From Caldifarciminota bacterium (lineage in GTDB: Bacteria; Hydrothermota; Hydrothermia; B15-G9), in assembly GCA_015489175.1 (NCBI GenBank), contig WGAI01000024.1, forward strand, positions 1 to 43,329: a stretch of 43,329 nt of DNA, read 5' to 3'. The first letter of the stretch is position 1. Every line of letters starts with the position of its first letter. Both the position numbers and the translations under genes were made by a program. Shown piece by piece: positions 1 through 43,329 of this stretch. The notes beneath the pieces were generated by a model. The model was given only the letters and a program-made list of their open reading frames with translations, was not told where the DNA came from and did no database searches.

Positions 1-1
1 T

Positions 2-70
2 ATCTTCAAGCATATTTACCCTGTTTTTCAGGGTATCTATATAATAAACCAGATCATCATGTAAATTCAT
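2..70 (-). CDS. possible N-terminal fragment of a protein running off the left edge
   Basis: On the minus strand an ATG at 70 opens a frame that stays open to the window edge (23 codons). The peptide is polar and helical (starts MNLHDDLVYYIDTLKNRVN). The frame is also open for about 27 codons upstream of this ATG, so the true start could lie further up. There is no clear Shine-Dalgarno sequence. A short hairpin (ACCCTG/CAGGGT, 19-34) lies inside it. Too little is visible to name a family, and it may be chance. Confidence 0.3.
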   Translation of the reverse strand, partial: MNLHDDLVYYIDTLKNRVNMLED

Positions 71-505
71 AACGAGCCATATTTTAAGATCTAAAATACA
101 TATTTCAAGCACATCAAGGAAATTCGAGATAATTAGAGCACTACTCGTTTAAGTTGGTATTTCCTTGATTGACAGTATATTCCGTTTATTTGTGGCGCCC
201 TGTACTTCCCGCTATAGAAAACAAACTATTGAGGTCGCAGTTGGACACGACTTAATTATTAAGTTTAAGTCATTCTGTTAAACGGTGCAATCCGGATTTG
301 ATTTTGATTAAAAGAACGGTTTGCTATCTCCTTGTGCTCGCCAAGTGGCAAATGACATGCCAATCGGTATGTTGTAACCTATCTAAGTGTTGTTTCGTTA
401 GCCTTTCAGGAGTTCGGTCAAGAGGGAAGTGGTTGGCTTGAGTATAGAAATATTCAAAGGGCAATATTTTACATTGTAACTTGATGGCCAATAGCCCGAC
501 CTGTA
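71..505. other. 435-nt AT-rich intergenic stretch, no gene seen
   Basis: All six frames are broken by stops or give only short unlikely peptides. The one longer frame here (minus strand, ending in the tRNA) is an antisense reading of tRNA-Ser. I see no repeat, CRISPR-like spacing or RNA-family consensus. The right end carries the promoter of the tRNA gene. Confidence 0.6.
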
Positions 506-534
506 TTGATTTCACCCATATTGGTGGATATAAT
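506..534 (+). promoter_or_regulatory. sigma-70-type promoter of tRNA-Ser
   Basis: TTGATT at 506-511, a 17-nt spacer, and a perfect TATAAT at 529-534. Transcription would start near 541, a few bases before the mature tRNA 5' end at 545. It is the clearest promoter in the window and shows that the organism uses ordinary -35/-10 signals. Confidence 0.8.
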
Positions 535-544
535 TTGTTCCGAC

Positions 545-634
545 GGAGAGGTGGCCGAGCGGTCGAAGGCGGCGGCTTGCTAAGCCGTTGTAGGGGTTGC
601 CCCCCTACCGTGGGTTCGAATCCCACCCTCTCCG
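545..634 (+). tRNA. tRNA-Ser (anticodon GCU)
   Basis: The acceptor stem GGAGAGG (545-551) pairs with CCTCTCC (627-633), and G634 is the discriminator base typical of serine tRNAs. The anticodon loop TTGCTAA puts GCT at 579-581. The T arm GTGGG-TTCGAAT-CCCAC spans 610-626. A long variable arm, with a G-rich strand pairing a C-rich strand (about 589-609), marks it as a class II tRNA. CCA is not encoded (C635 T636 T637 follow), so it must be added afterwards. It lies convergent to the DUF401 gene that ends at 644. Confidence 0.96.
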
Positions 635-643
635 CTTAATCTT

Positions 644-1855
644 TTAGAAGAACCTCCCAAAAAACACCGCATAAATCAGCCCTATCACAAATGTAACGGT
701 CACAGGCCACACGAGTTTGTTATAGACATCCTTGAGTGAAGCGCCATAGTAGTCCGCTGAAAGGACAAGGCACAGGTGGACAGGGCTCAGCAGCACTCCG
801 GTGAAACCAGCAAGATAAGCCACCATGAAGTTGGCCCAGTCACCGGTTATCATGGTCAGTATTAGCGGGAACGAAATCCCTACATAAGCGAAAGATATGC
901 CTGTCAGTATTCCCACCACAAATGGTGTTGCTGCCACGGCGACGATGTTGGGCAGATTGAGCATGGCCACCATCCGCGGCAATGTGCCTATTGCGCCCGA
1001 TACCTGAAGCACCTTTTTGAATATCATAACCGATAGGATGAGAACGACAATCTTCAAAGATACCCCTCTTTTCAAAAGTTTTTTGTAGTCAAGAGATTTG
1101 AAATAAGGTAGGATGGCGCTGAGAACCGCTATCAGGGAACCATACAGGAGGTCGAGCTTCCCGATGATCGAGAGCGCCAGAATCACGAGTATCGGATAAG
1201 TGGCTATGGTGAGCTCTTTTAGCCCAGTCTTCAGGTTGAATTCTGAGGTCTGTTCGGATTTGAACCGCTTGAGTATGAAAAAGTAACCTATAAAAACCAT
1301 CAGCAATGAGAGCGGAAGCTGCCTCACGATTATAGCTCTCACGGGCGATGAGATCATGGCGGCCGCTATGATCAACCCCTGATATAGTGGCCATGAATAC
1401 TCCCAGATGTGCCTGAACCAGTAGTTTACCAGCGTCCTGTCCGTTTTGCTCAGGTTCAGCCTGTCCGCCATCGGTTCGATCATTGGAGCCGATACGAGCG
1501 CGCCAGCCGGCATCGGCATCAGCCCTATGAGCGCGGGGATAGCCGCAAGCCCCCATTTGATGTCCCTGAATATCATGCGAGATGCGAGTTCGATCCGTTT
1601 CAATGCCCCGGTTTGTGCCATAATTCCACTCAATAGCCTCAGGAAGATAACGATCAGCAAAAGTCGGATAGACGCAAACTCGATGGATGCACGGGCTGAC
1701 ACCTTCAACAGGTTCAGGAAATTCATCCCGAAAAGCAGTCCAAGTGCAAATGCGCCTCCGAGAATCACGATTCCAATGTCCACCTTGATGCGCAGCAACA
1801 AAATCATAAATCCGAAGACCGTCAGGAGTTTTATAAACGGCATGATGTGCTCCAT
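644..1855 (-). CDS. DUF401-family (GntP-like) integral membrane permease
   Basis: A hydrophobic protein of 403 residues with about 11-12 predicted membrane segments. It resembles the DUF401 family (COG1906), a group of uncharacterised membrane proteins related to gluconate-type permeases. Typical are the long hydrophobic opening after MEHIMPF and the Pro/Gly-rich stretch GLMPMPAGALVSAPMIEPMA. I place the start at the ATG at 1855, because AAGGAG lies 7 nt upstream and the ATG follows the stop of the pantothenate kinase gene by 1 nt; an in-frame start at 1882 would overlap that gene by 26 nt. It is the last gene of a seven-gene operon. The substrate is unknown. Adjacency to pantothenate kinase suggests a small carboxylate or CoA precursor, but that is inference. 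Confidence 0.8.
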   Translation of the reverse strand: MEHIMPFIKLLTVFGFMILLLRIKVDIGIVILGGAFALGLLFGMNFLNLLKVSARASIEFASIRLLLIVIFLRLLSGIMAQTGALKRIELASRMIFRDIKWGLAAIPALIGLMPMPAGALVSAPMIEPMADRLNLSKTDRTLVNYWFRHIWEYSWPLYQGLIIAAAMISSPVRAIIVRQLPLSLLMVFIGYFFILKRFKSEQTSEFNLKTGLKELTIATYPILVILALSIIGKLDLLYGSLIAVLSAILPYFKSLDYKKLLKRGVSLKIVVLILSVMIFKKVLQVSGAIGTLPRMVAMLNLPNIVAVAATPFVVGILTGISFAYVGISFPLILTMITGDWANFMVAYLAGFTGVLLSPVHLCLVLSADYYGASLKDVYNKLVWPVTVTFVIGLIYAVFFGRFF

Positions 1856-1856
1856 A

Positions 1857-2624
1857 TCAGTTCTCCTTGCTATAAGCTCCAATTGCCCCCACGAACAGCG
1901 GTTCAGGCAAAGCCACTGGCCTCAGGCCCCAGAATTGAGTGGTCCTCTCGATCACGCTTTTCAGCACGGGATCGACCATTCCACCACCAGCATAAAGGAC
2001 GAAACCGAACCCTGCTTTCTTAGACAGGAACGCTGCCAGTGTGGCAACCGATTCTCCAACAAGTGAATAGAGACCGGCAGCCACATCGTTGCGCGTAAAT
2101 TCGCCATTTTTCAACGGCTTCGCAAAATTCGAGGCCGTGACATCGGACAGGAGATGTCCCGGCGGCAGGGGGCAGATGTCACCGACGAGCAGGTTCACCT
2201 TACGGGCATCCCCCACCTCTGCCATTCTGGACACGGCGTCAGCATCTCTCACATTCAGAAGCAGTTTTGAAAGGCCCAGGAGCGTGCCGCATCCGATGCC
2301 GGTCCCCCCGAGATGTTCGCCATCGGAAATCCGTATGACCGATGTCCCGGTGCCGACGGTGGCAAGGACGCCGTCATCCATGCTCGAGAGCACGCGAGCA
2401 CCTATCGCAAGTGCTTCAAACTCTGGAATTTTGATCGCAGTAGCCCTCCCTATTCGATCGGGCAGTTCCAGAGCCATGCATCCCGTCAGCCTCAGGTCAA
2501 TATCCCTCTCGCCGACTATCTTCCTGACCGTATCCAGAGGTTCGCCAGTGGCAAGCCTGTAAAGCTTGCTATCCTCCACGACTTTCGTCAAAGTTGCCCC
2601 GATATCTATGCCAATTCTATCCAT
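1857..2624 (-). CDS. coaW: type II pantothenate kinase (CoaW/Fumble-like)
   Basis: Catalyses ATP-dependent phosphorylation of pantothenate, the first step of coenzyme A synthesis. The 255 residues match the short bacterial type II enzymes (about 260-270 aa). Visible are the ASKHA-fold phosphate loop IDIGATLTK (residues 6-14), the PEFEA segment with a candidate catalytic Glu (residues 67-71), the second phosphate loop VGTGTS (90-95), the glycine-rich GGTGIGCGTLLGL (106-118), and YAGGGM near 217, where nucleotide is bound. No clear ribosome binding site precedes the ATG at 2624, so translation may be coupled or the start slightly off. Type II enzymes usually escape CoA feedback inhibition. Its stop abuts the start of the DUF401 permease. 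Confidence 0.85.
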   Translation of the reverse strand: MDRIGIDIGATLTKVVEDSKLYRLATGEPLDTVRKIVGERDIDLRLTGCMALELPDRIGRATAIKIPEFEALAIGARVLSSMDDGVLATVGTGTSVIRISDGEHLGGTGIGCGTLLGLSKLLLNVRDADAVSRMAEVGDARKVNLLVGDICPLPPGHLLSDVTASNFAKPLKNGEFTRNDVAAGLYSLVGESVATLAAFLSKKAGFGFVLYAGGGMVDPVLKSVIERTTQFWGLRPVALPEPLFVGAIGAYSKEN

Positions 2625-2675
2625 CGGAAACTGATGCTAAAGGGAAAACTTATGGCATGACAAACGGATAGGGAA

Positions 2676-3890
2676 TTACCCCCTGAAATTGGCTGTTATG
2701 ACCACTTTGTAACGGAGATAATTATCAAGGATGTAACTGACCGTTACATCCTCAAACAGGCGGAGCCCGAGAACAACATCCCCGGCGAAAACAGCCCTTT
2801 CGGGCTGATATCTTACAATTGTAATGCCATTGAGTGCAAGCGACTTATGGAGGCGTTTCGAGAGCCTCAGCCACGCCTGAACGCGAAGATCTTTTGTTAC
2901 GGAATCCGATATCGTGACCGTGCCGCCAAACCCTCCACCCACGAAGATGCCTGAAGTTATCGGGACAGGCACTTCAGAAACCGATGCCCACGACATGGCC
3001 TTGAGGGTGTCAGTTACTAACCCATCCAGTTCAACCATGTTGCTTCCACGCAGGAACATAGAGCTGAAACGGAGCACAGCGGCCTCCTCCTCAATGCCAT
3101 TGACCTCAAAGCCCTCAGTCGAATACCTCATTGATACCACAAATGATTTTGCGTGAGCCGATACCGATAGCAATGGCGCATGCCTGACATAGCCGAAACA
3201 AGCAGATAAATGGCCGAACTTGCGCTCCAGTGTAAAGAACGGTGCGTCATCAATGCCTCCGGTGTTGGCTTTCCAGCCTTTGAACGCATACGATACCTCG
3301 ATTTTCTCAAACCTGTTTTCTCCATACACAGCAGAGAGCAGGTTGACCGAGGCACTTCCAATACCAAAGCTGCCTTTGATGAACGAGAACTTTTCGCTGA
3401 GCAGCGGGTCGCTGTATGTCATCCCGATGTAAGAGAAACCAGTCCTAACTTTTTTCCATCCTATATCTGCGCTAATTCCTGTGCGCGAAGATGTTGCGCC
3501 GTAAGACGGCGTTTCAACATGGTCATACGAGACGAAATAAGGGCCAGAGGTTGTAGGGCGATAAAACAGAAGTCCCAATCTGGACAGCCTATCGGTTCCC
3601 CTGATGGAAAATAGTTGAGCGGTCGGGAGCGTGTCCGCAGGCTTTGCGGTTGAGAGCCTCAGGTCGAGGCGCGTCCCATAGAGCCGAAATCCCCATTGGG
3701 AAAACATCGTCAGAGGAAGCCTGAACGGAAGTTCCTGACCGTCAACGCTAAACCTGACCAGCGGATACACCGTGGTGGACCCATCATGCCAGAACTCGTC
3801 TATGAAAGGATATCCGTTCCAGAAGTCGAAAGCTGCGTTTACGGGGTATAGCCTCACGAATGCGGCCAGAATGAAGGTCAGCAGGTTCAT
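2676..3890 (-). CDS. predicted outer-membrane beta-barrel protein, function unknown
   Basis: 404 residues with an N-terminal signal-like segment (MNLLTFILAAFVRLYPVNAA). The rest is a run of alternating polar/aromatic strands separated by short turns, the pattern of an outer-membrane barrel. It has few charged helices and no enzyme motif that I recognise. It overlaps the upstream lipid kinase gene by 4 nt (ATGA at 3887-3890), so the two are translationally coupled. It sits between the lipid kinase and pantothenate kinase genes, which does not reveal a role. A non-barrel secreted beta-rich protein is the alternative. Confidence 0.6.
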   Translation of the reverse strand: MNLLTFILAAFVRLYPVNAAFDFWNGYPFIDEFWHDGSTTVYPLVRFSVDGQELPFRLPLTMFSQWGFRLYGTRLDLRLSTAKPADTLPTAQLFSIRGTDRLSRLGLLFYRPTTSGPYFVSYDHVETPSYGATSSRTGISADIGWKKVRTGFSYIGMTYSDPLLSEKFSFIKGSFGIGSASVNLLSAVYGENRFEKIEVSYAFKGWKANTGGIDDAPFFTLERKFGHLSACFGYVRHAPLLSVSAHAKSFVVSMRYSTEGFEVNGIEEEAAVLRFSSMFLRGSNMVELDGLVTDTLKAMSWASVSEVPVPITSGIFVGGGFGGTVTISDSVTKDLRVQAWLRLSKRLHKSLALNGITIVRYQPERAVFAGDVVLGLRLFEDVTVSYILDNYLRYKVVITANFRG

Positions 3891-4765
3891 CTTTCAGGCA
3901 CCATTATTTCGACGGCTCCTGCCACTACGAACACATCAACCGGCAGGTGTCCGATTGGCTCAGAATCGATATGGTAAGGCGCATCGCCATCGATTTTTAC
4001 CGATTTCACCCTTCTGAATTCGATGTCGCTTAGCCGATGGTGTTGGGCTATCACTGTGGTGACGAAATACTTGAAAGTCGGGAAGATACCGCGCTTTTTG
4101 TAAACGACAAGGTTGAGGTATCCGTCGGTCGGAACAGCGTCAGGTGCGATCTTCCTCTTGCCGCCGTAATAGCCGCAGTTTGCCACAATAACCTGATAGC
4201 CAACAAGTTCCTCGCCGTTATCCATGACCGTTACGCTGAGAGGCGTCTGTTTGTAAGTGAAGAAAGCCTTAACCCCTGAAGCTATGTAGGCGTATTGGTT
4301 CAGGTATTTTTTTAGCTCCGGTTTATACAGGTGGACTGCCTGAGCGTCGAGCCCCGCGCCGAGCATCAACATGAATTTTCTGCCGTTGGCGTCACCGAGG
4401 TCGAACCTTTGCCTCTTGCCTTCAAACAGCACATCGACGGCGTCAATAGGGTCAAGCGGTATGCCGGCCTCAAGGGCAAAGACATTCGTTATGCCGAAAG
4501 GGATAATTCCTACAGTCTGTCCCGTGCAGCATGTGGCGTTCACAAGCTCATTGACTGTACCATCGCCGCCCATTCCAACAATTATGTCAAATCCCTCTGT
4601 CACAGCCAAACGGGCGACCTCCTCAATCTCACCAGCGCTCTCCGTATATATCCATACAAGCTCTGTATGTGGCTTTTGTTCAATCTTTTCTCGCACAGAT
4701 TTGACAACATCAGGCCATTTGATGGCCTTGTGAGAAGCTGGATTGAAGATCACAAGTATTTTCAT
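3887..4765 (-). CDS. diacylglycerol/sphingosine-kinase-type lipid kinase (DagK/YegS family)
   Basis: 292 residues, the usual length of bacterial DagK/YegS/BmrU lipid kinases, which phosphorylate diacylglycerol or related lipids at the inner membrane. Signature features are the opening MKILVIFNPAS, the nucleotide loop GMGGDGTVNE (residues 64-73), and PFGITNVFA around residues 88-96, where most members have P-x-GT-x-N-D-F. A beta-rich C-terminal half contains KIDGD near the end, also typical. The gene overlaps both neighbours by 4 nt, downstream of the response-regulator gene and upstream of the barrel gene, so expression is tied to this signalling operon. The exact substrate cannot be told from sequence. 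Confidence 0.85.
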   Translation of the reverse strand: MKILVIFNPASHKAIKWPDVVKSVREKIEQKPHTELVWIYTESAGEIEEVARLAVTEGFDIIVGMGGDGTVNELVNATCCTGQTVGIIPFGITNVFALEAGIPLDPIDAVDVLFEGKRQRFDLGDANGRKFMLMLGAGLDAQAVHLYKPELKKYLNQYAYIASGVKAFFTYKQTPLSVTVMDNGEELVGYQVIVANCGYYGGKRKIAPDAVPTDGYLNLVVYKKRGIFPTFKYFVTTVIAQHHRLSDIEFRRVKSVKIDGDAPYHIDSEPIGHLPVDVFVVAGAVEIMVPER

Positions 4766-5790
4766 CCAATTACCTCTTCCTTCAGTATGCTATTAAGCAG
4801 TAATACTTTGTTTTTAAGCACTTTATGCAGGCTCCGCTCGAAATCTTTCCATCTCGAGCGGTCAAATGAGACAACTAAATCGTAAGAGCTGTTTATAGGA
4901 TAAAATATCCCGGCAAATTTATCAGCAAGAAAATCGATGTATTCTATCTCTTCCCCTATCAATTGAAAACCTGAGTGCCAGTTGTAACTGGCGTTAGCTA
5001 TCGACTTGATATTTTCCAGCTCCTTGCCCATGACCGTTGTGTGGATAATTTCTCCCGACTTGGCGTTTTTTACTGTGAAATTTAAATTATTGCTAAACAA
5101 AATGTTAACGGATTTTAGAAGCAATCCGACTCTGCTTGAGACGATGTTTTTAATTCCCATCTCATCGATGATTTTAACCTCACAATCAGGGTTTTGCCTG
5201 ATATGTTCAAGCACATAGCCCAATCCCACATCGGAGCCATCCTCGTACATGCACCATGGATTACCACTATCAAACCTGATAGTGAAACTTTCGTTTTTGC
5301 AGAAAATTTCAATTATTCCACTAAATCCTGACCATATTTTACTGGTGATCAAAGTCTTAATGTCATGTGGTGAAAGTTTGCTGACATAAGCGCTTTCCCG
5401 GACAGCTTTAATGTGCCTGTATTTGCTTTCTATCGTTTTAAAAACATAGCCCGGATCATGCCTGAATGCTCTTTTTGTGAAATACTCGATCGCGTGATAT
5501 TTTTTAAGCCCCTGAGTTATAAATTTTATGTCCTCCACAAAACTGACGAAAAAAGGCAGGTAAGAATAACCCATAATGTGATTCCTGATGATCTCCAGTG
5601 TCTCAAATCCATTAAGGCCGGGCATTACGACATCGAGGGTGATAACATCCGGCATGAAAACGGCGAATTTCTCGATTGCTTCTTTCCCACCATAGGCATA
5701 GATTACCATCCACCCGTTTTTCTCGAAATATTCCCCAAACATCTCAAGAAAGTCGGGATCATCGTCCACACATAAAATTTTAGGTTTCAT
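4762..5790 (-). CDS. response regulator: REC domain plus PATAN/DUF4388-like C-terminal region
   Basis: 342 residues. Residues 1-120 form a receiver domain: acidic pocket D9/D10, phospho-acceptor D53 (ITLDVVMPG), S83 and K106. No DNA-binding helix-turn-helix follows. Residues about 128-220 (SGFSGIIEIFCKNESFTIRF, then FDSGNPWCMYEDGS) resemble the PATAN/DUF4388 fold, a protein-interaction module of cyanobacterial and deltaproteobacterial regulators; this assignment is by pattern only. The remaining 120 residues are unrecognised. It overlaps both neighbours by 4 nt. No histidine kinase gene is in the window, so its phosphodonor is elsewhere. Confidence 0.8.
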   Translation of the reverse strand: MKPKILCVDDDPDFLEMFGEYFEKNGWMVIYAYGGKEAIEKFAVFMPDVITLDVVMPGLNGFETLEIIRNHIMGYSYLPFFVSFVEDIKFITQGLKKYHAIEYFTKRAFRHDPGYVFKTIESKYRHIKAVRESAYVSKLSPHDIKTLITSKIWSGFSGIIEIFCKNESFTIRFDSGNPWCMYEDGSDVGLGYVLEHIRQNPDCEVKIIDEMGIKNIVSSRVGLLLKSVNILFSNNLNFTVKNAKSGEIIHTTVMGKELENIKSIANASYNWHSGFQLIGEEIEYIDFLADKFAGIFYPINSSYDLVVSFDRSRWKDFERSLHKVLKNKVLLLNSILKEEVIG

Positions 5791-6173
5791 CGTAATAACC
5801 TCGCAATTTGCTCAATTTTATCTTTATGCCTTTCAAACATCTCATAAATGCTTGTCATAGGTATATCTGGAACAATTGACATCGCCAACATGATGTGTCC
5901 TTTGAGGATGGGATAAAGGTATATGTTGCGACCAGATTTTAATTTTATACGCATAAGTTCCATGTTGCTGGCAAGTTCGGAGTTCGAAATAAGATATTCA
6001 ATATCTCTGTTCACGATTGAAATCCATTCGGAGAGTTTGCAAGCGTCTGCCCCTATGAAGGACACATCAAACAAGCTTTGCCCATCTATCAAACTGTAGA
6101 GGCAAACGCCTTTCAGACTATCACCAAGTTCATATTTCATAACATCAACAAACTCAACAATATCGCCCGACAT
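5787..6173 (-). CDS. small Roadblock/LC7-like protein
   Basis: 128 residues with the length and strand/helix layout of bacterial Roadblock/LC7 proteins: a first strand with a 'LYSLIDGQSLFD' turn (residues about 25-36), a long middle helix, then two strands (MELMRIKLKSGRNIYLYPI) and a closing helix. Proteins of this family act with MglA-type GTPases as activating partners (MglB) or scaffolds. The match is by pattern, and identity is uncertain. GGGGAGG stands 7 nt before the ATG at 6173. The gene is 15 nt after prfB and overlaps the response-regulator gene by 4 nt. The only GTPase of the right family in this window is about 31 kb away (37235-37825). Confidence 0.5.
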   Translation of the reverse strand: MSGDIVEFVDVMKYELGDSLKGVCLYSLIDGQSLFDVSFIGADACKLSEWISIVNRDIEYLISNSELASNMELMRIKLKSGRNIYLYPILKGHIMLAMSIVPDIPMTSIYEMFERHKDKIEQIARLLR

Positions 6174-6188
6174 TACACATCCTCCCCA

Positions 6189-7274
6189 CTACTTTTTCTT
6201 ACTTTTTATCAAAAATTGACGGATAAACTCGTCGATACCCCCGTCAAGAACTGCATCGGGGTTGGATGATTCATATCCCGTCCTGTGGTCTTTTACAACT
6301 TTATACGGGTGAAGCACATAGGATCTTATCTGATGGCCCCAGCCGATGTCGGTTTTCTCCTTCTCGACATCGGCGAGCTTTTCCTTTTCCTTCTCTTTGT
6401 AATACTCGTAAAGCCTTGCTTTTAAGATCCTCAAGGCCGTGAGTTTGTTTTGATGCTGAGAGCGCTCGGATTGGCAGCTCACAACGATGCCGGTTGGGAT
6501 ATGTGTGATCCTGACCGCCGTCTCGTTCTTCTGCATGTGCTGTCCGCCAGGCCCGGAAGCCCTGAATGTGTCGATTTTGAGGTCTTCCTTGCGGATGTCA
6601 ACTTCAACATCTTCCATTTCAGGGTAAACGAACACGGATGCGAACGAGGTGTGTCTTCTGCGGCTCGCATCGAACGGAGAGATCCTTACGAGACGGTGGA
6701 TGCCACGCTCGGCTTTCAGGTAGCCATAAGCGTAAGGGCCTTCAACGAGTATAGTTACATCTTTTATGCCAGCCTCCTCGCCTGGCTGGTAATCAAGAAT
6801 TTTGTATTTGAAGCCTTTGCGCTCTATCCACTTGATATACATCCTCATGAGCATCTCCGCCCAGTCCTGCGATTCCGTGCCTCCTGCTCCGGGATGGATC
6901 GTGAGGATCGCATTGTTGCGATCCTCCGGCTCATTCAAAACAGCCTCAAGTTCGGCCTGATTAAGATCCTCTTCAAGCCTGACGATCTCATTATCGTATT
7001 CTGCCGCCAACTCCTCGTCCTCATCGACAAGTTCGGATAGCTCCTCAACATACTTTAAATGCTCTTCAAGTCTCCTGATCGTCTCAAGCCGCTTTTTCAA
7101 CGATGACAAGAGCGACATTCGGGATTGCGCTTTCTGAGGATTTGACCAGAAATCCGGTTGCTGACTTTCATGCTCTATCTGCTCAATCTCAGACTTAACC
7201 CTTTCTGGATCAAATAAATCTCGCAATTCCTCAAATTTCTTCTTCAACCTCTCAATTCTGATATCTTTCGGCAT
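6189..7274 (-). CDS. prfB: peptide chain release factor 2
   Basis: RF2 reads UGA and UAA stop codons and releases the finished peptide from the ribosome. The 361 residues include the SPF tripeptide that reads the stop codon (near residue 198, [11 protein letters not shown]) and the catalytic GGQ loop (near residue 243, [14 protein letters not shown]). The N-terminal coiled-coil domain is complete. The frame is continuous where many bacteria have an in-frame UGA and programmed +1 frameshift (the region around residue 20), so this copy is not autoregulated in that way. There is no Shine-Dalgarno sequence. Instead a perfect TATAAT lies 7 nt before the ATG, suggesting leaderless mRNA. Confidence 0.96.
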
Positions 7275-7281
7275 GTCGAAT

Positions 7282-7287
7282 ATTATA
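7282..7287 (-). promoter_or_regulatory. -10 box (TATAAT) implying leaderless prfB mRNA
   Basis: On the minus strand a perfect TATAAT is followed by 7 nt and then the prfB ATG (7274). A start of transcription at the usual distance would fall on or next to the A of ATG. No good -35 hexamer is seen 16-18 nt upstream, and no ribosome binding site exists in the interval. Confidence 0.5.
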
Positions 7288-7304
7288 ACCCCTCAATTCA
7301 GGTT

Positions 7305-7338
7305 AGGCATGGGACAGCGGTCGCACTGCCCCATGCCT
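7305..7338. terminator. hairpin between the ASP-box protein gene and prfB
   Basis: AGGCATGGG (7305-7313) pairs with CCCATGCCT (7330-7338), extended inward after one mismatch by CAG/CTG. It lies directly after the stop codon of the minus-strand gene at 7346. The T-run (TTTTT, 7342-7346) is on the plus-strand side, so on the minus strand it is a hairpin without a U tail; it could be a weak terminator or an mRNA 3'-end stabiliser. Confidence 0.5.
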
Positions 7339-7345
7339 CAGTTTT

Positions 7346-9691
7346 TCAGTTGATTACGAGGAAGTTTCCTCTGTAAGTCCCTGCACTGCACTTAAGTTCG
7401 TAGAAGTAAACGCCGGCGGGCAGTTTTTCGGGAACTGGGAATTTCAAAGTCCCTTCCGATGCCGTTCCCTTTCTGAAAGATGTCACCATCCTGCCGCTGA
7501 CATCGAACACGGTCAGCGTTATTGCGCCGCGAGCGGGCATCTGAAGCCCAACGGTCAAAATTCCATGAGAATAGCTAACTTCAGGCGAGCGAGATGGAGG
7601 GGCGATCGGCGTCAGTGGCTCCTCGATGGCAAAAGCCGCCTCCCTGCTCCTGAACCCGCTCGTGAAAAGGGTAAAACTTATTACTGCAGTGTCGCTTGCG
7701 AGCACTTCCGATACGAAATTCATCGAAGTTGTGTCAACATCCCATGAACTGCCGTCGTAGCGAGCGATGATTGAAATCGGCTGTGCGTAGTATGCCATGA
7801 AGATGCGGCCGCGCGAATCCACACTCATGTCAACTGGATATGCGGCTATCATAGGCGGTGTTACGGATTGGTAGTTCCCATTGAGCGTGTAAGCCCTTAT
7901 TTCAAAACCGGTTGCAGATGCGCATACAAGATAAAGTCGGCGTTGACGCGCCACATACTCGGCATCGCCCACAAATCCGTTGATGGTGGTGAAATTCGAC
8001 CATGTTGCTCCGCCGTCATAGCTGACTTCAACAGAAGCCATATTATCGCCGTGCACTAAGAATAGGGTGTCGGTGCCGGTGAGCGCTATCGGCCGGTCGT
8101 GGACGGTTAAGACCGTAGTGAATGTATGCCCTCCGTCAGTTGAACGCATGAGTGAGACGCTGTCCGTCGCAAATTGGGTCGCTATTATCACATTCGGGTC
8201 CGATGGAGATACCCATCGGACGATCATCGGGGTAACTTCTCCCGAATCGGATGTCATCTGGAGCGGTTCAAAGCTGTTTCCGCCGTCGGTGCTCCTGAAC
8301 AGCGTGTAAAGTGCTATGGAGTCCGGCGGGATGAGCTCGAGGCCAACGCCGCCGACATAAATGTAATTTGGATTGTTGGGCGCATTTATGGCATTGAACA
8401 CGATCACGGATGGGATGAATTTTTTCTCCCATGTGTTTCCTCCATCGTGGGTTATGTAGATTGCGTTGCTCGGCTTAGTCTCAAATTCGCCGACCGTCAG
8501 GTAAAACGGCAGGTCGCTCAACGCCATTGTGCCGTTGGACATAACCCCGTGCTGAGGGAATGCAAAAGCACCTTCCACTCCAAAAATACGGCCCAAAACC
8601 TCAACTGCTTTGAGCTCATCGGACACATCCACGATGTCACCTGACGGCGTCACGCTCACAATGCCCGCTGAATAAGTCGCATACGCCGTGTTTCCTGCGA
8701 GGAAGATGTCACCATACATGCGAAGGGTATCGAGGGTCTCAAATCGCCAGAACCCCATGAATTTCGAGCCTTTGACAAGCATACTCGGAAGCATGTTGGA
8801 GATATAGACCGTGTCGCCGATAAACTCCACATCTTCGGCTGATACCAGCCCGAGAGCCAGCGTTTCAAGCCAGATATTGAAGGTATTTCCGCCATCTGTG
8901 GAGTATTTTATAATCGATGGGCCATTGAAAAGGCCGCCGACAATCACCACGAAGTTCGGGTCGTCGGATTTGACCTCGATCTCCTTCATCGTCGGCAGAA
9001 ACCCCTGAGATGTCGATGAATCGACATAGACCGTATCCCACGAGGCGCCGCCATCGGTAGATTTGAAAAGCACCGTTTCAAGCGGATCATGGTAAGATAC
9101 AGCTAAGTAAACGATCTGAGAATTAGCGGGCGAGAAGTCGATGTCGAGGTTCAACATGTTCTCGGTCGAGAAGAACGGGGTTGTGTGCACGGCTGTCCAT
9201 GTGTTACCGCCGTCCGTCGTCTTGAAGATCGTATCGGCAGTGACCACATAGTTAACACTGCCGGCCGCTTCAGCAACGCACAGGAAATTCGCAAATGACC
9301 TTATTTCGTTCCATGAGCCGCTCCATGATTTTTTGAGGAATGTGATATCTGTTCCGCCGGTCTCCCGGCCTATTGCAAAGACGCCGAATTCGTCGTTGCC
9401 GAAGGCAACAATTTTTAAAGGAGAGCCGATATCCATCATCTCTTGATCCAGTGACCATGATGTTCCATTGTATTCCCAGAGAAGGTTATCAGTTTGAGCG
9501 ATTGCATGAGAAGGATTTGACGGATCGGCCACGACGCTGGTGGGAGCGCCGCCCTCAGGCCCTGGCCAATCCCAGACCCATTTGCCCATTGCGGAAAAAT
9601 GACTGTTTGGAAGCATGGATACATGCGGAACGGCCGCATACCTGATGTTCCACATTCCTACAAAGATTAAAAACAATTTTACAGCACCCAT
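7346..9691 (-). CDS. large secreted ASP-box/BNR-repeat protein with C-terminal sorting-type domain
   Basis: 781 residues. An N-terminal signal peptide (MGAVKLFLIFVGMWNIRYAA) is followed by many copies of the S-T/x-D-G-G-x-T/S-W ASP-box turn (for example STDGGNTW, STDGGASW, THDGGNTW, STDGGHTF, SYDGGATW) spread over a predicted beta-propeller of the sialidase/VPS10 type. The last 80 residues carry FDVSGRMV and PAGVYFYEL, the end domain found in type IX secretion cargo and FlgD-like Ig domains. Cell-surface or secreted location is therefore likely. ASP boxes do not tell the ligand, and no sialidase Arg triad is evident. GAGGAGGT lies 6 nt before the ATG. The gene has its own promoter and appears to be a single transcription unit. 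Confidence 0.75.
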   Translation of the reverse strand: MGAVKLFLIFVGMWNIRYAAVPHVSMLPNSHFSAMGKWVWDWPGPEGGAPTSVVADPSNPSHAIAQTDNLLWEYNGTSWSLDQEMMDIGSPLKIVAFGNDEFGVFAIGRETGGTDITFLKKSWSGSWNEIRSFANFLCVAEAAGSVNYVVTADTIFKTTDGGNTWTAVHTTPFFSTENMLNLDIDFSPANSQIVYLAVSYHDPLETVLFKSTDGGASWDTVYVDSSTSQGFLPTMKEIEVKSDDPNFVVIVGGLFNGPSIIKYSTDGGNTFNIWLETLALGLVSAEDVEFIGDTVYISNMLPSMLVKGSKFMGFWRFETLDTLRMYGDIFLAGNTAYATYSAGIVSVTPSGDIVDVSDELKAVEVLGRIFGVEGAFAFPQHGVMSNGTMALSDLPFYLTVGEFETKPSNAIYITHDGGNTWEKKFIPSVIVFNAINAPNNPNYIYVGGVGLELIPPDSIALYTLFRSTDGGNSFEPLQMTSDSGEVTPMIVRWVSPSDPNVIIATQFATDSVSLMRSTDGGHTFTTVLTVHDRPIALTGTDTLFLVHGDNMASVEVSYDGGATWSNFTTINGFVGDAEYVARQRRLYLVCASATGFEIRAYTLNGNYQSVTPPMIAAYPVDMSVDSRGRIFMAYYAQPISIIARYDGSSWDVDTTSMNFVSEVLASDTAVISFTLFTSGFRSREAAFAIEEPLTPIAPPSRSPEVSYSHGILTVGLQMPARGAITLTVFDVSGRMVTSFRKGTASEGTLKFPVPEKLPAGVYFYELKCSAGTYRGNFLVIN

Positions 9692-9723
9692 AATAGCACC
9701 TCCTCAGGTGATTTTAGATAGAA

Positions 9724-9752
9724 ACCTTAATTCTCCCAAGCTCTTATGTCAA
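9724..9752 (-). promoter_or_regulatory. promoter of the ASP-box protein gene
   Basis: A perfect TTGACA (9747-9752), a 17-nt spacer and TAAGGT (9724-9729) on the minus strand, placing the transcript start near 9717, about 25 nt before the ATG and upstream of its Shine-Dalgarno sequence. The -10 box is weak, the -35 box is consensus. Confidence 0.55.
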
Positions 9753-9762
9753 GCAAAATTGG

Positions 9763-9788
9763 CCAAATGTATATTTTTTCACATTTGG
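9763..9788 (-). terminator. hairpin ending the yebC-ruvC-ruvA transcript
   Basis: CCAAATGT (9763-9770) and ACATTTGG (9781-9788) form a perfect 8-bp stem with a 10-nt loop, 40 nt after the ruvA stop. On the minus strand it is followed by CCAATTTTGC, a short T tract. The promoter of the next gene begins just beyond, so it separates two transcription units. Confidence 0.55.
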
Positions 9789-9829
9789 AGGCATTGGATT
9801 CCTCACTGTGCCCAATAAGTGCTTGATCC

Positions 9830-10456
9830 TCAGGGTTTCCTCGAGGAGAGGGCTTTCCGTATTAGGTCCTCGATGGTGAAGTCTTTACCGAGGCTTGATA
9901 CAGCGTTGCTGACAGCCATTTCAGCTTCAGGCCTTTTGAGGCCGAGTGCGACAAGTGCTTCAACGGCATTGGAGATGTTGTCGCCCACACGTCCGCGCAC
10001 AACTTCCATTTCCTCCGCTTCTTCGCCTACTACTTCTCGAAACTCCGAAAGCCTCTCCTTCAACTCAAACGCTATCCGTTCAGCCCTACGCGGGCCTACC
10101 CCCTTTATGCTGGAGATCGCCCTGACATCGCCCTTATCGGCCGCTGAGATCAGTTCGCCCGGACTCATACCCGAGAGCAATCTCAGGGCAAGTGAAGGGC
10201 CGACGCCGGGCATATCGATCAGCTTCCTGAAGATAAACCTCTCATCGCGTCTCAAAAAACCGTAAAGGACAGGTTCTCCGCTTTTGCCCGACACCACAAG
10301 CTGGGTGTAAAGCACGACATCGCTGCCGGTTTCGGGTAGGGCTTCGTAAGTCGAGAGCGGAATCTTGAGTTCGAGCGAGAGGCCGGTTCCAGAGACCTGA
10401 ACCACGCACGAAAACGGTGACTTGTGAAGCAAAACGCCTTTCACGGAATAAATCAT
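9830..10456 (-). CDS. ruvA: Holliday junction DNA helicase subunit RuvA
   Basis: RuvA binds the four-way Holliday junction and loads the RuvB motor for branch migration. The 208 residues are normal length: N-terminal OB fold ([12 protein letters not shown]), two helix-hairpin-helix motifs (LIDMPGVGPSLALRLLSGM and ISSIKGVGPRRAERIAFELK), and a C-terminal domain for RuvB contact that ends with a typical DLIRKAL helix. Its start overlaps the ruvC stop by 4 nt. ruvB is not adjacent in this window. Confidence 0.95.
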   Translation of the reverse strand: MIYSVKGVLLHKSPFSCVVQVSGTGLSLELKIPLSTYEALPETGSDVVLYTQLVVSGKSGEPVLYGFLRRDERFIFRKLIDMPGVGPSLALRLLSGMSPGELISAADKGDVRAISSIKGVGPRRAERIAFELKERLSEFREVVGEEAEEMEVVRGRVGDNISNAVEALVALGLKRPEAEMAVSNAVSSLGKDFTIEDLIRKALSSRKP

Positions 10457-10920
10457 GCCTTCACGACCCCTCTGTTGAGCGCCATTGCGCAGGCGAGAGC
10501 ATCTGTAATATGGTCAGAAACGCCGGTGACATCGAATTTCAAAAGGTTTCCGATCATGAAAGCGACCTGTTCTTTCGAGGCGCGCCCGTTACCCGTGACC
10601 GCAAGCTTAACGGCGGTCGGGGAGACCTCATATATCTCGACATCCGCCATGCGCAGCGCAACAAGGACTGCACCACGCGCGGCACCGAGTGAAAGCGCAG
10701 ACCGGACATTTCGATGGTAAATCACCTCTTCGATAACGGCCGCATCAGGCCGCCACCGATCAAGTATCTCCTTGAGGTTTAAGAAGATGTAATACAATTT
10801 TTCGGGCAGGCTCAGCCGGGCAGACGGCCTTATGACGCCTGTATCAAGCACCTGCGTGCCTTCGATCAGGCCGTAACCCGTCGCCGTGATGCCCGGATCT
10901 ATCCCGATAACTCTGCTCAT
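10453..10920 (-). CDS. ruvC: Holliday junction resolvase RuvC
   Basis: RuvC cuts Holliday junctions in the RuvABC complex. The 155 residues show the four acidic metal ligands of the RNase H-like fold: D8 (GIDPG), a Glu at 64/65 (VIEEVIYH), and D136 and D140 ([13 protein letters not shown]). The length agrees with the family (about 160-175 aa). It overlaps yebC upstream and ruvA downstream, each by 4 nt (ATGA), giving the common yebC-ruvC-ruvA order. Confidence 0.95.
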
Positions 10921-11669
10921 GACTCCGCAATGGAGGCGAGCACCTCGTCTGAGATATCGAAGTTTGCGTAAACATTCTGCACATCGTCATTGTCTTCAAG
11001 AGCATCGATCAGTTTTAGCACTTGCTCCGCCTTCTTGCCCTCAAGTTTGACCGTGTTCTGCGGAATCATGGTGAGCGATGCGCTGCTTATCTCGATACCG
11101 GCATCCTCGAATGCCTTTCTGACGGTCTCGAACTCCTTTGGCTCAGTTATGATCTCGTAGGTGTCGCCCTCGGTCTTGATGTCCTCTGCACCGGCATCGA
11201 TGGCGATCTCCATGACTGTGTCCTCATCGGCCTTGTCCTTCTCGATGTAGATGACGCCCTTCTCCTCAAACTGCCATGCAACGCTGCCCGCACCGGCAAG
11301 GTTTCCGCCATACTTCGAGAAGATATGCCTCACTTCTCCAGTCGTCCTGTTCTTGTTGTCAGTAAGAGCAACCACCAGAATTGCCACTCCGCCAGGCCCG
11401 TATCCCTCATAGATTGCCTGCTCGTAAGTAACGCCTTCAAGCTCACCCGTGCCCCTCTTAATCGCACGATCAATGTTGTCCTGAGGCATATTGACCTCTT
11501 TCGCCTTCTCGATCGCCATCCTCAACCTCGGATTGAACTCCGGATTACCGCCTCCGAGCCTGGCGGCCACGGTTATCTCCCTTATGATCTTGTTGAATAT
11601 TTTGCCCCTTCGGGCGTCCACTCTGGCTTTTTTGTGCTTTATCTGTGCCCATTTGGAATGTCCAGCCAT
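10917..11669 (-). CDS. yebC: YebC/PmpR-family protein (TACO1-like)
   Basis: 250 residues beginning [19 protein letters not shown], the family signature. Members are described as transcriptional regulators (PmpR) and, more recently, as ribosome-associated factors that help translation of difficult peptide stretches. I chose the ATG at 11669 because GGAGGT lies 8 nt upstream and the family starts here; an open frame extends 28 codons further but crosses the promoter. It is the first gene of an operon with ruvC and ruvA. Confidence 0.93.
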
Positions 11670-11709
11670 AGGTTCACCTCCAGAAATTGGCTTTGAGATT
11701 TTCGGGCAA

Positions 11710-11738
11710 AGTATAAAATAGGTTCCTTTCTTTCTCAA
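11710..11738 (-). promoter_or_regulatory. promoter of the yebC-ruvC-ruvA operon
   Basis: TTGAGA (11733-11738), a 17-nt spacer and TATACT (11710-11715) on the minus strand, about 40 nt upstream of the yebC start. Both boxes are close to the sigma-70 consensus. Confidence 0.7.
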
Positions 11739-11882
11739 TCTGACAACAATCACCTGAGGATAGAAGAAGTAGCCACAAACTGAGACACTTGTAGGCGTGG
11801 TGGGTGTTTTGGGGGTGCCTCACTTTGAAAATGACGCCATTGCTCACGAGTTTTTTTTGTGAATTTCTGCCTTTCTGCGGTT

Positions 11883-12459
11883 TTATCGAAGAAACTCTGT
11901 GCATCTAATCATCTGAAGGTAAATCACTTCAATGTCTTGGTTAACTGCGGAAGCGTTGGTGTCTGCTTGAACGATTAAAATCTTTTCGTCAATAACATCG
12001 TTTTCTGCTGTTCGAACCTCCGAAGCCAGCTGTCCATTTCCCAGATTTTGGGCTCATATTGGATGCTTTAGATCCCTTTGAAATTGAAAAAGTTGGTGCC
12101 AATGTCACGGTAGAGTAGATGAACGGCCGCATCTGGGCGCACCAGTCTCTATCAAAGCGTTAAGTTTCAGCCAGAGCAGGGGAGGAACTTCCCCACGAGG
12201 AGTGGCGAAGACTTCCGTTTGCTAAAACCCTCAGGTGGTTCGAGGTCTGACTATGATTCAGGCCCGAGGTACATCCAGCTCTTTGTCAGTCCCAAATACC
12301 TTGCAATTTTCTTGATGACTCGTTCAGGATTCGGCGGAAACTGTAAAAGCTTACCAATCTCTACATCATCATCTCGCTAAACCGCTTCTCACAGGATAAT
12401 CACATCTTTAATAGCTCTGCTAACAGAGCCTCCCAATAACGGCTGATGCTGTTCCTCCG
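11883..12459 (-). pseudogene. decayed minus-strand coding remnants in a gene-poor kilobase
   Basis: Between the yebC promoter and the transglutaminase gene no intact gene exists, but three successive minus-strand stretches look like broken coding DNA. (a) 12459-12251 reads GTASAVIG, then, after a frame change and two in-frame stops, ends with FPPNPERVIKKIARYLGLTK and a stop at 12251. (b) 12221-12105 is open for 38 codons (begins QTEVFATPRGEVPPLLWLKL). (c) 12053-11883 is open for 56 codons with AENDVIDEKILIVQADTN, a pattern loosely like the C-terminal helices of TolC-type proteins. None has a start codon with a ribosome site. The families are not identified, and chance is possible for each piece. 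Confidence 0.35.
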
Positions 12460-12554
12460 ATTATCAAGGGGACTATATTGCCCCCCTCCCCGCTTATCTG
12501 CCGGGAATATTCCGCTCATCTGTTACGAAATAATCGTTGTTAAGTGCTTTATGT

Positions 12555-12584
12555 TTGAGATTGGGGGGAATCATGCGGTATGTT
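12555..12584 (+). promoter_or_regulatory. putative promoter of the transglutaminase-heptosyltransferase cluster
   Basis: TTGAGA (12555-12560), an 18-nt spacer and TATGTT (12579-12584) on the plus strand, about 155 nt before the preferred ATG. The same TTGAGA hexamer is the -35 box of the yebC operon and of the metallophosphoesterase gene. Confidence 0.4.
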
Positions 12585-12740
12585 CTTATACGATTTCACG
12601 GGGAGTAGTTGAAAATAGACACATCTCAGAAGATGATGCGATTTCCGAACCAGACGACGCTTCATGTGTTCGCAATTATGCCTACAGGTCGCAATTCAGG
12701 CATGTTGCTTATTATGGAGGTTGATGATATACTCAAAAGC

Positions 12741-14132
12741 ATGAATTACAAGCGAATTGTTAAGTATTCGGCGATTTTCGTTCTGACTTTTTTAACTATT
12801 TTTTCTTCATGTCGGAAGATTATCTCTGCTGAGGAGTGGTTTGGTCTTTACCTGAGCGGTCAAAAGATAGGCTTTCAGCATATTGCTCTCAGGAGGCACG
12901 ATGACGGATTCCTGATCACCGACGAGGAATTCATCAAGGTGAAGATGTATGATCAGGAGAAGCGGCTCAGGACCATCTCGAACATCAAAGTGGACGGAGA
13001 GTTCAACCTGAACGCCTTCGAGTTCCAGATGAAAACTCAGGATCAGACCATGTCCGTCAACGGATCATACTGGAACGACACGCTTTACATGAAGGTGAAA
13101 TCCGGGGACATAACAAGGGATAGGGCGATACCGGTCGGCGGTTTGAAGGTTATCACGCCGAGCACATTCATGGGTATGCTGATGTCTCAGAGGGTTAAGC
13201 CCGGCAGATACCAGATGTTCGACCCGTCCACATTCAAAATTGACACGGCGACGGTAGAGCGCATGGGGAAAAGGGAGCTCGAACATCGCGGGAAACGGTT
13301 AAAATGCACACTTTACAGGCTATCGTATCTCGGCACATCAAACACATTCTGGGTTTACGACGACGGCAGGATCGCCCGCATCGACATGCCGATGCGGATA
13401 GTTGCCAGAGAAGAGCCCGCAAAGGAGGCTCAGAAGGTTGGCAGTCCGATGGATCTCCTGAGTTTCTACTCGATAAGGGTCGAGAAGGACATTCCGAACG
13501 ACGCAAGAGAGGTGGCGCTCAGGCTGACGGGTATCAGGCCGTCGTTCTTTGATCTCGACTTTGCACAGCAGTTTCTGGTGGAGAGCGGTGACACATGGGC
13601 AGAGGTGCGCATCGTGTCCGATGGCAGGAAAACGGTCCTCAAGGACACGGCTCGCTATCTCGCGTCTGACCCGTTCATACAAGCGGACGATCCGCGAATT
13701 AAATCACGCGTGGATACCATCTTAAGCGGCATGAAGGATGCCACCGACAGCGCAAAGGTGCAGAAGATTATGGAATGGGTCTTCGGCTACCTGCAAAAGA
13801 AGCCGAGCGTGACGATGCCCTCTGCAGTGGATGTCCTTGAACAGGGTTACGGCGATTGTAACGAACATTCAGTCCTTTTTGCGGCTCTTGCGAGGGCCGC
13901 AGGTATCCCAACTGATGTTGTCGTAGGCCTGATCTACCAGAGAGGGGCCTACTATTACCACGCATGGGATGCGGTTTATGTTAACGGGGAATGGGTCTTC
14001 GTTGACCCCATATTTAACGAGTTCCCGGCAAATGTGCAGCACTTGATGCTGAAACGCGGCGGGATAGATAAACAGTCCGACATCGTATCCATAATAGGGA
14101 ATCTCAAAATAAAAGTGCTGGAGGTAAAGTGA
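12741..14132 (+). CDS. exported transglutaminase-like (cysteine protease fold) protein
   Basis: About 463 residues from the ATG at 12741, which gives a clean membrane-export segment ending IFSSC (a weak lipobox). An open frame extends 44 codons upstream, with GGAGG at 12716-12720, so the start is not settled. The C-terminal third is a transglutaminase-like domain with the full catalytic triad: C373 (GDCNEHS), H407 (YYYHAWD) and D422 (WVFVDPIF). The N-terminal two thirds are beta-rich and unrecognised. Such proteins are usually peptidases or amide-bond-forming enzymes at the cell envelope. Its stop overlaps the start of the heptosyltransferase gene by 4 nt, pointing to a role in envelope assembly. 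Confidence 0.8.
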   Translation: MNYKRIVKYSAIFVLTFLTIFSSCRKIISAEEWFGLYLSGQKIGFQHIALRRHDDGFLITDEEFIKVKMYDQEKRLRTISNIKVDGEFNLNAFEFQMKTQDQTMSVNGSYWNDTLYMKVKSGDITRDRAIPVGGLKVITPSTFMGMLMSQRVKPGRYQMFDPSTFKIDTATVERMGKRELEHRGKRLKCTLYRLSYLGTSNTFWVYDDGRIARIDMPMRIVAREEPAKEAQKVGSPMDLLSFYSIRVEKDIPNDAREVALRLTGIRPSFFDLDFAQQFLVESGDTWAEVRIVSDGRKTVLKDTARYLASDPFIQADDPRIKSRVDTILSGMKDATDSAKVQKIMEWVFGYLQKKPSVTMPSAVDVLEQGYGDCNEHSVLFAALARAAGIPTDVVVGLIYQRGAYYYHAWDAVYVNGEWVFVDPIFNEFPANVQHLMLKRGGIDKQSDIVSIIGNLKIKVLEVK

Positions 14133-15112
14133 AAGTATTAGTCAGACTTCCAAATTGGGTGGGCGACATGGTGCTGGCCACACCATTTATCAGAACCCTT
14201 CATGAAGCCCTGCCAGCGGCCGAGATTTATGTTGTCGGCAGAAGGCCATCCATAGAGCTCATTAACGAGAACCCTTACATATCCAGGATAAACATCATAA
14301 GAAACAGAGGGCTTCAGGAGGCAAAACTCATGCGGAGTGAGGGACCGTTCGACTTCGGATTCGTGCTGCCACCATCTTTCTCTTCCGCACTCTTCCTCAA
14401 AGTGGCAGGCGCTGAGATACGCGTGGGTTACTCGACGGATAATCGCGGAATACTGCTAACACATCCTGTTCCTGTTCCGGATCACCCTGTCCATCGCGCT
14501 ACAAGCTTTGTTGAGCTGATAGGCTATCTTGTAAAACCTGCACCTGAGGAGAAATACAGCACGGAGATCTACCTTGTGGACAGAGACTTCGAGCGTGTTG
14601 GGCCGATGATAAAGGACATACCTCGTCCGATGGTGGTGCTGAACCCGAACTCAGAGGCTCCTGCCCGCAGATGGCCGCCAATAAGGTGGATTGAGCTCGG
14701 CAAGGCGCTGATAGAGCGTGATATAACGCCTGTGTTTATCGGCGGCTCGTTCGACATGGCACGCGTCAACAGGATAGTGCGTGAGATAGGTGACTCACGT
14801 GCAGTCAACCTCGCAGGTAAACTCGGAATCCGCGAGCTCGCTGCGCTCCTTTCGCTCGCAGATGCGGTCGTTTCAAACGATACCGGCCCGATGCATATCG
14901 CTTACACTGTCGGAACGAAAACAATTGCGCTTTTTGGAGCTGGCGATGAGCGAATTACAGGCCCTTACAGGACCGAGAACGCCGTCGTCGTGAGGGCTAC
15001 CGACATCGATTGCCAGCCCTGCCAGAAAAACTACTGTCCGCTCGGCCACAAAAAATGCATGTGGGCCATCACAGTGGACATGGTTCTGGATAAGCTGCTC
15101 GAATTCCTCTGA
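14129..15112 (+). CDS. glycosyltransferase family 9, ADP-heptose:LPS heptosyltransferase-like
   Basis: 327 residues resembling heptosyltransferase II (WaaF/RfaF), which adds heptose to the lipopolysaccharide inner core on the cytoplasmic face. Seen are the opening MKVLVRLPNWVGDMVLATP, the sugar-nucleotide region with NPNSEAPARRWP near residue 173, and SNDTGPMHIAYTVGTKTIALFG near 250, the GT9 signature. A Cys-rich segment (CQPCQKNYCPLGHKKC) near the C-terminus is often present in this family. The start is GTG at 14129, inside the stop overlap, with GGAGG 4-5 nt upstream. This gene is the best evidence for an LPS-bearing outer membrane. The acceptor sugar may not be heptose. Confidence 0.85.
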   Translation: MKVLVRLPNWVGDMVLATPFIRTLHEALPAAEIYVVGRRPSIELINENPYISRINIIRNRGLQEAKLMRSEGPFDFGFVLPPSFSSALFLKVAGAEIRVGYSTDNRGILLTHPVPVPDHPVHRATSFVELIGYLVKPAPEEKYSTEIYLVDRDFERVGPMIKDIPRPMVVLNPNSEAPARRWPPIRWIELGKALIERDITPVFIGGSFDMARVNRIVREIGDSRAVNLAGKLGIRELAALLSLADAVVSNDTGPMHIAYTVGTKTIALFGAGDERITGPYRTENAVVVRATDIDCQPCQKNYCPLGHKKCMWAITVDMVLDKLLEFL

Positions 15113-15903
15113 TGCATGCATCCCTGGTGGATGTGCGCAACCTCGCCGCAGGCTACGGCAGAAGGGCAGTTATTAAAGATCTTTCTTTCACCGTCTCCAG
15201 TGGCCAGCTGTGGGCTGTCATAGGGCCAAACGGGAGCGGTAAGTCAACTCTTCTCAAAGCGATAACCGGTGAGATCGGCCTCATGCGTGGGGATGTGCTC
15301 GTCAACGGCAGGCACATTCAGGACTGGAAACGGCAGGAGCTCGCACACTTCATCGGCTATCTGCCTCAGCGAATTAACATAAACAACTTCATGAAAGTAG
15401 GGGAATATCTCGAACTTGGCAGATACTTCAAACTCGGACCCTTCAAGCCGCTTACAGCGGAAGACAGAGCTGTGATCAACAGGGTCGTGGAACTCATCGA
15501 TATATTCGGGCTTCTGGACAGGCGGCTGTTGGAGCTCTCGATGGGGCAATTGCAGCGTGTTAGGTTCGCAAGGATACTTGTGCAGGAACCGCAGATGCTC
15601 GTCGTAGATGAACCGCTGGCACACTTAGATCCTCACTTTGAGTTCCAGATAATGGACATCATTAACCCGCTTCTTGAAAACGGCATTGCGGTCATCGGTG
15701 CGTTCCACGACATTGAGCTGATCTCAGGCTATGCCACTCATGCCATCCTGTTGAGCGACAGAGAGCCCCTCGTAGGAAAGGCGGGAACGGTCATGAGCGG
15801 AGAGCACATCGAAATGGTGTTCGGTGTGGAGGTGAGGCGGTGCTACGACAGGATCGTGCTTTATCCTCAAAACCAGCCTGTAAGCGGCAGTCACAGGAGG
15901 TAA
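15112..15903 (+). CDS. ABC transporter ATP-binding protein, FecE/BtuD type
   Basis: 263 residues with all ATPase motifs: Walker A GPNGSGKST (38-46), Q-loop near 86 (YLPQR), signature LSMGQLQ (142-148), Walker B MLVVDEP (162-168) and switch His199 (FHDIE). It is most like the ATPases that work with FecCD permeases in iron-siderophore, haem or cobalamin uptake. The ATG overlaps the heptosyltransferase stop (TGATG). No permease or binding protein is adjacent; the only FecCD permease in the window lies about 12 kb away at 27903-28841. It may energise that permease or an unlinked one. Confidence 0.88.
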   Translation: MHASLVDVRNLAAGYGRRAVIKDLSFTVSSGQLWAVIGPNGSGKSTLLKAITGEIGLMRGDVLVNGRHIQDWKRQELAHFIGYLPQRININNFMKVGEYLELGRYFKLGPFKPLTAEDRAVINRVVELIDIFGLLDRRLLELSMGQLQRVRFARILVQEPQMLVVDEPLAHLDPHFEFQIMDIINPLLENGIAVIGAFHDIELISGYATHAILLSDREPLVGKAGTVMSGEHIEMVFGVEVRRCYDRIVLYPQNQPVSGSHRR

Positions 15904-15906
15904 AGC

Positions 15907-16689
15907 ATGGAGAAACCTATTGTCTTCAGAAACAAGGGGCAGCAGCTGGTCGGCATGGTGCACATCCCTGAATTGGAAAACGGCAAAGTGCCGGCCGTGT
16001 TGATGTTGCATGGGTTCACAGGGCATAAGATAGAGACCCATCGCCTTTTCGTCAGGGCAGCAAGGCGGTTCGCCGAGAGGGGTATCGGCGTGTTCCGATT
16101 TGATTTCAGGGGTTCAGGCGATAGCGAGGGCAGGTTTGAAGACATGACCGTGCACGGAGAGCTGTCGGACGCAATGGCAGCGTGGAAATTTATGAAGGCG
16201 GAGATCGAGGAATTCGACACCGAACGGCTTGGAGTTCTGGGATTTAGTCTTGGCGGATGCGTTGCGGCAATGCTCGCTGGAAGGCTCACCGACCAGCTCA
16301 AAGCGCTTGTCCTGTGGTCTGCAGTCTCGGAGGAGCCCTCGGATAACTTCGATTACTTCCGGTTGATGTTCGAGAACAGGCCGAACAAATCAGTCGATTG
16401 GGTCGAGCACAGCGGATACCTTGTCGGCAGGAGGTTCTTTGAGGAGCTGGATAAGGTGCGTCCACTCGCCGATGTCAGGAACTATCATGGCCCCGTGCTC
16501 ATAGCTCACGGTAGTGAGGATAAAACAGTAAGCCCCAAACACGCAAAGACTTATTTCGAGGCGCTCAGGAACAACAGCGACGCCCAACTGCACATCATAG
16601 AAGGTGCTGGCCACACCTATTTGCAGCGTAAACACGAGGAACAGCTGATAAAGATCACCGTCAAATTCCTCGAAAAACACCTGAAATGA
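15907..16689 (+). CDS. alpha/beta-fold hydrolase (serine esterase type)
   Basis: 260 residues, a complete alpha/beta hydrolase with catalytic triad S114 (GFSLGG), D204 (HGSEDKTV) and H235 (GAGHTY), and an oxyanion-hole HGF at 35-37. Spacing and length resemble cytoplasmic feruloyl-esterase-like or BAAT-like hydrolases, acting on carboxylic esters; the natural substrate is unknown. There is no signal peptide. AGGAGGT stands 5-6 nt before the ATG, only 3 nt after the ABC ATPase stop, so it is in the same operon. Confidence 0.85.
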   Translation: MEKPIVFRNKGQQLVGMVHIPELENGKVPAVLMLHGFTGHKIETHRLFVRAARRFAERGIGVFRFDFRGSGDSEGRFEDMTVHGELSDAMAAWKFMKAEIEEFDTERLGVLGFSLGGCVAAMLAGRLTDQLKALVLWSAVSEEPSDNFDYFRLMFENRPNKSVDWVEHSGYLVGRRFFEELDKVRPLADVRNYHGPVLIAHGSEDKTVSPKHAKTYFEALRNNSDAQLHIIEGAGHTYLQRKHEEQLIKITVKFLEKHLK

Positions 16690-16693
16690 CCAG

Positions 16694-17539
16694 ATGTGGG
16701 TAATTTACGCATTGATTTCAGCCTTCTCGGTTGCCACATCCGATGCGCTCGCCAAGCTCGCCATGAAGAAGGCGAATATAAACGAGTTCTTCATTATCTG
16801 GCTACGCTACATTTTCGCATCCGCTTTTCTGGTGCCGCTCCTGATAAAAGTCCCCATCCCGCATCTGAGCGCCCGATTTTTTATGTGGCATCTGCTTTGG
16901 ATTCCGACGGAGTCTGTGGGGCTGTATCTTTCGTTAAAAGCGCTCAAGATCTCTCCCATCTCACTTGTCGGCCCGATAATGGCACTTACCCCGTTTTTCG
17001 CCCTGTTCGTTGGGTGGTTCCTTCTCGGCGAAGTCCCGTCGTGGAGGAAGGTTCCGGGCATATTGTTGATAATTTTCGGATCATTCATTCTCGGAACGGG
17101 CAGCACAAAGGTGCCCTTTGGCAGGATGCTGCACGAAAAGGGCGCGTGGATGATGACCGCAACAGCCTTCCTTTACAGCCTTTCGTCTGTAGCGGGTAAG
17201 GGGCTTGTAAACGAGGCTGGACCGATATTTTTCGGCATCTACTACGCAGTTGCCATGCTGATAGTGTTCACGCCGACCGGCATCGCCAACATAGGTGGTG
17301 ATCTGAGCAAGGCGAAATGGGAGCTTTTAGGCATGGGGTTCGCCTTCTCTATCACGATACTTTCCCACATGATGGCGGTCAAAAATGCGAATGTAGCCTA
17401 CATGATTGCGATCAAGCGCCTTTCAGGCATTTTCAGCGTCATCTGGGGCGGCATAATCTTCAAAGAACAGGAGCTTGGCAGCCGATTTGTCGGTGCATCC
17501 ATAATGATTGTCGGCGCTTTCCTGATAGCGGTGAGTTAG
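16694..17539 (+). CDS. EamA/DMT-family transporter
   Basis: 281 residues with about ten hydrophobic segments arranged as two EamA repeats (roughly 1-140 and 145-281). The second repeat ends in the typical IWGGIIFKEQELGSRFVGAS turn and a last helix. The family exports or exchanges small metabolites, amino acids or nucleotide sugars across the inner membrane, and sequence does not show which. It follows the hydrolase gene by 4 nt and is the last gene of the plus-strand cluster. It faces a minus-strand gene 6 nt away. Confidence 0.85.
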   Translation: MWVIYALISAFSVATSDALAKLAMKKANINEFFIIWLRYIFASAFLVPLLIKVPIPHLSARFFMWHLLWIPTESVGLYLSLKALKISPISLVGPIMALTPFFALFVGWFLLGEVPSWRKVPGILLIIFGSFILGTGSTKVPFGRMLHEKGAWMMTATAFLYSLSSVAGKGLVNEAGPIFFGIYYAVAMLIVFTPTGIANIGGDLSKAKWELLGMGFAFSITILSHMMAVKNANVAYMIAIKRLSGIFSVIWGGIIFKEQELGSRFVGASIMIVGAFLIAVS

Positions 17540-17545
17540 TCCACC

Positions 17546-18190
17546 TCAGCGCAGAGAGTAACGCAATCCGCTGAAGAACCTGAGCTCCAGCCGCGGCTGC
17601 TTGATGGCTCTATCCGCATCATCGTAAGTGTAGTCATGACGGCCATTTATAATCTCGCCGTCCGGACTGTAAGATGTGTCGTGAGCATACAGCACTGACT
17701 TGAAGAAGTAGTTGAGGCCCGCACCAAGAGTCAGACTTAGCTTTCTGTTTATCCGATAATACCGCTCAGCTCCCACACCTATGCCCCACGGATTGCTCTT
17801 CACATCGAAATCCTCGTTCCCGCCGACGAACTTGAAATTCCCAACAAATCGGGCATATCTTGGCCCGAAATACAGCTTCCACCTGTTCTTCTGATAGACG
17901 AGGTCAAAATCGAACTGCCAGAAATGACCCCTGTCCTCAGGTGTGCCATTGCGCGCATCGTTGATAAAGATTCGTCTCGCACTGTCGGCATTGCCGGGGT
18001 CACGGAAGAACAACCCGACAGCCACGCGCATGGAGAATGGGAAATCCTCAGCAACATTGTCAAGCTCGGTGTAGAAATTAAATCCTGCGCCGCCGTTAAA
18101 TCCAAGATTTAACCCCGAATAAAGGTGGGGTCTTGTCCCATAAGCCTCTCCTGCCAGAAAAATCAACATGACAAACATTGTCTTCTTCAT
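17546..18190 (-). CDS. small predicted outer-membrane beta-barrel protein
   Basis: 214 residues. A signal peptide (MKKTMFVMLIFLAGEAYG) is followed by amphipathic strands rich in Tyr, Phe and Gly, with tight DN/NG turns, ending ELRFFSGLRYSLR with a C-terminal aromatic/basic strand typical of outer-membrane barrels. The size suits an 8-stranded OmpA/OmpW-like barrel, though I see no family-specific motif. AGGAGGAGG lies just before the ATG and a promoter just upstream, so it is probably monocistronic. Confidence 0.65.
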   Translation of the reverse strand: MKKTMFVMLIFLAGEAYGTRPHLYSGLNLGFNGGAGFNFYTELDNVAEDFPFSMRVAVGLFFRDPGNADSARRIFINDARNGTPEDRGHFWQFDFDLVYQKNRWKLYFGPRYARFVGNFKFVGGNEDFDVKSNPWGIGVGAERYYRINRKLSLTLGAGLNYFFKSVLYAHDTSYSPDGEIINGRHDYTYDDADRAIKQPRLELRFFSGLRYSLR

Positions 18191-18212
18191 TTCCTCCTCC
18201 TTTTAGGCTGTA

Positions 18213-18241
18213 ATTATATCTCAATCTGGACGATTTCAGAA
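18213..18241 (-). promoter_or_regulatory. promoter of the small beta-barrel gene
   Basis: A perfect TATAAT (18213-18218, minus strand) 22 nt before the ATG, with TTCTGA (18236-18241) 17 nt further upstream as a poor -35 box. Confidence 0.5.
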
Positions 18242-18959
18242 TTGGAATGGGCTGAGGAAAACATCGGTGCCAAAGCGGGGCTTTCTTTGGGTTTCACGCC
18301 GTTACCTTGCAAAAGTTTTATTTCATTAAATACTTCCGTGAACGGATGCTCTTGAACCTTCTTGTGAGGACGGCGCTATACCGTCCGAATTGGCTGCACT
18401 TGTTTTGCGGCTTCGTTTGTGACCGAACAGCCCGAAAGACGGCACCTTACATCGTATTTGATATGATGTAGTTCAACTCGTGATATAGCTCGTTTGGGGA
18501 CGATTGCTGGTTACCTGCAACTTATTTAGTCACAAGGATACAAGATGTGGATTTCCCCGTTAACTTTCAAGGACTTCAAGCTCTTTTTTTCGGTTGATAA
18601 ATCTAATTATGGTTAGACTAATTTAAATTAGATTAAGTTTAATGCCGATAGGTGTTATTGCTTGTCTAACATGTCATTTAAGTGAGACATCACGCCAGAT
18701 GATAATATCACCTCAATGCATGTGAACCATGCGCAACAAGTCTTTCAGAAAAGCGGAGAAATTCCATTTAATATTTTTACGGAATGGATTGCCTCTCTCT
18801 TGCCACAGGAACAGATTTGTAGGGCAGAGAAGCAACTTTCTCGGTAGTATTTTGTGTGACCTGAAATGATGCCACTTCACAAGGGGCAAAAGGGCTGGAG
18901 CAGCATCGAACCTAAAGCATTTGTCGAAAACGATTCGATTGGTCGAAAAGCGCGGCGGA
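18242..18959. other. about 700-nt gap without a recognisable gene
   Basis: All frames are interrupted. I looked for tmRNA, RNase P and SRP RNA consensus segments and did not find them. Two dyad structures stand out: a hairpin at 18449-18469 (ACATCGTAT, TTG, ATATGATGT, one G/T pair) and a 24-nt AT-rich imperfect palindrome at 18613-18636 with the perfect core CTAATTTAAATTAG. A plus-strand stretch near 18510-18597 is open for about 30 codons but has no start signals. Confidence 0.5.
18613..18636. repeat. AT-rich palindrome in the gene gap
   Basis: TTA, two mismatched bases, then CTAATTTAAATTAG (18618-18631, perfect dyad), two mismatched bases and TAA. Such a symmetric site could be bound by a dimeric regulator, but no promoter or gene start is nearby. 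Confidence 0.45.
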
Positions 18960-20177
18960 TTACAGCTCCTGCGATACTTCTCCGACGGCCGTGATGTCGT
19001 CTAAATCGGTTATTTCCACCGGGTAAATCTTGCCATGCCGCAATCCTTTTCCTTCAAACCTGACGCGGATGTAGTTCTCCGATGTCCCCTGGAAGATGGA
19101 GGTATCGACCTGCTTTTCTACAATGACATGCAGCACCTTGCCGATAAATCCAGAGATATAATCGACTTTTTTCCTGTGAGCGATGTTGATCAGTTCCTTG
19201 ACCCGCTTCTTCCTTATGTGCTGCGGGACAGGTGGCCACTTCTCCGCTTCCGTGCCCGGACGGCGAGAATATTCAAAAACATGGATGTGACAGATGGGCG
19301 AGGACTGGATGTATGCCCTCGTGGCCTCATAATCCTGTTCGGTCTCAGTTGGGAAGCCAACAATTATATCTGTCCCGATAGCTATGTTCGGGATACTATC
19401 GACAAGCTTTCTGATTATGGCATCAAATTCCTTGAGCCTGTATGGGCGGCGCATCATCGCTAAAATCCTGTCGCTTGCGGACTGGAGCGAGATATGGAGG
19501 TGGGGCGCTATCCTGTCAAGATGCGAGCCCATGAGCTCGATAAGCCTGTCGGTAACATGAAGTGGCAATATCGACGAGAGCCTGTATCTAACTCCTTGAA
19601 TTTTAAGTAGTTCCTCCAAAAGAACCGTTAGGTCTGCCCCCCATTCCTTGCCCCAATCACCGACCTGCGTTCCGGTTATGACTATCTCCTCATAGCCGCT
19701 GTCGCGCAGCAGGATAGCCTCACCGATGATTTCATCCAGAGGGCGCGACCTCGATCTGCCGCGAACACGGGGCACAATGCAATACGAACAACGGAAATTG
19801 CAACCTTCCTGAACCTTCAGAAACGGCCTTGCCCTGTGCTGATAAGGCGTGATAGAGGGGGCATTGATGCCCAGATACTTCAAAAAATCCTTATACCTCC
19901 CTTGAAAGTCCACTGCATCGACCGATTTCAGAGATGGCAGGCAGCCGATTATGCCGACAATCGCCCCATCTTTCCGCTCGCGCATCGCTTTTCTGATCCA
20001 GCGGAGTGCGTCCCGCTCGCCGCGATGCGTCACGACACAGGTGTTGATCACGATAACATCAGCATCCGAAAGCTCGCTGCTCCTTCGATATCCGGCGGCC
20101 TCAAGCGCTACCGCAACAAGCTCCCCTTCATATTGGTTCACCTTGCAGCCAAAATTTTTGACGAAAAAGCTTCTCAT
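18960..20177 (-). CDS. mtaB: tRNA t6A37 methylthiotransferase MtaB
   Basis: A radical-SAM enzyme that converts t6A37 to ms2t6A in tRNAs reading ANN codons. Over 405 residues it has the N-terminal UPF0004 domain with cluster cysteines C11 (GCKVNQYE), C47 (NTCVVT) and C79 (GCLPS), and the SAM-cluster triad C126, C130, C133 (GCNFRCSYC), followed by VPRVRGRSRSR. A C-terminal TRAM-like stretch follows. The GCKVNQYE start is characteristic of MtaB rather than MiaB or RimO. Its ATG overlaps the rluD stop by 4 nt. It is the final gene of the yidC-khpB-mnmE-rluD-mtaB series. Confidence 0.93.
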   Translation of the reverse strand: MRSFFVKNFGCKVNQYEGELVAVALEAAGYRRSSELSDADVIVINTCVVTHRGERDALRWIRKAMRERKDGAIVGIIGCLPSLKSVDAVDFQGRYKDFLKYLGINAPSITPYQHRARPFLKVQEGCNFRCSYCIVPRVRGRSRSRPLDEIIGEAILLRDSGYEEIVITGTQVGDWGKEWGADLTVLLEELLKIQGVRYRLSSILPLHVTDRLIELMGSHLDRIAPHLHISLQSASDRILAMMRRPYRLKEFDAIIRKLVDSIPNIAIGTDIIVGFPTETEQDYEATRAYIQSSPICHIHVFEYSRRPGTEAEKWPPVPQHIRKKRVKELINIAHRKKVDYISGFIGKVLHVIVEKQVDTSIFQGTSENYIRVRFEGKGLRHGKIYPVEITDLDDITAVGEVSQEL

Positions 20178-21193
20178 GAGGAACGGATCTCACTGAAATT
20201 TGATCTGAGGTAATTCAGCAAATTCTGAAAGTCCTCTGGTATGGGCGCTTCAAACTCGACAGGTTTGCCGGTTGCGGGATGTTTGAAGGACAATCTCCTT
20301 GCATGAAGTGCCTGTCTGTCTATCAGTTTCAGCATCTCCCTGACATGGTCAACGCAGTTGGGGGGCACGACATTGAAAATTTTGCGTGTCTCCCTGCCGG
20401 AATATGTTGGATCGCCGACCACAGGGTATCCAAAATACTCGAAATGAACCCTTATCTGGTGAGTGCGGCCAGTTTTGAGGCTGACCTCGACGAGCGAGGC
20501 AACCCTGCCAAATTTTTCGAGGATACGGTATTCGGTTATGGCGGGTTTCGAGTGGAACGGTGTCACAGCCATCCGTTTTCGATCAATTGCGTGCCTGCCG
20601 ATAGGCGCCTCTATTGTTGAGCTGTCAAGTGGAGGCACGCCCCATAAAATCGCCCAGTAGATGCGTTTTGCCTCTTTGATCTCGATCTGGCGAGCGAGGC
20701 TTCTCACTGCCCGCTCCGACTTTGCGACGACCATGACACCACTGGTGTCCTTGTCCAGCCTGTGCACCACGCCGGGCCGAGTGCGATCACCCATGTCGGG
20801 CAGGTTCTTGATACGCCAGAGGATGGCGTTTATCAATGTGCCGGTCAGGTTGCCTCGCGCAGGATGCGTAACCATGCCCGGAGGCTTGTTCACGACGATT
20901 ATGTTTTCGTCCTCGTAAATTATATCGAGCTCAATCATTTCCGGAATGACCTCAAAGCTTTCCTGAAATTCGATCTCAGCGTAAATGTGATCGCCAGCTT
21001 TAACGCGATAACCCGGTCGAGACGGCTTCCCGTTTACAAGGACGACTCCCTTCTTGATTAGTTTTCCGACCTGACTCCTCGTTATGCCGATGCCGCTTTT
21101 GACAAGATAGATATCCAGACGGGTTCCTTCCATTTTTTGGGAAACTACCCGCTCGAATATTTTGATTTCGTAGGATCTTGCCTCATCTTCCAT
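20174..21193 (-). CDS. rluD: RluA/RluD-family pseudouridine synthase
   Basis: Isomerises uridines in ribosomal RNA to pseudouridine. 339 residues: an N-terminal S4 RNA-binding domain (LDIYLVKSGIGITRSQVGKL, about residues 24-85) and a catalytic domain with the family motif HRLDKDTSGV (about 143-152) containing the catalytic Asp, then RTHQIRVHF near residue 243. The architecture fits RluD (23S positions 1911, 1915, 1917), although RluA-type paralogues cannot be excluded by sequence alone. It follows mnmE by 30 nt and overlaps mtaB by 4 nt. Confidence 0.9.
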   Translation of the reverse strand: MEDEARSYEIKIFERVVSQKMEGTRLDIYLVKSGIGITRSQVGKLIKKGVVLVNGKPSRPGYRVKAGDHIYAEIEFQESFEVIPEMIELDIIYEDENIIVVNKPPGMVTHPARGNLTGTLINAILWRIKNLPDMGDRTRPGVVHRLDKDTSGVMVVAKSERAVRSLARQIEIKEAKRIYWAILWGVPPLDSSTIEAPIGRHAIDRKRMAVTPFHSKPAITEYRILEKFGRVASLVEVSLKTGRTHQIRVHFEYFGYPVVGDPTYSGRETRKIFNVVPPNCVDHVREMLKLIDRQALHARRLSFKHPATGKPVEFEAPIPEDFQNLLNYLRSNFSEIRSS

Positions 21194-21223
21194 CGGGAGT
21201 ATTATAAGGGCTGGCTTCGTTGC

Positions 21224-22585
21224 TTACTTACCTATGCAGAAATCGGAAAAAATCCTGTCAAGTATCTCATCCTCAATTGCACCAAGTCCGAGAAGTTTAC
21301 TCAGGTCGGCCGTAGCCCTCAAAATGTGATGTGATGCGATGTCCACGGGATAGCCTTCTTCGAGTCGCTTTCTGGCTTGATCGAGTTCAAGGAGGGCGCT
21401 GAGCGCCACATTCAGCTCGAAATCAGAAAGGGCAAACCCGCTTTCCGGATTGAAAATCAGGTGTAAAACCTCCGTGATCTGGCTCATCAGCTCGTCCACT
21501 CCCATACCGCTTGAGGCGGAAATGCGCACAACCCTGTGTTTCTGGAACTCATAGGGCAGCTGCATCTCATTCTCATCAACAAGATCCATCTTGTTGACGG
21601 CTATTATGATAGGCAGGTCGATATTGGATATGAATTCGAGCTCATCTTCGTAATTGCCGAGTGTGGCATCGACGACGAGTATGGCAAGGTCGGACTCCTC
21701 GACCGTGCGAATAGCAAACTCTACGCCGATCCGTTCGACTATGTCCTCGGTTTCTCTGAGCCCAGCTGTGTCCATAAGTTTTACCGGCATCCCGCCAATC
21801 AAAATCTCTTCGGAGACCACATCGCGTGTTGTGCCCGGTATCTCGGTCACGATGGCCCTTTCCCTGCCGAGGATGGCGTTGAACAATGTGGATTTGCCGG
21901 CGTTCGGCCTGCCGACGATGACCACTCTGGCGCCAAAAAGGTATGCACGACCCGATTTCCCCTCATCGATGAATTTTTCCAGTTCCGATGAGATGGAGAC
22001 TATCTCGTCGTGGATTTGTTGAAGCTCCAAATCCCCAACATCTTCCTCGAAGTTTATGCTTGCCTCGATTTCCTTTGCGAGTTCCAGAAGGCGGTCGTTT
22101 ATGACAGTGAGCCTGCTTGAGACCCATCCGTCAAGCTTGCGCCGAGCAAGTTTGACGCCGCGCTCGGTCTTTGCCTCGATCAAATCGAGCACACCCCTTG
22201 CCCTCACAAGGTCTATTTTCCCGTTCAGGAACGCCCTCTGAGTGAATTCGCCCCTTCTGGCGAGCCTCGCGCCAGCCCGCAGAAATGCGTTTAGGACCAT
22301 GTTGGACACGGTCAGCCCGCCGTGCGTTGAGACCTCGACCATGTCCTCGCCGGTGTAACTCCTGGGGGCTCGAAATGTCCAGAAAAGCACATCGTCGATC
22401 TCTTCGCCGCTGCGTGGATCGATCACAATGCCGCGATACACCTTTCGTGGTTGGCTTTCGGAAGGCCTTATTTTGCTTCTGATAACCCTGTCAGCGACAG
22501 AAAAAATATCATCCCCCGAAAGCCTTATGAGGGCTATAGCGCCGATGCCCGGAGGTGTGGCTAAAGCAGCAATAGGTTCCATCAA
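21224..22585 (-). CDS. mnmE: tRNA uridine-5-carboxymethylaminomethyl modification GTPase MnmE
   Basis: With MnmG it modifies U34 of tRNAs that read split codon boxes. 453 residues, normal length: an N-terminal folate-binding domain (PIAALATPPGIGAIALIRLS), a helical domain, an inserted G domain with P-loop GRPNAGKST (about 224-232), DTAGLRET and NKMD, and the C-terminal FCIGK with the essential Cys. The start overlaps the khpB stop by 4 nt. The GTPase is complete and unremarkable, in contrast to the MglA-like gene later in the window. Confidence 0.97.
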   Translation of the reverse strand: MMEPIAALATPPGIGAIALIRLSGDDIFSVADRVIRSKIRPSESQPRKVYRGIVIDPRSGEEIDDVLFWTFRAPRSYTGEDMVEVSTHGGLTVSNMVLNAFLRAGARLARRGEFTQRAFLNGKIDLVRARGVLDLIEAKTERGVKLARRKLDGWVSSRLTVINDRLLELAKEIEASINFEEDVGDLELQQIHDEIVSISSELEKFIDEGKSGRAYLFGARVVIVGRPNAGKSTLFNAILGRERAIVTEIPGTTRDVVSEEILIGGMPVKLMDTAGLRETEDIVERIGVEFAIRTVEESDLAILVVDATLGNYEDELEFISNIDLPIIIAVNKMDLVDENEMQLPYEFQKHRVVRISASSGMGVDELMSQITEVLHLIFNPESGFALSDFELNVALSALLELDQARKRLEEGYPVDIASHHILRATADLSKLLGLGAIEDEILDRIFSDFCIGK

Positions 22586-23187
22586 CGCTTCTTGGCAGGC
22601 GCTACGATCAGGTAGATGTTACGACCGCGCCTGATGGTATAGACCCTGATCTCTTTATCCTTCCTCAACTCCTCCCTGACTATCCTTCTTTCCTCAGGGG
22701 TAAGCGGGTCTATCCGCATCTCTTTGCCGGTATCCTTAACCCTTTTCGCCACGGCTAACGCTTTGTTCAACAGGAGCCGGCGTTTCCGCTCTTTGTAACT
22801 GGAAACATCCAGTTCAAGTTCAATCCTGTGGTTCTTACGCTGAACCATAAGCCTGATCAGGTGCTCGAAGGCCTCTAAATTTCTGCCATCTCTGCCGATC
22901 AGGGCGGAATCGAAGCCGCGCGTCCTGACATTCACATAATAGCCTTTTGGACCGGGCTTTATGTCAACTGTGCCAGTTGTTCCAAGCCTTTTGAGGAACT
23001 CCATGATAGTCTCTTCGATAAGGTCGAGTTCCTCACTGTCGAGGTAAAGCCTGACGCGGGCGGGTCTGCTTTCCCCTCCCGGATCAACTACCTCAAATCT
23101 TGCATCTGCTCTATCTATACCTCCTTTTTCAAGGGCTTTTTCCAATGCCTCTTCGACTGTCCTGCCTTCTTCCTCGATATACCGCAT
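22582..23187 (-). CDS. khpB: KhpB/Jag (SpoIIIJ-associated) RNA-binding protein
   Basis: 201 residues in three parts: Jag_N (MRYIEEEGRTVEEALEKAL), a KH-like domain (about 85-135, with the GRDGRNLEAFEHLIR loop), and a C-terminal R3H-type domain. The Jag/KhpB family binds RNA and influences cell division and envelope growth, and is nearly always next to yidC. I start at the ATG at 23187, which has GGAGG 6 nt upstream and the conserved N-terminus; an open frame extends 24 codons further. In the R3H domain the usual R-x3-H reads RRIVR, so the His is replaced by Arg. It overlaps mnmE by 4 nt. Confidence 0.92.
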   Translation of the reverse strand: MRYIEEEGRTVEEALEKALEKGGIDRADARFEVVDPGGESRPARVRLYLDSEELDLIEETIMEFLKRLGTTGTVDIKPGPKGYYVNVRTRGFDSALIGRDGRNLEAFEHLIRLMVQRKNHRIELELDVSSYKERKRRLLLNKALAVAKRVKDTGKEMRIDPLTPEERRIVREELRKDKEIRVYTIRRGRNIYLIVAPAKKR

Positions 23188-23278
23188 TTTTCGCCTCCGT
23201 GTTATGCCATGACCTAATTTTCGGCTCACCATGAGCCGCTCCACCACCAACAATTGCAAACCCCTTAATTTTAAAGTA

Positions 23279-24799
23279 TCAGTGGTGTGTCCTTCTTATC
23301 CAGAACTGCTCAATTATGCCGAGCAGGTTAAATGTCAACCAATACAGCACAACCCCTGACGGGAAGGTTATAAATATGAAAGTGAAGACCACAGGCATTA
23401 TTATTGCCATTAACCTTGACTGTTCGTCCTGTGTGGGCTGCATCAAAGCTTGACCCACGCTTGCAAGCCCCATGAGTATCGGCAGAATGTAATATGGATC
23501 TTTAGCCGAGAGATCCCGTATCCAGAGTATCCATGGCGCTCCTCTTAAGTCGATGTAAGTTTTCAGCACGAGGAACATGGCCCAGAATATCGGCAGCTGT
23601 AGGAGGATGACCAGACAACCGGAGAACGGGTTAACGCCATATTGCTTGTAAAGCTCCATCGTCTCACGCTGCAGCCTCTGCGGGTCGTCTTTATACATCC
23701 TCCTCAAAGCGTCTATCTTGGGTTTAAGTTGCTGCATCCTGTGCATGTTACGCAGATTTTTGATGTTGAGCGGGAAAAATACCAGCTTCATCAAAACCGA
23801 GAACAGGACGATCGCCCATCCGTAGTTGTGCACGATGTGGTTGTAAATAAACCTCAGGATCGCGAGCAGAGCTTTGGAGAACGGGCGGATTATGCCGGGG
23901 CCGAAGTCGTAAGCCTTCCAAAGGCCGTAGCCTATGTTTCGCAGGAGGTAGTAATCGATGGGGCCGAGATAGACCGTGGCGACTGTCGTGTGGCCATGAG
24001 CTGTTAGAACCAGTTTCGTATCAAATTTTCCATCGGAAATGCCTGTGATGTCGTCGAGTTTCGTCCCGTTCGGGACAACAGCGAACATGAAATATTTTGT
24101 CCGATACCCAACCCATTCGGCGTCCTCGAGGTCTATGCTGTAACTCCCCCTGAATTTCTTGGGCGGGTATTTTTTGAGCTTATCTTTGAAAACGAGCAAT
24201 CCTGTGTATCTCAATTCGTCCTTCTCGTTCTCCTCGTTCGGATTGATGCCAGTCATGAGGAGCGTGTCAGGCCCCTGAAACTTCACAATGTAGCTGTCGG
24301 GGTAAAATGTGTAGATTTTGGCTGCCGTGAACGAATCGCCGATCGGCACCGAGAAGACAAGCGTCAAACTCGAATCTCTGAGCTGGAAGGTGTCACGAAC
24401 GGGGAACGCCGGCCTGATGTAATCGTCCAGTTTAGACGCGAACATGTATCCGTCTTCGGGCACAAGTTCAGCATGGTATTTTTTGATGTAAAAGCTGTGT
24501 ATGGTGCCATGTCCATCCAATTTGACCGTGAAAAGAGGGCCATCGAGATTTATCGACACGGTATCGAGGGGCACAGGTGCCTTCTCTGCCTGTACGATTG
24601 TGTCCTTAACAGTGTCGGGAGCCGCAATTGACAGGCTTCCAGCTGTGTCAGCGGTGGATACACCTGTCGAGCCGGCAGCAAGGCTGTCGGCGATGACCAT
24701 GCGTTTTTCCTGCTGAGGCTTGAGATAGACGATCTGCCAGATAATCAAAAATGCCAGAAATAGCACCGTAGCTAATATAACCCTTCTTGTCGTATCCAT
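23279..24799 (-). CDS. yidC: membrane protein insertase YidC
   Basis: Inserts and folds inner-membrane proteins, alone or with Sec. About 506 residues from the ATG at 24799, preceded by GGGGGAG. The first transmembrane helix is LATVLFLAFLIIWQIVYL. A large periplasmic beta-sandwich domain follows (about 60-300), as in Gram-negative YidC, then the conserved five-helix core from about residue 310 with GWAIVLFSVLMKLVFFPLN and MQQLKPKIDALR. The Gram-negative architecture supports a diderm cell. An open frame extends 45 codons upstream but lacks start signals. rpmH, rnpA and yidD, usually just upstream, are missing; a divergent phosphoesterase gene is there instead. Confidence 0.95.
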   Translation of the reverse strand: MDTTRRVILATVLFLAFLIIWQIVYLKPQQEKRMVIADSLAAGSTGVSTADTAGSLSIAAPDTVKDTIVQAEKAPVPLDTVSINLDGPLFTVKLDGHGTIHSFYIKKYHAELVPEDGYMFASKLDDYIRPAFPVRDTFQLRDSSLTLVFSVPIGDSFTAAKIYTFYPDSYIVKFQGPDTLLMTGINPNEENEKDELRYTGLLVFKDKLKKYPPKKFRGSYSIDLEDAEWVGYRTKYFMFAVVPNGTKLDDITGISDGKFDTKLVLTAHGHTTVATVYLGPIDYYLLRNIGYGLWKAYDFGPGIIRPFSKALLAILRFIYNHIVHNYGWAIVLFSVLMKLVFFPLNIKNLRNMHRMQQLKPKIDALRRMYKDDPQRLQRETMELYKQYGVNPFSGCLVILLQLPIFWAMFLVLKTYIDLRGAPWILWIRDLSAKDPYYILPILMGLASVGQALMQPTQDEQSRLMAIIMPVVFTFIFITFPSGVVLYWLTFNLLGIIEQFWIRRTHH

Positions 24800-24891
24800 T
24801 TCTCCCCCGCTTTGAGCTAAATTTCCGTCACAAATAAGTTGAGTGCTTAGAGGATAAAGCATAATTGTGTTTACCTTAAGGCCTCCGACAC

Positions 24892-24921
24892 ATAACAGAC
24901 GGGATATGCAGAACCTGTAAA
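24892..24921 (-). promoter_or_regulatory. putative promoter of the yidC operon
   Basis: TTTACA (24916-24921), an 18-nt spacer and TGTTAT (24892-24897) on the minus strand. The -35 box abuts the -35 box of the divergent phosphoesterase promoter, so the two promoters would be back to back. Confidence 0.4.
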
Positions 24922-24949
24922 TTGAGACACTCAAAAAATCTGGTTTAAA
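24922..24949 (+). promoter_or_regulatory. putative promoter of the metallophosphoesterase gene (leaderless?)
   Basis: TTGAGA (24922-24927), a 16-nt spacer and TTTAAA (24944-24949). Transcription would begin near 24957, at the second in-frame ATG (24959), leaving no room for a ribosome binding site. Confidence 0.4.
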
Positions 24950-26620
24950 ATGAACGGCATGAAGAGAATCGTATTTTTGCTAATTCTGGTGTCAGGTGCA
25001 GGTTCGCTGACGGCCCAAAGGTTAACCTTTGCCGTCTTTGGCGACAACAGAGGGGACAATCCCCCTGAACAGCCCCCCGTATTCTCTCAGATGCTCAAAG
25101 AAATGAACCTGTTCATGCCTGCCTTTGGCTTCAACACAGGTGACATGATACTCGGTTACACGAGCGATAGCGCCCTAATCGAGCGGGAATGGGATGTCTA
25201 TGACTCTGTAACTTCCGTATTCAAAAGCCACATATTCCATGTTCCCGGCAATCATGATATCTGGGATTCTGTCTCTTACAGGATTTACAAGCGCAGGTTC
25301 GGGCCTACCTATTTTGCTTTCGACACGCTTGGTTCCCTTTTCATTGTGCTGAACTCGGACGAGCCGGGCTATCGGGAGACTATCTCGCCTCCTCAGCTCA
25401 AGTGGTTCAAAAAGCTGTTAACCCGTTCGCGCGGAAAATACGACCACATCTTCGTCTTCATCCACAGGCCGCTTTTCTGGGAAACGGCAACCGCCAAGTG
25501 GTGGATGGATGAGATCCATCCCATACTTGTGAAAGCAGGCGTCGATGCGGTTTTCGCCGGGCACTGGCATGTCTATGAGGCTGACAGGGTCGATGGAATC
25601 TGGTATATCGTCTCAGGCGGCGCAGGCGCTCATATCGGTCGCTATCCAGAGGCAGGGTATTTCTATCACTACCTGATAGTTACGGTCGATGGCGATTCTT
25701 TTTCGTGGGCAGTTATCAAGCCGGGAAGCGTCCATCCACCCGATGTCGTGACATACCAGCAGGCGCATGATCATTGGTTTGCAAGGAGTTTCATGGTGTC
25801 AAATCCGTGGGTCTTCAGAGACAGGGACAGCGGAAGGTTCTGCATGAAGGTCCGGAACCTTCTCAAGGGCGAAAGAGAATTCCATTTCAGGTGGGACGAA
25901 AACGGTTGGGAGATCTCGCCCGAAACCGTATCGGTGAGTTTGCCATCGGACTCGCAGACGAGCCTGTGTTTCAACTACATCCGTGGTAGAAAGAGGCCAG
26001 TGCTCACTTATTCCCTGAACTTCTACGACACGATGACGACCACGATTTACAAGAACATGGACTTTGCGTGGGAAAAAGTAGTGTTTCGACGACCTGCCAT
26101 GAGCACCATTTCGGTCAATGCGGATTGGTGTCGCAATATTCACGGACACAACGATTTTTCTGGTAAAATCGGCATCCAGTGGGGGAACAACGGCATCCAT
26201 TTCGTTGCAGACATCCTGGACGACAGCAACTATGTGCTCAGGGATTCGATGAAAAGGACGCTTGGCGACGCCATGGTGATAGCCTTCGACACGGACGATC
26301 CGTTCGATAGGTACGATAGTAGCGGGATCTACACGAGCTTTATCTTCGTGCCCGATCCCGATTCGCCTCTTGTCGAACGCAGATATGCGATCCCTTCGGA
26401 CGGGCTGTGGCCGGTCGATTCTGTGCGGTTTTCCGTTACAAGAACGGATACATCGACAATTTACGACATATTTCTGCCGTGGCAGACATTTAGCACCGCG
26501 AGGGTTGATTCCATCTTCACCCGAATATTGCTTTTTGAGAACGATGGCAAGCGTCGCAAATGTGTCATCAAGCTAAATCGGGGCTATGGAATGCTGAAGT
26601 TTGCTCCGGGGAAGTATTGA
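24950..26620 (+). CDS. secreted calcineurin-type metallophosphoesterase with C-terminal CBM9-like domain
   Basis: 556 residues (553 if the ATG at 24959 is used). A signal peptide (MKRIVFLLILVSGAGSLTA) precedes a calcineurin-like phosphoesterase domain (about 25-260) with the metal-binding blocks FGDNRGD (D32), GDMI (D65), PGNHD (N101, H102), FIHRPLF and FAGHWH. The C-terminal 190 residues (WCRNIHGHNDFSG, VADILDDSNY, DAMVIAFDTDDP) resemble the carbohydrate-binding/DOMON-like domain of family 9. It probably acts outside the inner membrane on phosphate esters. No Shine-Dalgarno sequence is present. It is convergent with apgM across a shared terminator. Confidence 0.8.
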   Translation: MNGMKRIVFLLILVSGAGSLTAQRLTFAVFGDNRGDNPPEQPPVFSQMLKEMNLFMPAFGFNTGDMILGYTSDSALIEREWDVYDSVTSVFKSHIFHVPGNHDIWDSVSYRIYKRRFGPTYFAFDTLGSLFIVLNSDEPGYRETISPPQLKWFKKLLTRSRGKYDHIFVFIHRPLFWETATAKWWMDEIHPILVKAGVDAVFAGHWHVYEADRVDGIWYIVSGGAGAHIGRYPEAGYFYHYLIVTVDGDSFSWAVIKPGSVHPPDVVTYQQAHDHWFARSFMVSNPWVFRDRDSGRFCMKVRNLLKGEREFHFRWDENGWEISPETVSVSLPSDSQTSLCFNYIRGRKRPVLTYSLNFYDTMTTTIYKNMDFAWEKVVFRRPAMSTISVNADWCRNIHGHNDFSGKIGIQWGNNGIHFVADILDDSNYVLRDSMKRTLGDAMVIAFDTDDPFDRYDSSGIYTSFIFVPDPDSPLVERRYAIPSDGLWPVDSVRFSVTRTDTSTIYDIFLPWQTFSTARVDSIFTRILLFENDGKRRKCVIKLNRGYGMLKFAPGKY

Positions 26621-26624
26621 TTTG

Positions 26625-26653
26625 TAGAGCGGGCGGCTTCGCCGCCCGCTCTA
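26625..26653. terminator. bidirectional terminator between the phosphoesterase gene and apgM
   Basis: TAGAGCGGGCGGC (26625-26637) pairs perfectly with GCCGCCCGCTCTA (26641-26653), a 13-bp GC-rich stem with a TTC loop, 4 nt after one stop codon and 2 nt before the other. There is no long T-run on either side, so efficiency may rest on the stem or on Rho. Confidence 0.75.
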
Positions 26654-26655
26654 TC

Positions 26656-27864
26656 TCACGCTCCGAACTTGGTAAATCTCTGAGCGTTTGCGAGCACAAG
26701 TTTCATGAGGTGTTTAGCGAAAAATATTCCCAGATAGCCTCTTGAGCAAGCCTTCTCGGTGAAGACATCCACATCGTCCAGCCCTGAAAACCGTGAGTAG
26801 AGTATGGTCGGATTTGGATGCCACGAGTGTCCTCCTATGAGCGAAGGCGTTGAGTGATCGCCTGTTATGACGAGCACATCCGGTTTGAGCGACAGGATTG
26901 TCGGGACAAACTTGTCGAAATACTCAATTCGGTCAACTTTTTTCTTGAAATCGCCGTCTTCACCTGCTTTGTCGGTGTCTTTGAAATGGAGATAGAAAAA
27001 TTCGTAGTCGTTCCAGAGGTTTTCAAGAGCTTTGATCTCATCCTCAAAGGTCTCACCGACATCCGGGGTATCCATTCCCACGAGGCGTGTCAGCCCCTTA
27101 TACATCGGATATGCCGCAATGGCCACCGATTTCAGCTGGAATTTTTCGGGGAATGGCGTTATATCAGGCACTTTTGCGAAGCCACGGAGCAGGATGCCAT
27201 TGGCCTTCGGCTCATCGCTGATGATCTCCAGCGCCTGCCGGACAAATTCGTTGACGATGCGTGCGAGCTTCTTTGCACCTTCAGTTTCGGCCGTCGGATG
27301 AGCCTTAAGCGGCGGCACGCCGACCTTCTCCGGATCGGTATCAGATACTTTGTCGTCGAGACCCGGCCCCCTGAAGATCACCACAAATCGGTGTTCCTTG
27401 CCGGGCCTCAAAATGACTTCGACATCCTCTATTTTCTTGATTTTTTCCGCAAGTTTGCTGACGATCTTGCTGGATTCGGTTGTCGGAATGCGGCCTGCGC
27501 GCCTGTCAACCACCACGCCGTCCCTCAAAGTTGCGAAATTGCCGCGTGCTGCGACATCGTTTTTGCCCATGTGGAACCCAATTCCGAGCGCTTCTAACAC
27601 GCCGCGCCCGATGATGTGCTCCAGCGGGTCGTATCCGAAAAGCGCCAGGTGGGCCGGGCCGCTGCCGGGCGTCACGCCGTAATCCACAGGTATCGTCATG
27701 CCGGTAGCCGCCCTTCGAGCAAGGTCGTCAAGGTTGGGTTTGTGCGCCACTTCAAGCTCGCTCTTCATGCCGTGTTCAGGGTGAGGGAGTCCTCCAAGCC
27801 CATCAAGCACAACAAGAAGAATCTTCGTGTCGTTCTTCCTCAGAATATCCTTCAGAATGTCCAT
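26656..27864 (-). CDS. apgM: archaeal-type 2,3-bisphosphoglycerate-independent phosphoglycerate mutase
   Basis: Interconverts 2- and 3-phosphoglycerate in glycolysis and gluconeogenesis. The 402 residues are of the ApgM subgroup of the alkaline phosphatase superfamily, with metal ligand D21 (LDGLGGLPHPE), nucleophile S68 (TPGSGPAHLALFGYDP) and the late metal site TGDHSTPS plus GGHSWHPNP. It is shorter than GpmI (about 510 aa) and typical of archaea and many deep-branching bacteria. GGAGG lies 6 nt before the ATG. It is 38 nt downstream of the FecCD permease gene and probably shares its transcript. Two long antisense frames over it are shadows. Confidence 0.93.
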   Translation of the reverse strand: MDILKDILRKNDTKILLVVLDGLGGLPHPEHGMKSELEVAHKPNLDDLARRAATGMTIPVDYGVTPGSGPAHLALFGYDPLEHIIGRGVLEALGIGFHMGKNDVAARGNFATLRDGVVVDRRAGRIPTTESSKIVSKLAEKIKKIEDVEVILRPGKEHRFVVIFRGPGLDDKVSDTDPEKVGVPPLKAHPTAETEGAKKLARIVNEFVRQALEIISDEPKANGILLRGFAKVPDITPFPEKFQLKSVAIAAYPMYKGLTRLVGMDTPDVGETFEDEIKALENLWNDYEFFYLHFKDTDKAGEDGDFKKKVDRIEYFDKFVPTILSLKPDVLVITGDHSTPSLIGGHSWHPNPTILYSRFSGLDDVDVFTEKACSRGYLGIFFAKHLMKLVLANAQRFTKFGA

Positions 27865-27902
27865 CTCATACCTCCGTTTTCCGAAAAATTATAATGCTGA
27901 AT

Positions 27903-28841
27903 TCACAGGCTAAGCTCTTTTTGAACCAGATAGACGAATATTGGTATGCCGAACAGGCTGGTCAGTATGCCGAGAGGAAGCTCGAAACTGAACACAGTCC
28001 TTGCAATAGCGTCCGTGATGATCGCAATGGACACACCGACCAGTGCGGATGAAGGAAGCAGTTTTTTGTGCAGCCCCGTCCCGATGATACGCCTCGTCAT
28101 GTGCGGCACCACCAGTCCGATAAATCCCACTATGCCAACCATTGACACTAACAGGCCAGTGGAGATCGAAGTTGCAAAGAATACCTTGCTTTTCAATCGG
28201 TTTACATCGATGCCGATCGCCATCGCCTCGCTGTCGCCGAGGTGAAGCGCATCGAGCTCGCGCGATAGATACCACAAAAACAACGCCATAGCCACGATGA
28301 TCGAAATTTCGATGAGATAGGCGGTCAATTCTCTTGATGTCAGCACGACGCCGATGTAGCCCCAGATGAACCTGATGGCGAAAAGTGCGGACTCACCTTT
28401 CAATGCCAGCATCAGCATGACTGCCGAGGATGCGAACATGCCGATCGAAATGCCGCCGAGCAGGAGCTTGCCACGGTTCACATATCCACCGCTGGCTGCA
28501 ATTGCGAACACGAGAAGGGCGGCGCCCCATCCAGTCCCGATTGCGGCCATTGATGCGATGTAAAACGGCGCTCCCAACAGGATAGCGGACACATAGCCCA
28601 GTGCTGCGCCGCCTGAAATACCTGCGATGTGCGGATCGACCAGTGGATTAGCAAAGAGCGATTGGAGCGCAGCTCCGTTTACCGAAAGCGACATGCCCGT
28701 TACGAATGCGAGCATCGTGCGAACGACCCTCAGCATCAAAATCTGGCGGTTGGATGGCAGGCCGTCGGGGCCAAGCGCTATGCCGATGCCGATCGAGGCT
28801 ATTGTGAGAGCCAGCAGAAAGGCAAATTTCCTGCGAAACAT
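27903..28841 (-). CDS. FecCD-type ABC transporter permease
   Basis: 312 residues from the ATG at 28841, with about 9-10 membrane helices and the FecCD signatures RTMLAFVTGMSLSVNGAALQ, NPLVDPHIAGISGGAALGY and GFIGLVVPHMTRRI. The family imports iron-siderophores, haem or cobalamin with a FecE ATPase and a periplasmic binding protein, neither of which is adjacent; a FecE-type ATPase is at 15112-15903. The open frame extends 18 codons upstream, but that part lies inside the terminator hairpin of the icd operon, so I reject the longer start. No Shine-Dalgarno sequence is visible. Confidence 0.88.
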   Translation of the reverse strand: MFRRKFAFLLALTIASIGIGIALGPDGLPSNRQILMLRVVRTMLAFVTGMSLSVNGAALQSLFANPLVDPHIAGISGGAALGYVSAILLGAPFYIASMAAIGTGWGAALLVFAIAASGGYVNRGKLLLGGISIGMFASSAVMLMLALKGESALFAIRFIWGYIGVVLTSRELTAYLIEISIIVAMALFLWYLSRELDALHLGDSEAMAIGIDVNRLKSKVFFATSISTGLLVSMVGIVGFIGLVVPHMTRRIIGTGLHKKLLPSSALVGVSIAIITDAIARTVFSFELPLGILTSLFGIPIFVYLVQKELSL

Positions 28842-28867
28842 GGTCAAAGTATGTAGCAAAGGGCCAT

Positions 28868-28895
28868 AAAAAGTGCCCCGCCGAAGGCGGGGCAC
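28868..28895 (-). terminator. intrinsic terminator of the acn-aclB-aclA-icd operon
   Basis: On the minus strand GTGCCCCGCC (from 28895), a TTC loop, GGCGGGGCAC, then TTTTT (28872-28868): a 10-bp GC-rich stem and a T-run, 27 nt after the icd stop. A textbook Rho-independent terminator. Confidence 0.9.
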
Positions 28896-28921
28896 AGAAG
28901 CATTCGGGGCGGTTTAAAGCA

Positions 28922-30148
28922 TCACGACTTCAGATATTCGTCGTAGTATTTCTGCCACTTCTCCTCGAGGTTGGGATCCTGAAGCGTCTCGATGATGTAG
29001 TTGGCCATCTCCTCGGTCGTGGCGCCGTCGGGTCTCCCTGTAACGACGATCTTCTTCTCGAATTGGGTGCAGATGTCGAGCGCCATGTCCAGTTTTTTGG
29101 CTTTCTCCGGAAAGCCGATGTGTTCGAGCATCATGGCAGCGGCCTTGATTATGCTCGTTGGATCAGCGTATTTAGCCCTGCCTTCCTGAACCATTTTGTC
29201 AGCTGAGCCGTGAATGGCCTCGAACATGGCGTATTTCTTGCCTATGTTGGCGCTGCCTGCAGTGCCGACGCCACCCTGAATTTGAGCGGCCTCGTCTGTG
29301 AGGATATCACCGTAAAGATTAGGCATCACAAACACATCGAAGTCCTTACGACGGGCAGGATCGATCAGTTTGGCGGTCATGATATCGATGAACCAGTCAT
29401 CCCATTCGATCTCAGGATACTCCGAAGCTATCCGCTCGGCGATCTCAAGGAATTTGCCGTCGGTGGTCTTGACCACATTCGCCTTTGTCACCACCGTGAC
29501 CTTGCGGCGGTTGTTCTTGCGTGCGTAGTCGAAAGCGAGCCTTATGATGCGCTCTGCGCCCTGAGTGGTGATCACCTTGAAATCCATTGCGAGGTCTTCG
29601 GTAACATTTATGCCCTTGCTGCCCAGAATGTAAGCGCCTTCAGTGTTTTCCCTGAAGAACACCCAGTCGATGCCCTCCTTTGGAACCTTCACCGGGCGGA
29701 CATTTGCGAACAGGTCGAGGTAACGGCGAAGCGCCACATTCGCGGACTCTATGTTCGGCCAGGGCTCGCCTTTCTTCGGGGTCTTTGTCGGGCCCTTCAG
29801 GAGGACATGGCATTTCTTGACCTCTTCAAGAACATCGTCGGGCACAGCCTTCATTACCTGAGCGCGGCGTTCTATGGTCAGACCCTCGATGTCCCTGATC
29901 TCGATCTTGCCGTTCTTGATCTCATCGGCAAGCAGATATTCAACGACCCTGCGAGCCTCCTTCGTGATGAATGGGCCGATGCCGTCGCCTCCGACAACGC
30001 CGATGATGATCGGCTTGAGGCTCTTGTAATCGATCCACTCGGTATCCTGCTTCATGCGCTCAATGCGCTCAAGTTGCTCAAGGATAAGCTTCTCAAAATG
30101 CTCTTTTGCCCTCTCAAGGGCATCTTTGTATTGTTCTTTGTCTATCAT
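28922..30148 (-). CDS. icd: isocitrate dehydrogenase (isocitrate/isopropylmalate dehydrogenase family)
   Basis: Interconverts isocitrate and 2-oxoglutarate plus CO2; in a reductive TCA cycle it runs as a carboxylase. 408 residues. The substrate motif S135-x-N137-x-x-x-R141 and R151 (ESANVALR, FANVRP) fits isocitrate rather than isopropylmalate. The metal and nucleotide region is PNLYGDILTDEAAQIQGGVG and HGSADKM. At the cofactor-selecting site HGSADKM aligns with HGTAPKY of the E. coli NADP enzyme: Lys is kept but Tyr is Met, so cofactor preference is open. It follows aclA by 2 nt, with GGAGG 6 nt before the ATG, and ends at a strong terminator. Confidence 0.92.
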   Translation of the reverse strand: MIDKEQYKDALERAKEHFEKLILEQLERIERMKQDTEWIDYKSLKPIIIGVVGGDGIGPFITKEARRVVEYLLADEIKNGKIEIRDIEGLTIERRAQVMKAVPDDVLEEVKKCHVLLKGPTKTPKKGEPWPNIESANVALRRYLDLFANVRPVKVPKEGIDWVFFRENTEGAYILGSKGINVTEDLAMDFKVITTQGAERIIRLAFDYARKNNRRKVTVVTKANVVKTTDGKFLEIAERIASEYPEIEWDDWFIDIMTAKLIDPARRKDFDVFVMPNLYGDILTDEAAQIQGGVGTAGSANIGKKYAMFEAIHGSADKMVQEGRAKYADPTSIIKAAAMMLEHIGFPEKAKKLDMALDICTQFEKKIVVTGRPDGATTEEMANYIIETLQDPNLEEKWQKYYDEYLKS

Positions 30149-30150
30149 GA

Positions 30151-32019
30151 TTAACCTCCAAAGAATTCCTTCTCCTCATCGGGATGGATGTAAAGAATGT
30201 CATCGTAAGGATGACGATACAGCCTCGTTTTGAGGCGTTTCTGGTCGAACACATGGCCGATTATGCCGATGCTTCGACCGAGAACGAACAGGGCGTTAAG
30301 TCCGCCCATCTCGATGAACTCGTCGATCTCTTTCTCGCTGAACAAGCCTGTGGAGCGCATGAGATCGACGAAAAGGACGCCGATGCAGCCATCGACATTC
30401 AAAATCAGGTTATCGCGCTTTGCGGTCGTGAGCTTTTCGACTTCAAGTGCGAAATTCAACAGCTCGGTGTTTGGGAAGTTCTTGAAGGCAAAATCTTTGA
30501 GCAGTTCAACGCGCTTGTCAGGGTTTTTGACCGATTTCACCCTGTGCCCGATGCCGGGGATATATTTGCCCTGCCGTTTCATATCGTTGACGAACTCCTC
30601 TGCGGTCATTCCTGCATCGAAAGCGCGTTTGAATTCCTTTGCCGCATCAGCGATTGCGCCGCCGAAACGGGGGCCGATTGTCAGTAAGCCGGATGCAAGA
30701 GATGAGATCACATCCTTTCCGGCGCGCGCCGCAACGATTGCGTTGTGTGCGCCGCTGACGGCAGGCCCGTGGTCAGCGGTGATGACGATCGAGAGCTCAA
30801 TGAACCTGCGCGCATACTCCGGAAGCTCCTTTTTGAACCAAAGCAGCCCGATAACTCCGCCTATACCGTAATCTTTCTCGATGACCTCGCTTATCGGCAC
30901 GCCTGCGTAAAGCAGCTCCTCGCCACTGTCGTCTGAAATCGTGCAGATAAACTCTTTCGGCTTGCGGATGATGCCCTTTTTAAGCGCATCAGCGTAGTCC
31001 ATCGGCACTTTGGGCGGCTCGAACTCCTCGATTTCCGGGATTTCGCCTTTTGCTTTGAGATCCTCGAAGACCTCGCGGATTTTATCGCCCAGATCGTCGA
31101 ACGATTCGGGGACTATCGCGCCGGCCTCGCGTAGAGCCTGATTTTTCGCCTCGGCTGTCTCGCTTGCCGATGTGGCCATCGCACCGGCGTGGCCGAACTG
31201 GACCTCCGTCGGGAATACCTTTGCAGATGTGCCCGTGACCCATGCGACGAGTGGCTTGGTCAATTTGCCAGCTTTCAACGCCTCGACGACCTCATACTCC
31301 TTGGTGCCGCCGACCTCGCCAAGCATGACCATCATCTTGATGTCCGGGTTCGCTTCGTAGCGGAGCAGGTGGTCGAGCAGGGTCGAGCCGGGATAACGAT
31401 CGCCACCGATAGCTATGCCTTCAAAAGCCCCGTTGCTGTTCTGGTGCACGATGTTGAACATCTCGTTGAGCATGCCACCTGAGACTGTAACAAGTCCGAC
31501 CGAGCCGGGACGATACAGTTTCAGCATCGTGAGGTTTTCGATTGAGCCGCCGGTATTTCCGATGCGGAATGCGCCCGCGCGCAGGCCGCCGACGGTGGCC
31601 GGCCCGATGATCCATTTGCCAAGCTTTTTGGCGAGGGCAGCCAGTTCGCGCTCAAACCGCTCAGGAATGCCCTCAGCGATAACGGCAATCGTGCGAATCG
31701 TGTCGTAGAAAAGCGCCTCTTTCGTAACCGAATAGGCCGTGCGGAACGATGCGAAGTTGATAAGCACATCGGCATGAGGTTTCTGCTCAACGGCTTCTCT
31801 AAGCGTTGGGTAGATGGGTATCAAAATCTCACGCTTGCCGAAAAATACCTTGAGGTAGCCTTCGCGTCCGGGGGAGACGATAGCTGCAACAGATGGCTTC
31901 TCCCTGCGCGAGATGTAGTCAAAATCCAGCATGCGCTGGATCGCTTTCCTTTGCTCGTTAAAGATTATCGCCTGAGTGTCCCTGTCAAACAAAATGTAAT
32001 CTGGTTTCGAGGTTTTCAT
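30151..32019 (-). CDS. aclA: ATP-citrate lyase large (alpha) subunit
   Basis: With AclB it cleaves citrate to acetyl-CoA and oxaloacetate using ATP and CoA, the key step of the reductive TCA cycle. 622 residues, close to the roughly 610 of known two-subunit bacterial enzymes. The CoA-binding/succinyl-CoA-ligase-like half contains the phospho-His loop FGHAGAMA (His near residue 276). The C-terminal half (from about 355) is citrate-synthase-like, with TADHGPAVSGAHN, SGLLTIGPRFGGA and PGIGHRVKS. The C-terminal fusion separates it from succinyl-CoA synthetase SucD. The start overlaps the aclB stop by 4 nt (32016-32019), so the two are coupled. Confidence 0.95.
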   Translation of the reverse strand: MKTSKPDYILFDRDTQAIIFNEQRKAIQRMLDFDYISRREKPSVAAIVSPGREGYLKVFFGKREILIPIYPTLREAVEQKPHADVLINFASFRTAYSVTKEALFYDTIRTIAVIAEGIPERFERELAALAKKLGKWIIGPATVGGLRAGAFRIGNTGGSIENLTMLKLYRPGSVGLVTVSGGMLNEMFNIVHQNSNGAFEGIAIGGDRYPGSTLLDHLLRYEANPDIKMMVMLGEVGGTKEYEVVEALKAGKLTKPLVAWVTGTSAKVFPTEVQFGHAGAMATSASETAEAKNQALREAGAIVPESFDDLGDKIREVFEDLKAKGEIPEIEEFEPPKVPMDYADALKKGIIRKPKEFICTISDDSGEELLYAGVPISEVIEKDYGIGGVIGLLWFKKELPEYARRFIELSIVITADHGPAVSGAHNAIVAARAGKDVISSLASGLLTIGPRFGGAIADAAKEFKRAFDAGMTAEEFVNDMKRQGKYIPGIGHRVKSVKNPDKRVELLKDFAFKNFPNTELLNFALEVEKLTTAKRDNLILNVDGCIGVLFVDLMRSTGLFSEKEIDEFIEMGGLNALFVLGRSIGIIGHVFDQKRLKTRLYRHPYDDILYIHPDEEKEFFGG

Positions 32020-33311
32020 GCTTTTTGCTCCTGTGTTTCAGGGTTACCCTCAAGTGCCAATCTGACAACTCTGGTCATATGAAGCTCAGGGCCATAGACC
32101 TCGATCGGTATGCCTAACTCCTTTCCAAGTTCGCGCATCAATCTAAGTCCCTCTTTGTAGTTCGGGCCGCCACGACGCACATAGATCTTGACCTTGTTCT
32201 CTTTGAGCTTGTCGGCGTATTCGCGCAGTGCCATGATGATACCCTTGAAGGTTTTTGCCACATCGGTGAAGTTGGCTATTCCGCCGCCGATGATAAGGAT
32301 TTTTCCTCTCGGATCCGGTTCGCGCGTCATGAGGTCAAGGATAGTCTTCGCATACTCGTAAGTGAATTGTGTCGAAGGATTTCCGCTATACTCACCGTAA
32401 TTTGCGAGCTCTTTTGCGTATCCGAGGTCAGCTATCGTGTCGGTGTAGATCACGCTTGCGCCGCCGCCAGCGACCATGGTCCAGACACGGCCTTTGGGGT
32501 TAAGAACCGTCAGCTTGAGACTTGCGCCGGTCTTCTCATCCAGTTCCTTGATGTATTTCTCCTCAGGCGTCAGTTCTCTACCGAACGGCGCAGGAAATTC
32601 AATGTCACCCCATTTCTTTGCAGCCCAGTATTCAGCGCAATCATCCAGTCGCGCCACAAGGTCAAGCGGCACAATCTCGCCCGATTCCGTAACGGCAAAC
32701 GGATTGATCTCAAGGAATGCAAAAAATAAGTCACGATAGACTTTATAGAGTGCGCGAATGAACCGCTCGATCCTGTCAAGTTCTTCGCCCGAAAGCTGAG
32801 CCGAAAGCGGCGTCCTCAGGTCTATGTTATCGATGTCTTCGAGCACAGGGACATCGATCTGAATTACCTTGTCCCAGTTTGCCTCGATGTCAACGCCGCC
32901 CTCAGTTGAAAAGTAGATGTGATCTGCATCTCGGTCATCCTTTATCGCGACATAGTATTCTTTCTCGTGTGGGATGAACGGCTCAACGAGGAAGTGGGTC
33001 AGTTTGCCTTTCACTTTGCCGATCTGCACCTCTTTGCCCATGTGCTCGTCGATCCACTTTTTGGCCTCATCGAAAGTGGCATTTAGGAGGACCAGGCCGT
33101 GTTTTCCGCGCTTACCGAACAACTGGTCGGGCTTTACTACCAGCCTGTCTTCCTTCAGCCATTTCTCCTTCTCAGCCAGCTCGTCCAGAGAGGTCTCAGG
33201 GGTGACAAGTGCATATTTGCCATGCAGTTTGAACTCACCGTTTGAGTATTCAGGGAGCCACCGCGCAAGAATCTTCTTGGCGTGGTATTCCCTGATGCCT
33301 TTCTGAGCCAT
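32016..33311 (-). CDS. aclB: ATP-citrate lyase small (beta) subunit
   Basis: 431 residues with the ATP-grasp fold of SucC-like subunits and the sequence style of citrate lyase beta chains: an opening IREYHAKKILARWLPEY, LVVKPDQLFGKRGKHGLV for nucleotide binding (about 55-72), EINPFAV with metal ligands near 203, and a citrate-binding C-terminal domain with GGGASVIYTDTIADLG and IIGGGIANFTDVAKTF. It differs from SucC by these segments and by pairing with a 622-residue partner. GGGAG is 7 nt before the ATG, 2 nt after the aconitase stop. Confidence 0.94.
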   Translation of the reverse strand: MAQKGIREYHAKKILARWLPEYSNGEFKLHGKYALVTPETSLDELAEKEKWLKEDRLVVKPDQLFGKRGKHGLVLLNATFDEAKKWIDEHMGKEVQIGKVKGKLTHFLVEPFIPHEKEYYVAIKDDRDADHIYFSTEGGVDIEANWDKVIQIDVPVLEDIDNIDLRTPLSAQLSGEELDRIERFIRALYKVYRDLFFAFLEINPFAVTESGEIVPLDLVARLDDCAEYWAAKKWGDIEFPAPFGRELTPEEKYIKELDEKTGASLKLTVLNPKGRVWTMVAGGGASVIYTDTIADLGYAKELANYGEYSGNPSTQFTYEYAKTILDLMTREPDPRGKILIIGGGIANFTDVAKTFKGIIMALREYADKLKENKVKIYVRRGGPNYKEGLRLMRELGKELGIPIEVYGPELHMTRVVRLALEGNPETQEQKA

Positions 33312-33313
33312 GA

Positions 33314-35239
33314 TCAGTCTCCCTTTTTGGTGAATTTTTCGCGGATGTAAGCTAACTTCCCTCCCTTCCTGATAATTTCAATCTCGCGAGGACTCATCTG
33401 ATGTGTGAGCTCAATGTCAACGCCCTTGGTTTTGTTGTGGAGGATAACCTTACCCTCTTCAAGGCCTTCTGTGCTGAGTTCAAGCACATCGCCCTCGTCG
33501 ATCTTGTCGTAATCCTCAGGATTTGCAAAGAGAAGCGGAAGGATCCCGAAGTTTATCAGGTTGGCGTGATGTATCCTCGCAAATGACTTGACTATGACAG
33601 CCTTTATGCCGAGGTATTTGGGGGCAATGGCGGCATGCTCACGGCTTGACCCCTGTCCATAGTTGTCGCCGCCTATGATGAAGCCTCCGCCTTTCTCCTG
33701 AGCCTTCTTGTAGAACTTAGGATCGATGACCGAAAATGTGTATTTGCTGATCTCAGGGATGTTGCTTCTCAGAGGCAGCACTTTGGTGCCGCCGGGGAGA
33801 ATGTGGTCGGTTGTGATGTTATCTCCAACTTTGATAAGCACTTCGCCCTCAAGCTTTTCAGGGAGAGGCGGGAAATCAGGCAGCGGCTGGATGTTGGGGC
33901 CGCGGATTATCTCGACCTCGTCCGGATTTTCGGCTGGCGGCAGAATCATGGAGTCGTCGATGATGAACTTGTTCGGCAGCTCGAATTCGGGGTAATCTCC
34001 GAGCTCTCTTGGGTCGCGCAGTTCTCCGAACACAGCGGCAGCGACTGCGGTTTCCGGTGACACCAGATATACCTTTGCGCTCTTTGTGCCCGAACGGCCG
34101 AGGAAGTTGCGGTTGAAAGTTCTCACGGATATGCCGTTCGTCGGAGGAGCCTGTCCCATGCCGATACACGGCCCGCAGGCGTTTTCAAGCACACGCACGC
34201 CTGCCTGAATGATGTATTTCATCTCTCCGGTCTCAACAAGATGCAGGACGACCTGACGGGAGCCAGGAGATAGTGCCATGCTGACTTCTGGGTGAACCTT
34301 GCGGCCTTTAAGAAGGTTGGCCACTATCTTGAGGTCGCGAAGCGAGGAGTTTGTGCAACTTCCAACGATGACTTGATCAACTTTGAGGCCCTCCACCTCC
34401 TTGACAGGCACGACATTGCCGGGACTGTGCGGCAATGCGACCATTGGTTCAACTTCCGAGAGGTCAATTTCAATGACCTCATCGTATTCTGCGTCTGGGT
34501 CGGGCTCAAGCGGCACCCATTGCTCACCTCTACCCTGTGCTTCCATGAAAGCTTTTGTAACTTCGTCAGACGGGAAGATGGATGTGGTTGCACCGGTTTC
34601 GGTTCCCATGTTGGTAATGGTGGCTCTTTCGGGCACCGAGAGGGTTTTCACACCCGGCCCAACATATTCAAAAACCTTGTTGACGCCACCCTTAACTCCA
34701 ACACGACGCAGGAGTTCAAGGATGACATCCTTGGCTGAAACGAAAGGTCTGAGCTTGCCGGTCAGGTAAACCTTCACGACCTTCGGCATCTTGAGATAGA
34801 AAGGTTCACCCGCCATAGCAGCAGCGACATCAAGTCCACCAGCTCCAATGGCAAGGCTGCCGATGCCGCCAGCCGTTGGTGTGTGACTATCGCTGCCCAG
34901 CAATGTTTTTCCCGGAACGGCAAATCGCTCAAGGTGAAGCTGATGGCAGATCCCGTTGCCGGGTTTAGAGAAATAGATGCCGTATTTGGCGGCGACAGAT
35001 TGGAGATAGCGGTGGTCATCGGCGTTTCGGAAGTCTGTCTGTAGTGTGTTGTGGTCCACATAGCTTACGCTCAGCTCGGTTTGCACGCGCGGGACCCCCA
35101 TGGCTTCCAGCTCGAGGTAAGCCATTGTGCCGGTAGCGTCCTGGGTGAGGGTTTGGTCTATCTTTATGGCTATTTCCTCCCCGGGCTCAAGCTTCCCTTC
35201 GACAAGGTGAGCCCGAAGGATCTTTTGTGTAAGATTCAT
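33314..35239 (-). CDS. aconitate hydratase (short, homoaconitase-like form)
   Basis: Interconverts citrate and isocitrate through its [4Fe-4S] cluster. 641 residues, the shorter bacterial/archaeal form rather than the 890-residue AcnA. Cluster cysteines are in VGSCTNSS (near residue 293) and ENACGPCIGMGQAPP (near 353 and 356). Other markers are GSDSHTPTAGGIGSLAIGAGG and, in the swivel domain, GDNYGQGSSREHAAIAPKYLG. 3-isopropylmalate dehydratase is unlikely because both domains are fused and the neighbours are citrate enzymes. GGAGG lies 9 nt before the ATG. It is the first gene of the citrate-lyase operon. Confidence 0.93.
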   Translation of the reverse strand: MNLTQKILRAHLVEGKLEPGEEIAIKIDQTLTQDATGTMAYLELEAMGVPRVQTELSVSYVDHNTLQTDFRNADDHRYLQSVAAKYGIYFSKPGNGICHQLHLERFAVPGKTLLGSDSHTPTAGGIGSLAIGAGGLDVAAAMAGEPFYLKMPKVVKVYLTGKLRPFVSAKDVILELLRRVGVKGGVNKVFEYVGPGVKTLSVPERATITNMGTETGATTSIFPSDEVTKAFMEAQGRGEQWVPLEPDPDAEYDEVIEIDLSEVEPMVALPHSPGNVVPVKEVEGLKVDQVIVGSCTNSSLRDLKIVANLLKGRKVHPEVSMALSPGSRQVVLHLVETGEMKYIIQAGVRVLENACGPCIGMGQAPPTNGISVRTFNRNFLGRSGTKSAKVYLVSPETAVAAAVFGELRDPRELGDYPEFELPNKFIIDDSMILPPAENPDEVEIIRGPNIQPLPDFPPLPEKLEGEVLIKVGDNITTDHILPGGTKVLPLRSNIPEISKYTFSVIDPKFYKKAQEKGGGFIIGGDNYGQGSSREHAAIAPKYLGIKAVIVKSFARIHHANLINFGILPLLFANPEDYDKIDEGDVLELSTEGLEEGKVILHNKTKGVDIELTHQMSPREIEIIRKGGKLAYIREKFTKKGD

Positions 35240-35427
35240 GGCTACAAACCTCCGTTGTGATGATTTTTTTTCATATTCTTATCTGCAAGGAACCTAATGA
35301 TAAAATATTTGATGCCCTATGGGCAACCTCAATCACGGATAACATCCTATTCGGCAAAGAGTTAATGCAATCAGATACAAAAATATTTTTCAAATTTGTT
35401 TGTAAATACCTATCTCTGAAATAAGTT

Positions 35428-35450
35428 GAGGGGCGGATTTTCCGCCCCTC
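35428..35450. terminator. terminator-like hairpin downstream of the SPW-repeat gene
   Basis: GAGGGGCGGA (35428-35437), a TTT loop and TCCGCCCCTC (35441-35450) form a perfect 10-bp stem, 30 nt past the SPW stop. Short TTT/AAA runs flank it; the better T tract is on the plus strand. It separates the SPW gene from the aconitase promoter region (35240-35427), in which I could not fix a clear promoter. Confidence 0.6.
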
Positions 35451-35479
35451 TTTAAAGATGCTTCCTGTCCTCGTAAAAA

Positions 35480-35806
35480 TTATCCTTCGCTTGGTTTTGC
35501 GAGGGATGCCCATACTGCTACAACCACAATCACTATGCCGATAATAAGGTCGTTCCAGAAATTGCCGGATTTTGAGGCGACTATTCCAGGAATGAATGCA
35601 GCCACGATCATCCACAAGCCTGCGATAAAGTTAATCCAGCACATCGATTTCTTGGCGCGGGTGGAGAAGTAAGCGAAAATAGCGACAAGTATGCCGACGA
35701 TGAGATCGTTCCAGAGACTTGCGGTTTTATTCCCCACGATTCCGGGTATGAACGAAGCGATTATCAGCCAAGCACCCAGCACAAAGTTAAGCCATGTGCT
35801 CCACAT
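35480..35806 (-). CDS. SPW-repeat integral membrane protein
   Basis: 108 residues made of two copies of an SPW-type repeat (about 1-50 and 54-104). Each has W-x-N-F-x-x-G-x-W, a helix ending A-F-I/S-F-I-P-G-I-V, and a second helix starting W-N-D-L-I-x-G-I. This gives four transmembrane helices. The family is common, and its function is unknown. AAGGAGGT lies 5 nt before the ATG. The gene stands alone between a hairpin and a 376-nt AT-rich gap. Confidence 0.85.
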   Translation of the reverse strand: MWSTWLNFVLGAWLIIASFIPGIVGNKTASLWNDLIVGILVAIFAYFSTRAKKSMCWINFIAGLWMIVAAFIPGIVASKSGNFWNDLIIGIVIVVVAVWASLAKPSEG

Positions 35807-36182
35807 GATCTACCTCCTTGTTTGTTTTATGCCCTCACCATACCAAATAACTACATCTTACATTTTTTATATTCCCAATTAGAATTTAATTCAAATACTG
35901 TTAGAACAAAACAATTACACAAATAATTCATTTTGTCAAGGGCAAGTTCGAATATCTTGCTATTTATAATACATTTGTAATCAATAGGTTGTTGTTTCAT
36001 ATAAAATAAATGTATAGCACTATGGTTGAACATTTCGGTGTTAAGGTATGAATCTTGTCCCGTTTTGTATGTGTGGCGTGACATAGCGTAAAGTGCTCAG
36101 ACTAAGCTCAATTACCAAACACCACCTGATAGAGACCTCGAATACCCCGATCTTATAGAACGAAGTCCATTAAAATGGAACT
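35807..36182. other. 376-nt AT-rich stretch without a supported gene
   Basis: A minus-strand frame at 35851-36084 is open for 77 codons, but it has no ribosome site, AT-driven composition and no recognisable motif, so I do not call it. TATAAT-like hexamers occur by composition. The left end carries the Shine-Dalgarno sequence and presumably the promoter of the SPW gene. Confidence 0.5.
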
Positions 36183-36644
36183 TCACTCTTTAGGTTCCCA
36201 CAGATAGTCCTTAAAGTTGGAGACCTTGAGCTTTTTCCCCTTCCGAACTACGACCACCCCTTCCTTTTCAAGGCGCTCTTTCTGCAGTAATCCACCTCCG
36301 GGAAGCTTAGGGTTGAGGCTACCATCGGATTTTATAACGCGCCACCACGGAAGCGATTTACGCCCTTCCTCTTCCGCTGCTTGAGCAATCAGCTTTATGT
36401 AAATTCCTGTAACGAGGGGACATGTGGTGACCACCTGAAACTTTCTGGCAAGGTAATTCCTGATTTGAGAAACTGTCATAATCTGGCCCTTCGGTATCAA
36501 CCTTATGACCTCCTCGATTTGCTGTGGCGCTGGTATAAGCATCATACCCATGCCATACTTTCCTATCAATTTTTGGGGTATCTCAACAATCTGAGGCTCT
36601 TTACCTTCGAGTTTTTCTCTGGCTGATTTCTTTCTCCTTCCCAT
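36183..36644 (-). CDS. alkyltransferase-like (MGMT/ATL-fold) DNA-binding protein without the reactive Cys
   Basis: 153 residues from the ATG at 36644. The C-terminal half is the O6-alkylguanine-transferase DNA-binding fold: PKGQIMTVSQI, an arginine-flip-type helix, then the active-site strand, which reads PWWRVI where repair enzymes have PCHRV. Cys is Trp (as in known ATL proteins, PWHRV) and the following His is also Trp. Downstream GSLNPKLPGGG and the RLEKEGV segment match a known Cys-less subgroup. Such proteins bind alkylated DNA and flag it for nucleotide excision repair instead of repairing it directly. There is no ribosome site; TAAAAT lies 7 nt before the ATG. Confidence 0.82.
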   Translation of the reverse strand: MGRRKKSAREKLEGKEPQIVEIPQKLIGKYGMGMMLIPAPQQIEEVIRLIPKGQIMTVSQIRNYLARKFQVVTTCPLVTGIYIKLIAQAAEEEGRKSLPWWRVIKSDGSLNPKLPGGGLLQKERLEKEGVVVVRKGKKLKVSNFKDYLWEPKE

Positions 36645-36651
36645 AGTCACA

Positions 36652-36657
36652 ATTTTA
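36652..36657 (-). promoter_or_regulatory. -10 box (TAAAAT) implying leaderless mRNA for the ATL gene
   Basis: TAAAAT on the minus strand followed by 7 nt and the ATG at 36644, the same geometry as at prfB (TATAAT, 7 nt, ATG). The -35 region is weak. Confidence 0.4.
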
Positions 36658-36727
36658 ACTCATATCGTGTTTTAATTCATCATGGCATGGAGGTTTGACT
36701 ATTTGGGTTCGGATTGGCCGATATGCG

Positions 36728-36756
36728 TTGATTTCATAAAATTTTTGCTTTACTTT
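36728..36756 (+). promoter_or_regulatory. possible promoter of the PPC-GTPase operon
   Basis: TTGATT (36728-36733, identical to the -35 box of tRNA-Ser), a 17-nt spacer and TACTTT (36751-36756), 52 nt before the PPC start. The -10 box is poor. Confidence 0.3.
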
Positions 36757-36808
36757 TCTAAAACTTGAAAAGCTTAGAGTATTGCCAAAATCAAATAGGA
36801 GGTATAGG

Positions 36809-37222
36809 ATGGTTTATAAAGAGCACAGCGGTTTGATAGTGATTAGACTTGACGATGGGGAGATCTTTCCAGATGAATTGAAATCCATATTTGACGATAT
36901 ACCATACATGGAAAGTGGAATTGTTTTGTCTGCGCTTGGTATGTTGAGCGATTTTGAGCTCGGATACTTCCGAAACGGGGAATATCACAGAGATAGATTT
37001 GATACTCCGATGGAACTGATAGCGATAAGTGGCAGCATCAGTCGCAATGCCGATCCGTGGTATCATTTTCATGCGGCTCTCGCTAATAAGGACAAATCGG
37101 TGGTTGGTGGCCATCTGTTCCAAGGCAGGGTATGGGGAACTCTGGAAATATTCTTGCTGAGCTCAGAGCTGAAACTGTATCGCGTGCCTAAAGGACACCT
37201 TAAAGTCCTTGATATAATTTGA
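36809..37222 (+). CDS. PPC-domain (DUF296) protein
   Basis: 137 residues consisting of one PPC/DUF296 domain, known from plant AT-hook proteins and widespread in bacteria and archaea as stand-alone trimeric proteins of unclear function. The typical core is ELIAISGSISRNADPWYHFH, then GGHLFQGRVWGTLEIFL; the His residues of the HFH and GGH segments are those that can bind metal in family structures. I start at the ATG at 36809, with AGGAGG 6 nt upstream; a TTG at 36782 is less likely. No AT-hook or DNA-binding tail is present. It is followed after 12 nt by the MglA-like GTPase, an unusual pairing. Confidence 0.85.
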   Translation: MVYKEHSGLIVIRLDDGEIFPDELKSIFDDIPYMESGIVLSALGMLSDFELGYFRNGEYHRDRFDTPMELIAISGSISRNADPWYHFHAALANKDKSVVGGHLFQGRVWGTLEIFLLSSELKLYRVPKGHLKVLDII

Positions 37223-37234
37223 GGAGGGGGAAAA

Positions 37235-37825
37235 TTGATAGTCAGCATAGCAGACAGGCTAATAAAGATGAAGGTTTTGTATTATGGGCCTAAAGGTTCA
37301 GGCAAAGCCACCAATCTGGCTTTTATAAGCGAAAAATACAGTGGGAAAAAGTCTGAACTCCGCGAGATTGAGACTATAGGCCACAAACATTTCTCGATAA
37401 CAATTGCCCCGATAGGGTTCGAGCGATTGCATTCATTTAACATCTCGATAGAACTTCTGACTGTGCCGGGTAAGCCAGAATACCAATCTGCCAGACGGGT
37501 ATTGCTCAGGGATACCGACGCCGTGGTTTTCGTGGCAGATTCCCAGATAGAGAAGACAAACGAGAATTTTCAGATGATAGTGGATTTGAAGAGCAACATG
37601 AAGTTTTACAACATGACCATGAGGGACATCTTTCTGGTGATGCAATATAACAAGCGCGACCTACCGGACGCAGCACCAATCCCTTACCTTCAAAGGGTTC
37701 TAAACAGCAGTCTTAACGCTCCCTATACGGAGGCCATAGCTATACAAGGCGTTGGCGTAATGGAAACACTAAACATGGTACTTGAGAACCTTATAAATAC
37801 TCTCAGAGCTAAATACGGCTCATAA
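37235..37825 (+). CDS. MglA-like small GTPase with altered P-loop
   Basis: 196 residues starting at TTG (37235), with GAGGAGGGGG just upstream; an ATG at codon 12 is the alternative. The fold is that of bacterial MglA: VLYYGPKGSGKATNL (P-loop, 18-25), TVPG instead of the usual DxxG (76-79), VVFVADSQ (97-104) and QYNKRD (137-142), where the guanine is read. The residue after the P-loop Lys, Thr in MglA (GKT) and normally needed for Mg2+, is Ala25. GTP binding or hydrolysis may be weak or altered. MglA proteins set polarity or work with Roadblock partners. The gene converges on the PATAN gene, the stops 4 nt apart. Confidence 0.82.
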   Translation: MIVSIADRLIKMKVLYYGPKGSGKATNLAFISEKYSGKKSELREIETIGHKHFSITIAPIGFERLHSFNISIELLTVPGKPEYQSARRVLLRDTDAVVFVADSQIEKTNENFQMIVDLKSNMKFYNMTMRDIFLVMQYNKRDLPDAAPIPYLQRVLNSSLNAPYTEAIAIQGVGVMETLNMVLENLINTLRAKYGS

Positions 37826-37829
37826 GGTA

Positions 37830-38615
37830 TCATATACCGTGTTTTGACAGTAGAGCGTCCATTTCTTTCTTGAATTTATCCCTTGAATCTTCGGGAACTT
37901 CGTTGGCAAGCAAGTCGATAAGCTGTCTAACCTTGTTGCGTGGGAATTCGCTTTCTTTTTCACCGAGCTGCATGATTTTCTCGCTGACAATGATGCCTGA
38001 GATCGGCCCTATGTATTCGGTAAACTTTTTGATTATCTCATCCATCACGCTTTTATCGAGCACCTCGTCAGGGGATATGGCTTTTTTAATCCTGACAAGT
38101 CCGTGAGAGATGAGGTTCTTAACGGCTTTAAAGACCTCAATCTCGCTTATCCCCAGATTGGCCGCAATATCCTTTATCCTGGATTTTCCGTTTATCTGAG
38201 CAAGAATTTTCCACTCCACTGCGCTGAGCTTTAGCTCCTCGTTAGAAGGGGTAGACTCTGTGAAAACGGGAATTGCAAACGGATCAAGTGCATCTTTTAT
38301 ATCTTGAAGTTCGTCTAACTTAACAGACAGGTCGAGGATGATGCTTTCGATATCTTCATCGATGGTTCTCTTGGGTGCTTCCTCATTCGGGTAGAACTCA
38401 AAATCGCCCTCGTTCCACAGATACACCAGAAAAAGCGCATCTTTACCCTCTACGGTTCCTGTTGTGGCATGAATTACATTCCCCTTCTCGAAATAGATCT
38501 CTCCTTTATCTTCGCCATGTCGCAGTTCCAGCCTTCCCGTTAAACGGGAATGATGGATAAGCTCCAGTATATCGATAAGCTTTATATCTGCTAAATTTCC
38601 TGTAATTACCGGCAT
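37830..38615 (-). CDS. DUF4388 (PATAN) regulator with winged-helix and C-terminal helical domain
   Basis: About 261 residues. Residues 1-100 are a PATAN/DUF4388 domain (LADIKLIDILELIHHSRLTG, then GEIYFEKGNVIHATTG and a YLWNEGDFEFYPNE end). Residues about 130-180 form a winged-helix unit (SRIKDIAANLGISEIEVFKA, VKNLISHGLVRI). The C-terminal 75 residues (EYIGPISGIIVSEKIM, FPRNKVRQLIDLLANEVPED) match a helical module often found at the end of bacterial signalling proteins. Start: ATG at 38615 with GAGG upstream; a GTG 6 nt earlier is possible. It is the last gene of an operon with the binding protein and HAMP sensor, and presumably acts as their output. Confidence 0.78.
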   Translation of the reverse strand: MPVITGNLADIKLIDILELIHHSRLTGRLELRHGEDKGEIYFEKGNVIHATTGTVEGKDALFLVYLWNEGDFEFYPNEEAPKRTIDEDIESIILDLSVKLDELQDIKDALDPFAIPVFTESTPSNEELKLSAVEWKILAQINGKSRIKDIAANLGISEIEVFKAVKNLISHGLVRIKKAISPDEVLDKSVMDEIIKKFTEYIGPISGIIVSEKIMQLGEKESEFPRNKVRQLIDLLANEVPEDSRDKFKKEMDALLSKHGI

Positions 38616-38636
38616 ACTCACCTCATTGTTTTTTAA

Positions 38637-39812
38637 TTATTTAACGATAACAGATTTACCATTTATGACACGGGCAAGATAGATCTTCCTTATCGCATCA
38701 CCTCTGGCATCAAATGTTATAGTTCCAGTAACCCCCTGATAAGGCGGAAGTCCGCGTCCAACTATCGACAGGTATCTGCGCACAGCCTCACGGGAAATAC
38801 CACGCTCCTGAAGCGCTTTTATTATCAAGTTTGCTGCGTCGTATGCAAATGCGGCCCACGGAGATGGCTCATAACCATACTTATTCTTGTAAGCCCTTAC
38901 AAATTGTTTGTAGGATATAGAATTTGGATTGAGAAACTGGGAATGATACACCCCCTCAGCGTGTTTTCCGGCAAGTTTTTTGAAGCTCTGCGGTATGCAT
39001 CCATCACCGCAAAGCTTGGTCACATTTCTGAGCCCGACTGAATCGGCTGCGGCAAACACCGCAGCTGCCGAGTGGGGGATACATGCTGCAAATATGAGGT
39101 CAGGGTTCTGGCTTTTTAGAGCGGTGAGTGTTTGGCCGAGATTTGTTACTCCTGCCATGTAAGGTATTCTTGCCAATACCTTGCCGCCACGAGCTGTAAA
39201 TGTCCTAACAAAGAAGTAGGATAACCCCCTTCCGTAGTCGTCATTGTCATAGATCACTATTGCCCTTCTTGCATGTAGGTATGTGATCGCCTGACCGGCA
39301 AGGATCCTTCCTTGCTGAGCATCGCTTGGAACAACACGGAATATGTATCTACCCGCTTGACTAATCCTTGGGCTTGTAGCACTCGGAGAAATTGCCACGA
39401 GACGATAACGGTTATACATAAGGGCACCTGCGAGAGTCGCACTGCTGTTGTAATGTCCTACAACACCCATGACTGCGGGATCTCTGCCAAACATACGTGC
39501 AACTGACAAAGCCTTGTTCCTGTTCGCACCATCATCACCTTTCACGAGCAGAATGTTGAGATTTGGTATCTCTCCCTTAAGGTTAAAGTTATCAACTGCC
39601 ATCCTAACGCCATTATATATGTGCTGTGGTTCAGGAGCCATAGCTTGTACGCTGAACGGAGCGGCCACTCCGATCTTTATCATGCGTAGCCGTCCAGTCT
39701 GAGTTGGCACTTGATTGCCCAAAACGCCAATTGGATCAGCGTTTGAAAGGGTTACAGCAAAAATTGTTACAAGCAAACTTGATATTACGGCGAAACTTAT
39801 TTTTCTTGTCAT
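38637..39812 (-). CDS. periplasmic ligand-binding protein, branched-chain amino acid (LivK) type
   Basis: 391 residues: a signal peptide (MTRKISFAVISSLLVTIFAVTLSNA) and a type I periplasmic-binding fold (Peripla_BP_6) with IKIGVAAPFS, VVGHYNSSATLAGALMYN, LVAISPSATSPRIS and AIVIYDNDDYGRG. These are the lobes and ligand loop of LivJ/LivK proteins that bind amino acids or small amides. No LivHMGF permease or ATPase gene is present here. It is instead sandwiched between a HAMP sensor and a PATAN regulator, suggesting that it reports ligand to the sensor rather than feeding a transporter. GGAGGT is 5 nt before the ATG. Confidence 0.87.
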   Translation of the reverse strand: MTRKISFAVISSLLVTIFAVTLSNADPIGVLGNQVPTQTGRLRMIKIGVAAPFSVQAMAPEPQHIYNGVRMAVDNFNLKGEIPNLNILLVKGDDGANRNKALSVARMFGRDPAVMGVVGHYNSSATLAGALMYNRYRLVAISPSATSPRISQAGRYIFRVVPSDAQQGRILAGQAITYLHARRAIVIYDNDDYGRGLSYFFVRTFTARGGKVLARIPYMAGVTNLGQTLTALKSQNPDLIFAACIPHSAAAVFAAADSVGLRNVTKLCGDGCIPQSFKKLAGKHAEGVYHSQFLNPNSISYKQFVRAYKNKYGYEPSPWAAFAYDAANLIIKALQERGISREAVRRYLSIVGRGLPPYQGVTGTITFDARGDAIRKIYLARVINGKSVIVK

Positions 39813-39835
39813 GGTTTACCTCCGTGATTAAATTT

Positions 39836-40561
39836 TTACCTACGAAGCCTTTCTATTGCAAGTTTCAAGCTTCTTGACATCCTTTCAATGGCCTGTGCGA
39901 GCTCACCAATCTCATCGTTCGATTTCACATCAATCTTAACATCAAAATCGCCCATACTCAGTTTGTTTGCAACTTCCGTCAAGTGCACTATCGGGTTGAC
40001 GATGCTGTTAGCGAATATGATTGCCATTGCAATTCCTCCAAGGAGCACGATGACGACAATTACGAACAGAGATTTCAGAATCTTGTTAACCTCTTGCTTA
40101 ACCCGTAACAGAGAAATGCCTATCCTAAATGTTCCCAGTTCGCCACCAAGTATAGGGACGCCTATATCCATGTAAGGCACTTTGTTAAAGATGATTGTTT
40201 TAATGCTCAGAGTGTCGCTCTTTACGAGGTTGGCTTTAAGAAATTTTTCTGGCAAATTTTCGACTTCAAATGTGTGTGCCAGAAGATTACCATTGTCATC
40301 TGTTACGAGGGCGTAATCGACATCACCGGCGCTTTTTATTCGATCGCATATTTCAAAAAGTGATGCGCTATCGCCGTTTATTATTGGTTCTTCTGACTCT
40401 TTAGCGGCCTGAACCGCAAAGATAATACCGCGTTTCTGCAATTCTTTCGTAAAAACGCCTCGAACAAAACTGTTTATGTATATCGCAATAATGGCGGAAA
40501 GAGCTACAATCAGGGCAACTACCATCCCAAGCACTTTCCATCTTAAGCTTACTTTTTTCAT
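39836..40561 (-). CDS. single-Cache, HAMP-ended membrane sensor without output domain
   Basis: 241 residues from the ATG at 40561 (AGGAGG 5 nt upstream; an earlier in-frame start crosses the promoter). TM1 is residues 9-29, an extracytoplasmic Cache-like domain spans 30-158 (YALVTDDNGNLLAHT, PYMDIGVPILGGELGTFRIG), TM2 is about 162-184, and HAMP 184-236 (IVNPIVHLTEVANKLSMGDF, DEIGELAQAIERM). The protein ends a few residues after HAMP: no methyl-accepting, kinase, cyclase or EAL/GGDEF domain, and the next gene follows after 23 nt. It may pass its signal by binding a cytoplasmic partner, perhaps the PATAN protein encoded by the same operon. Confidence 0.82.
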   Translation of the reverse strand: MKKVSLRWKVLGMVVALIVALSAIIAIYINSFVRGVFTKELQKRGIIFAVQAAKESEEPIINGDSASLFEICDRIKSAGDVDYALVTDDNGNLLAHTFEVENLPEKFLKANLVKSDTLSIKTIIFNKVPYMDIGVPILGGELGTFRIGISLLRVKQEVNKILKSLFVIVVIVLLGGIAMAIIFANSIVNPIVHLTEVANKLSMGDFDVKIDVKSNDEIGELAQAIERMSRSLKLAIERLRR

Positions 40562-40583
40562 CGTGCCCTCCTTTTGTTGCCAA

Positions 40584-40612
40584 AGTTTAAGGTTACTCAA
40601 ATTTTAAGTCAA
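40584..40612 (-). promoter_or_regulatory. proximal promoter of the HAMP-binding protein-PATAN operon
   Basis: TTGACT (40607-40612), a 17-nt spacer and TAAACT (40584-40589) on the minus strand, about 22 nt before the ATG and ahead of the Shine-Dalgarno sequence. Confidence 0.5.
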
Positions 40613-40647
40613 TCAAACCAGCACAGCTCTAACAAAATTGATACTGA

Positions 40648-40677
40648 ATTATAGATAATTTTGGACTATGATTTCAA
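40648..40677 (-). promoter_or_regulatory. distal promoter of the HAMP-binding protein-PATAN operon
   Basis: TTGAAA (40672-40677), an 18-nt spacer and a perfect TATAAT (40648-40653) on the minus strand, about 86 nt before the HAMP gene start. With the proximal promoter it would give the operon tandem starts. Confidence 0.55.
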
Positions 40678-40703
40678 TACAGTTATCTTTAACGAACTTC
40701 CTA

Positions 40704-42194
40704 TCATTTAATATGGATTATTTTGAAAGTTTTAAGCGAAGTTTTGTCTGGTGCAACTAAGTCGAGCAAATAAACGCCGGATGAAAGCCCTTGCATCGTT
40801 ATTTCATACTCGTTGTTGCCCGCATTTAGCGATGGGGCAAGGAAATCCCTGACCTGTCTGCCGCTTACATCAAACAGTTTCAGATGATAGTCTCCGTCCA
40901 TTGGGGCGTAGAAATAGACCTTCATCCTGTCTTGAGCCGCTCCTGTGACCTTTCTGGGGCGCAATCTGATGGTCACATCTGTTCTTGTGCCCTGATTTAC
41001 GCGCACGGTTGTTGTCTCCGGAAAATAACCGGCGGCAGAGATTGCGAGCGTGTATGTGCCCGGCGATTGAATTAACCTGAAATGCGCGCCTGTCCTCACA
41101 TCGGTTTGCCTGTGGAGCGGAAAGACATCGAATGTGTCTATCTCCAGAATTCTGATGTCGGCAAGGAGAGGTTGCCCAGTGACGGAATCCAGCACGGTAA
41201 CCCCAATCGAGGTTGAAAGCATGCGTTCGAGGAGCCAGAAAATGCCTCTCTGGTTGTGCTCTATGACAACTGGGACATCGTCAGGTGGAATTTGAACACG
41301 CCTCGAACACACCTCCGGCGTGAGAGCAATTATGCCGTAAGTCGAATACATCCAGTTTCTTGCGTTGGGCATCCTTGCGTCGCCATAAACGGCCGTGTAG
41401 TTTCCGGTTCCATCATCCATAGGTATGTTGAAAGCCATGTTGAGCGCTATTTCCCTTATGAGGTTAAAGTCCACTGGAAACGGAGGGGTGTGGTCGGGCC
41501 AATGCCACGGGAAGTAAATTTTTTCGCCCATGCTGTAGGATGGACTGTGGTAATTCACCACTACAACGAACTTTTCACGCCGACAGAACTCCGCCATCGC
41601 CCTCGTCTCGGCCTCTGAAAACGGGGCGGGCCCTTTGTAAAAGTAGGCTGAAGGCGTGGTGTCGGCACGCTCGACGGCATCATACCAGTGGAATCCGTAA
41701 TTTCTGTTGAGGTCAACGCCGTCGTAATCGGTATCGAAACGACCGTTTCCGTTGTTGTCGCGCGCATTTTTACGCCATCCCGTGTCCACAACCGATGTCA
41801 CGATGTTGTGTCCATCCGGGTTGAGCACAGGCAGGAACCAGATCTGGAGCGAGTCGATGAATCGTAGGCAGGTATCGTTTCCGTTTTCGTAGCCGTTCAA
41901 AAGCCTCCACATCGTTGACATAATGATCTCAGCGCCAAGCACTTCCTCGGCGTGATGCACTCCATCAAAAAGGATAGACGGCTCACGCTCAGTGACATGC
42001 GCATTGTCCGAGATCTTTACGGCAATGATCGGCTGGTGCCATTCCTGTGAATATCCGATCGTATCGACCATGACCAGCTCAGGGTAAGTCCTTGCCATGG
42101 AATCTGCTTCCTGAAGTATTTCGTTGTATGTGTGGTAAATAGGTGCTTCTATGTAATGGGATTGGGCTATAAACACAAACAAAAGCTTAATCAT
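40704..42194 (-). CDS. secreted M14 zinc carboxypeptidase with regulatory and C-terminal sorting-type domains
   Basis: 496 residues. A short signal segment (MIKLLFVFIAQSH) precedes an M14 peptidase domain (about 20-315) with zinc ligands H81 and E84 (GVHHAEEVLG) and H216 (VVNYHSPS), catalytic E294 (LTPEVC) and the substrate segment DLNRNYGFHW. A carboxypeptidase-regulatory-like beta domain follows (about 330-410, LDSVTGQPLLADIRI, GTYTLAISAAGYFPE). The last 75 residues carry LFDVSGRQVRDF and LSSGVYLLDL, the same end-domain style as the ASP-box protein at 7346-9691, so both are probably exported by the same route. GGAGG lies 6 nt before the ATG. It follows the TPR gene by 19 nt. Confidence 0.9.
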   Translation of the reverse strand: MIKLLFVFIAQSHYIEAPIYHTYNEILQEADSMARTYPELVMVDTIGYSQEWHQPIIAVKISDNAHVTEREPSILFDGVHHAEEVLGAEIIMSTMWRLLNGYENGNDTCLRFIDSLQIWFLPVLNPDGHNIVTSVVDTGWRKNARDNNGNGRFDTDYDGVDLNRNYGFHWYDAVERADTTPSAYFYKGPAPFSEAETRAMAEFCRREKFVVVVNYHSPSYSMGEKIYFPWHWPDHTPPFPVDFNLIREIALNMAFNIPMDDGTGNYTAVYGDARMPNARNWMYSTYGIIALTPEVCSRRVQIPPDDVPVVIEHNQRGIFWLLERMLSTSIGVTVLDSVTGQPLLADIRILEIDTFDVFPLHRQTDVRTGAHFRLIQSPGTYTLAISAAGYFPETTTVRVNQGTRTDVTIRLRPRKVTGAAQDRMKVYFYAPMDGDYHLKLFDVSGRQVRDFLAPSLNAGNNEYEITMQGLSSGVYLLDLVAPDKTSLKTFKIIHIK

Positions 42195-42213
42195 CTTCAG
42201 CCTCCGTCTGATT

Positions 42214-43329
42214 TCACTGAGATTTTAAGGTTTCAAGCTCTCTGTGTGCCACATCCGAGAACTGGCTCGTGGGGCCTGCGAGCTTTATAACCTTCTGGTA
42301 AAGTGCGATCGCCCTGCTTTTTTCACCGATGATAGCGTAAATTTTGGCCGCTTTCAGCATTGCGATGATTTTCCATTCTGATTTCGTGTCCGAATTGGCC
42401 ACCATGAGGTAGTAATTGAGTGCCTCACGGCTCCTGTTCAGGGCAAAAAGGGCCTCAGCTTTCCAGTATTTGAGCTCAATCTCGTCGGAGAAGTTTTTGA
42501 GCTCACCTTCGATATCGTTCCAGTAGTCGAGCGCATCCTCGTTTTTGCCCATGTCCTGAAGCATGTAAGCGAGCGCATCCTCCGCATCGAGCGAAATTTC
42601 CATGTATCCATAGTCTTTCATGACCTTTTGGTAGTAGAAAATGGCGGAATCCTTTTTCCTGAGCGTTTTAAATGCCGCAGCGAGATTGTAAAGGGCGATG
42701 GGACGAAGCGAATCGTCTTTCATGGCCATCTTGTAATATTTCACAGCTTCAAGTGCCAGATCCTGCGAGTAATAGACTGTTCCGAGCTTGAAGGCCGCTT
42801 TGAGCATGCCCCCCTCATCGAGCGCTTTGCGCAAGTAAACCCTGGCCGAGTCGAGCATTCCATGCCTCATGTAAAAGACCCCTATGCGGTAGAATGTCAG
42901 TGGAGTAGCAGCGTTTTCCCTCGCAGCGTCTATCTCGTTGTTTTTAAGCGCTTTTATGACAGCTATTTCGCCCTTGACGATATAGGAGACGCCGACGGAA
43001 TCCGCAAGCGCCATCGCATAATCCGGCTCAGAATCGGCCATCGCAATCAGGTATTCACGCAGGAGTAATTTGTCCACCGGTGGATTAAGTGATTTGAGCC
43101 ATTTAACATCGCCGGTCTTGATTGCGCACCGCACTGCGACATCGTTGGACACCCCTTTCAGCCCTTTGACGCGATCCGCATAGCCAAGTTTCATGAGCGA
43201 GATCGCAATCCCGTCAGCGGCAGACTGATTCCCCAACGGATACAGGGTTTTGAGAGCGTCATGGTAGTTGCCGAGCGCTATGTAGGAAAGCCCAACATAC
43301 AACCACAGACTGTCTTCTACCTCAAAGGA
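42214..43329 (-). CDS. TPR-repeat protein, 5' end beyond the window
   Basis: At least 371 residues in a frame open to the right edge; the gene starts outside. It is made of tetratricopeptide helical pairs (LYVGLSYIALGNYHDALKTL, FYMRHGMLDSARVYLRKAL, VYYSQDLALEAVKYYKMAM, KYWKAEALFALNRSREALNY, KIYAIIGEKSRAIALYQKVI), with typical A-L-x-x-G-x-x-x-x-A spacing. TPR arrays are protein-binding scaffolds. No catalytic domain is seen in the part present. The apparent start within the window (TTG at 43302) is internal. It is just upstream of the M14 carboxypeptidase gene and may be co-transcribed with it. Confidence 0.85.
   Translation of the reverse strand, partial: SFEVEDSLWLYVGLSYIALGNYHDALKTLYPLGNQSAADGIAISLMKLGYADRVKGLKGVSNDVAVRCAIKTGDVKWLKSLNPPVDKLLLREYLIAMADSEPDYAMALADSVGVSYIVKGEIAVIKALKNNEIDAARENAATPLTFYRIGVFYMRHGMLDSARVYLRKALDEGGMLKAAFKLGTVYYSQDLALEAVKYYKMAMKDDSLRPIALYNLAAAFKTLRKKDSAIFYYQKVMKDYGYMEISLDAEDALAYMLQDMGKNEDALDYWNDIEGELKNFSDEIELKYWKAEALFALNRSREALNYYLMVANSDTKSEWKIIAMLKAAKIYAIIGEKSRAIALYQKVIKLAGPTSQFSDVAHRELETLKSQ

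Follow-up and report, generated by a model that had tools for sequence, protein, structure and literature searches.

A cassette of five genes in the window, the 43,329-nucleotide stretch of DNA analysed here, which constitutes contig C24 of the host genome (2.06 Mb, 95.6% complete), probably, though by no means certainly, specifies a transmembrane receptor of the HAMP-only/STAC type that works without a kinase and whose output runs through PATAN, Roadblock and MglA-type proteins. The named relatives of the host are MAGs filed as 'candidate division WOR-3' and 'Candidatus Hydrothermota'. Genomes are designated G000 (the genome of the window) to G003 for family f1, G140 and G141 for family f36, and G142 to G144 for family f37; genome-wide statements refer to family (profile) searches of the genomes. 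Open reading frames and Pfam matches place all five genes where a preliminary description had put them and confirm the convergent layout reported there, with four bases (37826-37829) between the stops of the GTPase and PATAN genes. The features are the following:

36809..37222, plus strand: PPC/PCC (DUF296) protein (PF03479, 2.6e-23); ATG 36809 preceded by AGGAGG
37235..37825, plus strand: MglA-family paralogue, predicted to be hydrolysis-deficient; TTG start with GAGGAGGGG upstream; degenerate motifs, NKRD kept
37830..38615, minus strand: PATAN - winged helix - STAC protein; ATG 38615, alternative start GTG 38621
38307..38603, minus strand: PATAN (DUF4388) domain (Pfam E 9e-23)
38091..38228, minus strand: winged-helix domain (HTH_27, Pfam E 8e-5)
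37836..38054, minus strand: STAC domain with IGPIS between helices 1 and 2, assigned from the f36/f37 matches, AF1502, shuffles and a four-helix model
38637..39812, minus strand: orphan LivK-type periplasmic binding protein (Peripla_BP_6, Pfam 4.6e-47); signal-like N-terminus without lipobox
39836..40561, minus strand: HAMP-only receptor, TM1-sCache_3_2-TM2-HAMP-stop; ATG 40561, ribosome-binding site AAGGAGG
40076-40450, minus strand: periplasmic sCache_3_2 domain of the receptor (Pfam 5.1e-9)
39863-40015, minus strand: HAMP domain of the receptor (Pfam 4e-15)
40648..40677, minus strand: candidate promoter of the minus-strand operon, TTGAAA-18-TATAAT (11/12), from a consensus scan whose count lies within the shuffle background

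The receptor, LivK and PATAN genes on the minus strand, separated by gaps of 15-23 bases, are read as one operon, on which the plus-strand PPC-GTPase pair converges. The receptor has two transmembrane segments and a single Cache domain, ends 8 residues past its HAMP match, and shows no Pfam match to HATPase or HisKA. A search of 147 genomes of the phylum retrieved five further full-length HAMP-only relatives in f36 (G140, G141) and f37 (G142-G144), whose frames span 241-255 aa, as against at least 370 aa for most of the other strong matches. When nine receptors were aligned, they shared an identical end point after HAMP and 32-37% identity at the C-terminus; because all nine end at the same place, the stop after HAMP, seen already in the preliminary description, is taken to be the true architecture of the receptor and not a truncation. 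Its best PDB match is Af1503 (1.8e-8), itself a HAMP-only protein. The receptor is the sole HAMP match found in G000, and its counterpart likewise the sole one in G001; a HAMP kinase partner acting in trans was rejected, none being found in these two genomes. No kinase, receiver (REC) or CheW component was found in the window cassette, so that the non-kinase character of the output stands as proposed earlier, although a GTPase switch at its end is doubtful, the hydrolysis residues being lost. Of the four f1 genomes, G002 and G003 contain CheW, which was not found in G000 or G001; given the result for the latter two, chemotaxis coupling was rejected, and dependence of the cassette on CheW is unlikely.

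The PATAN protein had been described as a DUF4388 regulator with a winged helix, and both domains were recovered; a third domain at the C-terminus had been overlooked, for which Pfam offered no model. Residues ~190-262 match the C-terminal domains of the f36 and f37 proteins and are predicted to form a four-helix unit, with the motif IGPIS, IGPIA, IGPVA or GPLA between helices 1 and 2. Among 177,635 PDB sequences, a profile of this domain found its best match in AF1502, with an E-value of 0.026 over a short stretch; the latter scored 17.8 bits compared to a maximum of 10.0 among shuffles (20,000 submitted, 18,490 scored), and hhalign on the matched AF1502 fragment gave P 2.8e-5. A phmmer search of the PDB with one stand-alone STAC protein returned no match. 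AF1502, encoded directly after Af1503, defines the STAC domain, which occurs as short proteins of 60-90 residues coupled to HAMP-only receptors, comprises four helices, the first two of which flank an LGPx(x)A motif, and owes its name to an association with transport, Af1503-like loci being rich in transport genes (PMC4834066). In CbrA the STAC domain packs below the membrane part, and its role was described as unclear in 2026 (PMC13022988). Despite its weak E-value the match is convincing, since it coincides with Af1503 as the best match of the receptor, and on this comparison of sequences the C-terminal domain of the window protein is assigned to the STAC family. A STAC domain fused to PATAN may be regarded as a concrete candidate for the transmission step. 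A fold search also suggested a likeness of the PATAN protein to GATOR1/KICSTOR (E 1.5e-4), which was not used in view of a TM value of 0.25, and with the PATAN domain alone nothing appeared below E 0.047.

The order receptor-LivK-PATAN, convergent with the GTPase gene, is kept in all four f1 genomes, with protein identities to the window cassette of approximately 94-97% in G001 (L013), 65-81% in G002 (L014) and 46-65% in G003 (L015). The flanks change in G002 and G003 relative to G000: aconitase/MGMT-like and M14 peptidase genes in G000 give way to ATPase-type genes, as judged from open reading frames, in G002, and to an aminotransferase and a citrate-synthase-like frame in G003. As order and convergent orientation persist while the flanks differ, the cassette is not a chance layout; lack of conservation in relatives had been named as a possible refutation, and the neighbourhood is conserved. 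Gene decay was ruled out, dN/dS between G000 and G001 amounting to 0.010-0.063 for the five genes (0.010 for the PATAN-STAC gene), which signifies purifying selection on all of them. The five parts had been regarded as one system, and the conserved module bears this out except for the PPC protein, whose membership is weak. It adjoins the GTPase in three of the four f1 genomes, has no match in G003, and lacks a GTPase neighbour in the further WOR-3 families that were checked, hence it is treated as a loosely attached member. A scan of the whole GTDB collection with the PATAN profile returned only the three f1 relatives, its patterns being too specific to reach f36 and f37.

The HAMP-only receptor, LivK and PATAN co-occur in nine genomes, which belong to three families, and f36 and f37 represent the same system in distant families; this distribution is established for three families of one phylum, all from MAG assemblies. 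Every cassette has STAC: f1 joins it to PATAN, f36 joins it to a Roadblock-like domain, and f37 encodes it as a protein of its own. In f36 (L090) a Roadblock gene, convergent with that of a PATAN-Roadblock protein (Robl_LC7 2.2e-4), is followed by genes for the HAMP-only receptor, LivK, a Roadblock-like+STAC protein and LivK-TonB_C, and thereafter, divergently, by mglB-mglA with the TVPGQ motif of MglA intact; in G141, 2 kb separate the receptor genes from an intact mglB-mglA pair. The f37 cassettes (L092-L094) encode PATAN with a weak Roadblock match, a Roadblock-like protein of 111 aa, a STAC protein of 82-84 aa, the HAMP-only receptor and LivK-TonB_C, with no GTPase within 10-17 kb around the cassette. 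The designation Roadblock-like in f36 and f37 reflects a full-length hhalign match (E 1.7e-5, probability 79%) together with weak Pfam matches. These domains stand where f1 has its winged helix.

The GTPase of the window is a homologue of MglA, as had been proposed (T. thermophilus MglA, 5.9e-48), with the NKxD motif kept as NKRD, and yet its catalytic motifs are degenerate. Each f1 genome holds, on another contig, a canonical MglA adjoining MglB with GKT, (E/D)RT and T(V/T)PGQ intact; in G000 a PAS histidine kinase gene and a REC-PATAN gene precede this pair (C33). No Roadblock match was found on the window contig, so no mglB lies within four genes of the GTPase. The four f1 paralogues form a deep clade of their own (100/99), which leaves a recent copy of the host's own mglA unsupported. 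In place of the canonical GKT they read GKA, GKA, GKS and GKT; positions 53 and 54 hold K/K/K/E and H/H/H/V, such that Arg53 and Thr54 are lost, and TVPGQ has become TVPGK, TVPGK, TVPSN and AAPGR. M. xanthus MglA uses Arg53 as its catalytic finger and Thr54 to bind Mg, and its Q82L variant cannot hydrolyse (PMC6876712); in the Thermus protein, T26/27N lowers nucleotide affinity (PMC3000849). Loss of the arginine finger, the magnesium threonine and the catalytic glutamine, retention of NKRD, and the published mutant effects thus suggest that the window protein is probably a pseudoGTPase, which would bind nucleotide without efficient hydrolysis, and not a hydrolysing switch. Because the neighbouring MglA of f36 is intact, the loss belongs to the family of the window. 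Among the WOR-3 mgl loci examined, those of several families have MglA/MglB behind REC-PATAN and a histidine kinase, which makes PATAN a usual partner of MglA in WOR-3; PATAN neighbours of MglA/MglB have also been reported for Groups 1 and 5 (PMC4316618, Wuichet and Sogaard-Andersen 2014).

It has to be considered whether HAMP and STAC simply govern a DNA-binding PATAN-winged helix protein, with the GTPase and PPC genes forming a separate neighbouring unit. The HTH_27 match and the preservation of the winged helix in all four f1 proteins speak for such a receptor-controlled transcription factor, as do the instability of PPC as a member and a winged-helix-like region after PATAN in proteins behind accA-like genes of other families. 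The conserved GTPase gene, however, converges with the PATAN gene in four of four f1 genomes despite changed flanks, f36 and f37 have Roadblock-like domains and no winged helix, f36 has mglBA alongside, and PATAN often adjoins MglBA in the phylum, so that this explanation is considered unlikely. The PATAN-winged helix proteins of other families (L070-L073) were not counted as cassette members, since they sit behind an accA-like gene instead of with GTPases. That a winged helix could mean a plain transcriptional regulator counts against the receptor-to-MglA model.

LivK is present in every cassette, without a permease gene in any. The LivHM permease family (PF02653) gave no match in the four f1 genomes with controls working; LivHMGF genes elsewhere in the genome that pair with this LivK had been named as a possible refutation. 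The same search returned 6-9 copies in each f3 relative, some adjoining f3 LivKs. A permease pairing for the cassette LivK was consequently rejected. In a tree, the cassette LivKs of f1, f36 and f37 constitute one clade (100/99), separate from transporter LivKs; LivK proteins with a TonB_C domain occur in f36 and f37, and one f36 LivK has a lipobox-like Cys. In comparison to E. coli LivK (1usg), the window protein retains the serine that follows GH..., the threonine of SATSP and the tyrosine of DYG, and has Asp where the E. coli protein has Glu226. These four residues are the amino-acid contacts of E. coli LivK, and as they are largely kept, the ligand is likely to be amino-acid-like. It counts against the receptor model with LivK as its sensor that the Cache domain may sense alone. 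One might also think of a system that tunes a transporter in response to the LivK ligand, with no GTPase pathway involved, in keeping with the transport association of STAC and of Af1503-like loci (PMC4834066), the transporter descent of LivK and the TonB_C domains in f36 and f37; this is less probable still, given that no cassette holds a permease gene, that LivHM was not found in any f1 genome, and that the constant cytosolic partners are PATAN and Roadblock proteins, not transporters. Although the f1 assemblies are fragmented MAGs of 77-410 contigs, an ordinary transport LivK whose permease was missed, surrounded by unrelated signalling debris, is very improbable in light of the absence of PF02653 from all four genomes (two of them ~95% complete) as opposed to its abundance in f3, the separate clade across three families, and purifying selection on all five genes.

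For the favoured kinase-free receptor, the following sequence of events can be envisaged, in which the binding steps, the direction of signalling, the ligand class and the target are inferred; what has been shown is gene content, conservation, domain identities, motif losses and the lack of permeases in the four assemblies. LivK would bind a small periplasmic ligand, probably an amino acid, and it would dock on, or feed, a dimeric receptor at its sCache domain, whereupon a conformational change would pass the membrane from sCache to HAMP. Through its STAC domain, the PATAN-winged helix-STAC protein would read HAMP, and this would alter PATAN binding to the convergent MglA-family partner and/or to the intact MglA-MglB pair; in f36 and f37, PATAN with Roadblock would pass the signal to an MglA-type protein. 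The chief argument for this step comes from the fusions of STAC, with PATAN in f1 and with a Roadblock-like domain in f36. The MglA paralogue itself may be a guanine-nucleotide-binding adaptor or a competitor of MglA, not a timer. Several points count against the model: AF1502 is matched weakly (E 0.026) and over a short stretch, the f1 GTPase has neither MglB nor the catalytic residues, and the f37 cassettes have no GTPase in the 10-17 kb examined around them. Further downstream, type IV pili might be affected in their polarity or activity, possibly along with a direct transcriptional output via the winged helix. Matches to PilB (1.3e-223) and PilT (4.7e-143) were found in G001, and G000 has a syntenic operon; pilBTC lies 9-20 kb from the cassette and the two do not form a conserved unit, which counts against the model. 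In cyanobacteria a PATAN protein binds PilB (PMC10519157), and M. xanthus MglA controls type IV pili (PMC7519303). Since f1 encodes type IV pili, and MglA and PATAN act on pili elsewhere, pilus control is a plausible leading target by analogy.

The statement that no described pathway combines these families was too strong, as PATAN with MglA/MglB (PMC4316618) and HAMP-only receptors with STAC (PMC4834066) are both published; it is the union of HAMP-only/STAC with PATAN/MglA, a dedicated LivK and neither kinase nor receiver that was found undescribed in the literature searched, mostly without subscription journals. Among the closest known systems is the Af1503/Af1502 pair of Archaeoglobus fulgidus studied by Korycinski, Hartmann and Lupas (PMC4834066), which shares the sensor-TM-HAMP receptor with nothing after it, a four-helix partner whose first two helices flank an (L/I/V)GPx(x)A-type motif, and a transport-type component nearby (here LivK), the STAC gene of f37 even standing alone at 82-84 aa. 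The window cassette thus has HAMP as the only cytosolic part of the receptor, a coupled STAC unit and a transport-type gene. In contrast to the archaeal pair it is bacterial, its STAC is fused to PATAN-winged helix (f1) or a Roadblock-like domain (f36), and it comes with a fixed LivK partner and with PATAN, Roadblock and MglA-family genes.

The HAMP domain of Af1503 is a model for transmembrane signalling, and no output of this HAMP-only receptor was named in the literature examined. The present loci put a HAMP-only receptor, a STAC adaptor and the Roadblock/PATAN/MglA set side by side, and suggest a destination for the signal of long-puzzling 'headless' receptors, which is testable with a handful of purified proteins. 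We tentatively extend this to the wider possibility that HAMP-only receptors signal via STAC to Roadblock, PATAN and a Ras-like GTPase free of phosphorylation, f1 with its catalytically dead MglA paralogue being a derived form. If true, a bacterial receptor would reach a Ras-like GTPase without a kinase, its sensor being a binding protein that descends from transport systems.

Group 1 MglA-MglB modules (PMC4316618) likewise feature an MglA-homologous GTPase and PATAN neighbours, whereas the window cassette lacks MglB, has lost G1, G2 and G3 residues, and takes its input from a receptor, not from a kinase/receiver. The actinobacterial conservons (AGPS: CvnA-B-C-D; PMC13343842) resemble f36 in assembling a membrane HAMP receptor, Roadblock and a Ras-like GTPase at one locus. 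They belong to an unrelated phylum and use another GTPase group; CvnA has a histidine-kinase module, which the cassette receptor has not, CvnC is replaced by PATAN/STAC, and the Roadblock protein CvnB has no equivalent in the f1 cassette, while Roadblock or a Roadblock-like domain is present in f36 and f37. Closest to home, the WOR-3 HK - REC-PATAN - MglB - MglA locus (C33 in G000; L056, L059) combines PATAN and the MglA family within the same genome, with phosphorelay input and an intact GTPase/GAP pair; in the cassette, the HAMP-only receptor and STAC take the place of its kinase and receiver.

The special feature of three cassette loci in other families of the phylum (L090 in f36, L092 and L093 in f37) is a LivK-type binding protein that is fused to a TonB C-terminal domain and adjoins a HAMP-only receptor:
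L090:10695-12257, LivK-TonB C-terminal fusion
L092:6217-7656, LivK-TonB C-terminal fusion
L093:9260-10699, LivK-TonB C-terminal fusion
This unusual architecture may provide a link from the outer membrane to the sensor.

In the mgl loci of several WOR-3 families (L056, L059, L064), MglB-MglA is paired with a histidine kinase and a REC-PATAN protein, and for some WOR-3 mglA genes (e.g. L062, L063, L068) a PATAN/receiver protein is present while a directly adjoining Roadblock gene is not obvious. In families f5 and f10, PATAN-winged helix proteins of 208-216 aa are encoded immediately behind an accA-like gene (loci L070-L073), an arrangement which suggests a connection of this architecture with fatty-acid synthesis in those families. 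Within the window's own family, CheW is present in G002 and G003 but was not found in their close relatives G000, the window's genome, and G001, such that the chemotaxis system has apparently been lost inside one genus.

Further genes of the window are the following:
4762-5790, response regulator with a Pfam match to REC
28922-35239, minus strand, run of isocitrate dehydrogenase-like, succinyl-CoA-ligase/citryl-CoA-lyase-like and aconitase genes
36183-36650, small protein with an alkyltransferase DNA-binding domain (Pfam, 1.2e-8)
The response regulator, whose C-terminal part has no match in Pfam, is located away from any kinase seen within the window. The small protein carries PWWRV at the place expected for the active-site PCHRV, and resembles the alkyltransferase-like (ATL) repair proteins. 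The minus-strand run, whose succinyl-CoA-ligase/citryl-CoA-lyase-like products of 622 and 431 aa are similar to ATP-citrate lyase subunits, may be a gene block for the reductive TCA cycle, here in a WOR-3 genome.
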